DNA of 64,000 nt from Halorubrum salinum (GTDB lineage: Archaea > Halobacteriota > Halobacteria > Halobacteriales > Haloferacaceae). Below, piece by piece: positions 1 through 64,000 of the stretch. The stretch's first letter is position 1. The number at the start of each line of letters is the position of its first letter. A program made the position numbers and the translations under genes. The notes beneath the pieces were generated by a model, which was not told where the DNA came from, did no database searches, and saw only the letters and a program-made list of their open reading frames with translations. Location of the stretch: assembly GCF_024494575.1 (NCBI RefSeq), contig NZ_JANHDO010000001.1:1-64000 (forward strand). The letters run 5' to 3'.

Positions 1-110
1 GTAGTTTGGCCACGTGTTACTGAGCTATTCGCCACGAGTATGAACTCGTACGACTAGCATGGCTAAATCGAATCCCAATAGCAATGGCCTCCGGCAGGAT
101 CAACCGGAAT
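1..110 (-). rRNA. rrs: 16S ribosomal RNA, 5' end (partial)
   Basis: Read on the minus strand, the RNA starts at base 110 with ATTCCGGTTGATCCTGCCGG, the archaeal 16S 5' terminus. The conserved helix sequences with GAATAGCTCAGTAACACGTGG follow and run off the left edge, so only about 110 nt of roughly 1,470 nt are present. It is the first gene of an rRNA operon and is transcribed leftward, away from the replication origin near 14.5 kb. ORFs drawn across it and its leader are not genes. Confidence 0.97.
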
Positions 111-450
111 GTATACCTCTGTACCTGGTTCCCGGTACAGAGGGGGTGTTGGCGGGTGTTGACTCGTTGTCAACACACCATTGCATGGTCTGATATGGTG
201 TCCAGTGCACCCAGCGACCTGGATGACACCGAACGACCACGGCTCACATCAGATTTCCTCTTACGCCGGAGCGCAGGGGGCGAAATCCTCATCTTCGCGG
301 ACCTGATTGTACCCTTCGAGGGGATATAAACCCGTCGAAGCGTGTCAGGTCCAGCGAAACCGGGCCGAGTTGAACGGCCCGAGTTCGCGGATGCGTTCTT
401 CGCATTAGTCACGATGGCCGGGTTGTATTTAACCCCGTCGAACTATCGGC
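111..450 (-). promoter_or_regulatory. rRNA operon leader with two tandem promoters
   Basis: Two near-identical boxes lie upstream of 16S on the minus strand: TTCGACGGGGTTAAATAC (442 down to 425) and TTCGACGGGTTTATATCC (339 down to 322). Both have a TTCGACGG BRE-like element followed by a TATA box, as in the tandem rRNA promoters of haloarchaea. The leader also holds two perfect hairpins, with 10-bp arms at 116-125/134-143 and 8-bp arms at 156-163/169-176. These are probably leader folds or part of the processing stem. There is no credible protein gene here. Confidence 0.85.
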
Positions 451-579
451 GCTACGTCATGCGGTTTCATGCCGGGGGGCGTCGCGCCGAACGGCTCCGA
501 AACCGTCGAGAGAGGGGGACGAGATTCGCGGCGTTGCCACTGGACCTCCGGCGGTCTCGTAAAAAATCGTGCGAGAGAG

Positions 580-909
580 CTACGCTTCGTCGATGTACTC
601 GATCCCCTGTTTCGAAACGTTGGCTTTGGTGATGTCGTTGAGGTCGTTGAGCCAGAAGTCATCGTCCGCGTCGTCGACTTCGGGAGCGCTGTCCTTCCAC
701 GCCCATCCCTCGTACTCGTGGACTTTCTTCGTCCCCTTTTCTCGGAGGCGAAGCGTGATCCGTTCGGCCTCGTCTTCTGAGGGAGCGGGATCGAGAGTTC
801 GTGCTGCCTTGAGCGCGGCCTGCCGAGGCATATTTCCGGAGAATTCGCTCGTTTCCGATCCGTCTTCGTCTCGAAGGGCAAAGTTTCGCTTACCGTCTTC
901 ACGTACCAT
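580..909 (-). CDS. Non-histone chromosomal protein MC1
   Basis: This 109-residue acidic protein contains the MC1 core: an RNFALRDEDG segment (residues about 8-17), a PRQAALKAART helix (28-38), the RLREKGTKKVHEYEGW strand pair (about 53-68) and a C-terminal half ending in KQGIEYID. MC1 is a monomeric architectural protein known from methanogens and haloarchaea that bends and compacts DNA. The ATG at 909 is preceded 6 nt upstream by a strong Shine-Dalgarno GGAGGA (921-916), so unlike many haloarchaeal mRNAs it is probably leadered. It is divergent from the AbrB-like gene. The 16S operon promoter lies just downstream. Confidence 0.9.
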   Translation of the reverse strand: MVREDGKRNFALRDEDGSETSEFSGNMPRQAALKAARTLDPAPSEDEAERITLRLREKGTKKVHEYEGWAWKDSAPEVDDADDDFWLNDLNDITKANVSKQGIEYIDEA

Positions 910-1111
910 GGTTTATCCTCCATGGGAACCCAGCACACAGTCGATAATAAATATATCGGGGAAATGAAAGCTGAGGTGCAAAACATTTATATAGTAACTC
1001 CGCTCCGCCTAGCGATTCTAGGTAGATGTAACCGGGAGCCGGGCGGTCCGGCAGGGTATGTAAACAACACTTATGTGTCTGCTATGGCGAAGTGCGACCA
1101 GTACAACCGCG
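910..1111. promoter_or_regulatory. Divergent promoter region, MC1 / AbrB-like gene
   Basis: For MC1 (minus) an AT-rich TATA element sits at 956-946, about 40 nt before the start, which fits a short leader carrying the GGAGGA site. For the plus-strand gene a good TATA box TTTATATAG lies at 986-994. That implies a start near 1020 and a leader of about 90 nt. A second weaker AT stretch at 1066-1073 could give a nearly leaderless transcript. Confidence 0.55.
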
Positions 1112-1315
1112 ATGGTCCGTAAAAAGAAGCTCAGCCCGAGTGGTGCGAAGGACGACGACGGGAAGTACCACAACGTCCACGTGAACCTCCACGAAGACGA
1201 GCTCGCTGTCGCCGGAATGGAGATAGGCGACGAGGTGTTCGTCCGGGTCCGAGACGGGAAGATAATCATTCAAAAGGCGGATTCGAGCCCCGAAGACCTC
1301 GAACACGATTTCTGA
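1112..1315 (+). CDS. AbrB/SpoVT-like small protein
   Basis: 67 residues if translated from the ATG at 1112. An in-frame start 39 nt upstream gives an unconvincing extension (MCLLWRSATSTTA), so the internal ATG starting MVRKKKLSP is preferred. The sequence shows a basic N-terminus, then a swapped-hairpin-like segment: a NVHVNLHEDEL strand, GMEIGDEVFVRVRDGKIII and an acidic tail. That layout matches AbrB/MazE-type DNA-binding domains (strand, short helix, GD.V.V...G.I.I). It has no toxin partner, so it is more likely a stand-alone regulator than an antitoxin. The target is unknown. Confidence 0.65.
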   Translation: MVRKKKLSPSGAKDDDGKYHNVHVNLHEDELAVAGMEIGDEVFVRVRDGKIIIQKADSSPEDLEHDF

Positions 1316-1450
1316 GTATCGGCCGAACCGCGGTGTTCCCACCACAGACGCGACCGGAGCGAGGGTACGCGCCGCCACAGCGGGCTGGGTCATCGGTGCG
1401 GCGCCGCGTCGGTCGGCGGATTGATACCTGCTCGTACTGAGTCGGAAACG

Positions 1451-2506
1451 ATGAACGCGTACGACCTGTTGAAGCCGGTGTTGTTCAGGCTTCCACCGGA
1501 GACCGCACACGGGCTGACACACAAACTCTTGGAAGTGACACAGGGGACGCCGGTCGCGGCGTCGCTCCGGTCTCGGTACGCGGTCGACAGTTCTCGCCTG
1601 AGCGTGAACGCGTTCGGGCTCGAATTCTCGAATCCGGTCGGAGTCGCCGCCGGGTTCGACAAGAACGCGGAGATCCCCCGTGCGCTCGCGTCGCTCGGCT
1701 TCGGCCACGTCGAGATCGGCGGCGTGACGGCCGAGCGCCAGCCGGGGAATCCGCGCCCGCGGCTGTTCCGTCTCACGGAAGACGAGGCGTTGATAAACCG
1801 GATGGGGTTCAACAACGAGGGCGCGGACATCGTCGGGGAGCGGCTCGATCGGGAGCCGCTTCCCGACGTTCCGGTCGGGGTGAACATCGGAAAGTCGAAG
1901 ACGACGCCGCTCTCCGACGCGGCCGCCGACTACCGATACACCTACGAGCGCGTGGCAGAGGCGGGCGACTACTTCGTCATCAACGTCTCCAGCCCGAACA
2001 CGCCCGGTCTCCGGGATCTCCAGAACCGCGAGGCGCTGGAGGAGATTCTCGGAACGCTCTCCGACGCCGGGGCCGAGCCCCTCCTCGTGAAGCTCTCGCC
2101 CGATCTACCGGAACCGGCCGTGGAGGAGGCGCTGGCCGTCGTCGACGAGTGCGGCCTAGACGGCGTTATCGCGACGAACACGACCACGTCGCGGCCCGAT
2201 TCGCTGCAGAGTCCGAACCGCGCCGAGCGCGGGGGACTGTCCGGACGACCGATCAGAAACCTCGCCACCGAACGCGTTCGATTCGTAGCCGAGCGGACGG
2301 ACGTTCCGGTGATCGGGGTTGGTGGGGTCACGGACGCCGAAAGCGCCTACGAGAAGATACGCGCCGGAGCGTCGATCGTACAGCTGTACACCGGGCTCGT
2401 GTACGAGGGGCCGACGGTCGCGCGCGACATCAACGAAGGCGTCCTCGAGCTGCTCGAACGAGACGGGTTCGAGACGGTCGAGCAGGCGGTCGGCGCAGAC
2501 CTGTAG
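1451..2506 (+). CDS. pyrD: Dihydroorotate dehydrogenase (class 2, quinone-dependent type)
   Basis: 351 residues from the ATG at 1451; the longer frame from 1421 adds ten implausible residues. PyrD oxidises dihydroorotate to orotate in de novo UMP synthesis, using FMN. Visible motifs are VGVAAGFDKNAE, the RMGFNNEG segment and the NVSSPNTPG motif with the class 2 catalytic serine. The phosphate-binding end reads VGGVTDAESAYEKIRAGAS. The N-terminal helical extension (MNAYDLLKPVLFRLPPETAH) is the membrane-associating part of class 2 enzymes. It is convergent with valS. No other pyrimidine gene is nearby. Confidence 0.93.
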   Translation: MNAYDLLKPVLFRLPPETAHGLTHKLLEVTQGTPVAASLRSRYAVDSSRLSVNAFGLEFSNPVGVAAGFDKNAEIPRALASLGFGHVEIGGVTAERQPGNPRPRLFRLTEDEALINRMGFNNEGADIVGERLDREPLPDVPVGVNIGKSKTTPLSDAAADYRYTYERVAEAGDYFVINVSSPNTPGLRDLQNREALEEILGTLSDAGAEPLLVKLSPDLPEPAVEEALAVVDECGLDGVIATNTTTSRPDSLQSPNRAERGGLSGRPIRNLATERVRFVAERTDVPVIGVGGVTDAESAYEKIRAGASIVQLYTGLVYEGPTVARDINEGVLELLERDGFETVEQAVGADL

Positions 2507-2548
2507 CGTGGAGGAGACGCCCGCAACTGCAGACGAAACGGGAGACTG

Positions 2549-5257
2549 TTACGCGTCGTTGTTCACGATGACGACCACGTCGTCGGCTTCGAGCAGTTCG
2601 CCGTCACCACGGTACTGTCGGGTTTTTTCGATCGAGAACTCGTCGGCGAGGAGGGTGACGCCCGCGACGTGGAGTTCGTCGCCGTCGATCTCGTAATCGT
2701 CCTGCGCCAGCGCCGCCTCGATGTCACCGACCTGGTCGCCGTACTTCGGGCCGACCGTGGCGTAATCGAGATCGATTCCCGTGATCACCGTTTCGACGGG
2801 CGCGTCGGCGTCGGGGTGGACCGTGAGATCGGCGACGTGCATCACGCCCGTGATGTCCGCCTCGAAGCCGCGAACGTCCGCGTACACCTCGACGGCGTCG
2901 AGTTCGGCGTTCAGGGGGAGCTGGTTCTCGCTTTTGTACTTCCGGATGACGCCGACGACGGCTGTCGCGGCCGCGCCCGCGTCGCGGTCGGCGTCGACGC
3001 CGAGCGGTTCGGGCCAGTCGGTGAGGTGGATCGAGTCGGTGGCACCGCCGGCGGCGTCGTTCGGCTCGACCGCGTCCGCGTACATGTCGTGCCACAGCTC
3101 TTCGGTGACGTGTGCCAGGAGCGGCGCGAACAGTTTCAGGAACCGACGGTGAGCGGTTCGAAGCGTGTACGCCGCGGCGTCGTCGTCGCGCTGTTTGGCG
3201 ATTTCGAGGTAATCGTCACAGAACGTGTTCCAGAAGAAGCTGCGGAGGCCGTCTCGGGCCTTCGAGAACTCCCGGTTTTCGAGCAGGTCGGTGAGACGGT
3301 CGATCTCCGAGTCGAGTTCGGCGAGGAGCCATCGGTCGAGTTCTCGGAGGTCGCCGTCGTCCGGTTCGGCGGGGAACGGCTCCGGGGCCAGCGACTCGAC
3401 GAGCTTCGACGCGTTCCACAGCTTGCGGATCAGCTTCTCGCCCGCGCGGAGGTCCTTCTCCTTGAACGGGAAGTCGTCGCCGACCGCGGTGCCGGCGGCC
3501 CAGTAGCGCGTGGCGTCGACGGGGAACTCTTCGAGCACCGCCTCGGGTTCGACGACGTTACCGACGGACTTGGACATCTTCTCGCGGTTCTCGTCGAGGA
3601 CGTGACCGTTGATCATCGTCTCCTCGAATGGGACCTCGTCGGTGTGCTCGTAACACTTGACGAGGGTGTGGAACAGCCAGAAGCTGATGATGTCGTGGCC
3701 CTGCGGGCGGAGGTCGAACCGGTATAGCTCGGGGTGCTCCATGGTGAACTCCTCGGCCTCCGCGTCCCAGTCCCAGCCGGCGTTGATAAGCGGGGTGAGA
3801 CTGGAGGTGGCCCACGTGTCGAGCACGTCGTCCTCGGGTACGAACTCGTCGTGTCCGCACGCCGGGCAGGCGTCGACGGGCGGGTCGTCCGAGAGGGGGT
3901 CGACGGGCAGGTCCGTCTTTTCGGCGACGATCTCCTCGTCGCACTCGGCGCAGTACCACACGGGGAACGGAATTCCCGAGGAACGCTGTCGCGAGATGAG
4001 CCAGTCCCACTGGAGCCCTTCGACCCAGTGTTCGTACCGCGTGAACATCTTCTCGGGAGACCACTCCATCTCCCGGCCGATGTCGAGGTACTCGTCGGTC
4101 TTATCGAGCATCTGAATGTACCACTGCTCGGTGACGAGGAACTCGACGCTCGTCCCGCACCGCTCGTGGACGTTGACGGTGTGGGTGATCGCGCGGCGCT
4201 CTTCGAGCGCGCCCGCCTCGTCGAGGTCGGCGACGATGGCCTCTCGGGCCTCCCCCGAGTGGAGCCCCTCGTACTCCTCGGCGACCGCGGTCATGTGACC
4301 GGACTCGTCGATGGCGACGCGGAGGTCCAAGTCGTGGACTTGGTACCACTCGATGTCGTTCTGGTCGCCGAAGGTACAACACATCACGATCCCGGAGCCG
4401 GTCTCCATGTCGACGCGCTCGTCGGCGATGATGGGGACCTCGTGGCCGAACAGCGGGACTTCGGCGGATTCGCCGACGAGCTGTTGATTCTCCTCGTCGT
4501 CGGGGTGGACGAAGACGGCGACGCACGCGGGGAGAAGCTCCGGGCGCGTCGTCGAGATGGTGAACGTCTCGGCGGCCTCGTCGGCAGTGTCGGCGGCCTC
4601 GGCAGCGGCGTCGCCGCCGTTCGCGCCGGTCGCCTCGTCCCGCACGACCGGGAACGCGATGTCGTGGAAGTGGCTGTCCTGCTCGTCGTCTTCGGTCTCG
4701 ACCTGCGAGATGGCGGTCTCGCACTCGGGACACCAGATCGCGGGGGCTTTCTCGCGGTACTCGCGCCCCTGGTCGTACAGATCGACGAACGAGAGCTGGG
4801 AGACGCGCTGGACGCGCGGCTCGATGGTCTGGTAGGTGTGGTCCCAGTCGACGGAGACGCCGAGTGCCTGGACGTTCTCCGTGAACTGCTCCTCGTAGTC
4901 GGCACAGACCTCCCGGCACTTCGCTTGGAACTCGCGTCGCTCGAAATCCTGGTGGCGGATGTCGAGTTCGTCCTCGGTCAGGCGCTCGGAGGCGATCCCG
5001 TTGTCGTCGTAGCCGAACGGAAAGAAGGTCGTTCCCCCGTTCATGCGTTCGAAGCGCGCGACGAAGTCTTGGAGGGTGAATCCGTAGAGGTGGCCCATGT
5101 GGAGGCTCCCCGACACCGTCGGCGGCGGGGTGTCGATGGAGAAGACGGTGTTCGGATCGACCGGGTCGTCGTCGGGATACGCGTACGTCTCCTCGTCGAC
5201 CCATCGCCGCTGCCAGCGCGGCTCGACGGCGTCGGGGTCGTACTCACCACTGGGCAT
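2549..5257 (-). CDS. valS: Valyl-tRNA synthetase
   Basis: This 902-residue class I aminoacyl-tRNA synthetase has the HMGH signature at residues 53-56 and KMSKS at about 560-564. A zinc-type cluster (CPEC near 175, and the CAECDEEI and CPACGH pairs before KMSKS) and the editing/CP1 domain lie between them. The anticodon-binding domain and a short C-terminal domain follow. An Ala/Glu-rich acidic insertion near residues 205-225 is a haloarchaeal-type surface loop. It attaches valine to tRNA-Val. It stands alone, tail to tail with pyrD (42-bp gap). Confidence 0.96.
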   Translation of the reverse strand: MPSGEYDPDAVEPRWQRRWVDEETYAYPDDDPVDPNTVFSIDTPPPTVSGSLHMGHLYGFTLQDFVARFERMNGGTTFFPFGYDDNGIASERLTEDELDIRHQDFERREFQAKCREVCADYEEQFTENVQALGVSVDWDHTYQTIEPRVQRVSQLSFVDLYDQGREYREKAPAIWCPECETAISQVETEDDEQDSHFHDIAFPVVRDEATGANGGDAAAEAADTADEAAETFTISTTRPELLPACVAVFVHPDDEENQQLVGESAEVPLFGHEVPIIADERVDMETGSGIVMCCTFGDQNDIEWYQVHDLDLRVAIDESGHMTAVAEEYEGLHSGEAREAIVADLDEAGALEERRAITHTVNVHERCGTSVEFLVTEQWYIQMLDKTDEYLDIGREMEWSPEKMFTRYEHWVEGLQWDWLISRQRSSGIPFPVWYCAECDEEIVAEKTDLPVDPLSDDPPVDACPACGHDEFVPEDDVLDTWATSSLTPLINAGWDWDAEAEEFTMEHPELYRFDLRPQGHDIISFWLFHTLVKCYEHTDEVPFEETMINGHVLDENREKMSKSVGNVVEPEAVLEEFPVDATRYWAAGTAVGDDFPFKEKDLRAGEKLIRKLWNASKLVESLAPEPFPAEPDDGDLRELDRWLLAELDSEIDRLTDLLENREFSKARDGLRSFFWNTFCDDYLEIAKQRDDDAAAYTLRTAHRRFLKLFAPLLAHVTEELWHDMYADAVEPNDAAGGATDSIHLTDWPEPLGVDADRDAGAAATAVVGVIRKYKSENQLPLNAELDAVEVYADVRGFEADITGVMHVADLTVHPDADAPVETVITGIDLDYATVGPKYGDQVGDIEAALAQDDYEIDGDELHVAGVTLLADEFSIEKTRQYRGDGELLEADDVVVIVNNDA

Positions 5258-5318
5258 TTCACACGCACGTTCCGGTGGTTCCCTCTTAACGGCCTCGGTT
5301 GTGCAGAGGCCGATCGGA

Positions 5319-5996
5319 TCAGGGCGCGACGCCGACGGTCAAGAGCGTCCCCCACGTTCGGTAGCGGTCCACCATCTCTTCGCGGGAGTCCCAGTCGTCG
5401 GTCGGGAACGCCGACTCGGGCGGGATGTCGATCTCGCGGTCCGAGACGGCGTCCTGTTCAGCGACGTACAGGCCGGCCTTCCTGAACGCCTCGCGGTACT
5501 CAGCGCGCGACCAGCGCGTCATCTCGATGGATATCTTCTCCTGCCACGCGTGCGTGGACTCGCTCTCCTCGAAGAAGTTCACCGCACAGTAGAACGTTCC
5601 GCCAGGTCTCAGCACGCGTCGGACCTCTTCGAGGGTGTGAACCGGATCGCTCGCGTAGTAAAACGCCTCCATCGAGAAGACGTGGTCGAGGGAGTCGTCA
5701 GCGAAGGGGAGGTCGTCGAAGTCGCCGACCAGGAATCCGACCGCGTCGTCGTCCGTGTACCCGCGTGCGTTCCGGACCATTTCGGGTGCGCCGTCGAGCC
5801 CATATCCGCGGCCGATCCCGCGCTCGCGCAGCGCGCGGAGGGCGTAGCCGGACCCGGTACCGAGGTCCAACACGGCGTCTCCCGGTTCGACCGGCATCCG
5901 CGCGAGAACGTGTTTTGCAGTGTGCCAGTGTCTGTCTTCCATGCCACGGTCACGCCCCGAGGCGGCCCAGTCGTCGAACTCCTCTCGAACACTCAT
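5319..5996 (-). CDS. SAM-dependent class I methyltransferase
   Basis: 225 residues from the ATG at 5996 (MSVREEFDDWA). Upstream in-frame codons are Arg/Ser rich and look non-coding. SAM-binding motif I is VLDLGTGSGYALRAL (about residues 46-60), the motif II acidic residue is in GYGLDGAPEM, and DDLPFADDSLDHVFSMEAFYY and RVLRPGGTFYCAVNFFEE are motifs III-IV. This is the Methyltransf_11 type. The substrate is unknown. It lies 60 bp downstream of valS and may be read from its own promoter. Confidence 0.85.
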   Translation of the reverse strand: MSVREEFDDWAASGRDRGMEDRHWHTAKHVLARMPVEPGDAVLDLGTGSGYALRALRERGIGRGYGLDGAPEMVRNARGYTDDDAVGFLVGDFDDLPFADDSLDHVFSMEAFYYASDPVHTLEEVRRVLRPGGTFYCAVNFFEESESTHAWQEKISIEMTRWSRAEYREAFRKAGLYVAEQDAVSDREIDIPPESAFPTDDWDSREEMVDRYRTWGTLLTVGVAP

Positions 5997-6208
5997 ACAT
6001 GCCCGCACGCGCGGGCGAGTGAAAACGAGTTCGGAGAGGCCGCGTTCGGAGGAGCCGAGAGACGAACGCGTTCGGAGAGCGAAGAGAGGACGCGGATCCG
6101 AAGTGAACACGGAACCCGGCGAGAGGCCATCGGGGGAGGCGCTAAATCATAACGATGTCGTCGCGGCGGAGCGCCGGTGTTTTATCGGTTCGTCTCGCTT
6201 CAGAGCGC

Positions 6209-6652
6209 ATGAAGCGGCCGAAGACCCTCCGCCGACCGAAGTTCCGCGTCGCCGACTCCGCACAGCAGGCGGTCGGTGGGTTCCTCCTCGCGGGACCGTT
6301 CGTCGTCACCGAGGAGGTGTGGGTACTCGCTGCAGGAATGAACTGGGTTCAAGGAGTGTTGACCGCCGCGATCGCCGCGCTCATCGGCTACGCCGCGCTC
6401 TACCGGGCCGACACGGACCGCGATCCCGAGGACGAGCGGGACATCGTCGGGATACCGATGCGGTTCGTCTCGCTCATGATCGTCGCGTTCGGGTCGGTGC
6501 TCGTGCTCGCGGTGCTTTTCGACGCGCCCGACACCTTCCTCGTCGAGGCGGGGGTCACCGGCGTCGAGTTGTGGGCGACGACGTTCAAGGCCGTCTCGGT
6601 CGGGGCCGTCTTCAGCGTCGTCGGCGCGGCGACCGCCGACAGCGTGTTCTGA
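6209..6652 (+). CDS. DUF2391 family membrane protein
   Basis: 147 residues from the ATG at 6209 (MKRPKTLRRPKFRV). The protein has a basic N-terminus and about four hydrophobic segments (residues about 22-40, 43-62, 87-107, 122-145) separated by an acidic loop with ADTDRDPEDERD. The overall pattern fits the DUF2391 integral membrane family, which has no known activity. It is convergent with the MgtE-type pair, and a GATCGGCCGATC palindrome sits just after its stop codon. Confidence 0.6.
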   Translation: MKRPKTLRRPKFRVADSAQQAVGGFLLAGPFVVTEEVWVLAAGMNWVQGVLTAAIAALIGYAALYRADTDRDPEDERDIVGIPMRFVSLMIVAFGSVLVLAVLFDAPDTFLVEAGVTGVELWATTFKAVSVGAVFSVVGAATADSVF

Positions 6653-6681
6653 GATCGGCCGATCGTGATGCGGTCGCCGGG

Positions 6682-7278
6682 TCACACCACGAGTGTGACG
6701 ACGGCAAAGAGGATCAACACGCCGGCGATGTCACAGACGTTGGTGACGACGGGGATCGTCGTGTCGTCGGGGTTGAGACCGACTCGATAGGACGCCTCCA
6801 CCGCGGCGACGCTGGTCACGACGACGAGCCCCGCGAGAAGCATCCCCGACGACAGGGAGACGAGAAGCACCCGACCGAGACCGAGCGCACCGCCCAACGC
6901 GAGGCCGATTGCCCACGCGGCGACGCCGACGACGCCGAAGACGGTTCCCGCGAGCGCGAAGACGGCACCGGCGTTCGCGCGGAGTTCGGGGTTGGCGAGG
7001 CTCAGCTCGTAGGTCCCGAGGTGCAGTTGGGTGGTGAGCCGCGAGCAGGTGATCGACGCGAGATTCCCCGCCGTGCCGATCTGGACCGGAACCAACACCA
7101 AGAGGGCCGGGTACCGGACCAGCGTGGCCTCGTACGTCTGGAGGACTGTCCCGGAGACGAGTTGCAACACGGAGAGAACCGCGAGGAGCGGGACCATCGT
7201 GCGGACGATCCGAGGGATAGACCACTCGTCGGGCAGCGGGCGGTCTGGGCTTTGGGAGGCGTCTCCGGGAGCGCTCAT
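6682..7278 (-). CDS. MgtE-type divalent cation transporter, second half-protein
   Basis: 198 residues: about 25 cytosolic residues, then five hydrophobic segments. Motifs typical of the MgtE pore domain are present: PALLVLVPVQIGTAGNLASI, SRLTTQLHLGTYE and, near the C-terminus, GLNPDDTTIPVVTNVCDIAG, the P-[x]-D-D-x(2)-P type signature of the SLC41/MgtE family. No CBS or N domain is present. The start codon overlaps the stop of the upstream paralogue by 4 nt (ATGA), so the two are translationally coupled and probably form a heterodimer for Mg2+ or related ions. Confidence 0.85.
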   Translation of the reverse strand: MSAPGDASQSPDRPLPDEWSIPRIVRTMVPLLAVLSVLQLVSGTVLQTYEATLVRYPALLVLVPVQIGTAGNLASITCSRLTTQLHLGTYELSLANPELRANAGAVFALAGTVFGVVGVAAWAIGLALGGALGLGRVLLVSLSSGMLLAGLVVVTSVAAVEASYRVGLNPDDTTIPVVTNVCDIAGVLILFAVVTLVV

Positions 7279-7847
7279 ACCACGCCCCCCACGACGACGA
7301 CGCCGACGAGGAGGAAGAAGACGCCGAAGACGTCACCGAGGGTCGTCACGACGGGACCGATCACGTTGTCGGGGTCCAGTCCTCGGCGGTAGCCGACGAA
7401 GATGACCGTAATGAGAACCGATATCATGAGCACCGCCGAGAGGAATCCGGCGACGACCATGATCCCGACGAGTTCGAGGAGGCTCCCGTCTGAACCGAGG
7501 AGACCGAGCCAGAGGTACGTAACGACCGCGATGAACACGGAGACGCTCATTCCGTTGATGAACGAGGCGACGATAGCGTTCGTGAGTCGCCTGTCCAACT
7601 GGAAGCGCGGCTCGATGAGCCCTTGATGGAGCCCGGTCGAGAGGCGCGCGCCGAGAGAGCCGTACACGCCGCCGCGGGTCGCGAGGAACGCGGGCAACAA
7701 CAGGAGGAGCCCCGGAACGTCGGCGATGAACGATCGCATCGTCTCGGTCCCGAGGATCGTCCCCGCGAACAGCCCCGCGACGAGGCTGACGAGTATCACG
7801 GGGAGCGCCTGCCGGTAGACGTCGCGAGCGGTCGCGTGGCCGGGCAT
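7275..7847 (-). CDS. MgtE-type divalent cation transporter, first half-protein
   Basis: 190 residues with five predicted membrane segments. MgtE-pore signatures are PGLLLLLPAFLATRGGVYGSL, ARLSTGLHQGLIEP and the cation-site motif RGLDPDNVIGPVVTTLGD near the C-terminus. Like its downstream partner it lacks the regulatory N and CBS domains of bacterial MgtE, so gating by cytosolic Mg2+ through those domains is not possible. It is first in a two-gene operon. Mg2+ uptake is an inference from the family, and other divalent cations are possible. Confidence 0.85.
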   Translation of the reverse strand: MPGHATARDVYRQALPVILVSLVAGLFAGTILGTETMRSFIADVPGLLLLLPAFLATRGGVYGSLGARLSTGLHQGLIEPRFQLDRRLTNAIVASFINGMSVSVFIAVVTYLWLGLLGSDGSLLELVGIMVVAGFLSAVLMISVLITVIFVGYRRGLDPDNVIGPVVTTLGDVFGVFFLLVGVVVVGGVV

Positions 7848-8128
7848 GGAGTGGACTCTCGTAGGGAACGATGAAAAAACCGACCGAGTCGGCGGTCCCG
7901 GAAAACGACCCGACCGAGTCGGTGGTCCCGCGACGTCAGCCGTTGGCTTCCGCCTCGTGACTCTGCGATCCCGGGAGTTCGACGCGAGGGCGGACCCGGG
8001 GGACCGGCCACAGTCGCACCGGACGGACCGGTGACGTGAGCGGGCGTGGCCGACACCGGTCGGTGCTGTCGCGGACGGCTTCCTGTCGCGTCCCGCACGA
8101 TTAAGTCGGTCCGCCGACTTCCGTTCGT
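7848..8128. other. Divergent intergenic region with a 20-bp direct repeat
   Basis: This stretch lies between divergent genes and should hold both promoters. A plus-strand AT element (GATTAAG, 8099-8105) sits about 27 nt before the ATG at 8129 and would give a leaderless mRNA. A 20-bp direct repeat (7881-7900 and 7911-7930, one mismatch) lies near the MgtE-type start. I see no gene in it. Confidence 0.5.
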
Positions 8129-8707
8129 ATGGACTACTCGCTCGCCATCGAGAACGGGCCGGAAACGATCCCCGGTGGGACGGGGCTCTTGCTCATCCAC
8201 CCGAGCATCGGCGAGACGGACCGGATCGACACGGACTTTCTGAAGACGGACACGGACGCGTTCCTCGTCGTCTCCACGCGAACGACCGCCCGGGAGGTCG
8301 AACAGAAGTTGGAGTACTACGACGTCGACGAGACGAAGGCGACCATCCTCGATACGCTCTCCGTCGAGCGGGGCTACTCCCGCCGGTCGGCAGAGAACGT
8401 GTACTACGTCTCCGCACCGGACGACCTCGACGGGGTCGTCGATCGCGTCGAGCGGTTCCTGACGGAAAACGACGGGAAACGGCGCGTCTCCGTGGACTCG
8501 CTCACAGAGATGGCGTACTACGCCGACGACGAGGCGGTCTACGAGGCCGCAGCCGACATTCTCGATCTCCTCGACGAGCACGACGCGGTCGGGATATTCC
8601 ACCTCTCCGAGGAGGTCCACGAGGTCGCGACGCTCGATCGGTTCCGCGATCTGTTCGAAGGGGTCATCGAGCTGGACGGAGACGGAGACGTCGAAGTCGA
8701 CATCTGA
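8129..8707 (+). CDS. Haloarchaeal RecA/KaiC-like fold protein, function unknown
   Basis: 192 residues. The layout (N-terminal IPGGTGLLLIHPS strand-turn, TDAFLVVSTRTTAREVEQKLEYY, a central RRSAENVYYVSAPDDLD strand, ISVDSLTEM-like segment RVSVDSLTEMAYYA, then HDAVGIFHLSEEVHE) resembles a shortened RecA/KaiC ATPase fold. It has no Walker A lysine, so it should not hydrolyse ATP. Similar proteins occur across haloarchaea as conserved hypotheticals. It is probably leaderless. No operon partner helps with function. Confidence 0.55.
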   Translation: MDYSLAIENGPETIPGGTGLLLIHPSIGETDRIDTDFLKTDTDAFLVVSTRTTAREVEQKLEYYDVDETKATILDTLSVERGYSRRSAENVYYVSAPDDLDGVVDRVERFLTENDGKRRVSVDSLTEMAYYADDEAVYEAAADILDLLDEHDAVGIFHLSEEVHEVATLDRFRDLFEGVIELDGDGDVEVDI

Positions 8708-8748
8708 GTGTAGGGACCGATCAGCGTTTGCTGCTCCGCCGATACGTT

Positions 8749-8807
8749 AGTGACTTCTCCGATCAATCGGTGACTTCTCCGATCAATCGGTGACTTCTCC
8801 GATCATC
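8749..8807 (-). repeat. Tandem 20-bp repeat copying the 3' end of the minus-strand gene
   Basis: Three copies of GGTGACTTCTCCGATCAATC (first base variable; last copy lacks one A) run across 8750-8807. The copy at 8789-8807 is coding and encodes the IGEVT end of the upstream protein. The other two extend past its TGA stop (8785-8783) and repeat the stop 20 nt further on, in another frame. Confidence 0.85.
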
Positions 8808-9697
8808 GAGTCGAACGTCTTCTCTGCCCACTTCACCGCGTACGACGCCCCGCGGTCACGGTACGCCGAGGTGTCGAGCGCGGCGAACGGTGCGGGGAGA
8901 TCTAGGCCGTGTCGGACCGCTGAGCACGCGTACTCGGTCGCGCTCGCGAAGTCGGTCTCGCCGCGGGCGACTTCCGCGGGGAGATCTCCGAGACGTCCGT
9001 CGAGGCGATCGCCGGCGTCGGTCCACGCCTCGAACAGCCGGGAGACGGCGGGACCTCGGAGGTGAGAGGCGGCCGGCTCGGCGTCAGACAGGTCTCTCCA
9101 CGAGGCGAAGACGTCTCGCGTGTGGAGTCCGACCCACGCGTCGAACAGCGCAGTCGCTATCTGAAAGACGTCGGTCGGAGTCTGTCCGGTCGTCGACGCT
9201 CCCGTCTCTGGGTCCGGACGGCGTATCGCGGCGTCGAGATCGCGGTACCGGTCGGCGAAGAACGGGAGGAAACTCTCCGGGAGGTGAGTCGACGGCGTCG
9301 CGTCAGGGAGCGCCCCCGGCGCGGGATCGGCCCCGATCTGGACCAGCCGATCGGCGATCAGGAACGCGAGGAAGTCGTCTGGGGTCCCCTCCGCGCGAGC
9401 CTTGACGAGCACCGCCTGAGGGTCCGTCTGGGTGGTTCGGACGACGGTTCCGCCGCCGGGGAGTCCGACGGTGAAGGTTGGGCCCGCGTACGTTCGAAGT
9501 AGCTCTGGGACTTCTGACGGGAGCCACTCGGACGGAAACGACGCCGGGGCGAGTCCGTCGACGAACAGTCCGAGATCTTCCGCCGCGGCGGGCGGGAGGG
9601 TCTCGAAGTCGGTGTCGACATCGAGGACCGGTGAGTCGGGTGCGTACTGATCCCGGACCGCGTCGAGGTCGTCGTCGAGCGGGCGGGAGGAGAACAT
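8783..9697 (-). CDS. Haloarchaeal conserved protein, function unknown
   Basis: 304 residues from the ATG at 9697. The open frame continues far upstream, but that part is Arg/Pro-rich antisense-like sequence. The start is fixed by the TGATG overlap with the tiny ORF upstream. The protein is acidic and mostly helical. It has a conserved-looking GPTFTVGLPGGGTVVRTTQ strand region (about residues 73-92), a DDFLAFLIADRLVQIG helix and a C-terminal SYAVKWAEKTFDSMIGEV helix. No catalytic motif, membrane segment or metal site is seen. I do not recognise the family. Confidence 0.6.
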   Translation of the reverse strand: MFSSRPLDDDLDAVRDQYAPDSPVLDVDTDFETLPPAAAEDLGLFVDGLAPASFPSEWLPSEVPELLRTYAGPTFTVGLPGGGTVVRTTQTDPQAVLVKARAEGTPDDFLAFLIADRLVQIGADPAPGALPDATPSTHLPESFLPFFADRYRDLDAAIRRPDPETGASTTGQTPTDVFQIATALFDAWVGLHTRDVFASWRDLSDAEPAASHLRGPAVSRLFEAWTDAGDRLDGRLGDLPAEVARGETDFASATEYACSAVRHGLDLPAPFAALDTSAYRDRGASYAVKWAEKTFDSMIGEVTD

Positions 9698-9786
9698 CAA
9701 CCGAAGACGTACGAGAGGACGATGAGAACGGACACGACGGCCGAAACGCTGATCGTACCGAACACGATCTGAGTTGGTTTGTTCAT
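9697..9786 (-). CDS. 29-residue single-pass membrane protein, coupled
   Basis: This small ORF (MNKPTQIVFGTISVSAVVSV...YVFG) starts at the ATG at 9786 and stops with TGA at 9699-9697, sharing one base with the ATG of the 304-residue gene (TGATG). Residues 7-27 form a single hydrophobic helix after a short polar N-terminus. The tight coupling and clean hydrophobic profile argue for a real gene. The role may be membrane anchoring or assembly of its partner, which is speculative. It is too short for most gene finders. Confidence 0.6.
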   Translation of the reverse strand: MNKPTQIVFGTISVSAVVSVLIVLSYVFG

Positions 9787-9963
9787 GTCTCCCGTCGGGC
9801 ATCCCATCGCTTAAATCCATCTCACTCGGTTCGTGACGACTGGATCGTAGCGCCGGGCCGCCGGCCGTCACAGACGCCGTGTCGTCACGCGGTTGGTCGG
9901 TCTGTTGCAGGCCGGGTTTTGTTGCAGGCTGGGTTTTATACGAACACTCGATGAACTCACGGT
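9787..9963. other. Divergent intergenic region
   Basis: 177 bp between the tiny membrane ORF (minus) and the GNAT-like gene (plus). A near-direct repeat GTTGCAGGC(C/T)GGGTTTTGTTGCAG lies at about 9903-9935. The AT-rich GGTTTTATACGAAC (about 9932-9945) is a likely TATA box for the plus-strand gene at 9964 and would give a leaderless transcript. I see no gene in it. Confidence 0.45.
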
Positions 9964-10455
9964 ATGCGGATTCGCGACGCACTGGAGGCCGATAGCGGGG
10001 CCATAGCCGCGGCGACTGATCGACCGCGGAGCGTCGTGATCGACACGATCCACGAGCGCTCCGTTCGGGTCGCGGTCGCGGAGACGGACGAGGAGTGGTC
10101 GGGATCAAACGGCGATCGATGGGAAGAACACGGCGGCCCGAAGGAGATCGAGAGTGACGCTGGCGGCGACCGCGTGATCGGGTTCGTCGCGTTCGACGCG
10201 CGCGGCGACACGGTTCACGTGAGTGACTTCGCAGGGGAGGACGCGGTGGTTCGTCGGTTGCTCGACACGCCCCTCCGGTTCGCGGCCCGAGAGAGAATGT
10301 CTCTCGAAGTGGTCGTACCGACCGACGATGACAGACCGGTGTTATCGGAGATGGGGTTCGAGGCCATCGGATCCGGGCCGCGGTTCCGCGGGCGAGAGAC
10401 GACTCGGTACCGGATCGACGCCGACGACGTCGACATGGACATCGATACAAGATAG
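9964..10455 (+). CDS. GNAT-like acetyltransferase domain protein
   Basis: 163 residues. The N-terminus MRIRDALEADSGAIAAA is the usual GNAT beta1-alpha1 entry. A central strand DRVIGFVAFDARGDTVHVSDF is followed by AVVRRLLDTPLRFAARERM and a C-terminal strand pair with PVLSEMGFEAIGSGPRFRG, similar to the GNAT beta5-beta7 region. An acidic disordered insertion (residues about 43-66) interrupts beta2-beta3. The acetyl-CoA Q/RxxGxG/A loop is not clear, so the protein could be inactive or divergent. The substrate is unknown. Confidence 0.55.
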   Translation: MRIRDALEADSGAIAAATDRPRSVVIDTIHERSVRVAVAETDEEWSGSNGDRWEEHGGPKEIESDAGGDRVIGFVAFDARGDTVHVSDFAGEDAVVRRLLDTPLRFAARERMSLEVVVPTDDDRPVLSEMGFEAIGSGPRFRGRETTRYRIDADDVDMDIDTR

Positions 10456-10468
10456 CGACACGGAGGAT

Positions 10469-10515
10469 CGACGTCTCGAAACGCGAGAGTGCAGCGACGT
10501 CTCGAAACGCGAGAG
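10469..10515. repeat. 21-bp direct repeat, each copy a small hairpin
   Basis: Two exact copies of a 21-mer (10469-10489 and 10495-10515) separated by five bases, downstream of the GNAT-like gene and before the end of lysC. Within each copy TCTCG and CGAGA can pair over a short loop, so the pair may act as a bidirectional terminator between the convergent genes. That role is inferred. Confidence 0.8.
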
Positions 10516-10541
10516 CCGGAACGGTCCGACCGGCGGTTAGC

Positions 10542-11723
10542 TCAGTCGAACCGCTGCTGAACTATCTCGAGTGCGTCTTCTCGGTCGTCCCAGTCGACGA
10601 ACACCGCGACGGACGTGGCGCTCGTGATGAGGTCGATAATGTTGATGTTGGCCTCCGCGATCGGCGCGATGATGTCCTGTATGACGCCGGGACGGTTCGG
10701 GAGTTCGCCGCCGGTCACGCGGATGACCGCGATCGGATCGGCGACGGTGACAGACGAGAGCGCCTCGTCGGTGACGACCGCCTCGTGAAGCAGCGCCTCG
10801 GCCGTCTCGGCTTTGTCGACGTCGACGTAGAACGTGACCGAATCCATCCCCGAGGCGACCGCGTCGATGTTGATCTCCTCTTCGCGGAGCGCGCTCGCGA
10901 GCTGTGAGAGGATTCCGGACCGATTTCGGATGGCTCGCCCGGCGATGGTGAGACACGCGAGGGGCTCCTCGCGCATGTCGATAAGACTCTCGAACTGCCC
11001 CTCGATGCGCGTGCCGCCGCGCAGCAGGTCTCCGTGCTGGTAGTGGACGACTCGAACGTCGAGGTCCTCGTCCTTGTACGAGAGCGCCGACGGGGCGACG
11101 ACCTCCGCGCCGCGGAACGAGAGGTTCCGTAGTTCGTCGACGGTGATCTGGCCGACGTTCCGCGCGCCTTCGACGACGCGGGGGTCGCCCGTCATCACGC
11201 CTTCGACGTCGGTGACGATCACGACCTCGTCCGCGTCCATGTAGTTTCCGAGCATGACGGCGGTCGTGTCGGACCCGCCGCGACCGAGCGTGGTGACGTT
11301 TCCGTCGTGATCCTCGGCGAGGAATCCGGTGATTATCGGGACGACACCGTCCATTCGGGAGGCGATCTCTCTTGCACGCTTTTTCGTCTCCTCGATGTCC
11401 ACTTCGCCCACCTCGTTCGTGATGACAGGCCAGTCCGGGTGGCCGGGCTCCAGGAACACCGCGTCGATACCGCGGACCGAGAGCGCGGCTTTCAACATTC
11501 GAACGCTCGTCCGCTCGCCCATAGAGACGATCTCCGCGCGGTCGGCGTCGTCCGTCTCGAAGGTGATGTCGTCGAGGAGGTCGTCGGTCGTCGACCCCAT
11601 CGCGCTCGCGACGACGGCGATTTCGTGCCCGGTCTCGACCGCGCTCGCGACCGAGTCAGCCGCGCGTTCGATCCGATCGCCACTTCCGAGGCTCGTTCCG
11701 CCGAACTTGGCGACTACGCGCAT
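10542..11723 (-). CDS. lysC: Aspartate kinase
   Basis: 393 residues. It phosphorylates aspartate, the first step toward threonine, methionine and, where present, diaminopimelate-route lysine. KFGGTSLG (residues 6-13) is the amino-acid kinase signature, FLAEDHDGNVTTLGRGGSDTTA is the nucleotide/aspartate loop, and VTDVEGVMTGDPR follows. Two C-terminal ACT domains (about 250-315 with GILSQLASALREEEINIDAV, and 330-393 with NRPGVIQDIIAPIAEANINI) predict feedback control by an end-product amino acid. The ATG at 11723 is used. It is not in an operon with other pathway genes. Confidence 0.95.
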   Translation of the reverse strand: MRVVAKFGGTSLGSGDRIERAADSVASAVETGHEIAVVASAMGSTTDDLLDDITFETDDADRAEIVSMGERTSVRMLKAALSVRGIDAVFLEPGHPDWPVITNEVGEVDIEETKKRAREIASRMDGVVPIITGFLAEDHDGNVTTLGRGGSDTTAVMLGNYMDADEVVIVTDVEGVMTGDPRVVEGARNVGQITVDELRNLSFRGAEVVAPSALSYKDEDLDVRVVHYQHGDLLRGGTRIEGQFESLIDMREEPLACLTIAGRAIRNRSGILSQLASALREEEINIDAVASGMDSVTFYVDVDKAETAEALLHEAVVTDEALSSVTVADPIAVIRVTGGELPNRPGVIQDIIAPIAEANINIIDLITSATSVAVFVDWDDREDALEIVQQRFD

Positions 11724-12067
11724 GCGATTACCCCCTGACAGTTACGGGAAGCGTGACGACAGTCACGAGGGGCGTGATCGCGACGGATGCCGGATCTCAC
11801 GAAAGATGCTCCGGCGTCGAGCCGTCGCCGTGCCAATAGTGAACGCGGGCGGAAACCGCTGTCTGGAACGTGACCGGTAAACATGCGCACCCCTATCAGG
11901 GGAAGCCGCATAACTGTGTCTTCTTCGACATTGGACGAGGAAATGACAAATGTGGGTAGTAGAAACCCGTGTCGTGTGCAATAAACCCACATATGGGCAG
12001 TATTTTCGGTTGAGGGCCGGGAGTATCTGGGTTGCTGGCAGAAAAGCCGGTGAAATGAAAACCCGAA
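11724..12067. other. Intergenic stretch, no gene seen
   Basis: 344 bp between the lysC start and the arvC end, both on the minus strand. The right part is AT-richer than its surroundings and contains AAACCCACATATGGGC (11984-11999) and CAATAAACCC, possible minus-strand promoter elements lying far from lysC. ORFs of about 90-110 codons here have non-haloarchaeal composition (few acidic residues) and are rejected. No RNA gene is recognised. Confidence 0.4.
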
Positions 12068-12763
12068 TTACTCGTCGTCGATTCCCCACGCGTCGGGCAT
12101 CTCGATGACGTATCGACCGTCCTCTTGGAGAGAAATGATGTATTCTTGACGGTCGTACAGTTCCATCAAATTGAGCTCGTACTGTCCCGGACTCACGATG
12201 CGAATGCTTTCGAACTGCTCGTTGAGTTCCTCGCGAAGGTTGTCGATATCCGGGCGGGACTCCGCGGGTACGTCGGAAGCGTACTCCTCCGGAGGCGGGC
12301 CGTCGGATCCCGACGAGTCGGTGACGTCGCGGCTTGCTCGGTCCAGTTCGTCGGGCGAGACGACGTCGGAACGAGCGCTCGCCTGAGCGGTGTCCTCCTC
12401 GCTGCGTCCGCGAACCTGCTCGGAATCGGCACCAGACCGCGACGACGAGGGATCAGAGGGAGAGGACGGGTCCGGAGCAGACGACGAGTCCGAAGCAGAC
12501 GATGGATCCGAGGCAGACGACTGAGATGATTCAGAAGTCGGCTGGGCGGGACCTGTCGGCTCGTCCGGTTGGGTCGCCTCGCTCGATCCGCTCATCTTGT
12601 CGGCTCTCGTCGGTCGTTCTCGATCAGGCGTGGAGCCGTCAGAAGACGAGGCGCTCTCGGGTTTGAACTGGAATTTGTTGCCACCACAGTCCGGACAGCC
12701 GGAGAGCATCTCTTTGGATCCGTCGGGAAACGTCCGGCCGCAGGTGGTACATTGGTGTGGCAT
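12068..12763 (-). CDS. oapC: Zinc-ribbon protein of the OapC/ArvC family
   Basis: 231 residues. An N-terminal zinc ribbon (CTTCGRTF, then CPDCGG; cysteines at residues 5, 8, 23, 26) is followed by a long Ser/Asp/Pro-rich linker (about 35-165) and a C-terminal folded domain (SIRIVSPGQYELNLMELYDRQEYIISLQEDGRYVIEMP). This is the architecture of origin-associated protein OapC, also called ArvC, encoded beside the origin with OapA/B in haloarchaea. The family is linked to extracellular vesicle formation through the GTPase ArvA. It is third in the set after a 192-bp repeat-rich gap, so it may have its own promoter. Confidence 0.8.
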   Translation of the reverse strand: MPHQCTTCGRTFPDGSKEMLSGCPDCGGNKFQFKPESASSSDGSTPDRERPTRADKMSGSSEATQPDEPTGPAQPTSESSQSSASDPSSASDSSSAPDPSSPSDPSSSRSGADSEQVRGRSEEDTAQASARSDVVSPDELDRASRDVTDSSGSDGPPPEEYASDVPAESRPDIDNLREELNEQFESIRIVSPGQYELNLMELYDRQEYIISLQEDGRYVIEMPDAWGIDDE

Positions 12764-12955
12764 TTATATTGGTGAATGTCGGCTGAGGTGATTTCGAGCG
12801 CGTGGGCGTCGGTTTCGAGCGCGCGTGAGTGGTTGCATTGACCGGATGGGTTGAATGGTTGGTTGACCGGGTGGCGTTAGGTATGTGACGTCGTGGGGTG
12901 TGTTACGTCGTGGGGTGTGTTACGTCGTGGGGTGTGTTACGTCGTGGGTATGCCA
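12764..12955. repeat. Repeat-filled gap between arvB and arvC, with 17-bp tandem array
   Basis: The array at 12886-12952 consists of about four units of TTACGTCGTGGGGTGTG. Its TTA triplets (12903, 12920, 12937) read TAA on the minus strand and, with the true arvB stop at 12956-12958, place stops in all three frames. The rest of the gap has a duplicated TTTCGAGCGCG (about 12790-12822) and a duplicated TTGACCGG(A/G)TGG. No promoter is obvious. Confidence 0.8.
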
Positions 12956-13393
12956 TTATTTCCGTGAGACCAACGTGCTGATGAGGTTCTCGTCTTTGTG
13001 CAGCGTCTCGATGCGGTTGGCCGGGCCGATGACGGTGAGCTTCTGTGCCGATTCACGGCCCATCAGTTTGTCGAGGAAGCTCTGGTCGCTCGCCTCGGCT
13101 TTTGGATAGGTCTCGATCTCGATTCCGGTGAAGTCGTCGGGGCTGATCTCGGTCATCGTCACCTCGATCAGCTTGGATTCCTCGTCCGGAGAGAGGCCTT
13201 CCTCCAAGATGACGATGTTGCCGTCGCGGACGCCGTCGAGGATGAGGCGGATCTTCTCCATGCTGGTGAGCCCCTGCATTCGAGCCCCGCTTATCATGTC
13301 GATACGGACGCCGCTGTCCGACGACTCCCCGTCGGACACGGGATCGTCGGAGGGAGCGTCACCACCGTCGACGTTGGGGGTAGGTTCAGGCAT
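12956..13393 (-). CDS. oapB: OapB/ArvB family protein (DUF2073)
   Basis: 145 residues: a disordered acidic N-terminus (1-28), then a compact domain. Conserved segments are RIDMISGARMQGLTSMEKIRLI, DGNIVILEEGLSPDEESKLIEVTM and the C-terminal SAQKLTVIGPANRIETLHKDEN. This is the DUF2073 pattern found next to the Era-like GTPase OapA/ArvA. Its ATG shares a base with the arvA stop (TGATG at 13393), so the two are translationally coupled, suggesting a complex. Biochemical function is unknown. The family is implicated with ArvA in vesicle formation. Confidence 0.85.
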   Translation of the reverse strand: MPEPTPNVDGGDAPSDDPVSDGESSDSGVRIDMISGARMQGLTSMEKIRLILDGVRDGNIVILEEGLSPDEESKLIEVTMTEISPDDFTGIEIETYPKAEASDQSFLDKLMGRESAQKLTVIGPANRIETLHKDENLISTLVSRK

Positions 13394-14034
13394 CAGCCGA
13401 AGTACTCCGCGATCTTCGTATACACTTCGTCCATGTTTTCGCCTTCGAGCGCCGACAGCGGGATCGTCTCGTGTTGCGGGAAGGCGTTCGCGATCTGTTT
13501 GACGTCTGAGTCGGGGAGATCCGTCTTGTTGGCGAGGATCAGCGCCGGCAAGTCCTGTGACTCGATGATCCCGATGAGCATCGTGTTTACCTGCGTGAAC
13601 GGATCGGTCGTGGAGTCGAGGACGTAGATGACACCGTCTACGTCTTCACGCAGCCAGTGCATCGCCTCGGCGACGCCCTCCGTGGCCTCGCGAGAGCGGC
13701 GGACAGCGTCGTCTTTGTCCATGTCGTGGTCGAGAAACTCCTTGTAATCCACCTTCGTCGTCACGCCCGGGGTGTCGACGATGTCGATCGTGACCTTCCG
13801 ACCGTTCCGCTCGATTTCGACGTTCTCCTTGCGGCGGGCGCGTCGGGTCTCGTGTGGAATGTGGCTCTCTGGTCCGACGGCGTCTCCAGTCCAATCACGC
13901 GCGATCCGGTTTGCGAGGGTCGTCTTCCCGGCGTTCGGCGGTCCGTAGATCCCGATCCGCTTGGGCTCTTCGGCCGCGAACAACCCGTCCGTGACCCGTG
14001 ATATGCTGTCTTTGAGATTCGTTAGCAGTCCCAT
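13393..14034 (-). CDS. oapA: Era-like small GTPase OapA/ArvA
   Basis: 213 residues with all G motifs: G1 GPPNAGKT (residues 31-38), G3 DTPG (about 86-89), G4 NKTD (about 172-175) and G5 SAL (near 195). The N-terminal amphipathic segment MGLLTNLKDSISRVTDGLF could touch membrane. It belongs to the archaeal small GTPase now called ArvA, reported to drive extracellular vesicle production in haloarchaea and long known as origin-associated protein OapA. It is first gene of the set and is transcribed away from the origin. Its promoter should lie in the 14035-14100 region. Confidence 0.88.
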   Translation of the reverse strand: MGLLTNLKDSISRVTDGLFAAEEPKRIGIYGPPNAGKTTLANRIARDWTGDAVGPESHIPHETRRARRKENVEIERNGRKVTIDIVDTPGVTTKVDYKEFLDHDMDKDDAVRRSREATEGVAEAMHWLREDVDGVIYVLDSTTDPFTQVNTMLIGIIESQDLPALILANKTDLPDSDVKQIANAFPQHETIPLSALEGENMDEVYTKIAEYFG

Positions 14035-14325
14035 CCTGACCTCCAGATTCTGTGTTCTCTCCCAAACGCTTCGTGCCGCGTGGTATCGCTCGGTACTGTG
14101 TACCTGCCGGCAGTTCGGGGAATTGTCGTAGAATCCACGCCCCTCTCACTTAACAACTGCGTCAGACACACCGATGGGGTCGATAGACGGCCGACTGTTG
14201 GCGGCGTCACCGTAGTCAGACGAGAGTCGTTCGGTCAGTCTGCATGTGGAATGGTAGAACGCACCATGAGTACGTTGATCATACAACCTCGACCCGTAGC
14301 GTCCGTTCCAGCTGTATCGTCTCCC

Positions 14326-14355
14326 TCCCCCACCCCTTCGTTTCGACTGGAAACG
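14326..14355 (-). promoter_or_regulatory. Origin recognition box 1
   Basis: Read on the minus strand the core is TCCAGTCGAAACGAAGGGGT, followed by a G-rich tail (GGGGG). It matches the haloarchaeal ORB layout: a TTCCA...CGAAACGAAGGGGTG core with a G-string. The G-rich tail points away from the AT-rich segment. It should bind the adjacent Orc1/Cdc6. Confidence 0.85.
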
Positions 14356-14387
14356 TGATTAGGAGGGTGACACCGCGAGCGGGTTAC

Positions 14388-14500
14388 TTTTCATCTCTTC
14401 TCAATCAGTTAAATAATAGAAAGACGATCACACAATATATTGATCTAGCGTACCGAGGGTACTGTTACATAGTATAGTATATAAAACCATCCGGTTCAGG
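14388..14500. other. AT-rich duplex unwinding element
   Basis: This segment is strikingly AT-rich against the GC-rich surroundings. It contains CAGTTAAATAATAGAAAG, CACAATATATTGATC and ACATAGTATAGTATATAAAA, and lies exactly between the two inverted origin boxes. That is the expected position of the unwinding element. TATA-like strings in it could also serve as promoters. Confidence 0.8.
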
Positions 14501-14532
14501 ATCCGAGTTTTACCCCACCCCTCCATATCCGA

Positions 14533-14561
14533 GTTCCACCCGAAACGAAGGGGTGTGGGGG
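14533..14561 (+). promoter_or_regulatory. Origin recognition box 2
   Basis: The core is TTCCACCCGAAACGAAGGGG, followed by TGTGGGGG. It has the same core as box 1 in opposite orientation, with its G-rich tail pointing right, away from the AT-rich segment. The last bases of its tail run directly into the 14-bp tandem array. Confidence 0.85.
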
Positions 14562-14628
14562 TACACATCACCGGGTACACATCACCGGGTACACATCACC
14601 GGGTACACATCACCGGGTACACATCACC
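14559..14628 (+). repeat. Five perfect 14-bp tandem repeats in the origin
   Basis: GGGTACACATCACC is repeated five times without mismatch over 70 bp, beginning in the G-tail of origin box 2. It could be an iteron-like binding site or a slippage product. The absence of any mismatch suggests recent expansion. Confidence 0.95.
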
Positions 14629-14958
14629 GACGACTACTGATGTTACGTGGTATCAGCACAAACTGGTACCAACGGACGGCCGCTTCTCTGATATGCCAAC
14701 ACTCACCGCGATATTCCCGTTGTCACCATCAAAGCGCATCCGCTTCTATCACCCCGATACATCCGTCTGAAACGCGGTTGAGACTCCGGGTACGACAGTC
14801 CACGCTGTGGATAGGCTATTGATCACACGTCACATAACACGGTATAACACCTCACGCTGTGAGTAGCTCCGTCTGACTCTGTTCTGTCTCTGTTCTGTCT
14901 GTCTCTGTTTCGGGTTCGGACTGATCTCCGGCTCGGGCTTAGACCCGGATCCGGCTCC

Positions 14959-15009
14959 GCAGCGGATGACGTATCGCAGCGGATGACGTATCGCAGCGGA
15001 TGACGTATT
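14959..15009 (+). repeat. Three 17-bp tandem repeats upstream of orc1
   Basis: GCAGCGGATGACGTATC occurs three times head to tail (last base of copy 3 differs), about 190 bp before the orc1 ATG. Each copy has a TGACGTA core. Possible operator for orc1 or auxiliary origin element. Confidence 0.9.
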
Positions 15010-15020
15010 CGTCTGCCAGG

Positions 15021-15042
15021 CTCCGTCGTTTCGGGTCTGGAG
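15021..15042 (-). promoter_or_regulatory. Degenerate origin-box-like sequence
   Basis: On the minus strand this reads CCAGACCCGAAACGACGGAG (15040-15021). It shares ACCCGAAACGA and the following purines with origin box 2 but lacks the G-rich tail. It may be a mini-ORB used for Orc1 autoregulation, or chance. Confidence 0.45.
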
Positions 15043-15193
15043 AGCAACACTTTTGTGCCACCTATTCGTCTGGTTCGACTGCATCAACTGGACACATTGA
15101 ACGAACGCAATCGTTGAATGTCGAGGTCTCAACGCAGTACACAGCACACTTCATCCGCGCGTGCGGATCTTCCACCTGAAATAGGGGGGTTAC

Positions 15194-16957
15194 ATGGACG
15201 AAGACGAACATACACCGCAGGCGGGCGAACCGGGAGACGACGACCAGTCCAGCGAGGAATCTTCCGAGACGGGGGAGGAACCCACCACCGGCCCTGCCGA
15301 ATCGTTGTCTCCGTCGTCCCCGACACGTTCCCGGTCTACCGACGAGACATCTCCGTCACCCACTGATTCCGAGCCAGATCGCGACCCCGACGCGCCTGCC
15401 GATTCCACCTCGAACGAGTCTCCTTCGGCCACCCCCGCTTCGAGCGTTCCGGATGGCGTCTCTTCTGGCACGACGAGCACCACGGACGGCGACATCGACG
15501 TCGGCAGCGGCGGCAGGGACAGGTCGTCGCCGGACGTCGACTTCGACGGTGTCGTCCTTGACGAGGAAGAGGACAATCAGGGGCTGTTCGACGACCTCCT
15601 CTCGGGTGAGCCCATCTTCGAGAACAAGGAGGTGCTTCGCCCCTCGTACACCCCGCACGAACTGCCTCATCGGAACGATCAGATCAATCGGATGGCGACC
15701 ATCCTCGTCTCTGCCCTCCGCGGTGAAACGCCGTCTAACATTCTCATTTACGGCAAGACGGGCACCGGAAAAACGGCGTCCGCGAAGTTCGTCTCACAGG
15801 AACTCGAATCGACGTCACAGAAGTACGACGTCCCGTGTGAAGTCGAGTATATCAACTGCGAGGTGACAGACACCCAGTATCGCGTGCTGGCCCAGCTCGC
15901 GAACACCTTCATCGAAAAGAACCAGCAGGTCATCTCCGACCGGCTGGACCGGCTCAGGGACCTCCGTACTGCGGCCGACGACGACCCCCGGACGCTCTCG
16001 GAGACGGAGTTTTCGACCATCGACGATCTCGATGCCCGCATCGCGGAGCTCGAATCCGACGCCGACGAGATGGAGGAAGTCCCGATGACCGGCTGGCCGA
16101 CAGACCGCGTCTACTCCACGTTCTTCGAGGCCGTGGACTACCACGAGCGCGTGGTCGTGATCATGCTCGACGAGATCGACAAGCTCGTCGAAAAGAGCGG
16201 CGATGACACGCTGTATAATCTCTCCCGGATGAACTCCGAACTCGACCGCTCGCGCATCTCTATCATGGGAATCTCAAACGACCTGAAGTTCACCGACTTC
16301 CTCGACCCACGGGTCAAATCGAGTCTCGGTGAAGAAGAGATAGTCTTCCCGCCGTACGACGCGAATCAGCTCAGAGACATTCTCCAGCACCGCGCCGACA
16401 TCTCGTTCAAACAGGACGCGCTCACCGACGACGTGATCCCCCTGTGTGCGGCCTTCGCCGCTCAGGAACACGGTGACGCCCGGCGCGCGCTCGACCTTCT
16501 CCGCACCGCCGGCGAACTCGCCGAACGCTCGCAGGCCGAAGTCGTCGCCGAAACTCACGTGCGGCAGGCACAGGACAAGATCGAACTAGACCGCGTCGTC
16601 GAAGTCGTCCGGACGCTCCCAACACAGAGCAAGATCGTCTTGTTCGCTGTTATCCTCCTCGAAAAGAACGGTGTCCACAACATCAACACCGGTGAGGTAT
16701 TCAACATCTACAAGCGACTGTGCGAGGAGATAGACGCCGACGTCCTCACCCAGCGCCGCGTCACCGACCTCATCAGCGAACTCGACATGCTCGGCATCGT
16801 CAACGCCGTCGTCGTCTCGAAGGGTCGCTACGGCCGAACCAAGGAGATGGGACTCTCGGTTCCAGTCGAAGAGACGGAGGCGGTCCTCCTTTCGGACTCG
16901 CGGCTCGGCGACATCGAAAACGCTCAGCCGTTCGTTCAGGCTCGGTTCGACAACTGA
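15194..16957 (+). CDS. orc1: Orc1/Cdc6 family replication initiator
   Basis: 587 residues, longer than the roughly 400 of many Cdc6 proteins because of a disordered Ser/Asp/Glu-rich N-terminus (residues 1 to about 125). The AAA+ core follows: Walker A GKTGTGKT (about 187-194), Walker B MLDEID (about 324-329), sensor 1 SIMGISNDLKF, and the initiator-specific region with DFLDPRVKSSLGEEEIVFPPY. The C-terminal winged helix (about 480-587, RVTDLISELDMLGIVNAVV) recognises origin boxes. It is transcribed away from the adjacent origin, as is typical for the initiator cognate to that origin. Confidence 0.96.
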   Translation: MDEDEHTPQAGEPGDDDQSSEESSETGEEPTTGPAESLSPSSPTRSRSTDETSPSPTDSEPDRDPDAPADSTSNESPSATPASSVPDGVSSGTTSTTDGDIDVGSGGRDRSSPDVDFDGVVLDEEEDNQGLFDDLLSGEPIFENKEVLRPSYTPHELPHRNDQINRMATILVSALRGETPSNILIYGKTGTGKTASAKFVSQELESTSQKYDVPCEVEYINCEVTDTQYRVLAQLANTFIEKNQQVISDRLDRLRDLRTAADDDPRTLSETEFSTIDDLDARIAELESDADEMEEVPMTGWPTDRVYSTFFEAVDYHERVVVIMLDEIDKLVEKSGDDTLYNLSRMNSELDRSRISIMGISNDLKFTDFLDPRVKSSLGEEEIVFPPYDANQLRDILQHRADISFKQDALTDDVIPLCAAFAAQEHGDARRALDLLRTAGELAERSQAEVVAETHVRQAQDKIELDRVVEVVRTLPTQSKIVLFAVILLEKNGVHNINTGEVFNIYKRLCEEIDADVLTQRRVTDLISELDMLGIVNAVVVSKGRYGRTKEMGLSVPVEETEAVLLSDSRLGDIENAQPFVQARFDN

Positions 16958-17009
16958 CTCACACAGCGTCGCTGCCCGCACAGACACCCTCTCACATCTC
17001 CTCTTCCAC

Positions 17010-17921
17010 TTACCCGGCGACCGCGTCGATCGCGTCTCTCGGCTCCGCTTTCCCCGTGGCGACCAACCGGACGTATCCGAGGTAGGGGACGCGAACCCGA
17101 GCGACACCGGTCACCCAGTCGCGCTTGACCGGCTCGGCGATCCCCCGCGCTTGATCGTAGACACCGTTGTTATCGCCGAGCGTGATGTAGCCGCCGTGCG
17201 GGGCGGGACAGTTGCGGAGGTCGCTGCAGCTCTCGGCGCTGTGATACGCGCTGTCGGCCCTATCGTACCAGTTCTCGCCCTCCTCTACGTGAAACATCGC
17301 CCGGTGGATGATCGGCGAGGCCGTCCGCCCCGGCGGCTGGTAGATCACCACCGATCCGTAGGAGCCGAACGTCCGGTAGTCGACCCGTTCGCCGACGTCG
17401 TGCGTCACGACGCCGGTCTCGTCATCTGCGGCGTCGGGCGCGAGCCGACCTGGCTCCGTGACGAACACCAGATCGCCGACTTCCATGTTCGGCTCCATAC
17501 TTCCGGATTCGACGGCGACCATCGGCGGCCACACCCCACTGACACCGAAGAGAAGCAATCCGACCGCGAGCACGATCGCGACGCTTGAGAGTATCTCCCG
17601 AATCCACATCAGCGCGCCCTCTCTGTCGTGTCGGAACCGATCCCACAGCCCCCGATCCGACTCTACTCCGTCTCCATCGGACTGCGTCGCCCCCCTGTGA
17701 TCCGTCCAGTCGGACGGGTCCGAGGATCTATCCCCCCCTATCGCGCCGTCGCGCTCTCCCCCTCCGACATCCTCCGACGACTCGTCACTCTCCAACGACT
17801 CGTCACTCTCTCCCGGCTTGCCGACCTCTCCCGGCTTGTCGACCTCTCCCGGATCGTCGCCCCCCGGATCGGTTCCGTCGGAGCGTCCTTCGTCCGACCC
17901 CGTCCGATCCCCTTCGTCCAT
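17010..17921 (-). CDS. Signal peptidase I, archaeal/ER Sec11 type
   Basis: 303 residues. A long acidic disordered N-terminus (1 to about 90) precedes one membrane helix (about 108-130, ILSSVAIVLAVGLLLFGVSG). The catalytic Ser141 is in VESGSMEPNMEVGD. Box D carries a His instead of bacterial Lys (SPIIHRAMF) and box E is GDNNGVYDQ, giving the Ser-His-Asp arrangement of Sec11. It cleaves signal peptides from Sec-exported proteins. It is divergent from polB, with 93 bp shared upstream. Confidence 0.9.
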   Translation of the reverse strand: MDEGDRTGSDEGRSDGTDPGGDDPGEVDKPGEVGKPGESDESLESDESSEDVGGGERDGAIGGDRSSDPSDWTDHRGATQSDGDGVESDRGLWDRFRHDREGALMWIREILSSVAIVLAVGLLLFGVSGVWPPMVAVESGSMEPNMEVGDLVFVTEPGRLAPDAADDETGVVTHDVGERVDYRTFGSYGSVVIYQPPGRTASPIIHRAMFHVEEGENWYDRADSAYHSAESCSDLRNCPAPHGGYITLGDNNGVYDQARGIAEPVKRDWVTGVARVRVPYLGYVRLVATGKAEPRDAIDAVAG

Positions 17922-18014
17922 TGCAGTCAGGTTGCGGGGTTTCGGTCATAAGCTTCCGGGTCCGCTCCGATCGGTCCCGGAACCGTTTTGAGCGGTACTC
18001 CCCTTTCGGTCTCT

Positions 18015-19673
18015 GTGCCGCTGGAGTCCAACGCTCGTATCGTCAGGGAGCTGGCCAACCGGGGATATAACGCCGAACGTGAGGCAGTCACCCTGTTGGC
18101 AAACGAGTCCGACCCCGAAGCCGCCATCGACGCCGCCGTCGACACGGCTCCCGACGACGCCCTCCGAATCACCGCGGATCACGTCCGGGCAACCGCCGAC
18201 GATCGGTCTCTCGACCCGTCCGACGCGTCTCTCGACTCGATCGACGCGTCTCCCGACTCGACCGACTCAGGTGAGAAATCCCCCACGCAGAACCCCAACT
18301 CCTCCACTGACGCTGCCGCCTCGCCCGACCGATCTCCAGTCGAAACGGAGGGGTCTGTCACAGGACAGCCCCGGAACGAGGACGCCACCCAACGGTCACG
18401 TTCGGGAGAGGAGTCGTCTGCGGTAGCGTCGTCCGACTCTTCGGCTCGCTCCCCGGGCGAATCCGCCCAGCGTGAGATCTCGGTCGGAAACGACATGACC
18501 GGACACAGCACCGGGACGGGCGAGTACGCGGACTTCGTCCGAACCTTCAGAGACCGCTACGAGCGGCTCTCGAAGCTGCTCCGCGGACGCGTCAATCACC
18601 GACCCGCCGAAGCCATCGCGGACATGCCGGGCGGGAGCGACGCCGCGATGATCGGATTAGTCAACGACGTCCGCTCGACGAAGTCCGGACACTGGCTCGT
18701 CGAACTGGAGGACACGACGGGGACGTTCCCGGCGCTGATCATGAAAGACAGGGGGCTCGCCGACGTCGTCGACGAGATTCTCATGGACGAGTGTCTCGCG
18801 GTAGAAGGGACGCTCGCCGACGACTCCGGCATCCTGTTCGCCGACTCGCTTCACTTTCCCGACGTTCCCCGGACTCATCAGACCGGCGCGGCCGACCGCC
18901 ACGTACAGGCCGCGCTCATCTCCGACGTCCACGTCGGCAGCGACGAGTTCATGGCCGACGCCTGGAGCCGGTTCACCGACTGGCTCCACACTCCCGAAGC
19001 GGAGCCCGTCGAGTACATCCTTCTCGCCGGCGACATGGTCGAGGGCGTCGGTGTCTATCCCAACCAGGACGAGGAACTGGAGATCGTCGACATCTACGAA
19101 CAGTACGAGGCGTTCGCGGAACACCTCAAGGAAGTGCCCGGGGACACGGAGATCGTGATGATCCCGGGCAACCACGACGCCGTCCGGCTCGCGGAGCCGC
19201 AGCCGGGGTTCAACGACGAAATCCGCTCGATCATGGACGTCCACGACGCGCGGATCGTCTCGAATCCGGCCACAGTCTCCGTCGAGGGCGTCGACGTGTT
19301 GATGTACCACGGCGTCTCACTCGACGAGGTGATCGCGGAGTTACCCGAGGAGAAAGCGAGCTACGACGAGCCGCACAAGGCGATGTATCAACTACTCAAA
19401 AAGCGACACGTCGCCCCGCAGTTCGGCGGGCACACCCGCGTTGCACCCGAGGAACGAGATTACCTCGTCATCGACGACGTTCCGGACGTGTTCCACACCG
19501 GTCACGTCCACAAGCTCGGCTGGGGGAAGTACCACAACGTCCTCGCGGTCAACTCCGGCTGCTGGCAGGCACAGACCGATTTCCAGAAATCCGTCAACAT
19601 CGACCCCGACGCCGGGTACGCTCCCATTCTCGATCTCGACACCCTCGATATGACGGTCCGGAAGTTCACGTAG
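18015..19673 (+). CDS. polB: DNA polymerase D small subunit DP1 (exonuclease)
   Basis: 552 residues from the GTG at 18015 (reads MPLESNARIVRELANRGYN); a TTG 27 nt upstream is less likely. The N-terminal helical domain (1-60) is followed by a Ser/Asp-rich linker (about 60-160), an OB-fold (about 210-290) and a calcineurin-like phosphoesterase domain with SDVHVGSD (near 301), GDMVEG (near 338), GNHD (near 385) and GHVHK toward the C-terminus. DP1 gives proofreading and binds the catalytic DP2. The linker region contains an origin-box-like DNA sequence at 18334-18359. Confidence 0.94.
   Translation: MPLESNARIVRELANRGYNAEREAVTLLANESDPEAAIDAAVDTAPDDALRITADHVRATADDRSLDPSDASLDSIDASPDSTDSGEKSPTQNPNSSTDAAASPDRSPVETEGSVTGQPRNEDATQRSRSGEESSAVASSDSSARSPGESAQREISVGNDMTGHSTGTGEYADFVRTFRDRYERLSKLLRGRVNHRPAEAIADMPGGSDAAMIGLVNDVRSTKSGHWLVELEDTTGTFPALIMKDRGLADVVDEILMDECLAVEGTLADDSGILFADSLHFPDVPRTHQTGAADRHVQAALISDVHVGSDEFMADAWSRFTDWLHTPEAEPVEYILLAGDMVEGVGVYPNQDEELEIVDIYEQYEAFAEHLKEVPGDTEIVMIPGNHDAVRLAEPQPGFNDEIRSIMDVHDARIVSNPATVSVEGVDVLMYHGVSLDEVIAELPEEKASYDEPHKAMYQLLKKRHVAPQFGGHTRVAPEERDYLVIDDVPDVFHTGHVHKLGWGKYHNVLAVNSGCWQAQTDFQKSVNIDPDAGYAPILDLDTLDMTVRKFT
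18334..18359 (+). other. Origin-box-like sequence inside polB
   Basis: CTCCAGTCGAAACGGAGGGG matches origin box 1 (TCCAGTCGAAACGAAGGGGT) at 19 of 20 positions over TCCAGTCGAAACG-R-AGGGGT. The G-rich tail is absent. It lies in the codons for the disordered linker of DP1, where protein sequence constrains DNA little. Confidence 0.5.
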
Positions 19674-19845
19674 TTCACGGCTCCCCATTGAATTCAGCTC
19701 TACCGGACCCAACGGCTTACGTCGGATACCGCGGCCACCGCCCCCGTGAGCTGATACTCGTCCGCGGCGCACTGGACGGGAGCGCGACGCACCGCCGTGG
19801 GAAGCCACCAGCGTCGCCTGTTCGCCACACCGACGGTCTCGTCGG

Positions 19846-20478
19846 CTATCGATCGATCTCCACCCGACCGCTCGTCGCGTCGTTGAGCCGCTCGACCAGT
19901 TCCGTCACTTCATCGATCGGTACCCGAAGCTCGAACCGCACCCGCTCGCCGTAGTCGGCGTCGAACTCCACTCCCGTCGACTCGATCACTCCTCGGACCG
20001 TCCCCGAGTCGTCGTACTCGGTCCCGACGACGAGAGTGCGGTGCGGCCGCTCCTCGACCACCCCGGCCGCGTCGACGCCGTCCTTCACCGCGCGCGAGTA
20101 GGCGCGCGCGAGACCGCCGACGCCGAGGTTCGGTCCGCCGTGGTACCGCGTCACCACCGCGACGACGTTGCGGATCTCCCGCTGCTGGAGCACGTTCAGC
20201 GCCGGCTTTCCGGCCGAGCCGGTCGGCTCGCCGTCGTCCGACGAGTACTCCCTGAGCATCACTTCGGCCTCGGAAACACGCTCGGAGGGCTCGCCGGCGG
20301 GCACTCGATAGGCCGGCACGTTGTGAGTCGCGTCGTCGTACTCGTCGGCGACGGCATCGACGAACGCCTCCGCCTCGTCGACCCCGCCGACCGGTGCGAC
20401 GTGCCCGAGGAACTTCGATCCCCGAACGTCGAACCGCGCGGTCGCGCGTTCGGCGACCGTTCGATACGCCTCTGTCAC
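19846..20478 (-). CDS. IMPACT/YigZ family protein
   Basis: 210 residues. The N-terminal YigZ domain shows RGSKFLGHVAPV, THNVPAYRV, the signature DDGEPTGSAGKPALNVLQ, and VVAVVTRYHGGPNLGVGGLARAYS; the C-terminal ferredoxin-like YigZ domain is about residues 140-210. Eukaryotic IMPACT affects GCN2 signalling. The prokaryotic role is unsettled, with nucleic-acid or ribosome binding suggested. It overlaps the downstream-facing membrane gene by 4 nt at 20475-20478, so it is the second gene of a small operon. Confidence 0.88.
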   Translation of the reverse strand: MTEAYRTVAERATARFDVRGSKFLGHVAPVGGVDEAEAFVDAVADEYDDATHNVPAYRVPAGEPSERVSEAEVMLREYSSDDGEPTGSAGKPALNVLQQREIRNVVAVVTRYHGGPNLGVGGLARAYSRAVKDGVDAAGVVEERPHRTLVVGTEYDDSGTVRGVIESTGVEFDADYGERVRFELRVPIDEVTELVERLNDATSGRVEIDR

Positions 20479-20966
20479 GAGGCGGTCTCCTCGCGGTCCT
20501 CGCGGTCCGAGTCGTCTCTCCGGTCGTTCCCGTCACCGCCCCGTCGCCGCTCGACCGCGACGCTCGTCGGCGGCGCGAGCCGATACAGCGCGAGGTAGGC
20601 TCCGATCCCGCCGAGCTCGACGACCGCCGCGGCGATCGCGAGGGGGTCCGCAGAGAGCGTCGCGGGGGCGTCTGCGCCGTGCCACGCGAGGTACCCGACG
20701 AGGAAGGTCCCGAGCGTTCCCGCACCGAGCGCGTACAGTCGGCGGTACTCCCCGCCTCGGAGGGTCGCGGCGGCGACCGCGACGGCCAGCGCGCTCCCGG
20801 TGACGAAGAGGTACGGGCGCGCGTCGGGCGGTGCCGCGAGCCGCGGCCACGCCCACAGCAGGTGGATCGCCGCGGCGGCGACCGCGGTCTGGACGGCGAC
20901 ACCTCGGAGGATTCGCTTTATTTGGCTATCGTGTCCCGCGGTCGACGCGTCCGTTTCGTCGCTCAT
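20475..20966 (-). CDS. Small integral membrane protein, function unknown
   Basis: 163 residues with four predicted helices (about 20-43, 51-68, 77-97, 110-132), a short acidic N-terminus and a highly charged Arg/Asp C-terminal tail in the cytosol. No motif is recognised. Its stop overlaps the start of the YigZ-family gene by 4 nt, so the two are probably co-transcribed. Confidence 0.6.
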   Translation of the reverse strand: MSDETDASTAGHDSQIKRILRGVAVQTAVAAAAIHLLWAWPRLAAPPDARPYLFVTGSALAVAVAAATLRGGEYRRLYALGAGTLGTFLVGYLAWHGADAPATLSADPLAIAAAVVELGGIGAYLALYRLAPPTSVAVERRRGGDGNDRRDDSDREDREETAS

Positions 20967-21006
20967 GGGTCCGCACTCATACGGCGGTTCGCGGCCACAC
21001 TTCGGT

Positions 21007-21612
21007 TCACTCCCACGGGTGGTTCCCCGGTTCGTCCGGCCACAGGGGGTACCAGTACGACTCGTCGTCTTCGAGGCCGAGCTCGCCGTCGAGGACCGAC
21101 TGGAGCTTGAACTCGATCCGCTGGTTCCGGTCGTTCGTCCCCCTCGGGGCGAACGGGTAGTACGCGCCGCGGCGGAACGAGTAGATCCAGTAGGCCGGGC
21201 CGTCGCCGCTCTCGAAGCCGAAGACCCCAGCGAGCAGCCGCGAACCGAACCCCTCTTCGATGAACTGGTCGGCGGCGAAGTGGACGCTCGTCACGAGGTC
21301 CTCCGGGTCGTCGTCTTCGAGCACGAACCACTCGTAGCCGTGGTCGTCCTCGTGGCGGTGGAATCCGGTTCCGGTGTCGATCTCTCCCGCTTCGAGGATC
21401 GCTTCGACCGTCTCGACGGCGTCGTCGAAGCGAGTGCTGTCGACGCCGGAGAAACACAGCGCCGCCTCGCCGCAGTGGTCGTACCCGAGGTCGGCCTCCA
21501 TCGTCATGTACGCGGTCGACATCCCGAAGAGGTCCTCGGGGTCGGCCTCGCGCGTCGCGTCCGTCTCGGCGCTCGTCCCGAGCACGGCGCGGATCGTGTC
21601 GAAGATGCCCAT
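21007..21612 (-). CDS. PspA-associated protein PspAB-like
   Basis: 201 residues beginning MGIFDTIRAVLGTSAETDA. A recognisable haloarchaeal core follows: DPEDLFGMSTAYMTMEADL, GEAALCFSGVDSTRFDDAV and TGTGFHRHEDDHGYEWFVLEDDD. The C-terminal half (GFGSRLLAGVFGF...YWIYSFRRGAYYPFAP) is also conserved. This pattern matches what is annotated as PspA-associated PspAB, thought to work with PspA-type membrane-stress proteins. No pspA is beside it here. The family assignment comes from memory of the sequence pattern and is moderate. Confidence 0.55.
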   Translation of the reverse strand: MGIFDTIRAVLGTSAETDATREADPEDLFGMSTAYMTMEADLGYDHCGEAALCFSGVDSTRFDDAVETVEAILEAGEIDTGTGFHRHEDDHGYEWFVLEDDDPEDLVTSVHFAADQFIEEGFGSRLLAGVFGFESGDGPAYWIYSFRRGAYYPFAPRGTNDRNQRIEFKLQSVLDGELGLEDDESYWYPLWPDEPGNHPWE

Positions 21613-21712
21613 CTATTTCGGCGTGTAGTGGCCGAGGGTTTAGGACGTTTCCGTCGCCACCTCCGTCAGCGTCGCCCGGCGCGTTGGCGTCGGGGCCTCC
21701 GGCGCGTCCCGG

Positions 21713-22627
21713 TCACTCCTCGTCTTCGACGTAATCGAGATACGCGAGGACGCCACGCGTGTTCAGACCGGCGTTCGCGCGCGCACGTTCCGGGTTCCAG
21801 TAGTCGACGTCTCGGCTCGCGGTCTCGAAGTGCTCGACGACCGCGTCGTCGTCGCTCAGTTCCTCGCGTTTCGCCCGGACGGCTTCGACCCACTCCACGT
21901 ACGCCCGCTTGGCCTCGCCGGCCAGCACCGGATCGTACTCGCGGGGACCGAAGTGGCCGAAACAGAGGTAATCGGGGTCGAGGTCGTCGATCGTCTGGAT
22001 GTCGTCGAGACACTGATTGAGATCGAACTGCGGCGGGGGACTCGTCGCGACGATCTCGTCGGCTTCGGGGACGTAGATCCCGGCGCCGTCGGCCGCGAAG
22101 ACGACGTCGGCGTCCGGGTCGTGATACACCGCGTGGTGCGGCGCGTGTCCGGGCGCTTCGTGGACGACCAACTCCCGCTCACCGAGGTCGATCCGGTCTC
22201 CCTCGGCGAGTCCCGATATCCGATCTTCGGGCACCGGAGCGGGGTCGTCGTAATACTGCCACTGGTCCCCGACCGCGGACTTCGTCCCCTCGACGAGCGC
22301 CTCGGGATCGACGAGGTGTCTGACGCCCTTCTCCGGAACGAGCACCTCGGCGTCGGGATAGCGTTCGGCGAGGTGGCCCGCACCCCCCGCGTGGTCGAGG
22401 TGCGCGTGAGTCGCCAGTATCCAGGCGAGGTCGCCCCGACCGATCCCGATCTCCTCTATGGTCTCGAACAGCGCCTCTCGGTTCCCGCCCGTCCCGGTAT
22501 CGACGACGATCGGCCGCTCCGTGTCGTACACGTACACCGCGCCGTACTCGTCCGTGTCGAACATCCCGGTGTCGTGGACGTACAGGTCCTCGACGCCGCG
22601 GACCGGTTCGAACGCTCCAGCGTGCAT
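21713..22627 (-). CDS. Metallo-beta-lactamase fold hydrolase
   Basis: 304 residues. The zinc motif THAHLDHAGG (about residues 72-81) with downstream APGHAPHHAVYH (second His) and VFAADGAG (bridging Asp) and a final GHFGPREY His complete the two-zinc site. The C-terminal 80 residues are helical (ECD-type extension). Glyoxalase II-like or generic thioester hydrolases share this layout. The substrate cannot be told from context. It is divergent from the SDR gene. Confidence 0.85.
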   Translation of the reverse strand: MHAGAFEPVRGVEDLYVHDTGMFDTDEYGAVYVYDTERPIVVDTGTGGNREALFETIEEIGIGRGDLAWILATHAHLDHAGGAGHLAERYPDAEVLVPEKGVRHLVDPEALVEGTKSAVGDQWQYYDDPAPVPEDRISGLAEGDRIDLGERELVVHEAPGHAPHHAVYHDPDADVVFAADGAGIYVPEADEIVATSPPPQFDLNQCLDDIQTIDDLDPDYLCFGHFGPREYDPVLAGEAKRAYVEWVEAVRAKREELSDDDAVVEHFETASRDVDYWNPERARANAGLNTRGVLAYLDYVEDEE

Positions 22628-22742
22628 GCCGCAACCACCGCTCTGTGACCCCTTTTACCAATCGGTATCCGCCGCCGCCCGGTCGCGGTCCCCGTCACGT
22701 CCCGGGGTGGGGGATTATTGTCCGCCGGTCCGATGGATATCT

Positions 22743-23699
22743 ATGCGAGTGCTCGTCACCGGCGCGACCGGCTTCGTGGGGAGCCGACTCGTCCCGGCGC
22801 TGCTCGACAGCGGTCACGAGGTGACTGCTCTCGTCCGTGACGCCTCGGCGTACGCCCCGCCCGACGGCGTCCGGGTCGTCGAGGGCGACCTCCTCGAACC
22901 GGAGACGCTCCCGCCCGCCTTCAGGACCGACGACGGCGTCCCCGTCGACGCGGCCTACTACCTCGTCCACTCGATGGACGGCGGTCCCGGGTACGCCGAA
23001 CGAGACCAGCGGTGCGCGCGTCACTTCGTCGACGCGGCGTCGAACGAGGGCGTCGAACGAATTCTCTACCTCGGCGGCCTCGGCGAGGACCGCGCGGAAC
23101 TCTCCGAGCACCTCCGGTCCCGACGCGCGGTCGAGCGCATTCTCGCCGACGGCGATCCGGCGCTCACGACGCTTCGGGCCGCGATCATCGTCGGTGCCGG
23201 AAGCGCCAGCTTCGAGGTCATCTACGACCTCTCGCGGCGGCTTCCGGTGATGATCACGCCGAAGTGGGTCGACACGCTGTGTCAACCGATCGCGATCGAC
23301 GACGTGATAGCCTACCTCCTCGGCGCTCTCACCGCACCGGAGACGGCGGACGACACCTTCGAGATCGGCGGGCCGGACGTGCTGACGTACGCCGAGATAC
23401 TCCGGACGACCCGCCGACAGCTCGGCCACCGTCTGCGAATCCTCAGAGCGCCGGTGTTGAGTCCGGACCTCTCTGCGGCGTGGCTCCGGTTCGTCACCGA
23501 CGTGAACCCCTATCTCGCCCGCTCGCTGGTCGAGGGGCTCCGGAACACCGTGATCGTCGAGGACGACCGGATCCGAGAGATCGTCCCCGTCGAGTTGACT
23601 CCGTTCCCGGTCGCCGTGGCGCGCGCGATCGACGAGTCCCGAACGAGTGAATCGTCGTCGGACGGCGGCGACGCCGGCGAGAGAGCACCCTCGTCATGA
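22743..23699 (+). CDS. NAD(P)-binding atypical SDR family protein
   Basis: 318 residues from the ATG at 22743 (MRVLVTGATGFVGSRL); the longer frame crosses the promoter region and is rejected. TGATGFVG (residues 6-13) is the Rossmann nucleotide loop, YYLVHSMDGG (about 75-84) is typical of the YbjT/NmrA-like SDR_a group, and YLGGLG and AAIIVGAGSASFE follow. The catalytic Tyr-x3-Lys is absent, so it may be a non-classical reductase or a redox sensor. Its stop codon overlaps the next ATG by 4 nt, so it is co-transcribed with a membrane protein. Confidence 0.8.
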   Translation: MRVLVTGATGFVGSRLVPALLDSGHEVTALVRDASAYAPPDGVRVVEGDLLEPETLPPAFRTDDGVPVDAAYYLVHSMDGGPGYAERDQRCARHFVDAASNEGVERILYLGGLGEDRAELSEHLRSRRAVERILADGDPALTTLRAAIIVGAGSASFEVIYDLSRRLPVMITPKWVDTLCQPIAIDDVIAYLLGALTAPETADDTFEIGGPDVLTYAEILRTTRRQLGHRLRILRAPVLSPDLSAAWLRFVTDVNPYLARSLVEGLRNTVIVEDDRIREIVPVELTPFPVAVARAIDESRTSESSSDGGDAGERAPSS

Positions 23700-24364
23700 C
23701 GCGCGAGTACGGCGAGACGTGGGTGTACGAGAGTCTCGTCGGCGGTATTCCGGGACTGGGGCTCTCCCGAACGCTCGCGGTCGCGATCCAGTTCGTGCTG
23801 TTTCAGGTCGGCGTCCTGACGCTGGGGTGGTACTACGGGGTCTGGAACGCGGTCGTCGCCGGCACGGTCGCGGTGGTCGTCGCGGCCGCCGGGAGCGTCG
23901 AGATGCACCGACTGGGCGAGCGGAATCGACTGCTTCCGACTCCGCCGTCGCACAAACGCCTCCTGTTCGGGTCGAGCATCGAGATCGTGTTGGGCGTGCT
24001 GGCGTTCATCGCGCTCATGACGTACCTGTTCGCGTGGGACGGAACTCTCATCGACCGGCTGTTCGGAGTGGACCCTCCGGTTCCGGTCGTCTACCTCACG
24101 CTTCTCATCTTGTGGGACCTGACGTACCGGATCGGCACCTCGTGGTGGAGCGCCGTCGTCGCGCTGTGGCGCGCGGTCCACGTCGATTTAGATCCCGACG
24201 CGACCGCGACGGTTCGTCGACTCGACGCCGAAAACATCGGGTTTTCGGCGCTTCAGCTCGCTCTCGTCCCGTTTCTGTTCACCGAACCGATACTGCTCGG
24301 CGCGGTCGTCGGTCACGTCCTCGCGGTCGCGATCGTCTGTACGGCGGCGATCCTATTGTCGTGA
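23696..24364 (+). CDS. Multi-pass membrane protein, function unknown
   Basis: 222 residues with about six hydrophobic segments (residues about 25-45, 48-70, 100-122, 130-150, 180-200, 203-222). The loop EMHRLGERNRLLPTPPSHKRLLFG is basic and probably cytosolic. It is translationally coupled to the SDR gene upstream (overlap 23696-23699). I do not recognise the family, though related proteins occur across haloarchaea. Its stop codon region is duplicated just downstream. Confidence 0.6.
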   Translation: MTREYGETWVYESLVGGIPGLGLSRTLAVAIQFVLFQVGVLTLGWYYGVWNAVVAGTVAVVVAAAGSVEMHRLGERNRLLPTPPSHKRLLFGSSIEIVLGVLAFIALMTYLFAWDGTLIDRLFGVDPPVPVVYLTLLILWDLTYRIGTSWWSAVVALWRAVHVDLDPDATATVRRLDAENIGFSALQLALVPFLFTEPILLGAVVGHVLAVAIVCTAAILLS

Positions 24365-24395
24365 GTCCGGTGCCGACGTGCTGTCGTGAGTCCGG
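24357..24395 (+). repeat. 14-bp direct repeat copying a gene's stop codon
   Basis: TGTCGTGAGTCCGG at 24357-24370 spans the last codon and TGA of the membrane gene; an exact second copy is at 24382-24395. The copied TGA is 25 nt downstream, in a different frame. Confidence 0.8.
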
Positions 24396-24504
24396 CACTG
24401 GTCGGTGTGTCGAGTGCGGTGACCACGGCATTCGTGGCCCGATCGATCCGGACGGCGCGCGGCCGTCTCACCGACGAAACTGGAAAAGACTCCGTCCGCT
24501 CCGC

Positions 24505-24678
24505 TCACGCGCCGTTCAGCTCTTGGAACTTGTCGAGGAGTGCCTCCGCGGAATCGCCGGAGTCGTACGTGAGCGACCCGGAATACTCCGGGCGCTCGGC
24601 GTCGAAATCGGCGTCGACTTCGCTGGTCTTCTTCTCGCGACGCTCGTGTTCGGCCTCGTCATAGGCACCCATTGACAT
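24505..24678 (-). CDS. DUF5786 family small acidic protein
   Basis: 57 residues, starting MSMGAYDEAEHERREKKTSE and ending with a LLDKFQEL helix. The protein has a charged N-terminal helix, a short YSGSLTYDSGDSAE linker and a C-terminal helix. This is the DUF5786 pattern, found only in haloarchaea. Function unknown. A TATA-like ACATATTTACC (24719-24709, minus) about 30 nt upstream of the ATG predicts a leaderless mRNA. It is too short for the usual 60-codon cutoff. Confidence 0.85.
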   Translation of the reverse strand: MSMGAYDEAEHERREKKTSEVDADFDAERPEYSGSLTYDSGDSAEALLDKFQELNGA

Positions 24679-24866
24679 GGTACGGCTTCACTTGGACGCT
24701 GTCTGGTAAATATGTATCGGTGAAACACCTACGTCTCGAAACGAACGGCCGCGTGACGATCTCGCGCCGGAGCGCGACGGCGTGGGAACCGGCGGAACGC
24801 GCTTTTCGACGCACGTGCCTCTCGTCCCACCGGAACGAATTAATCACCGGCCGCGGTACGATCGCC

Positions 24867-25916
24867 GTGGCACAACCGCTCCGATTCAGGCGCGCCCCCG
24901 GTCGCTGGGACGCGGACCGCGTTCGATCGACGCTCGAACGCCCGCTCGACGAGAACCTCGGAGCGACCGCGGGGAGCCCGTGGTTCGGTTCGCCCCCGGG
25001 GTACGACGCCCGCCGGTTCGATATGGACGACGGCTCGTTCGCGCTGTTCTGTTGGACCGACGACGACCGCGATCCCCCGCCCGGCGTCTCCGGCGGACCG
25101 GTCGGCTACTGGATCGGCAACACCGAGACCCCGAGCGAACTCTGGCGGACGGACAAGTACGGCTTCGACGCGGTGCCGTACCCCGTCTCGCGGTGGGTCC
25201 AACGCGAACTGCTCGCCGCGCTTCACGACGACGAGCCGTGGCTCGCGGCGTATCCGCACGTCTCGTGGTACTTCCTCCCGGTGTTCTGTTCGAAGGACGG
25301 CGCGGAGACGACCCGCGCGTTCTTCCGCGACCACGCCGCCGGGTTCCCCGACGCGACCCGCGAGGAGGGAACCGGCTTCGTCGAGGCCACGCTCCGCCCG
25401 GGCACGCTCGACCCGTATCGCGAGACCATGGCCGGAAAGCTCGGGACGTCCATCTCTCCCGACGTCGTCCGGATGAGCGCCGCCATCGCCGAGTTCACCG
25501 CCGCGTGGCTCCTCTCCGACTCCGGGTACGAGGTCACGCCCGAGATCGAGGTGACCACGGGCCACTCGCTCGACTTCCGGGCGACGGACCCGGACACCGG
25601 CCGCGCCTCGCTCGTCGAGGTGACGCGTCCGCAGCCGGTGTCGTCCCGGTCGGCGAGCGACCCGGTCGCGGCGGTCCGCGACACAGCGGAGACGAAGACG
25701 AGCGGACAGCTGGAGGCCCACGGCGGCGGGGTCACGCTCCTCGTCGACTGCTCGTCGTTTCCCGCTTCCGACTGGAAGCGGATCCGCGAGGCGCGACCGG
25801 CCGTCCGACACAAACCCGCGGTCGTGCTCCGCGCGCGTCCCGACGGCCACGTGGAGGGGTACCGAAAGGGATCGCTACCGATAGATCTCTCTCCGGCGGT
25901 CGACTGGCTGTCCTAG
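24867..25916 (+). CDS. DUF5784 family protein
   Basis: 349 residues if started at the GTG at 24867 (MAQPLRFRRAPGRWD). The open frame extends upstream through the DUF5786 promoter, which argues against a longer start. The N-terminal region has DENLGATAGSPWFGSPPG. A C-terminal part (about 230-349) contains EVTPEIEVTTGHSLDFRATD and SLVEVTRPQP, like a restriction-endonuclease-fold E...D-x(n)-EVK arrangement with Thr-Arg replacing the Lys. Haloarchaea-specific and of unknown function. The nuclease-like resemblance is only an impression from the sequence. Confidence 0.7.
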   Translation: MAQPLRFRRAPGRWDADRVRSTLERPLDENLGATAGSPWFGSPPGYDARRFDMDDGSFALFCWTDDDRDPPPGVSGGPVGYWIGNTETPSELWRTDKYGFDAVPYPVSRWVQRELLAALHDDEPWLAAYPHVSWYFLPVFCSKDGAETTRAFFRDHAAGFPDATREEGTGFVEATLRPGTLDPYRETMAGKLGTSISPDVVRMSAAIAEFTAAWLLSDSGYEVTPEIEVTTGHSLDFRATDPDTGRASLVEVTRPQPVSSRSASDPVAAVRDTAETKTSGQLEAHGGGVTLLVDCSSFPASDWKRIREARPAVRHKPAVVLRARPDGHVEGYRKGSLPIDLSPAVDWLS

Positions 25917-25972
25917 CGATCGGCAGGTACGACGGAATCCGCAAAAAACGGAACGGGCGGCTGGCTGCCGGC

Positions 25973-26257
25973 TCAGAACGAGACCGGCGAGGGTCCGTCC
26001 TCGGCGTCGGTCGTCGGGTCGCGGTCCGAGTAGAACCGCCGACCGATCCCGCGGTGACAGACACCGGCGCGGAGCGTCGTGAACACGTCTTCCGCGTCGT
26101 CGAAGGTCTGCTCACCGAATCGCTCCAGCACGTCTCCGAGACGCTCGGAGCCGTCGGCGAGCTCTACGGTCGCGTTCCCGTGGGCCGCGATCAGTTCTTC
26201 CGAGGTCGTCGGATATTGGTGCCGTTCGAGTCGGTCGTCGACGCCGTTCAAGCGCAT
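25973..26257 (-). CDS. DUF5789 family protein (DUF2795-like)
   Basis: 94 residues from the ATG at 26257 (MRLNGVDDRLERHQYP). The visible pattern is YPTTSEELIAAHGNATVELADGSERLGDVL, then FDDAEDVFTTLRAGV, and a conserved GRRFYSDRDPT tail. This matches DUF5789, related to DUF2795, a small helical domain of unknown function. A CATTAAGAA TATA-like element lies about 27 nt upstream on the minus strand, so it is probably leaderless. Confidence 0.75.
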   Translation of the reverse strand: MRLNGVDDRLERHQYPTTSEELIAAHGNATVELADGSERLGDVLERFGEQTFDDAEDVFTTLRAGVCHRGIGRRFYSDRDPTTDAEDGPSPVSF

Positions 26258-26400
26258 CAACTACTCCAAATCGCCGATGGTTCTTAATGATTGTCCATGT
26301 ATGACCTTAGTTCGGGGAATCCGATTATAGTTCCTTATATTGGTTCGCGTTACCGTGATCCAATCGCCGTCGATTAGTACGCCGCCGGCGAACTCGGTCC

Positions 26401-27198
26401 ATGAACACGGATCGGTTCGTCGCGGACCTGCACGCGCACACGACGGTCTCCGACGGGACGATGACCGTCGCGGAACTCGTAGCGACGGCGCGGGAGTCGG
26501 CGCTGGACTGGGTAGCGGTCACCGACCACGACCGGATCCATCCGGCCCTCGACGCGCCCGTCGTCGAGCGCGACGGCGTCCACGTCGTTCGGGGTATCGA
26601 ACTGCGCGTCGACGCCGGCGACGAGCGGATCGACCTCCTCGGTTACGCCGTCGAACACACGCCGGCGCTCGACGCGGAGATCGAGCGACTCCAGACCGAC
26701 CGGAAGCGGCGCGGAGCCGCGATCTGCGACGCGGTCGAGGCGCAGTTGGGGATCGACCTCGGGCTCGATCCGCGTCCCGGGCTCGGCCGCCCTCACATCG
26801 CCCGCGCCATCGATGAGTCGCCCGCGCCGTACGACTACGCCGAGGCGTTCGAGGAACTGATCGGCGACGACGGCCCCTGCTACGTCGCCCGCGAGGTGAC
26901 GGACCTCGACCGCGGCGTCGACCTCCTGTCCGAGGCGGCCGCGGTCGTCGGACTGGCACATCCCTTCCGCTACGACGACGTCGACGCGGCCCTTGACATC
27001 GCCCGCGACCTGGACGCAGTCGAGCGGTTCTACCCGTACGGTCGCCCCGTCGACGACGCTCGCGTCGAGCGGGTCGCTGCGGAATCCGACCTCCTCTTGA
27101 CCGGAGGGAGCGACGCCCACGCCCGGACGCTCGGCGAGGCGGGACTGACCGCCGAGGCGTTCGCGCCGGTGCGGGACCGGTTACCAGCGCCGCCGTAA
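26401..27198 (+). CDS. PHP domain metal-dependent phosphoesterase
   Basis: 265 residues. PHP motif 1 DLHAHTTVSDG (residues 9-19), motif 2 VTDHDRIHP (about 40-48), a GIEL motif (about 64-67), GLAHPF (about 183-188) and the final GGSDAHARTLGEAG (near 236-249) supply the His/Asp ligands of a trinuclear metal site. The size and order match the TrpH/RNase AM-like group (oligonucleotide or phosphate ester hydrolases). The ATG at 26401 is used. Substrate unproven. Confidence 0.85.
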   Translation: MNTDRFVADLHAHTTVSDGTMTVAELVATARESALDWVAVTDHDRIHPALDAPVVERDGVHVVRGIELRVDAGDERIDLLGYAVEHTPALDAEIERLQTDRKRRGAAICDAVEAQLGIDLGLDPRPGLGRPHIARAIDESPAPYDYAEAFEELIGDDGPCYVAREVTDLDRGVDLLSEAAAVVGLAHPFRYDDVDAALDIARDLDAVERFYPYGRPVDDARVERVAAESDLLLTGGSDAHARTLGEAGLTAEAFAPVRDRLPAPP

Positions 27199-27299
27199 CC
27201 GACGCACTCGGCCGCTACCCGCGCCTCGCCGCGCCCCCGGATTCCGAACCTTCCGGATCGACGAACAAGGTTAAGCCCGACGCCGATAGAGTGGACGAT

Positions 27300-27464
27300 A
27301 TGCGGTGTCACTACTGTGAACGAGAGGCCACGTACGAGGCCGAACAGAGCGGCGTGGTCGTCGGACTCTGTGAGGAACACTTCAAAGAGCGCGTCGAAGA
27401 GCTCGCGGAGTCCGACGAACTCGCCTCGCTCCGCGACCGGATCGACATCGAATCACAGGAGTAG
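27300..27464 (+). CDS. DUF6757 family small zinc-finger-like protein
   Basis: 54 residues (MRCHYCEREATYEAEQSG...). CHYC at residues 3-6 and the later C-x2-H (CEEH, about 29-32) form a probable zinc site, followed by a charged helix FKERVEELAESDELASLRDR. This is the DUF6757 pattern of haloarchaea. Function unknown. A GGTTAAGCC element (about 27269-27277) near -27 suggests leaderless transcription. Missed by 60-codon cutoffs. Confidence 0.85.
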   Translation: MRCHYCEREATYEAEQSGVVVGLCEEHFKERVEELAESDELASLRDRIDIESQE

Positions 27465-27603
27465 TTCCCGTCTCACGCCGTCGTCGGACCCGCCCGCCGC
27501 TCCCGCACGCCATCTCCTACCCTCTATCCACCGTCCGACCGCTCCTTTTGGCGCGCTCGCCGGTGACGGAGCATAAAAGGCCGACCGGAGCCAACCCCCG
27601 GCC

Positions 27604-28584
27604 ATGCACCCGACCGACCGGCCGCGGCGGCTCCGGACCGACGGCGTCCGCCCGCTCGTCAGCGAGACCTCGCTTTCGGCCGCGGACCTCGTCGCCCCCG
27701 TGTTCGTCGACGCGACGACCGACGAGCGCGTTCCGATCGAGACCATGCCCGGCCACGAGCGCGTCCCCGTCGACGAGGCCGTCGACCGCGTCGAAGAAAT
27801 TCTGGAGACAGGGGTCGAAGCGGTCATCTTCTTCGGAATCCCCGAGTCGAAAGACGCCGAGGGGGCCCGCGCGTACGCCGACGACGGCGTCGTCCAGCGC
27901 GCGATCCGTCGCGTCGACGCCGAGACCGACGCGTACGTGATCGGCGACGTCTGCCTCTGTGAGTACACCGATCACGGTCACTGCGGCGTGATAGAGCCGT
28001 CTGCGGAGACGGACCCGACCCTCACCGTGAAAAACGACGAGACCCTCGACCTGCTCGCCGAGACCGCGGTGTCGCAAGCGGACGCGGGCGCGGACATGGT
28101 CGCCCCCTCCGCGATGACGGACGGACAGGTCCGGGCGATCCGCGAGGCGCTCGACGCGGCGGGCCACGAGGACGTGGCGCTCATGAGCTACGCCGTCAAG
28201 TACGAGTCGGCCTTCTACGGCCCGTTCCGCGACGCCGCCGACGGCGCGCCCGCGTTCGGCGACCGCCGGCACTACCAGATGGATCCCGCGAACCGCCGCG
28301 AGGCGCTCCGGGAGGCTCGGATCGACGCCGAGGAGGGCGCGGACGTGCTGATGGTGAAGCCCGGGCTCCCCTACCTCGATATCGTCGCCGACCTCCGCCG
28401 GGAGTTCGACCACCCGATCGCCGCGTACAACGTCTCCGGCGAGTACGCGATGATCCACGCGGCCGCGGAGAAGGGTTGGCTCGACCTGACCGAGACCGCC
28501 CACGAGTCGCTGCTGTCGATCAAGCGCGCCGGCGCGGACCTGATCGTGACGTACTTCGCCGAGGACCTGGCCGAGCGGCTGTAG
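27604..28584 (+). CDS. hemB: Delta-aminolevulinic acid dehydratase (porphobilinogen synthase)
   Basis: 326 residues. It condenses two 5-aminolevulinate molecules to porphobilinogen for haem and cobalamin. Schiff-base lysines are in SYAVKYESAFYGPFR and LMVKPGLPYLD. CLCEYTDHGHCG gives the three cysteines of the zinc-dependent type, and YNVSGEYAMIHAA lies near the C-terminus. A TATA-like GCATAAAAGG (27569-27578) about 30 nt before the ATG predicts a near-leaderless mRNA. hemL, earlier in the pathway, lies at 57.8-59.2 kb. The stop codon starts a triple tandem repeat. Confidence 0.95.
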   Translation: MHPTDRPRRLRTDGVRPLVSETSLSAADLVAPVFVDATTDERVPIETMPGHERVPVDEAVDRVEEILETGVEAVIFFGIPESKDAEGARAYADDGVVQRAIRRVDAETDAYVIGDVCLCEYTDHGHCGVIEPSAETDPTLTVKNDETLDLLAETAVSQADAGADMVAPSAMTDGQVRAIREALDAAGHEDVALMSYAVKYESAFYGPFRDAADGAPAFGDRRHYQMDPANRREALREARIDAEEGADVLMVKPGLPYLDIVADLRREFDHPIAAYNVSGEYAMIHAAAEKGWLDLTETAHESLLSIKRAGADLIVTYFAEDLAERL

Positions 28585-28640
28585 CGCGGGCACCGACGAC
28601 GTAGCGCGGACACCGACGACGTAGCGCGGGCACAGACGAC
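28581..28640 (+). repeat. Three 20-bp tandem repeats beginning at the hemB stop codon
   Basis: GTAGCGCGGGCACCGACGAC (28581-28600) is followed by two copies with one mismatch each (28601-28620, 28621-28640). The hemB TAG (28582-28584) is repeated at +20 and +40, so the array carries a TAG in all three forward frames. Confidence 0.9.
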
Positions 28641-28914
28641 CCGGAACACCGGAGCCGGGCTGTCCGCCCCGGCGCGCCGGCGAGCGGTCGCCATCGGCGA
28701 CCGCGAGACCGTCCGCGAGGGAGCCCGCGGCGGCGTTCGTGAGCGCCGCCGCGGCGAGGCTGGGGAGGCGTGAGGTCGGCGATCGCCGACAGCCCAGCCG
28801 ATCGGACCTTCCCGCCCGCGCCTCCATCGCCGCCCGCGCCGCCCCGCTGCCCCGCTGCCCCGCTGCCCCGCTTCCCCGCCGCCCTCGCCGCCCGCGCCGC
28901 CGCCTCGCCCCCTA
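28641..28914. other. GC-rich hairpin cluster between convergent hemB and ferredoxin
   Basis: No gene is seen. Three perfect inverted repeats lie here: 9-bp arms at 28684-28692/28696-28704 (loop ATC), 9-bp arms at 28727-28735/28744-28752, and the palindrome TCGGCGATCGCCGA at 28776-28789, itself enclosed by GGCTGGG (from 28759) and CCCAGCC (from 28792). An 8-bp microsatellite GCTGCCCC (four copies, last variant) is at 28846-28877. Bidirectional termination is a plausible role. Confidence 0.65.
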
Positions 28915-29157
28915 TCAGACGACCTGTTCGCCGTCGTCGTCGTACACTTCGATCGCGTCGACGGGGCAGGTCCGCGCCGCGAACTTCGCGTCGAGTTCCT
29001 CGCCGTCCGGCACGTCGAGGACGAACAGGTCCTCGTCTCGCTCCTCGCTCCCTCGCAGGTCGGCTTTCCCGTCGGTCATGTCCTTCTCGAAGGCGTCCCA
29101 CTCGGCCACGCACTGGTACATCCCGACGCAGGTGTCGCGGTCGAACTCCACGTACAT
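28915..29157 (-). CDS. Ferredoxin with three cysteines (probably [3Fe-4S])
   Basis: 80 residues from the ATG at 29157 (MYVEFDRDTCVGMYQC). The motif C10-x2-M13-x2-C16 with C64-P near the end is the single-cluster ferredoxin pattern C-x2-C-x2-C...CP, but the second cysteine is replaced by Met13. That favours a [3Fe-4S] cluster or a [4Fe-4S] with a non-Cys ligand. The DAKFAARTCPVDAIEV end is typical. The acidic middle (residues about 24-58) is a haloarchaeal expansion. Redox partner unknown. Confidence 0.85.
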   Translation of the reverse strand: MYVEFDRDTCVGMYQCVAEWDAFEKDMTDGKADLRGSEERDEDLFVLDVPDGEELDAKFAARTCPVDAIEVYDDDGEQVV

Positions 29158-29313
29158 GTCCACCGCTTCGGCGAGGCGGTACAAAGCGATGGCGACGAAC
29201 GACAGAGAGTGACGCCGAGCGACAGAGCGTAACGACTCGACGGGGACGGGCCGTCCCCGACGACCCGCCATCCGACCGTCCCGTTTAACCATCGGTGGGA
29301 CCCACGGGCGCGT

Positions 29314-29568
29314 ATGACCACCGTCTGGCTCGTCGACCGCCAGTTCGATTCGAAGGGACTCGTCCGGCTCACCTACGCCACTGAGGACGGCGAGCGCATG
29401 CACACGAAGGAACTGGCCGAACAGCGGCTCGTCACGGGCGACGGGATCACGGCCGGCCGCGAGGTCGACGAGAGCGCCCTCGGCGAGACCCCGGCCGACG
29501 AGCGCGAGCGGTTCGCCGCGGAGGCGTCGCGGATGGCCGCCGAGCACGACCCGGACGACGTGGTGTGA
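29314..29568 (+). CDS. Small haloarchaeal protein, function unknown
   Basis: 84 residues, MTTVWLVDRQFDSKGLVRLTY..., with a two-strand N-terminal sheet, a central helix (MHTKELAEQRLVTGD) and an acidic helical C-terminus. Acidic codon use and a clean start support coding. I do not recognise the family. Its stop lies close to the 3' end of the convergent RNase P RNA gene. Confidence 0.6.
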   Translation: MTTVWLVDRQFDSKGLVRLTYATEDGERMHTKELAEQRLVTGDGITAGREVDESALGETPADERERFAAEASRMAAEHDPDDVV

Positions 29569-29614
29569 GACTCGTTCGGACGCCGATCGGCGACTGCCCC
29601 CGGCCGCGCCGCTC

Positions 29615-29995
29615 GGCGTGCGAGCGGACTGAGGGGAGTAAGCCCCCTTCGGTTCGTCCCGACATTCGGCTGAGCGTCCGCGCCGTGGCCGGACTACCTT
29701 GTGGCGCGGACTTGCACCGGCGAGGATTCGCCGTTCCATCCGTTCCCACCCGTCTGCCCTCACCGGGTTAGCTCCCTTCCCTTGCGGGTCGGTTCGCTCG
29801 TTCGCGGGGGCCCCGCGAACGCCGCCGGTCGCCGAAGCGACCGAACGCGGATCATCGGTCGAGGTGGGGGGTGTCGTTGCTGTTCCAGAGCCAGCCGTCT
29901 CCGACTCCGGGCGTGTGCCCGGTCGCCCGTCCGGCCGGTGGGGGGACTTTCCTCATGCCGGAGGCACGGGAGTCGGGCTCCCTCTGTCCGTTCTC
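29615..29995 (-). ncRNA. rnpB: RNase P RNA
   Basis: On the minus strand the universal CR-I sequence GAGGAAAGTCC (about 29956-29946) opens the catalytic core, and near the 3' end GAACCGAAGGGGGCTTACTCC (29656-29636 region) matches the CR-V consensus AGAA..GGCTTA. The 5' segment GGACAGAGGGAG (29989-29978) can pair with CTCCCCTCAGTCC at the 3' end to form P1. The size, about 380 nt, fits archaeal type A RNase P RNA, which matures tRNA 5' ends. A CTTATT element (about 30013-30018, minus) lies some 25 nt upstream of the predicted 5' end. Ends are approximate. Confidence 0.88.
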
Positions 29996-30146
29996 CTGTT
30001 TTCGTCGGCCGCGAATAAGCGATCCGGTCATCGACGATCTCGGTCCGGTCGTTGACGACGCCCCGGTCGCACATCCCGTGTGAGCGGAAGTGAGACACCG
30101 GCTGGCAAGGGAAGCGTTCAAGTCGTCAGGAACGTAATGGACTCTC

Positions 30147-30749
30147 ATGTCCGAGGCTCAGACCGTTCAGCTGTCGTACGACGACGGTGCACGAGCGGTC
30201 GAACTCGCGCGGGAGGCGGTCGAGTCGTTCGTCCGACACGGACAACGAGAACAACCGGGAAGCATGCGCGAAGCGTTTTACGCCCGAACTGGCGCGTTCG
30301 TCAGGCTGGAATCCACGCGCGGTCGAGGCCGGCTCCGGGGCTGTGCCGGCGCGTGGAAGACGTCCGACCAGCTCGGCCACGCGATCGTCGAGGCCGCTAT
30401 CAAGGCCGCCTCCGGCGACTCCTGCGGGTCCGAGGTCGAACCCAAAGAACTCGACAATCTCACCGTCTCCGTGTTCGTCGTCTCGAACACGGTGCTCACG
30501 AACGACCCCCTCGCGGACCTCGAGATCGGCACTCACGGCGTCGCCGTCGACGGCGGCAACGCCCACGGCTGGCTCTATCCGACGGTGCCCGTAGAGAACG
30601 ACTGGTCGGGTGCCGAGTTCCTCTCGCGCGCCTGCCGGAAGGCCAAGCTCGCGCCGAACGCGTGGGAAGACGACGAGACGATGGTGACGCTCATCGAGGG
30701 ACAGGTGTTCCGAGAGCGCCCCGACGGCGGTGCGGTCGAGGAGCTGTAG
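30147..30749 (+). CDS. AMMECR1 family protein
   Basis: 200 residues. The AMMECR1 domain covers nearly all of it, with the hallmark LRGCAG (residues about 63-68; family consensus LRGCIG), AAIKAASGD and a SVFVVSNTVLTNDPLADLEIGTHG segment. The C-terminal part is WSGAEFLSRACRKAKLAPNAW. The fold is known, but molecular function is unknown across life. It lies just downstream of and divergent from rnpB, and is convergent with the nicotinate phosphoribosyltransferase. Confidence 0.9.
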   Translation: MSEAQTVQLSYDDGARAVELAREAVESFVRHGQREQPGSMREAFYARTGAFVRLESTRGRGRLRGCAGAWKTSDQLGHAIVEAAIKAASGDSCGSEVEPKELDNLTVSVFVVSNTVLTNDPLADLEIGTHGVAVDGGNAHGWLYPTVPVENDWSGAEFLSRACRKAKLAPNAWEDDETMVTLIEGQVFRERPDGGAVEEL

Positions 30750-30779
30750 ACGGTATCGATCTCCGGCTTCGAGACTTCC

Positions 30780-31943
30780 TCACTCCGTTTGCTTCGCGTA
30801 GCCGACCGCTTCCGCGTCTACGAGCGCCCTCTCCGCCGCGGCGTCGAGGTCGAACGGAGCGTCGTCGACGATTTCGCCGCCACGGATCACCGGCACCATG
30901 AGCGACTCGGCGTCGTCGGGCCCTGCCCGGTCAGCGAGCCCGACCGCGTGCGCGCCGTCGGCGGTCCGATACACGTCTTTCGCGCCCGAGAGCTTTCCGC
31001 GCTTCGCGGCGGGCTCGCCGTCGACGCTGACCAGATCGAGCGCGAAGTCCACCGGTTCCGCGTTCGAGACGTAGCCGCCCACGCCGAACCCGTCGACCAC
31101 GTCGCGGAGCTCGCGGAGGTCCGTGGGACCCAGCCCGCCGGAGACGTACACGTCGACGTCGGCGTGCCCGCGCGCGTCGAGTTCCCACTGCACCTCTCTG
31201 ACGATGTGTCTGAAGTCCCCGCGCCGCGACCCGGTGGTGTCGAGCCGAACGCCGTCGAGATCGTCGCCGAGCGTCTCGACCGCGCGGAGGACCTCGTCGA
31301 CCTCGTCGGAGTAGGTGTCACAGAGTGCGATTCGCGGGACCGACTCGTCGACGCCCTCGTCGAACGCCCGCCACGCCGCCTCCTGCTCGCCGCGGCCGAA
31401 GCAGATCGCGAGCGCGTGCGGCATCGTCCCCGACGCCTCTCGGCCGATCAACTCGCCCGCGGCGACGTGCGAGAACCCGTCGAGGCCTCCCACGAGCGCG
31501 GAGCGTTCGACGACCGCGGCCATCGAGGGATGGACGTGTCTCGCGCCGAACGAGAGAACCTGCGCGTCCGGCGCGGCCGCCCGGCAGTCGAGCGCGGCGG
31601 TCGCGATCCCGGACGCGTGCGAGAGGAACCCCAGGAGCGACGTTTCGAGCCGGGCGAACGCGAGGTACGGCCCCTCGATCCGCATCACCGGCCCGCCGTC
31701 GAACAGGCGTCCCTCGGGGATCGCGTCGACGTCGACGTCGCGGCCGGCGAGCAGCGCGACGGCGTCTTTCAGTCCGGCGACGGCCTCGAACTCGCCGTCG
31801 GGGAACTGGTCTGCCGTCACCTCGGCGACGACCCGGGGGTTTCGGCCCGCTCGTCGCAAGGCCGTCTCGGTCCGATCGAAGTACGCGTCCGTCGCCCGGC
31901 CGTCGCGGATCGCGTCCGCGCCGACGATGTCGAACTCGGTCAT
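30780..31943 (-). CDS. Nicotinate phosphoribosyltransferase
   Basis: 387 residues. It converts nicotinate and PRPP to nicotinate mononucleotide in NAD salvage. The sequence has LLGFLSHASGIATAA, LSFGARHVHPSMAAVVERSALVGG (catalytic-His region), SGTMPHALAI, IALCDTYSDEVDE, GVRLDTTGSRRGDF, VYVSGGLGPTDLREL and GVGGYVSNAEPVDFALDLV, a C-terminal alpha/beta barrel of the archaeal type. A nicotinamidase-like hydrolase lies 1.9 kb away at 33890, so both salvage steps from nicotinamide may be encoded here, although on opposite strands. Confidence 0.9.
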   Translation of the reverse strand: MTEFDIVGADAIRDGRATDAYFDRTETALRRAGRNPRVVAEVTADQFPDGEFEAVAGLKDAVALLAGRDVDVDAIPEGRLFDGGPVMRIEGPYLAFARLETSLLGFLSHASGIATAALDCRAAAPDAQVLSFGARHVHPSMAAVVERSALVGGLDGFSHVAAGELIGREASGTMPHALAICFGRGEQEAAWRAFDEGVDESVPRIALCDTYSDEVDEVLRAVETLGDDLDGVRLDTTGSRRGDFRHIVREVQWELDARGHADVDVYVSGGLGPTDLRELRDVVDGFGVGGYVSNAEPVDFALDLVSVDGEPAAKRGKLSGAKDVYRTADGAHAVGLADRAGPDDAESLMVPVIRGGEIVDDAPFDLDAAAERALVDAEAVGYAKQTE

Positions 31944-32006
31944 ATCGGGCGTAGGTCCGCCGGGGAGGAAAAGCCATCCGAGTCCGGCCCCGCCGCCTGC
32001 CGCGTC

Positions 32007-33815
32007 TCAGCGCCGCCGACGGGCCGCGACGGCGATCGCCGCGACCACCGCGACGAGGGCGGCTACGACGCCGAATCCGGGCGTCTCCTCGTCGGTGTCC
32101 GACCCGATCGAGTCGTCGGATCCCCCCTCGCCAGACCCGCCGCCGCTCTCGGAGTCGGGGCCGCTTACGTCGCCGCCGTCGGCTCCGTCGAAGTCGCTCT
32201 CGCCCTCGTCGACGCCATCGCCCGCCGCGTCGGACCCGCTCGCGGTCCCGGGGAGATCGAGCCCGATACCGGGCCGGAGTTCGAGCACGCCGCCGGGCTC
32301 CGGCGCGTGCACGACGGTCACCGTGGTGTTCTCGCGGGTCACGCCGTAGGCTCCGGGGAAGTCCCCGTCGTCGATCTCGTACACGTCGCCCGTCACGTAG
32401 GGGTCGTCGCCGTGGGCCCCGAGCATCGTGCGGTACGTCTCGTAGAACGCGGTCGCGTCCGCCCGCGTCTGCCACTCGGTCACCCAGACGTAGCCGTCGC
32501 GCGTCTCGCCGCCGTCGTCGTTCCGATACGGGTACAGTTCGTCGCCGGCCCAGCCGGCCGTCGCCTCGTGCGCGTAATTGTAGTTGGCGCGGGTCCGGAG
32601 GCTCGCCTCGGGCCGCGTGTGGATCCGGACGTTCGCCGCCCGGCTCTCCGTCGGCTCGAGGACCGGGTACCCGTACTCGAAGCTCTGGTACCAGAACATG
32701 ACGAACATCGAGGCCTCCCCGGCGGTCTCCGCGCCGTCGACACCCTGGTTCGGGTACGTCTCCCACCCGTCGGTCGCCGTGTCCTCGAACTCGACCGCGC
32801 GAGTCTCGTACCCCGGTCGTTCGTGGATGACCTCGGCGGTCGACTCCGGCGGGTCCGTCATCGTCTCGTTGACGGCCGACCACCCCTCCGACTCGACGAG
32901 CGACTCGACGTAGAACGCCCCCTCGGCGTACGGCTGGAGGACGGTCTGGAGGATTCCGAAGTTGTAGTCGGCCGCCGATCCGCCCCCGCCACCGCCGCCA
33001 GACGGACCGTCCAAACAGCTCCAGTTGTCGGCACAGCGCGTGGCGTACCGCTCTTCGATGTGGACGGCTTCGCCCTCGACGATCCCGTCGACCGCGAGGT
33101 CGCCGTCCTGCGTGGCACCGACGTACCGGGGACGCGTGAGGTCGTGATACTGGTCTTGCATCCCGTGAACGAGCTCGTGTGCGAGCGTCGACGGGTCTAT
33201 CTGAACCGCCTCGCCCTCGGGGACCACGAGGACGATCCGGTCTTGTGCAGGTGAGTAAAACCCCGAGACAGCGCCGCCGAACACGGTGTCTATCTCCGCT
33301 GCTGCGGTCGTGTCCTCGCCGACGACGAACAGCGCCTCCCACACCTGGTCGTTCCAGCGCTGCGACGCCGAGAGCGACCCGTTCGTCTCCCCGGCTCCAC
33401 CGCCGCCCATCGACCCGTTCGCGAACTCCGCCCGCGTGACGGTCTCGACCGGCACGCCCTCGCGGAAGGGCCGCTCGCGGATGTGTTCGACCCGCGCCAT
33501 CGTCAGGTGCGTCAGGGCCTCCAGCTCCTCTTCCGTGAGTCCGTCGTCCTGATCGAACGACAGCTCGTCCTCGTAGTGGGTCCCGTTCCAACAGCCGACT
33601 ACTTCGGTGTTGTCGCCGGTGTCACACGTCGCCGGCGTCGCGCTCGACGTGGCCCCCGGACCCGACGCGGCCGTCGCGGGCTGTGGCGGCTCGGACGCGA
33701 GGGTCGGCGAGGAAGCGTCCGCGACGCCGCCGACATCGGCCGCGGCGACGCCGCCGCCGACTGCGAGGAGGGCTACTGCGGCGAGGACGAACGAAAGGGT
33801 GTGAACCCGTCGCAT
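32007..33815 (-). CDS. Hvo_1808 family secreted surface protein with metalloprotease motif
   Basis: 602 residues. A Sec signal peptide is at 1-25 (LSFVLAAVALLAVGGGVAAA). The HELVHG zinc motif (about residues 210-215) is in TLAHELVHGMQDQYHDL, with a downstream EGEAVHIEE glutamate region. A Gly-rich loop GGGGGGG follows at about 270. The C-terminus has an acidic Ser/Gly/Asp stalk and a PGF-CTERM sorting signal (TPGFGVVAALVAVVAAIAVAARRRR pattern: PGF, one helix, basic tail), predicting processing by archaeosortase and lipid anchoring at the S-layer. Peptidase activity is inferred from the motif only. Confidence 0.85.
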   Translation of the reverse strand: MRRVHTLSFVLAAVALLAVGGGVAAADVGGVADASSPTLASEPPQPATAASGPGATSSATPATCDTGDNTEVVGCWNGTHYEDELSFDQDDGLTEEELEALTHLTMARVEHIRERPFREGVPVETVTRAEFANGSMGGGGAGETNGSLSASQRWNDQVWEALFVVGEDTTAAAEIDTVFGGAVSGFYSPAQDRIVLVVPEGEAVQIDPSTLAHELVHGMQDQYHDLTRPRYVGATQDGDLAVDGIVEGEAVHIEERYATRCADNWSCLDGPSGGGGGGGSAADYNFGILQTVLQPYAEGAFYVESLVESEGWSAVNETMTDPPESTAEVIHERPGYETRAVEFEDTATDGWETYPNQGVDGAETAGEASMFVMFWYQSFEYGYPVLEPTESRAANVRIHTRPEASLRTRANYNYAHEATAGWAGDELYPYRNDDGGETRDGYVWVTEWQTRADATAFYETYRTMLGAHGDDPYVTGDVYEIDDGDFPGAYGVTRENTTVTVVHAPEPGGVLELRPGIGLDLPGTASGSDAAGDGVDEGESDFDGADGGDVSGPDSESGGGSGEGGSDDSIGSDTDEETPGFGVVAALVAVVAAIAVAARRRR

Positions 33816-33889
33816 ATGGCCGATTGCAGTCGACCGGGTAAGTAGTTTGTCGGTCCGGTTTTTTCAGTCGCGCCGCGTAACCCCCGTCC

Positions 33890-34465
33890 ATGCCGTACGA
33901 TCCGACCGAGACCGCGGTGATCGTCGTCGACATGCAGAACGGCTTCTGTCACCCCGACGGGAGCCTCTACGCGGAGCCGAGCGAGGCGGCAGTAGCGCCC
34001 GTCTCGTCGCTCGTCGAGCGCGCGCGAGACGCCGGCGCGAGCGTCGTGTACACCCGCGACGTCCACCCGCCGGAGCAGTTCGACGGGGCGCACTACTACG
34101 ACGAGTTCGACCGGTGGGGCGAACACGTCGTCGAGGGGTCGTGGGACGCCGAACTCGCGGACGGCCTCGACGTGCGAGACGCCGATCACGTCGTCGAGAA
34201 ACACACCTACGACGCCTTCTACCGGACGGACCTCGAAGGGTATCTCGACGCGCACGGCATCGCAGACCTCCTGATCTGCGGGACGCTCGCGAACGTCTGC
34301 GTGCTCCACACCGCCGGCAGCGCCGGACTGCGCGATTACCGCCCCGTCGTCGTCGAGGACGCGCTCGGCTACATCACCCCGGAGCACCGCGACTACGCCG
34401 TCGACCACGCCGACTGGCTGTTCGGCGAGACGACGACGCGAGACGCCGTGTCGTTCGCCGAGTGA
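33890..34465 (+). CDS. Cysteine hydrolase, isochorismatase family (nicotinamidase-like)
   Basis: 191 residues. The catalytic triad is visible: Asp in VIVVDMQNGFCHPDGS (about residue 14), Lys in VVEKHTYDAFYRTDL (about 104) and Cys in GTLANVCVLHTA (about 137). Metal-ligand-type residues lie in TRDVHPPEQFDGAHY. The pattern fits nicotinamidase/pyrazinamidase or a related amidohydrolase. The nearby nicotinate phosphoribosyltransferase supports nicotinamide deamidation. A GAGACCG/CGGTCTC hairpin (about 34464-34490) after the stop looks like a terminator. Confidence 0.85.
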   Translation: MPYDPTETAVIVVDMQNGFCHPDGSLYAEPSEAAVAPVSSLVERARDAGASVVYTRDVHPPEQFDGAHYYDEFDRWGEHVVEGSWDAELADGLDVRDADHVVEKHTYDAFYRTDLEGYLDAHGIADLLICGTLANVCVLHTAGSAGLRDYRPVVVEDALGYITPEHRDYAVDHADWLFGETTTRDAVSFAE

Positions 34466-34556
34466 GACCGGTCACCCCGCTCGCGGTCTCTCCGTCGATT
34501 ATCAGCCGCGTGAATCGGCGTGAAACGCTTTTTACCCCTGAGTCGGACCCTCGGCC

Positions 34557-35114
34557 ATGGAACTCAGTCGACGCGGCGTGCTCGGTGGGATCGGGTCCGC
34601 GTTCGCGATCGGCGCGATCGGCTTCGCCGGAGCGACCACCGTGACCGACGAGGGGAGCCTCTCGACCGACGCCGGGAGCGCGCCCGGCGTCGGCCCCGAC
34701 GGCGACGGAGCCGGCGGTAGCGGCGAGGCCGACTCCGTCGCCGTCGACTCGTCCGCGCCGTTCGAGGCCACGCTGCTCGCCGACGGCGACGACGCCGGCA
34801 CGCTGTTCGACGCGGCCGACCTGTCCCGCGTGCAGGGCGTGATCTCGGAGGAGCGCGAACACCTCGTGTACGTCGCCCTCTCCGAGGCCGGCATCGGAGC
34901 GGTACAGGACCGGCTCGCCGAGGCGGGCGCGACCGACGAGCCGAACCGGTTCGTCGTGTCGATGAATCTCGACGGGACCGAGGTGCGGCGCGTCGAACTG
35001 GACGAGTCCCGCGTCACGGCGCTCACGGACGACGAGTGGGGCGGCGTCCTGACGCTCCCGTTCGGGCAGGAACCGGTCGCCGTCGAGGTCTACGAGTCGC
35101 TGGCGAGCGAGTGA
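34557..35114 (+). CDS. Tat-exported protein, function unknown
   Basis: 185 residues. The N-terminus MELSRRGVLGGIGSAFAIGAIGFAG is a twin-arginine signal (SRRGVLG) followed by a hydrophobic stretch, with no lipobox cysteine. A Gly/Asp/Ser-rich linker leads to a folded domain (about 65-185) with VISEEREHLVYVALSEAGI and NRFVVSMNLDGTEVRRVEL. I do not recognise the domain. The stop codon region is duplicated 29 nt downstream. Confidence 0.65.
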   Translation: MELSRRGVLGGIGSAFAIGAIGFAGATTVTDEGSLSTDAGSAPGVGPDGDGAGGSGEADSVAVDSSAPFEATLLADGDDAGTLFDAADLSRVQGVISEEREHLVYVALSEAGIGAVQDRLAEAGATDEPNRFVVSMNLDGTEVRRVELDESRVTALTDDEWGGVLTLPFGQEPVAVEVYESLASE

Positions 35115-35151
35115 TCGGCGCGGTGACGCGGGTGAGCGAGTGATCGGCGCG
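35105..35151 (+). repeat. 18-bp direct repeat copying a gene's stop codon
   Basis: GAGCGAGTGATCGGCGCG at 35105-35122 covers the last codons and TGA of the Tat-exported protein; an exact copy is at 35134-35151. The copied TGA is 29 nt downstream, in another frame. Confidence 0.85.
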
Positions 35152-35209
35152 TGGGCGAGCGCGGCCGGCGAGCGGGACGATTATGCCCACGCCGGTCACA
35201 TCCGATCGC

Positions 35210-35338
35210 ATGGACGACTCGGCGGAGCCCGGCGGACGGCCGTGTCCGATGTGTGAGACGCCGATGTATCACCGACACTGCAAGTACGTCTGTCCGGCCC
35301 ACGGCGTCGTCTACGACTGTAGCGACACCTTCTACTGA
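35210..35338 (+). CDS. HVO_2523-type small zinc finger protein
   Basis: 42 residues. CPMC (12-15) and CKYVCPAHG supply paired cysteines, with MYHRHC and VVYDCSDTFY between and after, matching the haloarchaeal HVO_2523 micro-protein family with CPxC-type knuckles. It probably binds one zinc. Function unknown, perhaps regulatory as for other haloarchaeal micro-proteins. Too short for standard gene calling. Confidence 0.85.
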   Translation: MDDSAEPGGRPCPMCETPMYHRHCKYVCPAHGVVYDCSDTFY

Positions 35339-35543
35339 GCGTTCTCACGCCGTCGGCTCCCGGTCCGTGCGACCGCCGACTCCCGGTCCGCGCGAGTCGA
35401 CGTGCGGCCGTATCGACCCCTCTCGGCGGCGGTGATCGCTCCGAAATCGACACCGTGCGAACTGTTATGTTCGTGGAGTCCCAGTTTTGTTCCATGATTG
35501 GCGACCCGCTACCGATCCGCCCTGCCGGCCCGCAGAGGGCAGC

Positions 35544-36509
35544 ATGGTAGAGAAGACACAGGTCGCCCGGAGCAAGCGGATCCAACGCCGCACCGGCAAG
35601 ACCTTCCACGTCGCGACGCGGGTGCTCCCGGAACGGATCCGCCGCCCGACGTACGTGCTGTACGGCTTCTTCCGGATCGCAGACGAGATCGTCGACGCCC
35701 CCGACACCGGCCCGCCGGACGAACAGCGCGCGGAACTCGAACGGCTCCGCCGAGCCGCCCTCGGCGAAGAGCAGGCCGACGATCCGGTGTTGGACGCGTT
35801 CGCGACCGTCTGTGCGGAACGCGGCATCGAGGACGGCGACGTCCACGCGTTCGTCGACGCGATGGAGAGCGACATCGACACCGACCGCTACGAGACCTAC
35901 GAGGAGTTGGAGACGTACATGAACGGGTCGGCGGCGGCGGTCGGCCGGATGATGACGGCGATCATGGACCTGGATCCGGAGACGGAGGCGCGGGCGCTCC
36001 CGCACGCGACGAAACTCGGCGAGGCGTTCCAGATGACGAACTTCATCCGCGACGTCCGCGAGGACGTCGTCGAACGCGACCGGATCTACCTCCCGCTCGA
36101 AACGCTCGACGCGCACGGCGTGAGCGAACGCCAGATCCTCGAGCTGGAGTTCGACGACCGCGTCGCGGCCGCGATCCGCTCGGAGCTCGCTCGCACCGAG
36201 CGGCTCTACGAGGAGGGGGTCGCGGGGATCAAGTACCTCCCCGAAGACTGCCAGTTCGCGGTGCTTCTCGCGTCGGTCCTGTACGCCGACCACCACCGGC
36301 TCATTCGGAACCTCGGATACGACACCGTCTCGACGACGCCGGAACTCTCCCTGACTCGGAAGCTCTCGCTTCTCGTCCGGACCCGCTGGAAGTGGCAGTG
36401 GACGCGCGACCCGGAGGCCGTCTTCTACGAGATGTGCCGCGGCTTCGACGCCTCCCGCGACCACCGCGAGCACGGACCGCACGGCCCGAGCGTCGCCCAG
36501 ACCGACTGA
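35544..36509 (+). CDS. crtB: Phytoene/squalene synthase family (phytoene synthase)
   Basis: 321 residues from the ATG at 35544 (MVEKTQVARSKRIQRRTGKTF). Two aspartate-rich motifs, ADEIVDAPD (about residues 45-53) and NFIRDVREDVVERDRIYLP (about 164-182), bind Mg-diphosphate. FHVATRVLPERIRRPTYVLYGFFRIADE is the trans-isoprenyl synthase entry. It condenses two geranylgeranyl diphosphates to phytoene for bacterioruberin, retinal and other carotenoids. The desaturase is not adjacent. A small membrane gene follows 3 nt after the stop. Confidence 0.92.
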   Translation: MVEKTQVARSKRIQRRTGKTFHVATRVLPERIRRPTYVLYGFFRIADEIVDAPDTGPPDEQRAELERLRRAALGEEQADDPVLDAFATVCAERGIEDGDVHAFVDAMESDIDTDRYETYEELETYMNGSAAAVGRMMTAIMDLDPETEARALPHATKLGEAFQMTNFIRDVREDVVERDRIYLPLETLDAHGVSERQILELEFDDRVAAAIRSELARTERLYEEGVAGIKYLPEDCQFAVLLASVLYADHHRLIRNLGYDTVSTTPELSLTRKLSLLVRTRWKWQWTRDPEAVFYEMCRGFDASRDHREHGPHGPSVAQTD

Positions 36510-36512
36510 GCG

Positions 36513-36722
36513 ATGGACCGGTCCCGATTCGTCTCTCTCACGCTGCTCGCGTTCGGTCTCGGCTGCGCGGCGTTCATCCTCCGCGGTCTGGCTCGGACGT
36601 TCGGCTCGTATGACCTCGCCGTGGCGGTGTCCGCGCCGGTCCTGTTCGCCGCCGTCGCGCTCCTCGCGGGTCTTTCTGTCCGCGCGGCGCTCGACGTGAC
36701 GGGCGTTCGCCCGCTGGAGTGA
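36513..36722 (+). CDS. Small two-helix membrane protein downstream of crtB
   Basis: 69 residues with two hydrophobic helices (about 8-27 and 36-59) joined by a short LARTFGSYD loop. The ATG is 3 nt after the crtB stop, indicating co-transcription. Possibly a membrane partner for carotenoid synthesis, on neighbourhood grounds alone. Family not recognised. Confidence 0.65.
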   Translation: MDRSRFVSLTLLAFGLGCAAFILRGLARTFGSYDLAVAVSAPVLFAAVALLAGLSVRAALDVTGVRPLE

Positions 36723-36786
36723 TGGATCTACTCCCCGGGGCTCCCGAGTCGGAATCTCCTTCCCGCCGCGGCCCCGAGACGGCCGC

Positions 36787-38064
36787 ATGAACGTACGAAC
36801 CGTCGCCGATCTCTCGCCGGCCGAGCGCCGCGCCTTCTTCGAGCGCGACGCCGGCGTCGAGGCGGTGCGCGACGACGTGAGCGACATCGTCGGTCGGGTG
36901 CGCGAGGAGGGCGACGCCGCGCTGCGCGAGTTCTCAGAGGAGTTCGACGGCGTGGCCGTCGGCAACATCGACGTCACAGACGACGCCGAGCGCGCGCACG
37001 CGGAACTCGACGACGCGAACGACCCCGTCCTCGACGCGGTCCGCGACGCCGCCACGAACATCCGCGAGTTCCACGAGCGACAGCGTCCCGAGGACTGGCG
37101 CGAGGAGTTCGGCGACCGCGAGCTCGGTCGGCGGTTCCGCCCCATCGACCGCGCCGGCGTGTACGTCCCCGGCGGGGCGGCGGCGTATCCCTCCAGCGCG
37201 CTGATGGGCGTGATCCCCGCGACCGTGGCCGGCGTCGACCACGTCGCGGTCGCGACCCCGCCCGCCGACGACCTCAATCCCGTCACGCTCGCGGCGATCT
37301 CCGAGGCCGGCGCGGACGCCGTGTATCAGGTCGGCGGCGCACAGGCGATCGCCGCGCTCGCGTACGGGACGGAGACGGTGACGAACACGCAGAAGATCGT
37401 GGGGCCCGGTAACAAGTGGGTCACCGCCGCGAAGGCGGTCGTACAGGGCGACGTCGAGATCGACTTCCTCGCGGGCCCGAGCGAGGTGCTCGTACTCGCC
37501 GACGACACCGCAGACCCCGAGCTGGTCGCGGCCGACCTCGTCGCGCAGGCCGAACACGACCCGAACGCCTCGGTCGTGGCCGTCACCGACGACGCGGACC
37601 TCGCCGCCGCCGTCGCCGACGCGGTCGACGCACAGGTCGCGGGCCGCGAGCGCGAGGAGACGATCCGGGCCGCCCTCGACAACGAGGCCTCCGGAGTCCT
37701 CCGCGCGCGCTCGATGCCGGAGGCCGTCCTGTTCGCCGAGGAGTACGCCGCAGAGCACCTCTCGATCGTGGCCGACGACGACGAGGCGCTGCTCGCGCGG
37801 ATCTCGAACGCCGGCTCCGTCTTCCTCGGGCCGCACTCGCCCGTCGCCGCCGGCGACTACGCCACCGGGACGAACCACGTCCTCCCGACGAACGGCGGGG
37901 CGAAACGCTACGGCGGCCTCTCCGTGGACACGTTCCTCCGGTCGTCGACGGTCCAGCGGCTCGACCGCGACGCGCTCTCGGACCTCTCCGAGACGATCAC
38001 GACGCTCGCTGACGCGGAGGGGTTAGAGGCGCACGCCGAGAGCGTCCGCAAGCGGTTCGAGTAG
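36787..38064 (+). CDS. hisD: Histidinol dehydrogenase
   Basis: 425 residues. It oxidises L-histidinol to histidine in two NAD-dependent steps using zinc. Signature segments are RAGVYVPGGAAAYPSSALMG, VYQVGGAQAIAALAYGTETV (zinc-site Gln and NAD region), GPGNKWVTAAK, LAGPSEVLVLADDTADPELVAADL, AQAEHDP, the AAEHLSI general-base Glu-His region and TGTNHVLPT near the end. The start ATG at 36787 is 64 bp after the small membrane gene. hisG lies separately at 46.2 kb. Confidence 0.95.
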   Translation: MNVRTVADLSPAERRAFFERDAGVEAVRDDVSDIVGRVREEGDAALREFSEEFDGVAVGNIDVTDDAERAHAELDDANDPVLDAVRDAATNIREFHERQRPEDWREEFGDRELGRRFRPIDRAGVYVPGGAAAYPSSALMGVIPATVAGVDHVAVATPPADDLNPVTLAAISEAGADAVYQVGGAQAIAALAYGTETVTNTQKIVGPGNKWVTAAKAVVQGDVEIDFLAGPSEVLVLADDTADPELVAADLVAQAEHDPNASVVAVTDDADLAAAVADAVDAQVAGREREETIRAALDNEASGVLRARSMPEAVLFAEEYAAEHLSIVADDDEALLARISNAGSVFLGPHSPVAAGDYATGTNHVLPTNGGAKRYGGLSVDTFLRSSTVQRLDRDALSDLSETITTLADAEGLEAHAESVRKRFE

Positions 38065-38241
38065 GGCACAGAGCGTGCCGAACACCTTTTTGCGGCCGCG
38101 TCTCGCGCTCCAGAGAGATATGTACCGGTCAGTTCGACACCGATCGATACGGAGCGGCACGGAGGATCTATATCCGGTCGAAACTGCTACGTACGGGTCA
38201 TAGCAGCCTTCTTACGCCGATACTCGTATCACGCATTCGTA

Positions 38242-39459
38242 ATGGTGGACGATTCCGGAGGACGGACGGAAGCGAGTTCGAGACGGCGGTTCATTCTGGC
38301 TGGCGGCGCTGTCGGGATAGCCGGTCTGGCCGGCTGTTCCGGCGGCTCCGGCGGCGGCTCGTCCGGCGAGACCGTCGGGACGGGAGGCTCCGGCGGGGAC
38401 GGCGGGAGCGGAGACTCCGACGAGTCCGGGGATCCGCTTTTGGCCGAGTCGAGCGCGTTCGACGCGCAGGAGCCCAACTGGGAGGAGAACAACTACCTCG
38501 CGACGCCGCTCGTCGACGCCGGGTACGAACGCGGCGGACAGGCGGACTTAGAACGGATGGGCAACCGCGAGGTCGAGGAGGTACCCCACGGTGAGCCGGT
38601 TCGAGAGACGCCCGAGGACGAGAGCGAGTGGCTCGAACCCGACACGCTCGTGTTCACCGAGAGCCCGAGCGAGGACGTCCAGGGGCGCTACGAGGAGGAC
38701 TTTCAGGCCGTCTTCGACCGCATCGAGGAGGAGACCGGCCTGCCGGTCGAGTACAACCGGGTGAACAACTACGCCGCCTCGGTCGAGGCGATGCGCTCCG
38801 AGCGCGCGCACATCGCCAACTTCTCGACCGGGACCACCGCCTTCGCGGTCAACCTCGCCGGCGCGGTGCCGTTCGCGGCCGGCGTCGCGCCCGACGGCGC
38901 GTTCGGCTACCGGCTGTTCGCCACGGCCCGTGCCGACGCGGACGAGATCCAGAGCGTCGAGGACTTCGCGGACGACGACGTCCGGATGGCTCACGCGGAG
39001 CCGGCTTCGAACTCCGGGCACCAGGCCCCCTCGGCGCTCTTCGACCAGTACTTCGACGTGACCGCCGGCGAGGACTACGAGATCAACTTCTCCGGCGGCC
39101 ACTCACAGACCACCCGCGGGATCGCGGCCGGCGACTACGACGCCGGCCCGATCTGTTCGACCTGCATGCTCGACACCGTCGAGGCCGACAGCGGCCTGAG
39201 CTTCGACGAGTTCAAAGTCGTCTGGGCGTCCGCCCCGTTCCCGAACGGCCCGATAGCCTACCGGTACAACCTCCATCCGGACATCATCGAGGGGATCCGG
39301 GCGGCGTGGCTCGATTCCGACTTCGCGGACACGCGGTACGCGGAGCGCACCGGCTACGAGGAGTACGTTCCCGTCGAATACCGCCGTCACTGGTACGACA
39401 TCATGGTCATCCAGCGGTACAACGGCGTCGAGTACACGCAGGGCTCGCTGAGCGAGTGA
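38242..39459 (+). CDS. phnD: Phosphonate-type ABC transporter substrate-binding lipoprotein (PhnD)
   Basis: 405 residues. A Tat/lipoprotein signal SRRRFILAGGAVGIAGLAGCSGG has the lipobox cysteine at residue 33, then a Gly/Ser linker. The solute-binding domain shows LVFTESPSEDVQGRYEEDFQAVFDRI, VEYNRVNNYAASVEAMRSERAHIANFSTGT, VRMAHAEPASNSGHQAPSAL and a GDYDAGPICSTC segment, the PhnD-type pattern. Phosphonate, phosphite or related phosphorus compounds are possible ligands. A CTTCTTA element (about 38206-38212) suggests leaderless transcription. First gene of a five-gene operon. Confidence 0.9.
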   Translation: MVDDSGGRTEASSRRRFILAGGAVGIAGLAGCSGGSGGGSSGETVGTGGSGGDGGSGDSDESGDPLLAESSAFDAQEPNWEENNYLATPLVDAGYERGGQADLERMGNREVEEVPHGEPVRETPEDESEWLEPDTLVFTESPSEDVQGRYEEDFQAVFDRIEEETGLPVEYNRVNNYAASVEAMRSERAHIANFSTGTTAFAVNLAGAVPFAAGVAPDGAFGYRLFATARADADEIQSVEDFADDDVRMAHAEPASNSGHQAPSALFDQYFDVTAGEDYEINFSGGHSQTTRGIAAGDYDAGPICSTCMLDTVEADSGLSFDEFKVVWASAPFPNGPIAYRYNLHPDIIEGIRAAWLDSDFADTRYAERTGYEEYVPVEYRRHWYDIMVIQRYNGVEYTQGSLSE

Positions 39460-39462
39460 CCG

Positions 39463-40353
39463 ATGACGCTCGACGTAACCGGCCTCCGGAAGGTCTACCC
39501 GACCGGCGACGAGGCGCTGAAGGGAGTCGACGTCTCGGTCGGGGGCAGCGAGACGACGGCGATGATCGGTCCGAGCGGCGCGGGAAAGAGCACGTTCATC
39601 AGGTGTATCAACCGCCTCACGGAGCCGACCGAGGGGTCGATCGAACTCGACGGCACCGACCTGACCGGACTCGACGACGACGGCCTCCGCGAGGCGCGCC
39701 GCGACATCGGGATGATATTTCAGGAGTACAACTTGGTCGAGCGGCTCACCGTGATGGAGAACGTGCTCACGGGACGGCTCGGATACGTCTCGGGCTGGCA
39801 GGCGTTCCGGCGCTCGTTCCCGCCCGACGACGTCGAGCGCGCCTACGAGATTCTGGAGCGAGTCGGGCTCGGCGAGATGGAGGACAAGCGCGTCGACGAG
39901 CTGTCCGGCGGGCAGCGCCAGCGCGTCGGCATCGCCCGCGCGGTCGTCCAGCAGCCGACGATCCTCCTCGTCGACGAGCCGACCTCCAGCCTCGACCCGG
40001 AGACGTCGAACACGGTGATGCGGCTGCTCACCGAGATCGCGGCCGAGCGGGAGATCCCCGTGTTGATCAACATCCACGAGGTCGACCTCGCGACCGAGTA
40101 CGCGGACCGGATCGTCGGCCTCCACGACGGCGAGGTCGTCTTCGACGGCCCGCCGGACGACCTTCACGACGGGGCGCTCGACCGCGTGTACCGCGGCGGC
40201 GACCCGCCCGAATCGGACGCGCCGCCGGCGGACGAAACGGCCGCGTCCGACTCGTCCGTCGGGTCGGAACCGGGCGGGGAGCGGGCGTCCGCAGACGGGG
40301 TCGTGTCCCCCGACGGCGGGACGACAGACCGGCCGGGGCCGGGTGAGCCCTGA
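39463..40353 (+). CDS. phnC: Phosphonate-type ABC transporter ATP-binding protein (PhnC)
   Basis: 296 residues. Walker [10 protein letters not shown] (about 36-44), Q-loop [17 protein letters not shown], signature [13 protein letters not shown] (about 147-159), Walker [14 protein letters not shown] and switch His in INIHEVDLA identify it as an ABC ATPase, and [15 protein letters not shown] is typical of PhnC. The last 60 residues are a disordered acidic haloarchaeal tail. The ATG is 3 nt after phnD. Confidence 0.92.
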
Positions 40354-40354
40354 G

Positions 40355-41155
40355 ATGGCGGCCGAACGGCGCAGCTGGCGACGCCCCACGGCGTTCCGCC
40401 GCCGGGAGTTCACGTGGGCCGCCTACCTCGGGCTCGCTGCGTTCTTCCTCTGGTCGGCGTGGGGCGTCGGCGCGGACCCGTCCCGGATCGCGAGCGGGCT
40501 GGGGCGGGGCCTGACGCTGCTCGGCGACTTCTTCCCGCCGGAGGCGACGCCGCGGCAGGCCCGGCGGATCGCCGACAAGATGGTCGAGAGCGTCGCGATG
40601 GCGATGGTGTCGACGGTCACCGGGATCGCGATAAGCGTCCCCGTCGCGTTCATGGCCGCCGAGAACCTCTCGCCGAAGCCGCTGTACTACCTGAACCGCG
40701 GGTTCATCTCGCTGTCGCGCGCGCTCAACGCGATCATCGTCGCAATCCTCGTCGTGAAGGCGGTCGGTCTCGGCCCGCTGGCCGGCGTCATCACGATCAC
40801 GTTCAAGACGGTCGGCTTCTTCGCGAAGCTGCTCGCGGAGGACTTAGAGGACATCGACATGGGGAGCGTCGACGCAGTGCGGGCGACGGGCGCGTCACCG
40901 ATCCAGACCCTCGTCTACGGCGTCGTTCCCCAGATAATCCCGCGGTTCGCGGGGCTCAGCGTCTACCGCTGGGACATCAACATCCGGACCTCGACCATCG
41001 TCGGCATCGTCGGCGCGGGCGGGATCGGCTCGGTGCTTCTCACCGCGTTCAACCGGTACGCCTACCAGTACGTCACCGCCATCCTGATCGCGATCATCGC
41101 CGTCGTGCTCGTCGCGGAGGGCGTGAGCGCGGTGGTCAGACGGAGGTACCAGTGA
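40355..41155 (+). CDS. phnE: Phosphonate-type ABC transporter permease PhnE (copy 1)
   Basis: 266 residues from the ATG at 40355, one base after the phnC stop; a GTG at 40343 overlapping phnC is possible. There are six membrane segments. The ABC permease EAA-type loop is VDAVRATGASPIQTLVYGVVPQI, and SVYRWDINIRTSTIVGIVGAGGIG is the PhnE hallmark. It pairs with the second PhnE downstream to form the membrane pore. Confidence 0.9.
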   Translation: MAAERRSWRRPTAFRRREFTWAAYLGLAAFFLWSAWGVGADPSRIASGLGRGLTLLGDFFPPEATPRQARRIADKMVESVAMAMVSTVTGIAISVPVAFMAAENLSPKPLYYLNRGFISLSRALNAIIVAILVVKAVGLGPLAGVITITFKTVGFFAKLLAEDLEDIDMGSVDAVRATGASPIQTLVYGVVPQIIPRFAGLSVYRWDINIRTSTIVGIVGAGGIGSVLLTAFNRYAYQYVTAILIAIIAVVLVAEGVSAVVRRRYQ

Positions 41156-41955
41156 TGTCCGGAATCGACGCCGCTCGGTCGTGGGACCGGTTCGACCGCC
41201 GCCGACGGATCGGCCGGTTCCTCGGCCTGCTCGGCGCGTTCGTCGTCTTCGCTGCCTCGTGGCGGTACCTCGACACGGGGATCACGAACGTCGAGACCGT
41301 TCCCCGGGAGATCCGCGACCTCCTCACGCGGATGTATCCGCCGGACGTGGCGTACGCCCCGGAGATCGTGGAGCCGCTGATCGAGACGGTCCACATCGCC
41401 GCGCTCGGCACCGCAGGCGCGCTCGTGCTCGCGATTCCGGTCGCGCTGCTCGCGGCCGAAAACACCACGCCCAACGCCGCGACCTACTGGCTCGGAAAGC
41501 TGATCGTGACCGTGAGCCGGTCGGTGAACACGATCGTCTGGGCGCTGATCTTCGTCGTCGTGTTCGGCAGCGGCCCCCTCGCCGGTGCCGTCGCCATCGC
41601 GTTCCGGTCGGTCGGCTTCCTCGGGAAGCTGCTCGGCGAGGAGATAGAGGAGATCGACTTCGGACAGGTCGAGGCGGTCCGCGCCGCGGGCGCCTCCTCG
41701 GTGCAGGTGCTCCTCTACGGCATCCTCCCGCAGGTCAAGCCGGCGCTCGTCGGGCTCAGCGTCTATCGGTGGGAGATCAACGTCCGAGACTCGACCATCC
41801 TCGGGTTCGTCGGTGCCGGCGGCATCGGCGTCCAGCTGTTCCGCGCGGTCAACGCCTTCGCCTGGCAGTCAGTCGCGACCATCCTGATCGTCGTCCTGGG
41901 GGTCGTCCTCGCGAGCGAGGCGATATCGGCGTCCGCACGGAGGATGGTGCGATGA
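41155..41955 (+). CDS. phnE: Phosphonate-type ABC transporter permease PhnE (copy 2)
   Basis: 266 residues, the same length as copy 1. EAA loop VEAVRAAGASSVQVLLYGILPQV, then SVYRWEINVRDSTILGFVGAGGIG. The ATG shares a base with the stop of copy 1 (TGATG). The paralogues have diverged considerably outside the loops, consistent with an obligate heterodimer. Coupled to the HAD gene by a 4-nt overlap. Confidence 0.9.
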   Translation: MSGIDAARSWDRFDRRRRIGRFLGLLGAFVVFAASWRYLDTGITNVETVPREIRDLLTRMYPPDVAYAPEIVEPLIETVHIAALGTAGALVLAIPVALLAAENTTPNAATYWLGKLIVTVSRSVNTIVWALIFVVVFGSGPLAGAVAIAFRSVGFLGKLLGEEIEEIDFGQVEAVRAAGASSVQVLLYGILPQVKPALVGLSVYRWEINVRDSTILGFVGAGGIGVQLFRAVNAFAWQSVATILIVVLGVVLASEAISASARRMVR

Positions 41956-42638
41956 CGCCTCTCGACGCGTCCGGCTCCGAGGCGCTCCTCTTCGACATGG
42001 ACGGCGTGATCCTCGACGGCTGGGGAACCGACGAGGTGGTCCACGCCCGCGCGGTGGACGACGTGCTCGCGGACCGAGACCTGGACGCGAGCGACGACGT
42101 GTGCTCGACGCTGGCGCGAAACGCCTACGACGACGACTTCCGAGCCGCCTGCGAGACGCTCGGTGTCGATCCGGCCGCGTTCTTCAGCGCGCGCGAGGAG
42201 CGCAGCGCGACCCGCTCCGTCGAACGGCTGGCCGCCGGCACGCGGCGACTCTGTCCCGACGTCGACGCGCTCGACGAACTGGTCGACCGCGCTCCGGTCG
42301 GGCTCGTGAGCAACAACTACGATCCGACGGTGTCGTTCGTCGTCGACCACTTCCGGCTCGACGCGTTCGCCTTCGCCCGCGGTCGGGACCTCGGTCCGGA
42401 GGGATTCCGCCGACGGAAGCCGGACCCGCACTACCTCAACGAGGCGCTCGACGCGCTCGACGCCGCTTCCGGACTCTACGTCGGGGACCGCGCGACCGAC
42501 GTCATCGCGGCCGAACGCGCCGGCCTCGACGCCGTCTTCCTTCGCCGCGACCACAACGCGGACGTCGACCTCGCCGTCGAGCCCGCCGCCGAGATCGCGA
42601 GCCTCCGCGACCTCCCCCCGCTGATCAACGCGCCCTGA
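41952..42638 (+). CDS. HAD family hydrolase in phosphonate-transport operon
   Basis: 228 residues. HAD motif I DMDGVILDG (residues 16-24), motif II SNN (about 119), Lys motif III RRKPDPHYL and motif IV YVGDRATDVIAAERAG give a phosphatase-type HAD enzyme with an alpha-helical cap. The start overlaps the phnE stop by 4 nt, so it belongs to the operon. It may dephosphorylate a product of the imported compound. The phosphonatase-type cap lysine is not evident, so C-P cleavage is not supported. Confidence 0.85.
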   Translation: MTPLDASGSEALLFDMDGVILDGWGTDEVVHARAVDDVLADRDLDASDDVCSTLARNAYDDDFRAACETLGVDPAAFFSAREERSATRSVERLAAGTRRLCPDVDALDELVDRAPVGLVSNNYDPTVSFVVDHFRLDAFAFARGRDLGPEGFRRRKPDPHYLNEALDALDAASGLYVGDRATDVIAAERAGLDAVFLRRDHNADVDLAVEPAAEIASLRDLPPLINAP

Positions 42639-42682
42639 GAGCGCATCGCGTTCACCTGTTCTCGCTCGCGGTCGCTAGCGCG

Positions 42683-43321
42683 TCAGCGCTGGTCGCCGAA
42701 GAGGATCGCGTCGCAGTCGGTACAGGCGCGGACGGACAGGTCCGGGTCGCCGTTCGGATCGTCGAGGCACTGCCCGAGCGTCGTCTCCGCTATCGGTCCG
42801 TCACAGACGGGACAGGTGTCGAGAAGCATCCGGATGGGACGGGCCGCCTCACGGGAGAGCGCGTCGCCGACGCCCCGCTCGCGAAGCTCCGACGCGGCCG
42901 CGACCTCGGCGAGCGCTATCGCTCGGGGGAGCCACACGCCGGGCGCTCCGGCGAGCATGATCCGCCCGTCGTGAGCGTATCCAGTGACGCCCTCCCCGGA
43001 GATCGCGGCCGCCCGCTCGGCGAGGCTCTTATCGTCCTCGTCCCGGAGCGACCCGATCCGCGCATCGAGCGCCTCGCGGAACGACTCCGTGAGTCCGACC
43101 GTCTCTTCGTCTTCGGCCAGCGCGTCGATCTCGATGAGCCGCGACATCACGGTCTCCGGATCGATCGCGTCCCCGTCGCCGACGCCTCCGACGGCCGCGG
43201 CGTCGGACTCCGGGGGCGATTCCGGCTCCGATGGCGCGTCTGTGGCGTCGCGGGCGGCCGAGTCGCTGTCTCCGGACTCTCCGTCTGTGGCGTCTGCGGT
43301 GTCGGCGTGTGGATCGGTCAC
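42683..43321 (-). CDS. Haloarchaeal protein with C-terminal zinc knuckles, function unknown
   Basis: About 212 residues from a GTG at 43321; the open frame runs 44 codons further but becomes Arg/Pro-rich. An acidic disordered N-terminus (about 1-55) precedes a helical region (MSRLIEIDALAEDEETVGL..., AERAAAISGEGVTGYAHDGRIMLAGAP) and a C-terminal zinc ribbon with CPVCDGP and CTDCDAI. Family not recognised. The start is uncertain. Confidence 0.6.
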   Translation of the reverse strand: MTDPHADTADATDGESGDSDSAARDATDAPSEPESPPESDAAAVGGVGDGDAIDPETVMSRLIEIDALAEDEETVGLTESFREALDARIGSLRDEDDKSLAERAAAISGEGVTGYAHDGRIMLAGAPGVWLPRAIALAEVAAASELRERGVGDALSREAARPIRMLLDTCPVCDGPIAETTLGQCLDDPNGDPDLSVRACTDCDAILFGDQR

Positions 43322-43517
43322 GCCTTGGCGGTCGTCGTCGAGCGAGGTAGGTCTGACGGCCGCGGCCGCTCCCGCGCTGACCCCGCCCACGTTGCGGCTG
43401 TCCGGGCGACGCGGAACACCCGAGTCACCGGGCCGTCGCGTCGATGTAACCACTCAGGGTCACGCCGGCCGCGGACTCGCCGGCAGGGTTTTGACCGCGC
43501 AGACGAAACGAGCGACC

Positions 43518-43892
43518 ATGAGTACCGAGACGGCCGACACAGACGGCGGCGGGAGCGAGCCGGCGATCGAGGTGACCCCCGACGCCGCGTCGGAGGCCCT
43601 CTCTCTCCTAGAGGGCGAAGGCCTCGACACCGACGAAGCCGGACTGCGGCTGTTCGTCCAGCAAGGCGGCTGTGCGGGCCTCTCCTACGGGATGCGTTTC
43701 GACACGGAGCCGGAGGCCGACGACCTCGTCGTCGAACACCACGGGCTCCGCGTGTTCGTCGACCCCGCGAGCCAGAACTACATCGGCGGAAGCACGCTCG
43801 ATTACGAACACGGCCTTCAGGCAGCCGGATTCGAGGTCGAGAACCCGAACGTCGTCTCCGAGTGCGGCTGCGGCGAATCGTTCCGGACGTGA
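43518..43892 (+). CDS. Iron-sulfur cluster assembly protein, IscA/HesB family
   Basis: 124 residues. After a disordered N-terminus the A-type carrier domain shows GLRLFVQQGGCAGLSYGM (first Cys, about residue 51), GLRVFVDPASQNYIGGSTLDY and the C-terminal pair VSECGCGESF (Cys about 117 and 119). Three conserved cysteines bind Fe or a 2Fe-2S/4Fe-4S cluster for transfer to target proteins. The ATG at 43518 is used. Confidence 0.9.
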   Translation: MSTETADTDGGGSEPAIEVTPDAASEALSLLEGEGLDTDEAGLRLFVQQGGCAGLSYGMRFDTEPEADDLVVEHHGLRVFVDPASQNYIGGSTLDYEHGLQAAGFEVENPNVVSECGCGESFRT

Positions 43893-43998
43893 CCGACTCT
43901 TCCCACCGATCCCGCGCTCGACGCTCGCGATAGCTCGATCTACCGCGCGTCTGTCTCCGAGTCGCGTTTTTATGCCCGTCCGGACGGTACCGGGTCGT

Positions 43999-44244
43999 AT
44001 GAGTCTCGACGCCTCGACGACCACCGACGGTGAGCGCGTGTACACCGACCGGACGCTGGCCGAACGCGGCGCGGACGGCCCCTTCTACGTCGTGTTCGAA
44101 GACGCCGACGGATCGTCGCGCTGGGGGTTCCGGTGTGGCAACTGCGACTCCTTCGACACCGCGATGGACACGATGGGCCGGATCCAGTGTACCGACTGCG
44201 GGAACATCAAGAAGCCCGACGAGTGGGACGCGGCCCACGAGTGA
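43999..44244 (+). CDS. DUF5816 family protein
   Basis: 81 residues from the ATG at 43999 (MSLDASTTTDGERVYTDRTL). A zinc-ribbon pair CGNCDSFDTAMDTMGRIQCTDCGN is followed by the invariant-looking KKPDEWDAAHE tail, the DUF5816 pattern of haloarchaea. Function unknown. A TTTTTATG element about 30 nt upstream (43966-43973) is a likely TATA box. Confidence 0.8.
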   Translation: MSLDASTTTDGERVYTDRTLAERGADGPFYVVFEDADGSSRWGFRCGNCDSFDTAMDTMGRIQCTDCGNIKKPDEWDAAHE

Positions 44245-44342
44245 CCCGCCGAGCGCCCGCCACGTCCCACGAAGGACGCGTGCTCGCGCCGCACCAGAAT
44301 CGTGAGAAACTTTATCACGGATGGCGGCCAACGTCGAGATAG

Positions 44343-44678
44343 ATGGCCCCTGCGAGCATCCCACCGACGACGGAGGCCAGAGACGTCTTTCGTGAACTCG
44401 GATACACCGTCGGAGAAGACGGGCGCGAGTTCGTCGCAGAGCGGAAGTGGCGGCGCGTCCTCGTGACGGTGTTGTGTCTCGACGACGACCTCGACCCGTA
44501 TCTCGCAGACGGAGGCGACACTCCTCGGCTGCGGTGTTTCGTCACCTGGCGCGAGAACGCGGGCGACCTCCGGGACCGACTCGTCTCGAAGAAGCCGCCG
44601 TACGACTGGGCGGTCATCGGCATCGAGGACGACGGCGCGGACTTCGCGGTGATGGAAGGCGCGCCGGGCAGTCCGTAG
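44343..44678 (+). CDS. Haloarchaeal conserved protein, function unknown
   Basis: 111 residues: MAPASIPPTTEARDVFRELGYTV..., with a small alpha/beta layout (helix DVFRELGY, strands REFVAERKWRRVLVTVLC and RLRCFVTWRENAGDLRDRL, then YDWAVIGIEDDGADFAVME). There is no catalytic motif or membrane segment. Orthologues in other haloarchaea are likely, but I cannot name the family with certainty. Degenerate tandem repeats follow the stop. Confidence 0.6.
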   Translation: MAPASIPPTTEARDVFRELGYTVGEDGREFVAERKWRRVLVTVLCLDDDLDPYLADGGDTPRLRCFVTWRENAGDLRDRLVSKKPPYDWAVIGIEDDGADFAVMEGAPGSP

Positions 44679-44766
44679 CCGCGTCGACCGTTCGGGTCCC
44701 GCCGACTGCAGGCAGTTAGTTCCCGTCGACTCCGAGCGGTCAGTCCCCGCCGACTGCGGCCGGCCG
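44671..44766 (+). repeat. Degenerate 24-bp tandem repeats from a stop codon
   Basis: Units at 44696-44718, 44719-44742 and 44743-44766 share GTyCCCGyCGACTsC; a more divergent first unit (44671-44695) contains the TAG stop of the preceding gene. The second TAG (44717-44719) is in another frame. Older and more eroded than the hemB array. Confidence 0.55.
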
Positions 44767-44845
44767 GTCTTTCTCGTCTGCCTAGTCCTCACCGACCGTA
44801 GCCGGGGATACATTCAAATCCCCGTGTTCCGAACCAACACGTGAC

Positions 44846-45046
44846 ATGGTATTTAAGAAGATCACGATGATCGGTACGAGCGAGGAGAGCTTCGAGGCCG
44901 CGGCCGACGACGCGATCGACCGCGCCGAGGACACGCTCGAAAACGTCTACTGGGCGGAGGTACAGGAGTTCGGCGTCGAGTTACAGGAGGCGGTCGACAG
45001 AGAGTATCAGGCCGAAGTCGAGATCGCCTTCGAGCTGGCCGACTGA
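44846..45046 (+). CDS. Dodecin (flavin-binding storage protein)
   Basis: 66 residues, [24 protein letters not shown]..., with the beta-alpha-beta-beta dodecin fold; the Trp in [15 protein letters not shown] (residue 36) is the stacking residue for flavins. Haloarchaeal dodecin forms a hollow dodecamer that stores riboflavin or lumichrome and protects against photo-damage. A CATTCAAATCC element lies upstream (44811-44821) and the ATG follows GTGAC, so the mRNA is probably leaderless. Confidence 0.93.
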
Positions 45047-45153
45047 GAGTCGCGACCCGGGCGGCACGGACGCCGCGGCTCCCGTGTCCTAGTCGGGAGC
45101 GAAACCTGCCCGAGTGCCGGCCGCTTATGTAGGCGGCCGCGAACGAATACGAC

Positions 45154-45831
45154 ATGACCGAGGACTCACGCGCGGACCGTCGCTCGCCCGTCGGCGAGCC
45201 GGTCGTCCGGTCGGACCCGGCCGTCACGGGCGAGCGCGCCGCCGAGGCGGTCGGCTTCGACCCGGACGACCCCGAGAGCGTTTCCGAGGCAGCCGAGACG
45301 GTGGCGCGCTTCGCGTCCGGCGACGTCGGCGACGACGACCACGTGTTGATGCTTCGCGGCGCGGCCGCGTGCGCGGCGCTCGTCCGCGGCGTCGGGTCGT
45401 ACAAGACGGCGGCCGAGCGCGCCGGCGACGACGTGAGCGTGGCGTTCATCCGCAAGTGGGCGCGCGTCCACGACCTCCCGCAGGCCATTCGCCGGCAGGT
45501 CGCGAGCGGGCAGATAGCGCCGAGCGCGGCCAAACACATCGCGCGGCTCGGCGGCACGGACCGCTACCTGCTGGCGTGGGCGACCATCGACGGCGACCTG
45601 ACGGTCCGGGAGGTCCGATCCATCGCCTCGGCGGTCAACGACGGCAGCGACGTCGAGAGCGCGGTCCGCGAGACGGGCGTGCAGCTCGGGCACGTCGGCG
45701 TCGACCTCCCGCTCGACACCTACGTCGAACTCCGGCGGCGCGCCTCGAACGAGAGCCGCGACCCCGGCGACATCGTCGGGGCAGCGCTCGACGACTACTT
45801 CGACGCGGACGGCGCGTCCCGGTCGCCGTAG
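45154..45831 (+). CDS. ParB-like helix-turn-helix DNA-binding protein
   Basis: 225 residues. A central region (about 85-170) reads AFIRKWARVHDLPQAIRRQVASGQIAPSAAKHIARLG...TVREVRSIASAV (quoted in parts), the HTH and following helices of ParB/KorB-type proteins. The N-terminal ParB CTPase box (GERR) is absent and the C-terminal part (LPLDTYVELRRRASNESRDPGDIVGAALDDYF) looks like a ribbon-helix-helix dimerisation segment. Conserved in haloarchaea as a DUF protein. DNA target unknown. It sits directly upstream of tRNA-Lys. Confidence 0.65.
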   Translation: MTEDSRADRRSPVGEPVVRSDPAVTGERAAEAVGFDPDDPESVSEAAETVARFASGDVGDDDHVLMLRGAAACAALVRGVGSYKTAAERAGDDVSVAFIRKWARVHDLPQAIRRQVASGQIAPSAAKHIARLGGTDRYLLAWATIDGDLTVREVRSIASAVNDGSDVESAVRETGVQLGHVGVDLPLDTYVELRRRASNESRDPGDIVGAALDDYFDADGASRSP

Positions 45832-45879
45832 CGCGTTTCTAAACGTTTATCCGTGGTGTGCTCGTAGTCGCGTCCGTCT
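45832..45879 (+). promoter_or_regulatory. tRNA-Lys promoter
   Basis: AAACGTTTATCCG (45841-45853) is a TATA-like box centred about 31 nt before the mature 5' end of the tRNA. No other gene lies in this 48-bp gap. Confidence 0.6.
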
Positions 45880-45953
45880 GGGCCGGTAGCTCAGTTAGGG
45901 AGAGCGTCCGGCTTTTAACCGGACGGTCGGGGGTTCGAATCCCTCCCGGCCCG
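45880..45953 (+). tRNA. tRNA-Lys (anticodon UUU)
   Basis: 74 nt without encoded CCA. The acceptor stem GGGCCGG pairs with CCGGCCC (45946-45952), discriminator G. D-arm GCTC...GAGC, anticodon stem TCCGG/CCGGA around loop CTTTTAA, T-arm with GGTTCGAATCC. The anticodon TTT decodes AAA/AAG Lys. No intron. A hairpin with arms CCTGTCGC/GCGACAGG follows at 45957-45985, a likely terminator. Confidence 0.97.
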
Positions 45954-46110
45954 TGTCCTGTCGCGAGCATATCGCGAGCGACAGGTCTCGGTGAGGGATT
46001 CGAAGCAGGGAACGGAGCGAAGCGGAGTGACCGTGGTTCGAATCTCGTCGCATCCGTTGGATGCGACTGACCCACGCTCGCTTCGCTCGCGTGGATCCCT
46101 CCCGGCCCGT
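45939..46110 (+). repeat. Duplicated tRNA-Lys 3' end flanking 140 bp
   Basis: ATCCCTCCCGGCCCGT, the last 15 bases of tRNA-Lys plus one, occurs at 45939-45954 and exactly again at 46095-46110. Each copy is followed by a hairpin (45957-45985; 46112-46143 with arms TTCTCG/CGAGAA) of similar layout. The intervening DNA includes a T-arm-like GTGGTTCGAATCTCG (46032-46046) and palindromes built on GAGCGAAGCG. It looks like an attachment-site pair or a partial tandem duplication of the tRNA. No integrase is present. Confidence 0.8.
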
Positions 46111-46240
46111 ACTTCTCGCGGCGAGCACTCCGCGAGCCGAGAAATCGTCGGCGGGGTGAGTTCGAACGAACCCGCTGCTCACCGCCGACCGCGCTCGCCC
46201 GGACGAAAACGTTTCCCGCGCGCCCCGCGAGTCGTCGGGT

Positions 46241-47131
46241 ATGCGCATCGCCGTCCCCAACAAGGGCCGCTTACACGAGCCGACGCTCTCGCTTCTCGAA
46301 CGCGCCGGCCTCCACGTCGAAGAGACCGCGGACCGCCAGCTGTACGCTGACACGGTCGACCCCGAAGTGACGGTGCTTTACGCACGCGCGGCCGACATCC
46401 CCGAGTACGTTCGCGACGGCGCGGCCGACCTCGGCGTCACCGGCCTCGATCAGGCCGCGGAGTCCGGCGGGGTCGCCGACGACCCCGGGGGGGCCAGCGA
46501 CGACGACCTCGTCGACCTCCTCGATCTGGGGTACGGCTCCTGTCGCTTAGTGCTCGCCGCGCCGGAGGACGGTGACGTCACGGCCGTCGAGGATCTGGCG
46601 GGCGCGACGATCGCCACCGAGTTCCCGACGGTCACCCGGGAGTACCTCGATCGGAAGGGAATCGACGCCGACGTGGTCACGGTCACGGGCGCGACGGAAC
46701 TGACTCCCCACGTCGACATGGCCGACGCCATCGTCGACATCACCTCGACGGGGACGACGCTGCAGGTGAACCGCCTCGCCGTGATCGACGAGGTGCTCGC
46801 CTCGTCCGTGCGGCTGTTCGCCCGCGCCGACGTCGCGGACGACCCCAAAGTCGAGCAGGTGCGGACGGCCTTCGAGTCCGTGCTCGCCGCCGACGGCCGC
46901 CGCTACCTGATGATGAACGCGCCGAAATCGCGTCTCGACGAGGTGAAAGACGTGATCCCCGGGCTGGGCGGCCCGACCGTGATGAACGTGGAGGCCGACG
47001 AGAACGGCAACGGGATGGTGGCCGTCCACGCCGTCGTCGAGGAGCGCGACGTGTTCGCGACGATCTCGGAGCTCAAGGAGGTCGGCGCGAGCGGCATCCT
47101 CGTCACGGAGATAGAACGCTTGGTGGAGTGA
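46241..47131 (+). CDS. hisG: ATP phosphoribosyltransferase (long form, HisG-L)
   Basis: 296 residues. First and committed step of histidine synthesis: ATP plus PRPP to phosphoribosyl-ATP. [24 protein letters not shown] is the substrate entry; the PRPP loop is in [13 protein letters not shown], with [17 protein letters not shown]. The C-terminal ACT-like regulatory domain (about 220-296, [33 protein letters not shown] in part) marks the long form, which is feedback-inhibited by histidine and needs no HisZ. Separate from hisD. Confidence 0.95.
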
Positions 47132-47186
47132 TCGGACCGGCCGGCGTCCGGCTGCGTCCCCGTTTCGATCAGGTGTCCGTCTCCGG

Positions 47187-47432
47187 TTACGTCTCGATCA
47201 GTCGGTCTTTCTCCGGGCGCGTGAGCGACTTGATCGCGTGTTCCCTCGACATCGCCGCCGACTTCGAGTCGAACGACTCGACGTGTCGTAGCGTCACCGG
47301 CGTCCGCCCGCGGGTGTACTTCGCTCCCTCGCCGGCGTCGTGTTCGGCGACGCGTCGCTCGACGTCGGTGGTGTATCCGGTATAAAGGGTCCCGTCGGCA
47401 CACTCGATAACGTACACGTAGTGGTCTGTCAC
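47187..47432 (-). CDS. GIY-YIG domain protein (UPF0213/YhbQ-like)
   Basis: 81 residues: [30 protein letters not shown] is the GIY-YIG strand pair with catalytic Tyr and Arg, followed by [19 protein letters not shown] and [17 protein letters not shown] carrying the Glu. Small stand-alone members such as YhbQ are DNA-repair-type nucleases of unclear role. It lies in the same direction as PCNA, 69 bp downstream, so it may be on the PCNA transcript. Confidence 0.88.
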
Positions 47433-47501
47433 GGGAGTGTGTGGGTCTCGGTCGAGTTCGCGAGGCGGTCGGACGGCGCGGTGACGAACCGTTCGGCCGG
47501 C

Positions 47502-48245
47502 TCAGTCGCTCTGGATCCGCGGTGCGAGCATGAACGTCACGTTGCCGAGCCCCTCGGCGAAGCCGTAGTGAAGTTTGACGGGGAACTCCTCGCCGAGTTC
47601 GACGGTGACCTCGGCGTCGGAGGGGATCGCCTTGTTCATGTCTTTGAGATAGTCCAGGCTGAAAAGCGAGTCCGCGGGACCGGCGGTGAGTGCGATGAGG
47701 TCCTCGCGGGTGAGTTCCAAGTCGACGTCGTCGGTGTCGCCCTCCGCCTCGATGTAGAAGGCCTCGTCGCTCTCGTCGACGCGGAGTCGGATGTGGTCGG
47801 AGACCATGTCGGCGGCCGTGATCCCCCGGCCGATCTGTGCGCCCTCGACGACGATCTCGGCGGCGAGATCGAGGTCGGGGATGTCCGGCTCCTGGCGGAT
47901 CGAGTCGGGGTCGATGAGCGCGAGGGTGTAACTCAGTCCGTCGATCTCGATGTGGAGTTTCCGGGTCTCCTCGTCGAGTTCGAGGTGGATCAGGTCGCCG
48001 GAGTTGGCCATGCCGGCGATGTCTTCGAGGCGGGCGAGGTTGACGCCGATAACGCCGCCGTCGGCCTCGTAGGACTCGAACGCGGCGGCTTCGAGAGTGA
48101 GATCGACCATCCCGACGTTGGCGGGATCGACCGCCCGGATCGAGAGTTCCTCCTCGTTCAGGCGGATCTTGCACTCGTCGACCAACACGCTCACCGAGTC
48201 GAGCGCGTCCTGAAACGTCGACGCGCCCACGATGGCCTTGAACAT
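47502..48245 (-). CDS. pcn: DNA polymerase sliding clamp PCNA
   Basis: 247 residues in two similar domains. [46 protein letters not shown] and the interdomain loop region [14 protein letters not shown] are typical, and the C-terminal MLAPRIQSD closes the client-binding pocket. It is a homotrimeric ring that tethers polymerases D and B, FEN1 and ligase. The acidic haloarchaeal surface is evident. A GCCTTTTTAGGTG element about 28 nt upstream on the minus strand suggests leaderless transcription. Confidence 0.96.
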
Positions 48246-48439
48246 ATACGTTCGGCTAGGGCGGTATCACCTAAAAAGGCACCCGATCGGAGCGGCATCG
48301 CCCCGCCGGGCGGATGTCGCTGGAGCGGCCGGATCGGCGGTGAGTGAGACGCCCGCTCGGAGCGACCCGGGCCGCGCCGCATCGAACGCGAGGACGCCGA
48401 CTGTGGGTCCCGCCGACGTCGGTGAAACGGCCGTGCGAC

Positions 48440-49714
48440 TCACGGCCGCCGTCTGCGCGCGAACCAGACGGCACAGCAGATGGCGACCACGACGGCGACG
48501 GTCGTGACCGAGAACGCGACCCGGTAGCCGAAATCTGTGTACGCGACCGCGCCCGCCACGACGTCTTCGGTCCGGTACCGGTCGAGGACGGCACCCATCA
48601 GCGGCGGCAGTGCGGCCCCACCGAAGAATCCCGCCCCGTTGACGGTCGCCGTTGCGACACCGCTGGCCCCGGCCGGGTACTGTTCTTTTATCACCGGTAG
48701 CGAGAGCATCGTGACCCCGAGACTGAACCCGATCACGAAGTAGACGACCGCGATCACCGGCAGCGGCGGCGCACCGAAGATCGGGATCACCCCGAGTGCG
48801 GCCGCGAAGAGTCCGAGTCCGGCGATCATCGGTGCCAATCGGCGTCCGATTCTGTCGGAGATCCACCCGACCGTCGGCCCGCCGATCAGCATCCCAACGG
48901 CCCCGACCAGCGTGTAGTACGACGCGGTCGTGACCGGGAGCCCGTGGACGACGACCAGGTACGGTACGCCCCAGAGCCCGATCACAGTCAGGATCGTTCC
49001 CATGGAACAGAAGAAGACCGCGGAGAGGAGCCACTGGTCGGGGTCGGCGAGCAGCGTCCGCACGTGGCTGACGGTTTCGCCGAACGTCACCGCGGGCCGC
49101 TCGGGGACGTTATCGATCGGATCGAGCCCGGCCGCGGCCGGCGATCGACGAACGAACAGCCAGACGCACCCTGCCGCGACGAGCCCGAAGCCCGCGAACG
49201 CGAGGATCGTCGACCGCCAACCGAACCACCGGATGAGATACGCCAGCGGCGTCGTCGCGACGATCGCGCCGAGCCCCGCGGTCCCGGCGGTCAGTCCCGT
49301 CATCGTTCCGAACTCGTCGGCCCGAAACCAGTTCGCGCAGAACCTGATCGTGGAGATGAAGACGACCCCGCTTCCGAACCCGATCACCGCTCGAAAGAGG
49401 AACGCCGAGCGGTATCCGCCGCTGAGGGCGAATCCGATCGCACCGCCGCTGAGGGTGACGGCCCCCGCCGTTCCGACGAACCGTGCACCGTACCGATCGG
49501 CCAGCATTCCCGTCGGGATCTGGACGGCCGCGTAGATGACGAAAAACGAGGCGTGAAGCGTCCCCAACTGGGCCGCCGTCACTCCAAACGCCGAAATCAA
49601 CCGTTCGGACAGCACGGCCGTCGACAGCCGGTGGACGTTGACGAGTAAGAACACCCCGACGAGCGACCCCCAGGCCACCCAGCGCCGTCGTGTCGGGTCA
49701 GAAAGAAGCTGCAT
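48440..49714 (-). CDS. MFS transporter
   Basis: 424 residues from the ATG at 49714 (MQLLSDPTRRRWVAWGS); an upstream ATG adds six residues. Twelve predicted membrane segments, with the MFS loop 2-3 motif GMLADRYGARFVG (about residues 69-81) and its repeat GWISDRIGRRLAP in the second half. Similar to sugar-acid/oxalate-formate type facilitators, with the substrate unknown. PCNA lies about 190 bp downstream and the phosphohexomutase 64 bp upstream. Confidence 0.9.
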   Translation of the reverse strand: MQLLSDPTRRRWVAWGSLVGVFLLVNVHRLSTAVLSERLISAFGVTAAQLGTLHASFFVIYAAVQIPTGMLADRYGARFVGTAGAVTLSGGAIGFALSGGYRSAFLFRAVIGFGSGVVFISTIRFCANWFRADEFGTMTGLTAGTAGLGAIVATTPLAYLIRWFGWRSTILAFAGFGLVAAGCVWLFVRRSPAAAGLDPIDNVPERPAVTFGETVSHVRTLLADPDQWLLSAVFFCSMGTILTVIGLWGVPYLVVVHGLPVTTASYYTLVGAVGMLIGGPTVGWISDRIGRRLAPMIAGLGLFAAALGVIPIFGAPPLPVIAVVYFVIGFSLGVTMLSLPVIKEQYPAGASGVATATVNGAGFFGGAALPPLMGAVLDRYRTEDVVAGAVAYTDFGYRVAFSVTTVAVVVAICCAVWFARRRRP

Positions 49715-49778
49715 ACTCCCCCCTCTTCGCACCGGGCCGAAAATACCCTTGGGTCGACCCGACCGCCCCGTCCGGCTC

Positions 49779-51200
49779 CTAGATCAGCGGCTCGACGATA
49801 TCGCGTCCCTCGTCGAGCAGATCGTCGACCGCCGCGTCCGAGTCGGCCTCTGCGTACACGCGGAGCTTCGGTTCGGTTCCCGAGGGCCGGACGAGCAGCC
49901 ACGACCCGTTCTCTAAGAGGAGCTTGAACCCGTCGAGGGTGACCACCTTCGCGACCGGGGAGCCGCACACCGCCTCGGGGATGTGGTCTTCGAGGTCGTC
50001 GAGGACCGCCTCCTTCCTCTCGTCGGGGCAGTCGAGCGACACCTTCCCGGCGGCGATGTGACCGTGTTCGTCGAGCAGCCGGTCGACCCGGTCGTCGAAC
50101 GGCTCCGCGGCGTGTGCGCTCGCGGCGAGGAGCGCCATCAACACGCCGTCCTTCTCCCGGACGTGTCCCCGAAGGGTGAACCCGCCGGACTCCTCGCCGC
50201 CGAACAGCGCGTCGTGGTCGCCCATCGCTTCGGCGACCCACTTGAAACCGACCGGCGTCTCGTACACCTCCTCGCCGTGCGCCTCCGCGATCCGGTCGAC
50301 GAGGAACGTCGTCGAGACGGTGCGGACCGCCGGGCCGGCGTCGGTTTCGAGCAGCCGGTCGTAGCAGGCGGCGTAAAACAGGTTGGCGTCGAGCACGCCG
50401 CGGTCGGGGGTGACGACCGCGATACGGTCCGCGTCGCCGTCGTTGGCGACGCCGAGATCGATGTCGCTCTCCGGGTCCGTGACGCGGTCTGCCAGCTCGC
50501 CGAGGTGTTCCGCGGAGGGCTCGGGGGAGTCGCCGCCGAACGTCACGTCGCGGTCACAGCGCAGCCTGACCACCTCGGCGCCGGCGGATTCGAGGAGCGC
50601 ATCCGTGACCCCCCGACCGCTCCCGTGCATGCCGTCGTACGCGACCGTGAGTCCGGAGAGATCGACGCCGCCTCCGGGCCCCCCGGCACCCGTGCCCGCC
50701 GCGACGTTCCCGACGACCGCGCGAGCCGCCTCCGCGTGGCTGCTCACGAGATCGACGCGCGAGACCTCGCCGCGCTCGGCCTCGGGGAGCAGCTCCGGCT
50801 CCGCGAGCCGATCGACCACGTCCTCGGTCACGTCCGGAAGCGCGGGCGCGCCGTCGTGCGGAATGAACTTCACCCCGTTGTACTCGGGCGGGTTATGCGA
50901 GGCGGTGACCATGCACGCGCCCGCCAGCCCCCGGTCGACGATGGCGTGGGCGATGACCGGGGTGGGTACGTCGCGTTCGGGCAACAACACGTCGAAGCCG
51001 TTGCCGGCGAGCACTTCCGCGAGGCTCTCGGCGAACCCTTCGGAGGTTTCTCGCGCGTCGTAGCCGACCGCGACCGGCTCGTCGTGACCCGCCGCTTTCA
51101 GGTGGTCTGCGACCGCCTGCCCGACGATCCGCACGCGCTCGTCTGTGAAGACGTCCAGCGTGGCCCGCCATCCGTCCGTGCCGAAGGCAATCTGATCCAT
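49779..51200 (-). CDS. Phosphoglucomutase/phosphomannomutase family protein
   Basis: 473 residues from the ATG at 51200 (MDQIAFGTDGWRATL). Four alpha-D-phosphohexomutase domains: catalytic phosphoserine in TASHNPPEYNG (near 101), Mg-binding DGDADR (near 236), sugar-binding GEESGG (near 325) and the phosphate-binding RPSGTEPKLRVY (near 438). It interconverts hexose 1- and 6-phosphates for glycosylation or sugar metabolism; glucose versus mannose or glucosamine cannot be told. It is divergent from the FMN reductase. Confidence 0.93.
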   Translation of the reverse strand: MDQIAFGTDGWRATLDVFTDERVRIVGQAVADHLKAAGHDEPVAVGYDARETSEGFAESLAEVLAGNGFDVLLPERDVPTPVIAHAIVDRGLAGACMVTASHNPPEYNGVKFIPHDGAPALPDVTEDVVDRLAEPELLPEAERGEVSRVDLVSSHAEAARAVVGNVAAGTGAGGPGGGVDLSGLTVAYDGMHGSGRGVTDALLESAGAEVVRLRCDRDVTFGGDSPEPSAEHLGELADRVTDPESDIDLGVANDGDADRIAVVTPDRGVLDANLFYAACYDRLLETDAGPAVRTVSTTFLVDRIAEAHGEEVYETPVGFKWVAEAMGDHDALFGGEESGGFTLRGHVREKDGVLMALLAASAHAAEPFDDRVDRLLDEHGHIAAGKVSLDCPDERKEAVLDDLEDHIPEAVCGSPVAKVVTLDGFKLLLENGSWLLVRPSGTEPKLRVYAEADSDAAVDDLLDEGRDIVEPLI

Positions 51201-51290
51201 GTCCGTCACGTCGTAGGCGGGAACAATAAGGCCCGGTGTCGTCCGGACGGCGAACGCTCCCGTTTTATCGCGGCGGTCCGAAGCCGCCAC

Positions 51291-51842
51291 ATGACTCGAA
51301 TCGTCGCCATCTCCGGGAGCCGACGGGAGGGGAGCACGACGCGAGCCGCCCTCCGTGTCGCCCTCGACGCCGCGGGCGACGCCGGAGCGGAGACGGACCT
51401 GATCGACCTCGGCGCGGTCGACCTCCCGCTATATCACCCGGACGAGGACGCCCAAGGCGACAGCGAGGCGCTCACGCGGCGCGTGCGCGAGGCCGACGGC
51501 GTGCTCGCGGGCACTCCCGTCTACCGCGGATCCTACTCGTCGACGTTCAAGAACTTCCACGACTTCTGCGGCTCCGACGAGTACGCCAACACCGCGGTCG
51601 GACTGCTCGCGACCGCCGGCGGCGGCTCCTACGGCGGGACGCTCGAACACCTCCGGTCGACGTTCCGGAACGTCCACGCCTGGACGGTTCCCGACGAGGT
51701 GGGGATAGAGCGCGCCTCCTCGAAGGTCGCGACGGGCGGAGACCCGCATGACCACCCGCGGATCACCGACGACGACCTCCGCCGGCGCACCGAGCGACTG
51801 GGTCGGGTCGTACTCGAACACGCGGAGCGGATGCGGGGGTGA
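51291..51842 (+). CDS. NADPH-dependent FMN reductase family protein
   Basis: 183 residues from the ATG at 51291 (MTRIVAISGSRREGSTT). Flavodoxin-like fold: SGSRREGSTTRAAL is the FMN phosphate loop; ADGVLAGTPVYRGSYSSTFKNFHDF and TAGGGSYGGTLEHLRSTF are the SsuE/ArsH-type FMN-binding segments. It reduces free or bound flavin, or acts as a quinone reductase. An upstream TTTTATCG stretch serves as TATA-like element. Confidence 0.88.
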   Translation: MTRIVAISGSRREGSTTRAALRVALDAAGDAGAETDLIDLGAVDLPLYHPDEDAQGDSEALTRRVREADGVLAGTPVYRGSYSSTFKNFHDFCGSDEYANTAVGLLATAGGGSYGGTLEHLRSTFRNVHAWTVPDEVGIERASSKVATGGDPHDHPRITDDDLRRRTERLGRVVLEHAERMRG

Positions 51843-51937
51843 GGACGGCGGCGTCCGCCGCGCGGGCTCCGCGACCCGTCGCCCTTTTGAGCGCCTCGCG
51901 CCTACGGCGTCCATGACCGAATCGGGTGACGACGACC

Positions 51938-52474
51938 GTGGCTGCTAACCGGAAGGGCGACCGCCGCGAGCGAGAGCTGGTGAACGCGCTGGACGACGCC
52001 GGGTTCGCCGTGATGCGCGCGCCGGCCAGCGGCTCGTCGACGGAGCGGGAGCTGCCGGACGTGCTCGCCGGCGACGGCGAGACGTTCTACGCGATCGAGG
52101 CGAAATCGAGCGCGGGCGACCCGATTTACCTCACCGGCGAAGAGGTCGAGGCGCTGCTGTTTTTCGCCCGCAACTTCGGTGCGAAGGCGCGGATCGCGGT
52201 CCGGTTCGACCGCGAGGACTGGTACTTTTTCCATCCCGGCGACCTGTACACCACGGACGCGGGCTCGTATCGCGTGAAAAAGGAGACGGCGCTCGCGGAC
52301 GGGACGGACTTCGCCGAGTTCGCCGGCGAGACGCGGAAGGTGACGCTCGACGAGGTCGGCGGCGGAGGCGACGGCGAGGACGGTTCGGACCCAGAGACCG
52401 AAGAGCGCCGGGCGGTCTTGGAGGCCGTCCGAGACGGACACATGCCGGTCGACGACGCGCTCGACGTGTTGTGA
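51938..52474 (+). CDS. hjc: Holliday junction resolvase Hjc
   Basis: 178 residues from the GTG at 51938 (reads [18 protein letters not shown]), matching the usual Hjc N-terminus; a GTG four codons earlier is possible. Nuclease residues: Glu in RERELV (about 13), Asp in ELPDVLAG (about 42) and the E-x-K of AIEAKSS (about 55-57), all in the archaeal type II resolvase fold. The C-terminal 50 residues are an acidic tail. It resolves four-way junctions in recombination and fork rescue together with RadA (61.7 kb). Confidence 0.9.
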
Positions 52475-52562
52475 CGCCTCTGTGGCGCGGTCGACGCGAT
52501 ACCGATGGCGGTTCGATCCGGACCCTCTCGCTTATCCCTCGCGATGTCGAACGTCCACCCGA

Positions 52563-53489
52563 ATGAGCGATTTCGGCCTGTTGGAGCCCGCTGACGACCC
52601 CGGCGACGAGTGGGAACAGCTCGACGTCTCCGACACCGAGGCCGACCGGATCGCGCGCCGGCAGGACCGCGAGTTCGACGAGTTCCGCAAGCGGATCAAG
52701 GACACGGAGCAGTTCAAACTGCAGGAGTCGGTGTTCGACGACGCGACGCTCGCGGCCGTCTACAAGCTCGTACAGGACGGCTACGTCGATGCCTTCGGCG
52801 GCCCGGTGTCGACCGGCAAGGAGGCGAGCGTCTTCGAGGCGCTCGGCGGGCAGGCCGGCGAGCGACCGGAGCCGGGCTCGGCCGCGGCCGGCGGCGGCCC
52901 GGAGGGCGTCCATCCGGAGCGGGAGGTCGCCGTGAAGGTGTACCGAATCAACTCCTCGAACTTCAGACAAATGCGCGAGTATCTGGAGGGCGACCCTCGG
53001 TTCGAGGGGATCGCGAACGACAAGAAGGCGGTCGTGCTCGCGTGGACTCGCAAGGAGTTCGCCAACCTCGAACGCGCCCGCACGGCGGGCGTGCGGGTCC
53101 CCGAGCCGATCGCGGTCCAGCGGAACGTCCTCGTGATGGAGCTCGTCGGTCACGCCGACGACCGCGCGCGTCGACTGAGCGAGGTCGACGTCGAGAACCC
53201 CGAGACCGCCTACGAGGTCGTCCGCGAGTACATGCGACGGCTCTACCGCGCCGGCCTGATCCACGGCGACCTCTCCGAGTACAACATGATCATTCACGAG
53301 GGCGAGCTGGTGGTCATCGACATGGGACAGGCGGTGACGGTTCACCACCCGAACGCCGGCGAGTTCTTAGAGCGCGACTGCGAGAACGTGGCTGCCTTCT
53401 TCACCCGACAGGGGATCGACGTCGACCCGGACGACCTCCGCGCGTACGTGACCGAACCGGAGCCCGACCCGAGCGGCTCGCCGGAGTAG
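52563..53489 (+). CDS. rio1: Rio1-type serine protein kinase
   Basis: 308 residues from the ATG at 52563 (MSDFGLLEPADD). RIO kinase motifs: the STGKEASVFEA nucleotide loop, Lys in VAVKVYRINSSNFRQM, hinge VMELVG, catalytic LIHGDLSEYNM and the metal-binding VIDMGQAV. A Gly/Pro/Glu-rich insertion (about 98-118) lies between the loop and the lysine strand. Rio1 acts in late small-subunit ribosome maturation. The Pno1/Dim2-type KH protein, a partner in the same process, is 0.95 kb downstream on the same strand. Confidence 0.93.
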   Translation: MSDFGLLEPADDPGDEWEQLDVSDTEADRIARRQDREFDEFRKRIKDTEQFKLQESVFDDATLAAVYKLVQDGYVDAFGGPVSTGKEASVFEALGGQAGERPEPGSAAAGGGPEGVHPEREVAVKVYRINSSNFRQMREYLEGDPRFEGIANDKKAVVLAWTRKEFANLERARTAGVRVPEPIAVQRNVLVMELVGHADDRARRLSEVDVENPETAYEVVREYMRRLYRAGLIHGDLSEYNMIIHEGELVVIDMGQAVTVHHPNAGEFLERDCENVAAFFTRQGIDVDPDDLRAYVTEPEPDPSGSPE

Positions 53490-53571
53490 GGGTGACCCGA
53501 GGAGTCGGACGAACGGGCCGAGTGATCGGGCGAACGGACACACTGATTTGGCTCCCGATCGATGCGCACCC

Positions 53572-54324
53572 ATGCCCTCCACCACCGGTCCCTCGCCGGC
53601 GAGCGACGCGATCGAGTCGGCCGCCCGCCGATACCACCGGGCCGAACGCGCCGCCAGTTGGCTCGTCGCTCTCCTCGCCGTCGCCGTCGTTCTGGCGGCG
53701 ATCGACACGCTCTCGCTCCTCCCGGCCGCCGCGGTCGCGGTCGGTATCGTCGCCATCGCCCGCGTCCCGCTCGTGTCCCGAAGCGGGCACACTCGACTGA
53801 TCACCGACGCCGAACCGACGGCGGTCGTCGCCGCGTTCCGGAGCGCCACTCCACCGATACTCGCCTTCCAGTGGGCGGTCGCGGACGAGGTCGATCCCGG
53901 CAGCGGGGTCGGCGCGAGCGACGACGGACGCGACTCCGTCGGAGGCTCGCCGACCCGCGCGACCTACGAGCTCTCCTACCTGTTCGGTCTGCGGTCGGTG
54001 TCGATGTCCCTCGTGGTCCGGTCGCTGGACGCTGCGAACGGCATCGGATCGGCCGGAGTCGACACTGGAGCGGCCACGAACGGGAGCGACGCGGTCGACA
54101 CGCTCGAAGTGAGTGCCACGGCCGGCGGGCGGCCGTGGGGCACCTACCACGTGTCGGTGCGCGAGGCCGACTCCGGGACGGTCGTCGACGCGGAGATGAC
54201 GACCGACAGGCGGTTCGACCTGCGGTCGGTTCCGCAGGCGCTGGTCGCGGAGCGGTACGTCGAGGCAGTCTTCGCTGCTCAGGGGTACCGAGTCGCCGAC
54301 CGCTCGGTGTCATGGTCAGTGTGA
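53572..54324 (+). CDS. Haloarchaeal membrane protein, function unknown
   Basis: 250 residues from the ATG at 53572 (MPSTTGPSPASDAIE). Two adjacent hydrophobic helices (about 30-50 and 51-68) anchor a C-terminal beta-rich domain with TYELSYLFGLRSVSMSLVVRS, TYHVSVREADSGTVVDAEMTTDRRF and ALVAERYVEAVFAAQGYRVADRS. The domain looks outward- or inward-facing lipid-binding-like, but I do not recognise it. It lies between rio1 and the KH gene, perhaps by chance. Confidence 0.6.
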   Translation: MPSTTGPSPASDAIESAARRYHRAERAASWLVALLAVAVVLAAIDTLSLLPAAAVAVGIVAIARVPLVSRSGHTRLITDAEPTAVVAAFRSATPPILAFQWAVADEVDPGSGVGASDDGRDSVGGSPTRATYELSYLFGLRSVSMSLVVRSLDAANGIGSAGVDTGAATNGSDAVDTLEVSATAGGRPWGTYHVSVREADSGTVVDAEMTTDRRFDLRSVPQALVAERYVEAVFAAQGYRVADRSVSWSV

Positions 54325-54439
54325 CCGACCCGCACGGGAAGAAGAGAACCCACGGTAGCCGGCCGCACGCGTCCGGTATCAGCACCCACACCGTCGCTCT
54401 CGGAACACGTTTAAAAGGCTTCGCCGGGTAGCGATCCGC

Positions 54440-54982
54440 ATGCAACACGTGACGGTTCCGCAGGACCGGATCGGCGTCGTCATCGGCGCTGGCGGCGAGA
54501 CGATGCGGGAGATAGAGGAGCGGGCGAACGTGCGGCTCGACGTCGACTCGGAGTCGGGGAGCGTCGCCATCGAGGAGCGGGACGACCCCGTCGCCGCGAT
54601 GGTGGCACCCGACGTGATCAAGGCCATCGGCCGCGGCTTCAAGCCGGAAACGGCGCTTTCGATCCTCGACCACGACCTCCGCACGCTCGACCTGATCGAC
54701 CTGTCCGAGCACACCCGCAACGACAACGACCTCCAGCGGAAGAAGGGTCGGATCATCGGTGAGAACGGCCGGACGCGGGAGCTACTCGAAGAGCTGTCCG
54801 GCGCGAACGTCGTCGTCTACGGCTCTACCGTCGGCGCGGTCGGCCAGCCGGAGGAACTGGAGGTCGTCCGCCGGGCGGTCGGGATGCTTCTCGACGGCGC
54901 GCCGCACGGCGCGGTGTACTCGTACCTCGAACGGATGTCGAACGAGCTCGACGACGACGTGAGCTTCAACGCGCCGCAGTAG
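54440..54982 (+). CDS. KH domain RNA-processing protein (archaeal Pno1/Dim2)
   Basis: 180 residues with two KH domains: KH1 with GVVIGAGGETMREIEE (about 12-27) and KH2 with GRIIGENGRTRELLEELSG (about 103-121), joined by IKAIGRGFKPETALSILDHD, a hallmark of the Pno1/Krr1 family. It binds the 3' region of pre-16S rRNA during 30S assembly. Neighbourhood with rio1 supports this. A CGTTTAAAAGG TATA-like element (54407-54417) lies near -30. Confidence 0.92.
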   Translation: MQHVTVPQDRIGVVIGAGGETMREIEERANVRLDVDSESGSVAIEERDDPVAAMVAPDVIKAIGRGFKPETALSILDHDLRTLDLIDLSEHTRNDNDLQRKKGRIIGENGRTRELLEELSGANVVVYGSTVGAVGQPEELEVVRRAVGMLLDGAPHGAVYSYLERMSNELDDDVSFNAPQ

Positions 54983-55000
54983 CGCGCTGGGACGCCGCAG

Positions 55001-55657
55001 CTAGTAGCCGAGCTGCTCGCGCACGAGGACGACCGTCGTCCGGCCCTCCTCCGTCTCGCGGCGGTAGACGAGCTGTTTGGCGATCGCCGACTCGACGCCG
55101 TACGCCTCCTGAGCGCGCTCGTTCTCCAGCGGGTACGCGACCGACTCCAGCCGGTCGAACGCGTCCGAGAGCGTCGGGACGATCTTGTTCGTGCCGCTGA
55201 CGATGACCACGTTGCCGGCGGCGAAGGGATACGCGCCGATCCGGCTGCCGGAGAGATCGGCTGCGACCAGCTCGCCCGTCTCGGCGATCGCGTTGATCCC
55301 GCCGAGGAAGTAATCGGCCGTCTGCGACTCGCGCCGTGCGGCCTGTCGCTCGGCGTCGTCGTCGATGCTCCAGATCTCGTCGGGGAGACTCTCCCACTCG
55401 TGGTCTCCCTCGCTGAGGAACTCGTCGAAGCCGATCTCTTCGAGCGTCGTCGAGTGCCCGTTCATCACCGACGCGCCCGCGGGGATCTGCTCCGTGACCG
55501 CGTCGAGCGCCTCCTCGGCGTCGTCGACGACGACCACGTCGAAGCCGCGCTCTTCGAGGCTCTCTACCGTGGCCTCGACCGTCTCCTCGTCGGCAGGCCG
55601 GTCGAGCGTCTCGTCGATCTCGGTGTCGTCCGCGTAGTCCGCTTTCTGTTGTGACAT
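55001..55657 (-). CDS. LUD domain protein (LutC/YkgG-like)
   Basis: 218 residues from the ATG at 55657 (MSQQKADYADDTEIDE). The LUD domain shows ASVMNGHSTTLEEIGFDEFL, SQTADYFLGGINAIAETGELVAADLSGSR and PFAAGNVVIVSGTNKIVPTLSDAFDR, as in lactate-utilisation LutC and related proteins. No lutA/lutB partners are nearby, so a direct lactate role is uncertain. It is convergent with the KH gene (18-bp gap). Confidence 0.88.
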   Translation of the reverse strand: MSQQKADYADDTEIDETLDRPADEETVEATVESLEERGFDVVVVDDAEEALDAVTEQIPAGASVMNGHSTTLEEIGFDEFLSEGDHEWESLPDEIWSIDDDAERQAARRESQTADYFLGGINAIAETGELVAADLSGSRIGAYPFAAGNVVIVSGTNKIVPTLSDAFDRLESVAYPLENERAQEAYGVESAIAKQLVYRRETEEGRTTVVLVREQLGY

Positions 55658-55965
55658 TGTGATTCGAAATCGAACGGACCGCGCCGCGCCGCCCACGGCG
55701 GACCCGTCTCGTGGATCGATCGGAGGCGCGGACGCCACTTAACGACTCGCGAACACCCGTGTCGGGTGGTTACACCGATGTTATCGCCTAATAGTGAACC
55801 GGCCGCTCGTCCGCCGAACGACGAGCCGGCGGCTGCGCGGTCGTCGCGTCGTCGATAAAAATCGCGTGTCGTCGGAGCCCGCAGTGGGCGCGACGGTCGG
55901 TCGGAAGACGGTTCGGCGGAACGGCTGCGGTCGGAGTCAGGGTGGGTGTGAGCTCTCGCCGAACT
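55658..55965. other. Intergenic stretch, no gene seen
   Basis: 308 bp between the LUD gene start and the thermosome end. A CACTTAACG element (55737-55745) could be a minus-strand promoter for the LUD gene with a leader of about 60 nt. An inverted repeat CGCTCGTCC...GACGAGCCGG (about 55804-55831) may end the thermosome transcript. ORFs crossing it are arginine-rich shadows. Confidence 0.45.
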
Positions 55966-57648
<1,683 letters not shown>

Positions 57649-57700
57649 TACAGCCCTTGATTGTTTGTGATTCTATATAAACCTTTTGCTGGCGCCGTGC
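57649..57700 (-). promoter_or_regulatory. Thermosome promoter
   Basis: On the minus strand CCAGCAAAAGG (57692-57682, BRE-like) runs into TTTATATAG (57681-57673), centred about 29 nt before the thermosome ATG. It is one of the strongest TATA boxes in the window, and the mRNA should be nearly leaderless. Chaperonin promoters in haloarchaea are heat-inducible. Regulation here is inferred. Confidence 0.8.
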
Positions 57701-57830
57701 GAAATCGCCACACGGGGACGGTTATACTTCTGGTGTGTGGCTCGTTATCACGGGTGTTTATATAGAACGGCAGACAGTCAAAAGCGCCGCAGTCGGTACG
57801 ATACGATCGGAACGAACGGAACGAGACCGA

Positions 57831-59168
57831 TCAGATCGCTTCGCGGTACGCGTCCAGCGTCTTTTCGACGTCTGCCTCCGTGTGCGCGTAGGAGGTGAAC
57901 TGGCACTCGAACTGGTTGGCGGTGAGGAACACGCCGCGGTCTTTCATCTCCTGCCAGAACACCCGCTCCCAGCGGTCGGTCTCCGCGGCCGCCACGTCCG
58001 CGCCGGTCTTCGGGCAGGCGTCGTACCGCCCGCAGTCCGGGTCCTGCCGGCACCCGCCGGCACAGCGGTCGCTGGAGTCGTCGGTGGCCTCGCGGGTGAA
58101 TATCGTCTTGAACATCGAGTCGGTGCCGACGACCGTGTACTCGGGCGCGCGCTCGGCGCAGATCTCGGCTATCCCCTCGCGGAGCTTCCGCCCGAGGCGG
58201 TTGACGTGCTCGTACACGTCGTTCTCGGCGGCGTACTCCAGCGTGGCCTTGCCCGCGGCCATCGTCACGGGATGACCGGAGAAGGTGCCGGACTGGAACA
58301 CGTCGCCGGCGGGCGTGAACCCCTCGATCACCTCCGCTTTCCCCCCGATCGCGCCGACGGGGAACCCCCCGCCGATGATCTTCCCGAAGGTGGTGACGTC
58401 GGGCGTGACGCCGAACTTCGACTGCGCGCAGCCGAGGCCGCCGACGCGGAACCCGGTGATCACCTCGTCGAAGACCAACAGTGCGCCGTGGTCATCACAC
58501 AGGTCTCGGAGCGTCTCGTGGTAGCCGTCGACGGGCATCACGATCCCGGTGTTCGCCAAGATCGGCTCCACGAGCACCGCGGCGATGTCGTCCCCGTGTT
58601 CGGCGAACACCTCTTTTGCGGCCTGCGGATCGTTGAACGGGATCGGGAGCGTGTGTTTCGCGAACTCCGCCGGAATCCCCGCCGTGGAGGGGTGGGCGTC
58701 CCCCGGCGACCCTTCGACGAGCGTCGACTCCTGTGCGCCGTGGTACCCGCCCTGCATCACGACGATCTTGTCGCGGTCGGTGTGCCCTCGCGCCAGTCGC
58801 ACCGCGGAGACGGTCGCCTCCGTCCCGGAGTTGACGAACCGGATCGACTCGACGCTCGGGACGTGCCGGGCCACGAACTCGGCGTGTTCGACTTCGACCT
58901 CCGTGGGCGCGCCGTACATCGGCCCCGCCGCCGCGTGCGACTGGACCGCCGACTCGACCGGGTCCGGGAGGTCGTGGCCGTACAGGAGCGGCCCGTACCC
59001 CATCACCCAGTCGACGTACCGGTTGCCGTCGGCGTCGATCACGTGGCCGCCGTCCCCGCGTTCGACGAAGAAGGGATGTGGCATCGTCGCGCGGACGGAG
59101 GAGTTGACCCCGCCGGGCGAGACCGACAGCGCGCGGTCGTACAGCTCCCGTGAGCGCTCGTGGTTCAT
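57831..59168 (-). CDS. hemL: Glutamate-1-semialdehyde 2,1-aminomutase
   Basis: 445 residues from the ATG at 59168 ([20 protein letters not shown]). PLP enzyme forming 5-aminolevulinate for haem. Motifs: [47 protein letters not shown] (PLP Asp) and [17 protein letters not shown] with the Schiff-base Lys. An insertion near the C-terminus has four cysteines (369, 373, 379, 385; C-x3-C-x5-C-x5-C) absent from bacterial enzymes, suggesting a metal or Fe-S site. The product feeds HemB at 27.6 kb. Confidence 0.94.
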
Positions 59169-59424
59169 GTCTCGGCGTTCGGCCGGCGGATGAAAGTAAC
59201 TGCCGACCCGCGGCCGTCGCGGCCGTTCGGGCTCGTTCCGATGCAATCCGTCCCGGCGCGTCGCCGCCGCGTTCCGTCGAGCGTCTCCAGCCCCTTCGAA
59301 ACCGGACGACCGCAAAAAAGCCGCCTCAGTTCGTCGCCCGATCAGTCGGTTCGATCGGCCGGTTCGATCGGCCGATTCGATCAGTCGATCGAATCGGAGC
59401 CCGCGAGCCGTATCGTTGCCGACC
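59169..59424. other. Intergenic stretch with 13-bp tandem repeats
   Basis: 256 bp between the hemL start and the amt-PII end, both minus. Three 13-bp units of CGGTTCGATCGGC type lie at 59347-59385 (third diverged), about 40 nt before the amt-PII stop codon region, and run into CGATCGAATCGG. No gene and no strong TATA box were found; hemL promoter elements are not clear. Confidence 0.6.
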
Positions 59425-61143
59425 TCACACGGCCTCCGGACCGGTCGTTCCGGTGCGGACCTGCAGTGCGTCCTCGACCGGCATGATGAACACCTTGCCG
59501 TCGCCCGGCTCGCCGGTCTTGGCCGCGTCGGCGACCGCCTCGGCGACCTCGTCGGCCGGGATGTCGGCGACGACGATCTCGATTTTCACCTTCTGGTGGA
59601 GGTCGACCGTGAACTCCTCGCCGCGCCACTGGCCCTTCTTCGCGGGCTGGCTGCCGCGACCGGAGACGTTCGTCACGGTGAGCGAGGGCGCGTTGATCTC
59701 CGCGAGCGCCTGTTTTATCGCACCGAGCTTGTCGGGGCGGACGACTGCCGTGACCATCTTGATCTGCGTACCGGCCTCCTCGCCGCCGTCAGCGCGCGGC
59801 GAGTCGTTCGTGGTGTCGACGACCGACGGGCCGCCGTCGGTCGCAACGCGGTCGCCGCCGAACTCGGGGTAGGTCTCGACGCCGTGTTCGGAGATGTCGA
59901 GGCCCTCCTGCTCGTGCTCGGCGGTGACGCGTGCCGCACCGCTCACCTTGAGCGCGTACCAGACGACGGCGGTCGCGGTGAGCGTCCACCCGCCGATGAT
60001 GACGACGCCGACGAGCTGTGCGATGAAGTGCGCACCGACGCTGGCGCTGAGCTGTCCGGGTGCGGCGACGAACGGGAACAGCAGGGTTCCCAGCACGCCG
60101 GCGCTACCGTGGACGGGGAACACCGCACAGACGTCGTCGATCTTGAGCGTGTCCGAGACGAACTCGAAGACGATCGGGAGCTGTCCGCCGGCGAGGAGGC
60201 CGACGACCAGCGCGCCCCACCACGCCGTGGTGTCCGGAATGGCAGTGATACCGACCAGTCCCGCCAGCAGGCCGTTCGCGACGTAGAGCGTGTCGACCTT
60301 TCCGGTCTTCAGCCACACGACGAGCGCGGCGCCGATCCCGCCGGCCGCCATCGCGATCGTCGTCCCCATCGCGACGAGGTTGAGGGTCAGCGTGTTGAAC
60401 ATCCCGCCGCTGACCACCGAGGCCGTACCGACGTTGAAGCCGTACCACCCGAACGCGAGGATGAGCGTTCCCAGCACGGCGAACGTCAACGAGTGTCCGG
60501 GGATGACGTTCGTCGAGCCGTCCTCGGCGTAGCGGTCCATCCGCGGACCCAGCACGGCGGCGGCCGTGAGTCCGGCGATACCGCCCATGCCGTGGACGAT
60601 CATGCCGCCGGCGAAGTCGTGGAACGCGGTTCCGGTCAGCTGTGCGACGAGTCCGTCGCCGGAGGCCGACCACGTGAACGCGATGACCATCGGGTATATG
60701 ACCGCGGCCAGGAGGAACGTGTAGGTGACGTACGCCCGGAGCTTCGCGCGGCCGGCGACCGCGCCGGAGACGATGGTCGCCGCCGTCATCGCGAAGACGG
60801 CACCGTAGAGCCAGTTGACGTACGGCCCGACCGAGCCGGCGGAGACGGCGAGTTCACCGCCCGAGAACAGCGTCCCGGCCGCTGAGACGGGTCCGCCGGA
60901 GCCGCTCATCACGCTGGTGAACGCAGTTCCGATGAGGAAGAACACCGTTACGCCCACGCTCCACGTCAGGAGGTTCTTCGTCAGCTGGTTGGCGACGTTC
61001 TTCGAGCGCACCTGCCCCGCTTCGAGCATGGCGAAGCCGGCGTGCATGAAGAAGATGAGGAACGTCACCATGAGGATCCACGTTCCGTTCATCGCGGACG
61101 CGAACGTGCTCGGGTCGACGCTCGCGAGGACGCCGGTCGTCAC
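59425..61143 (-). CDS. amt: Ammonium transporter Amt fused to a PII signalling domain
   Basis: 572 residues from the GTG at 61143. Residues about 10-400 are an 11-helix Amt channel: [18 protein letters not shown], the first twin-His in [15 protein letters not shown], and the Amt C-terminal signature [17 protein letters not shown] 45-residue linker leads to a complete PII domain (about 460-572) with [18 protein letters not shown]-loop and the [19 protein letters not shown] signature. The uridylylation tyrosine (E. coli Tyr51) is Phe here. Fusion makes the gate regulator permanent, set by ATP/ADP/2-oxoglutarate binding. A TATA box and a short leader ORF precede it. Confidence 0.93.
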
Positions 61144-61202
61144 GAGGCGACCACCCCTACTGCCCGTTCGTCCGTTGAGCAACGCGCTTCGTTCGTGTTC
61201 AT
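61140..61202 (-). CDS. 20-codon leader ORF overlapping the amt-PII start
   Basis: An ATG at 61202 begins [20 protein letters not shown] and ends in TGA at 61142-61140, which overlaps the GTG start of amt-PII (GTGA at 61143). With the TATA box at 61236-61245 the predicted transcript starts about 13 nt before this ATG. It could be a translated leader coupling initiation at GTG, or chance. Confidence 0.35.
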
Positions 61203-61667
61203 GTGCTGAATCACATTTCCACCCGGGGAATGGGAATTATATAAATGCTAGAGTTGAAATACTAAAGAAATATTTGAAATAATGCAGGCGATGTCCGATC
61301 TACTGCAGAATCAATTGTATATAAGGACGTAAAGCGCGAGATTGTCTGGCAATACTTGCGATCTCTGCTGACGAATGTATTGTAGGAAATCAGACACAAA
61401 CGCGCAGTTTCACCGATCAGACGGCTCACGACGCGGCGCGCGGCCGCTATCGGCGAGTATTGCCGACCCGATCTGCAGCCGATCGGCACCGCGCGCGGCC
61501 GTCTCGCCGTCTGTCCCCCCAAACCGGCCGATACCGGCCGATTCGCGAGCCAGATGTAGAATTTGACGTTTGTCAACCTCGGATCGAAACGAGAACCGGT
61601 GCGTCCACTCGGAACGGAAGATAGGGGTCTGTTTGGCTACCGATCTCGCGTGTCGGACGATATCCGG
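61203..61667. promoter_or_regulatory. amt-PII upstream region, AT-rich
   Basis: A clear TATA box (TTTATATAAT on minus, 61245-61236) drives amt-PII. Farther upstream CTTATATAC (61325-61317, minus) is a second candidate, or in the other strand a TATA box (GTATATAAG) for an unidentified plus transcript. 61220-61420 is unusually AT-rich for this genome. An ACCGGCCGAT direct repeat lies at about 61530-61552 nearer radA. I see no convincing gene. Confidence 0.6.
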
Positions 61668-62699
61668 TTACTCCGGCTTCAGTCCCTCGCCTTGGACGCG
61701 CATCACGGCCTCGCCGTCGGCGAGGTTCGGCGCGTCGACGAGCCGGACGATCCGCTTGTTCCCCTTCGACTTCCGGAGGTAGATCCGGAACGTCGAGGCG
61801 TGTCCGAGGATGTTCCCCCCGATCGCTTGAGTCGGGTCCCCGAAGTACGAGTCGGGGTTCGACGCGACTTGGTTGGTGACGAGGATGGCGGTGTTGTACA
61901 GGTCGCCGAGTCGCATCAGGTCGTGCAGGTGTTTGTTGAGCTTCTGCTGACGCTCGGCCAGTTCACCCCGGCCGACGTACTCGGCACGGAAGTGAGCGGT
62001 GAGCGAGTCGACACAGACGATTCGGATGGGCCACTCGCCCTCTTCGTGTTCTCCCGCGAGCTCCTTGGCCTTCTCCGCGAGGAGGATCTGGTGGTTGGAG
62101 TTGAACGCCTTCGCGACGTGGATCTGGTCTAAGAACGCCTCGACGAGCTCCTCCATCGCCTCCTCGTTTCCGGGCGTGCCTTCGATCTCGCGCCGTTCCA
62201 TCTCCTCGGCGAGGATCTCGTCGTCGAGCCCGCGAACCATGTCGTCGATCCGCTCCGGCCGGAACGTGTCCTCGGAGTCGACGAAGATACAGCCGCCGTC
62301 GAGTCCGCCGTTCTCCGGCGGAAGCTGCACGTTGACGGCCATCTGATGCGTGACCTGCGACTTGCCGGACCCGAACTCGCCGTACACCTCGGTGATCGAT
62401 TGGGTCTCTATCCCCCCGCCGAGCAGATCGTCGACCTCGTCGATCTGCCACGAGAGCTTCCCGATCTCCTGCCGGCGCTCCAACACGGTCGCTCCCGTCT
62501 CGAACCCGCCGACGTCGGCCGCGTCGCGGGCGGCGTTGATGATGTCCGCCGCCGAGGACTCGCCGATGTCGGCGGTGTTGGACATCTCGCCGGGGCTCGC
62601 GACGGCGATCGACTGATAGCTCTCGAACCCGTTCTCGACGAGCTTGTCTGCGGTCGCGGGGCCGACGCCGGGGAGGTCTTCGAGTTCGTCTTCAGGCAT
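61668..62699 (-). CDS. radA: DNA repair and recombination protein RadA
   Basis: 343 residues. The N-terminal helix-hairpin-helix domain ([20 protein letters not shown]) is followed by the RecA/Rad51 ATPase: Walker A GEFGSGKS (near 107-114), Walker [10 protein letters not shown]1/L2 region with [23 protein letters not shown], and a C-terminal IRL-type strand. It forms the strand-exchange filament. No intein is present. The TATA box TCTTTATAC (62733-62725) is about 30 nt from the ATG, giving a leaderless mRNA. Confidence 0.96.
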
Positions 62700-62921
62700 G
62701 TACGCCTTCCTTGCTCGCCATCGGGTATAAAGACTGGTTTACACCCTAGTGAAAGTGAAAATCCAGCGCCCCGCCGTCGCTCGACGATGTGACATCCCTC
62801 GAACGGCTTCACGGTTGGCGCGTACCCGGATCCGCTGGCGAAACTGGTCGTGTGTCGCACCGCGATCACCCCTCTCCGTGACTCATCTCCCCCCCAACTC
62901 CCGGCGTCCCCGCGGCCTTCC
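62700..62921. other. radA upstream region
   Basis: The radA promoter is TCTTTATAC on the minus strand (62733-62725), preceded by GGTGTAAACCAG. The remaining 180 bp up to the end of the ACT-domain gene shows no gene. The small ORFs lack acidic composition. Confidence 0.6.
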
Positions 62922-63422
62922 TCAGAACCCGACGCGACGGACGTAGCCGAGATCACGGATCTCGACCAGCAGTTCGCCGGGAAGGTCGGCGTCCGTTATG
63001 ACGTACAGCTTCGGGTCGTCGGTGAACTCGGGATCCTCGCTCAGAACCTGCCGGATCGAGACGCCGTGATCGGCCAGAATCCCCGTTACCTCGGCGACGA
63101 TGCCGGCCTCGTCGGCGGCCGCGACCTCGATAGTGAGCACCGTGAGATCGAGCACCGGTGCGAGATCCATCAGGCTCGGCACCGACGAGATGTTCGTGAA
63201 GATACGCTTCAGCTCCGGATCGTCTAAGATCGCGTCCGTCGTCGAGTCGACCACGCGCCGATCGACGTCGAGTTCGCGCGCGATCCCGGTGTACGGGATC
63301 TCGATGCCGCCGGAGACCACGCGCCCCTCTTCGTTGACCGAGAAGCCACGCTCCAAGAAGAGCCGGATGACGGCCTGCTGGCTGGGTGACCCCTCGAACT
63401 TTTCGAGGATCTCGTCGAACAT
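62922..63422 (-). CDS. HTH and ACT domain regulator of amino acid metabolism (TrpY-like)
   Basis: 166 residues. The N-terminal winged HTH (about 1-80) has SQQAVIRLFLERGFSVNEEGRVVSGGIEIPYTGIARELDVDRRVV (shown in parts), and the ACT domain (about 92-166) contains LTIEVAAADEAGIVAEVTGILADHGVSIRQVLSEDP. The same layout is found in TrpY-type repressors that sense tryptophan. Ligand and targets here are unknown. It is divergent from the helicase and upstream of radA. Confidence 0.85.
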   Translation of the reverse strand: MFDEILEKFEGSPSQQAVIRLFLERGFSVNEEGRVVSGGIEIPYTGIARELDVDRRVVDSTTDAILDDPELKRIFTNISSVPSLMDLAPVLDLTVLTIEVAAADEAGIVAEVTGILADHGVSIRQVLSEDPEFTDDPKLYVITDADLPGELLVEIRDLGYVRRVGF

Positions 63423-63587
63423 TCGTTACTCCGGCTGGTCCCCGCTCGGTGTTAAACCGTCGGGTGCGCCGGAGCGGCAACTCGCCTGAGCGCCGGACCG
63501 ACGCGGCTCCGGTTCCGCCGAGCCTCCCACGACCACTTTCGCCCCGCCACCCGACCGTTTTTAGCCGATGCCGCCGAATCTCACCCC

Positions 63588-64000
63588 GTGTCAGAGCCGT
63601 CGCATCTGCGGTTCTTCCCATACGAGGAGCCGTACCCGAACCAGCGCGAGGCGATGGACAGGGTCGCCAACGCGCTGGACCGCGGACAAGACGTGCTGTT
63701 CGAGGGCGCACCCGGTACGGGGAAGACCCTCTCCGCGCTCGTGCCCGCGCTCGAACACGCGAGGGAGCACGACCGCACGGTGGTCATCACCACCAACGTC
63801 CACCAGCAGATGCGCCAGTTCGTCGAGGACGCCCGCGCCATCACGCGCGAGGAGCCCATCCGCGCGGTCGTGTTCAAGGGTAAGTCCTCGATGTGTCACA
63901 TCGACGTGGACTACCAGGAGTGTCAGACCCTCCGCGACACCACCCGCGACTTGGTCGAGACCGAGAGCGAGGTCCGCGAGCTTGAGGCGCGCCAGCGCGA
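63588..64000 (+). CDS. XPD/Rad3-type Fe-S DNA helicase (5' part)
   Basis: At least 137 residues from the GTG at 63588 (MSEPSHLRFFPYEEPYPNQREAM), cut by the window edge. FFPYEEPYPNQREAM is the Q-motif-like start of SF2 XPD helicases and Walker A is EGAPGTGKTLSAL (about 39-51). VVITTNVHQQMRQFVED is motif Ia, and KGKSSMCHIDVDYQECQTL begins the Fe-S cysteine domain. Likely a 5'-3' DNA helicase in repair. The divergent HTH-ACT gene shares its upstream region. Confidence 0.88.
   Translation, partial: MSEPSHLRFFPYEEPYPNQREAMDRVANALDRGQDVLFEGAPGTGKTLSALVPALEHAREHDRTVVITTNVHQQMRQFVEDARAITREEPIRAVVFKGKSSMCHIDVDYQECQTLRDTTRDLVETESEVRELEARQR

Follow-up and report, generated by a model that had tools for sequence, protein, structure and literature searches.

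Why does an operon reported to act in the formation of extracellular vesicles lie beside the replication origin of a haloarchaeon, and does that position matter? In the window, by which we mean the whole 64,000-nucleotide stretch of Halorubrum salinum DNA analyzed here, three such genes leave one side of an intergenic gap and orc1 leaves the other. The neighborhood of this origin, the gene order and the vesicle roles of ArvA, ArvB and ArvC are already published. To this we add how far the linkage extends, its count over 70 genera, and the lineages in which it has been lost.

The origin and the operon in the window

The features on which the analysis rests are the following; ORB stands for origin recognition box.

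12068..12763, minus strand: oapC / arvC; Pfam PF09845 (7.4e-30), zinc ribbon at the N-terminus (CTTC...CPDC)
12956..13393, minus strand: oapB / arvB; Pfam PF09846, formerly DUF2073 (7.3e-43)
13393..14034, minus strand: oapA / arvA, single-domain small GTPase; MMR_HSR1, PF01926 (1.5e-13); P-loop GPPNAGKT, DTPG and NKTD motifs
14035..15193, no strand: oriC1-type origin region between divergent oapA and orc1; ORB pair, AT-rich center, GC-skew switch
14321..14353, minus strand: left ORB with G-string; core GAAACGAAGGGG at 14333-14344; 46.1 bits
14385..14484, no strand: AT-rich stretch, likely unwinding element; 30-32% GC
14531..14562, plus strand: right ORB with G-string; core GAAACGAAGGGG at 14542-14553; 45.6 bits
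14559..14628, no strand: five copies of the 14-bp repeat GGGTACACATCACC
14958..15008, no strand: three copies of the 17-bp repeat CGCAGCGGATGACGTAT
15016..15036, minus strand: degenerate ORB-like element (ACCCGAAACGACGGAGCC), in inverted repeat with the plus-strand ORB (81%), under the matrix threshold
15194..16957, plus strand: orc1/cdc6 initiator; Cdc6_C (1.1e-30), NCBIfam ORC1-type equivalog (1.3e-195)
17010..17921, minus strand: archaeal signal peptidase-like gene, same conserved block; TIGR02228 (3.5e-14)
17988..19673, plus strand: PolD small subunit DP1, same conserved block; NF003116 (3.5e-295)

Pfam and NCBIfam matches bear out the gene identities, coordinates, orientations and family names given in a preliminary description of this DNA. 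The gene strands likewise confirm its picture of oap genes leaving the origin with Orc1 on the far side: the three oap genes all leave the 1159-bp gap on its left and orc1 leaves it on its right. The GTPase (PF01926), OapB (PF09846) and OapC (PF09845) follow each other on one strand, as in the published ArvABC/OapABC layout, with oapB and oapA joined at position 13393 and a single copy of oapB in the genome. The Pfam title of both PF09846 and PF09845 is "origin-associated protein". By eye, the interval 12885-12955 between oapC and oapB holds short direct repeats of GTTACGTCGTGGGGTGT. An in-frame intein of about 470 aa interrupts OapA in two other genomes (L264:4871-6916 in G046 and L028:7286-9331 in G254), with matches to Intein_splicing (1.8e-24) and LAGLIDADG_3 (1.1e-24). 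It sits in the Walker A loop, where GPPNAGK is followed by the intein (CLAEGEDV...VVHN) and then by TTLANR; G045, of the same genus, has an OapA lacking it.

That an origin lies between the oap genes and orc1 had been proposed already, and the structure of the gap identifies its type. It holds an inverted ORB pair with G-string around an AT-rich center and adjoins a divergent orc1 of the oriC1 type, and GC skew changes sign there, from about +0.06 on the left to -0.12 on the right within the window. The ORBs were scored with a matrix of 100 haloarchaeal ORBs that includes the left ORB of the window itself (consensus GTTCCACnnGAAACGAAGGGGTGGGGGGGT), and the only other match in the whole window reaches 16 bits, at 18342. 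By structure, then, the gap is a standard haloarchaeal oriC1-type origin and, on the same grounds, is predicted to be the main origin (oriC1) of a haloarchaeal chromosome.

This arrangement has close published counterparts. In the oriC1 region of Haloferax volcanii (orc1 HVO_0001; oapA/B/C HVO_3014/3013/3012; Wolters et al. 2019, as cited in later papers), the genes, their order and their divergence are those of the window, and nothing essential differs beyond the species and the intergenic repeats. The work on H. gibbonsii, which cites Wolters et al. 2019, describes a major origin flanked by orc1 and, across from it on the opposite strand, by oapABC (PMC7921747). Sequenced haloarchaea were found to share a block of genes for a GTP-binding protein, ORBs, cdc6, a signal peptidase and a polymerase (gbp-ori-cdc6-sec-pol; PMC4010727, Fig. 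2). The window shares the inverted ORBs with G-string and all four genes of this block, to which we add the count over 70 genera and the lineages without linkage.

The vesicle role that the preliminary description gave to ArvA is published for H. volcanii: deletion of OapA (ArvA) lowers vesicle yield 2.9-fold and overexpression increases it 3.5-fold, deletion of ArvB gives a vesicle-defective strain, and deletion of ArvC causes over-vesiculation (PMC10927574). The window shares with that operon the order of GTPase, DUF2073 and zinc-ribbon genes; the function was shown in H. volcanii and is a predicted one for the operon of the window.

Conservation and loss of the linkage

OapB was found in all 292 Halobacteria genomes. 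To count the linkage we used one genome per genus from 70 haloarchaeal genera in 11 families, with the window as an extra, in stretches of mostly 14-15 kb. In 60 of the 70 genera orc1 stands head-to-head with oapA on one contig. Six more have the two genes at opposite ends of the same contig, as expected of a circle opened at the origin. One genus (G043) is locally rearranged, with the parts within about 6 kb and the ORB pair remaining by oapA instead of orc1. The last three are separated, with oapABC about 100 kb away (G020), about 440 kb away (G002) or on another contig (G254). With 66 of 70 genera linked, a quirk of a single genus is ruled out, and the comparison of gene order proposed in the preliminary description thus yields a class-wide linkage.

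The origin itself accompanies the gene pair. An inverted ORB pair, with a spacing of 188-518 bp (median 258 bp), lies in 58 of 63 oapA-orc1 gaps, that of the window included. Of 49 further genomes, sampled independently, 45 have the ORB no more than 3.5 kb upstream of OapB, and one other, G013, has it across the contig ends. Other members of the block are retained in similar numbers: among 72 haloarchaeal stretches, the signal peptidase is kept in 60, DP1 in 56 and orc1 in 63. The first two thus match orc1 closely in frequency, and oapABC does not stand out. Against this, the linkage of oapA and orc1 (about 94% of genera) is more persistent than that of the next genes beyond oapABC, so some local selection may act on the position of oapABC. 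Among the genes near the origin is one for a DUF7089 protein (8783-10450 of the window, minus strand, 3.4e-115; function unassigned), which is found in 45 of the 72 stretches. Two assemblies carry two near-identical oapABC-origin-orc1 blocks each (L035 and L036 in G264, L148 and L149 in G116), by duplication or assembly artifact.

The linkage had been called fixed. Its class-wide reach stands; its fixity does not, as one genus that we examined across species (g40) and two others have broken it, and it is looser in five members of the genus to which the window belongs. In all seven species of g40 that we checked (material L261, L262 and L263; genomes G175, G251, G278 and G283, and also G254), oapABC, the oriC1-type orc1 and the ORB pair are at three separate places, which in the draft genomes G254 and G283 means separate contigs. 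G175, for example, has its ORBs at 755 kb, with orc1 following at 990 kb and OapB at 1121 kb. Where both are on one contig (five genomes of g40), oapABC is about 40-370 kb from the ORB pair, hence proximity to the origin is only partly lost. As the ORB pair stands apart from both orc1 and oapABC, the usual linkage of origin and initiator is lost in this genus. No orc gene adjoins the ORB site in the three species where we inspected it, and hemL-like and carbonic anhydrase genes flank it in two of them. Natrinema J7 is described as having predicted origins that lack an adjoining cdc6 gene, and one of these origins can replicate a plasmid (PMC5350488); they may be related to this case.

In the window's genus, the oapA start is about 8-12 kb from the ORB pair in G006, G009, G015 and G027, with the ORBs still by orc1, and no ORB was found within about 9 kb of oapA in G038. 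Unrelated genes, one amidohydrolase-like by eye, lie between oapA and the ORBs in L266, L267, L268 and L274. In every broken or loosened case in g40 and in the window's genus oapA, oapB and oapC stay together, and in lineages with a loosened or broken linkage the ORB pair has mostly remained with orc1. The linkage of oapABC and orc1 is therefore a near-universal haloarchaeal trait that is capable of loss.

The operon outside haloarchaea

OapB was detected in 235 of 247 genomes sampled across the phylum, and 40 genomes of non-haloarchaeal Halobacteriota have an intact oapA-oapB pair, most of them with a detected oapC. In these 40, we found no oriC1-type ORB in the 2.5 kb upstream of oapA and no close relative of orc1 in the stretch carrying the operon. 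G299 has a distant Orc1-family match, which lies beyond OapB in the direction of oapC, at a distance of about 6 kb. The presence of the operon in relatives with no oriC1-type origin alongside indicates that it is older than its position at the origin. A linkage that is class-wide in haloarchaea and not found in these 40 relatives is thus a haloarchaeal trait.

A further 80 named loci include four haloarchaea (two Halorarius, Actinarchaeum and Halosegnis), all with orc1 nearby. Among the non-haloarchaeal loci, only Candidatus Methanoperedens Fe_173 has an Orc1-family gene nearby, and it is a distant one (L239:5117-6956), head-to-head with oapA across a 73 bp gap and of 25% identity. We considered it as an origin-linked exception and treat it as a coincidence, given the low identity of the gene and a gap with no room for an origin. 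A linkage ancient in Archaea is unsupported in the 40 other Halobacteriota genomes and in about 75 named loci of methanogens and related organisms, many of them on short contigs.

Does the position at the origin matter?

We consider it likely, with a probability of roughly 78%, that the arrangement reflects an oriC1 gene order passed down by descent, and that the vesicle operon next to the origin functions independently of it. Orc1 made from the rightward gene would bind the two inverted ORBs, upon which the AT-rich stretch would open, while the leftward operon would supply ArvA, ArvB and ArvC (OapA, OapB and OapC), which make or limit extracellular vesicles in Haloferax. The operon probably took up its place at oriC1 in one event on the haloarchaeal stem; a single gain there is the simplest reading of the gene orders, given that relatives retain the operon with no oriC1-type origin alongside. 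It would later have been carried along with the conserved block oapCBA-ori-orc1-signal peptidase-DP1, which was probably kept by selection on the origin, the initiator and co-directional transcription. Nothing in this reading requires vesicle formation to be coupled to replication.

The preliminary description had raised such a coupling as one possibility, in which proximity to oriC1 gives growing cells more copies of arvABC and vesicle output tracks growth. The near-universal linkage speaks for this idea, early replication has been proposed as an advantage for other genes around oriC1 (PMC4441112), and OapA overexpression increases vesicle yield 3.5-fold. Even in g40, where it could be measured, oapABC is still within about 40-370 kb of the ORB pair. 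However, H. volcanii gives its highest vesicle output in early stationary phase, and output at 45 C is 2.7-fold below that at 28 C, that is, lower at the temperature of faster growth. This is the opposite of what simple growth-linked dosage predicts and leaves the idea with little support. The oapA deletion strain grows slightly faster (PMC10927574), H. volcanii is highly polyploid, with about 20 genome copies, and several lineages have broken or stretched the linkage while the operon itself is intact. Growth coupling by dosage is therefore unsupported, and we consider it unlikely. A broader version, in which the position at oriC1 matters for haloarchaeal vesicles through copy number, fork passage or Orc1 in the shared gap, and in which the lineages that lost the linkage compensate, appears to us quite unlikely.

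Another explanation is a shared regulatory region, in which Orc1 bound at the left ORB also controls the oapA promoter and the vesicle genes track the level of the initiator. A single gap is common to oapA and orc1, and the left ORB is about 290 bp from the oapA start. Against this, the gap is long, inspection by eye found no convincing oapA promoter in it, and five relatives within the window's genus have oapA some 8-12 kb or more from the ORBs, with other genes in between where these were read, so we regard such control as very unlikely.

The possibility also raised earlier that ArvA, ArvB or ArvC works at the origin, of which a tethering of oriC1 to the membrane would be one form, is the most improbable: the genomic position and the zinc ribbon of ArvC could fit it, but the operon lacks an adjoining oriC1-type origin in all 40 non-haloarchaeal genomes. 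OapA was initially believed to influence replication, but a mutant study is reported to have assigned it no distinct function there, and vesicle phenotypes are reported for all three genes (PMC10927574). The analysis itself gave no positive indication of an origin role. The low-confidence predicted model of OapB (pLDDT 69.5) might also be read in its favor, as its best structural match is the membrane adaptor SepF (6sat, Z 6.6, rmsd 2.9, 79 aligned). The match is weak and tied, with SpoVS-, IF3- and Alba-like chains within about 1 Z, and the model resembles the nucleic-acid-binding IF3 and Alba folds about equally.

Inherited synteny thus remains our preferred reading. The vesicle operon and the origin were each known from publications; these results put the one at the other and turn an anecdotal linkage into a count. 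With the natural losses of linkage described here and the existing origin-deletion strains of Haloferax, the question of dosage would be easy to settle.
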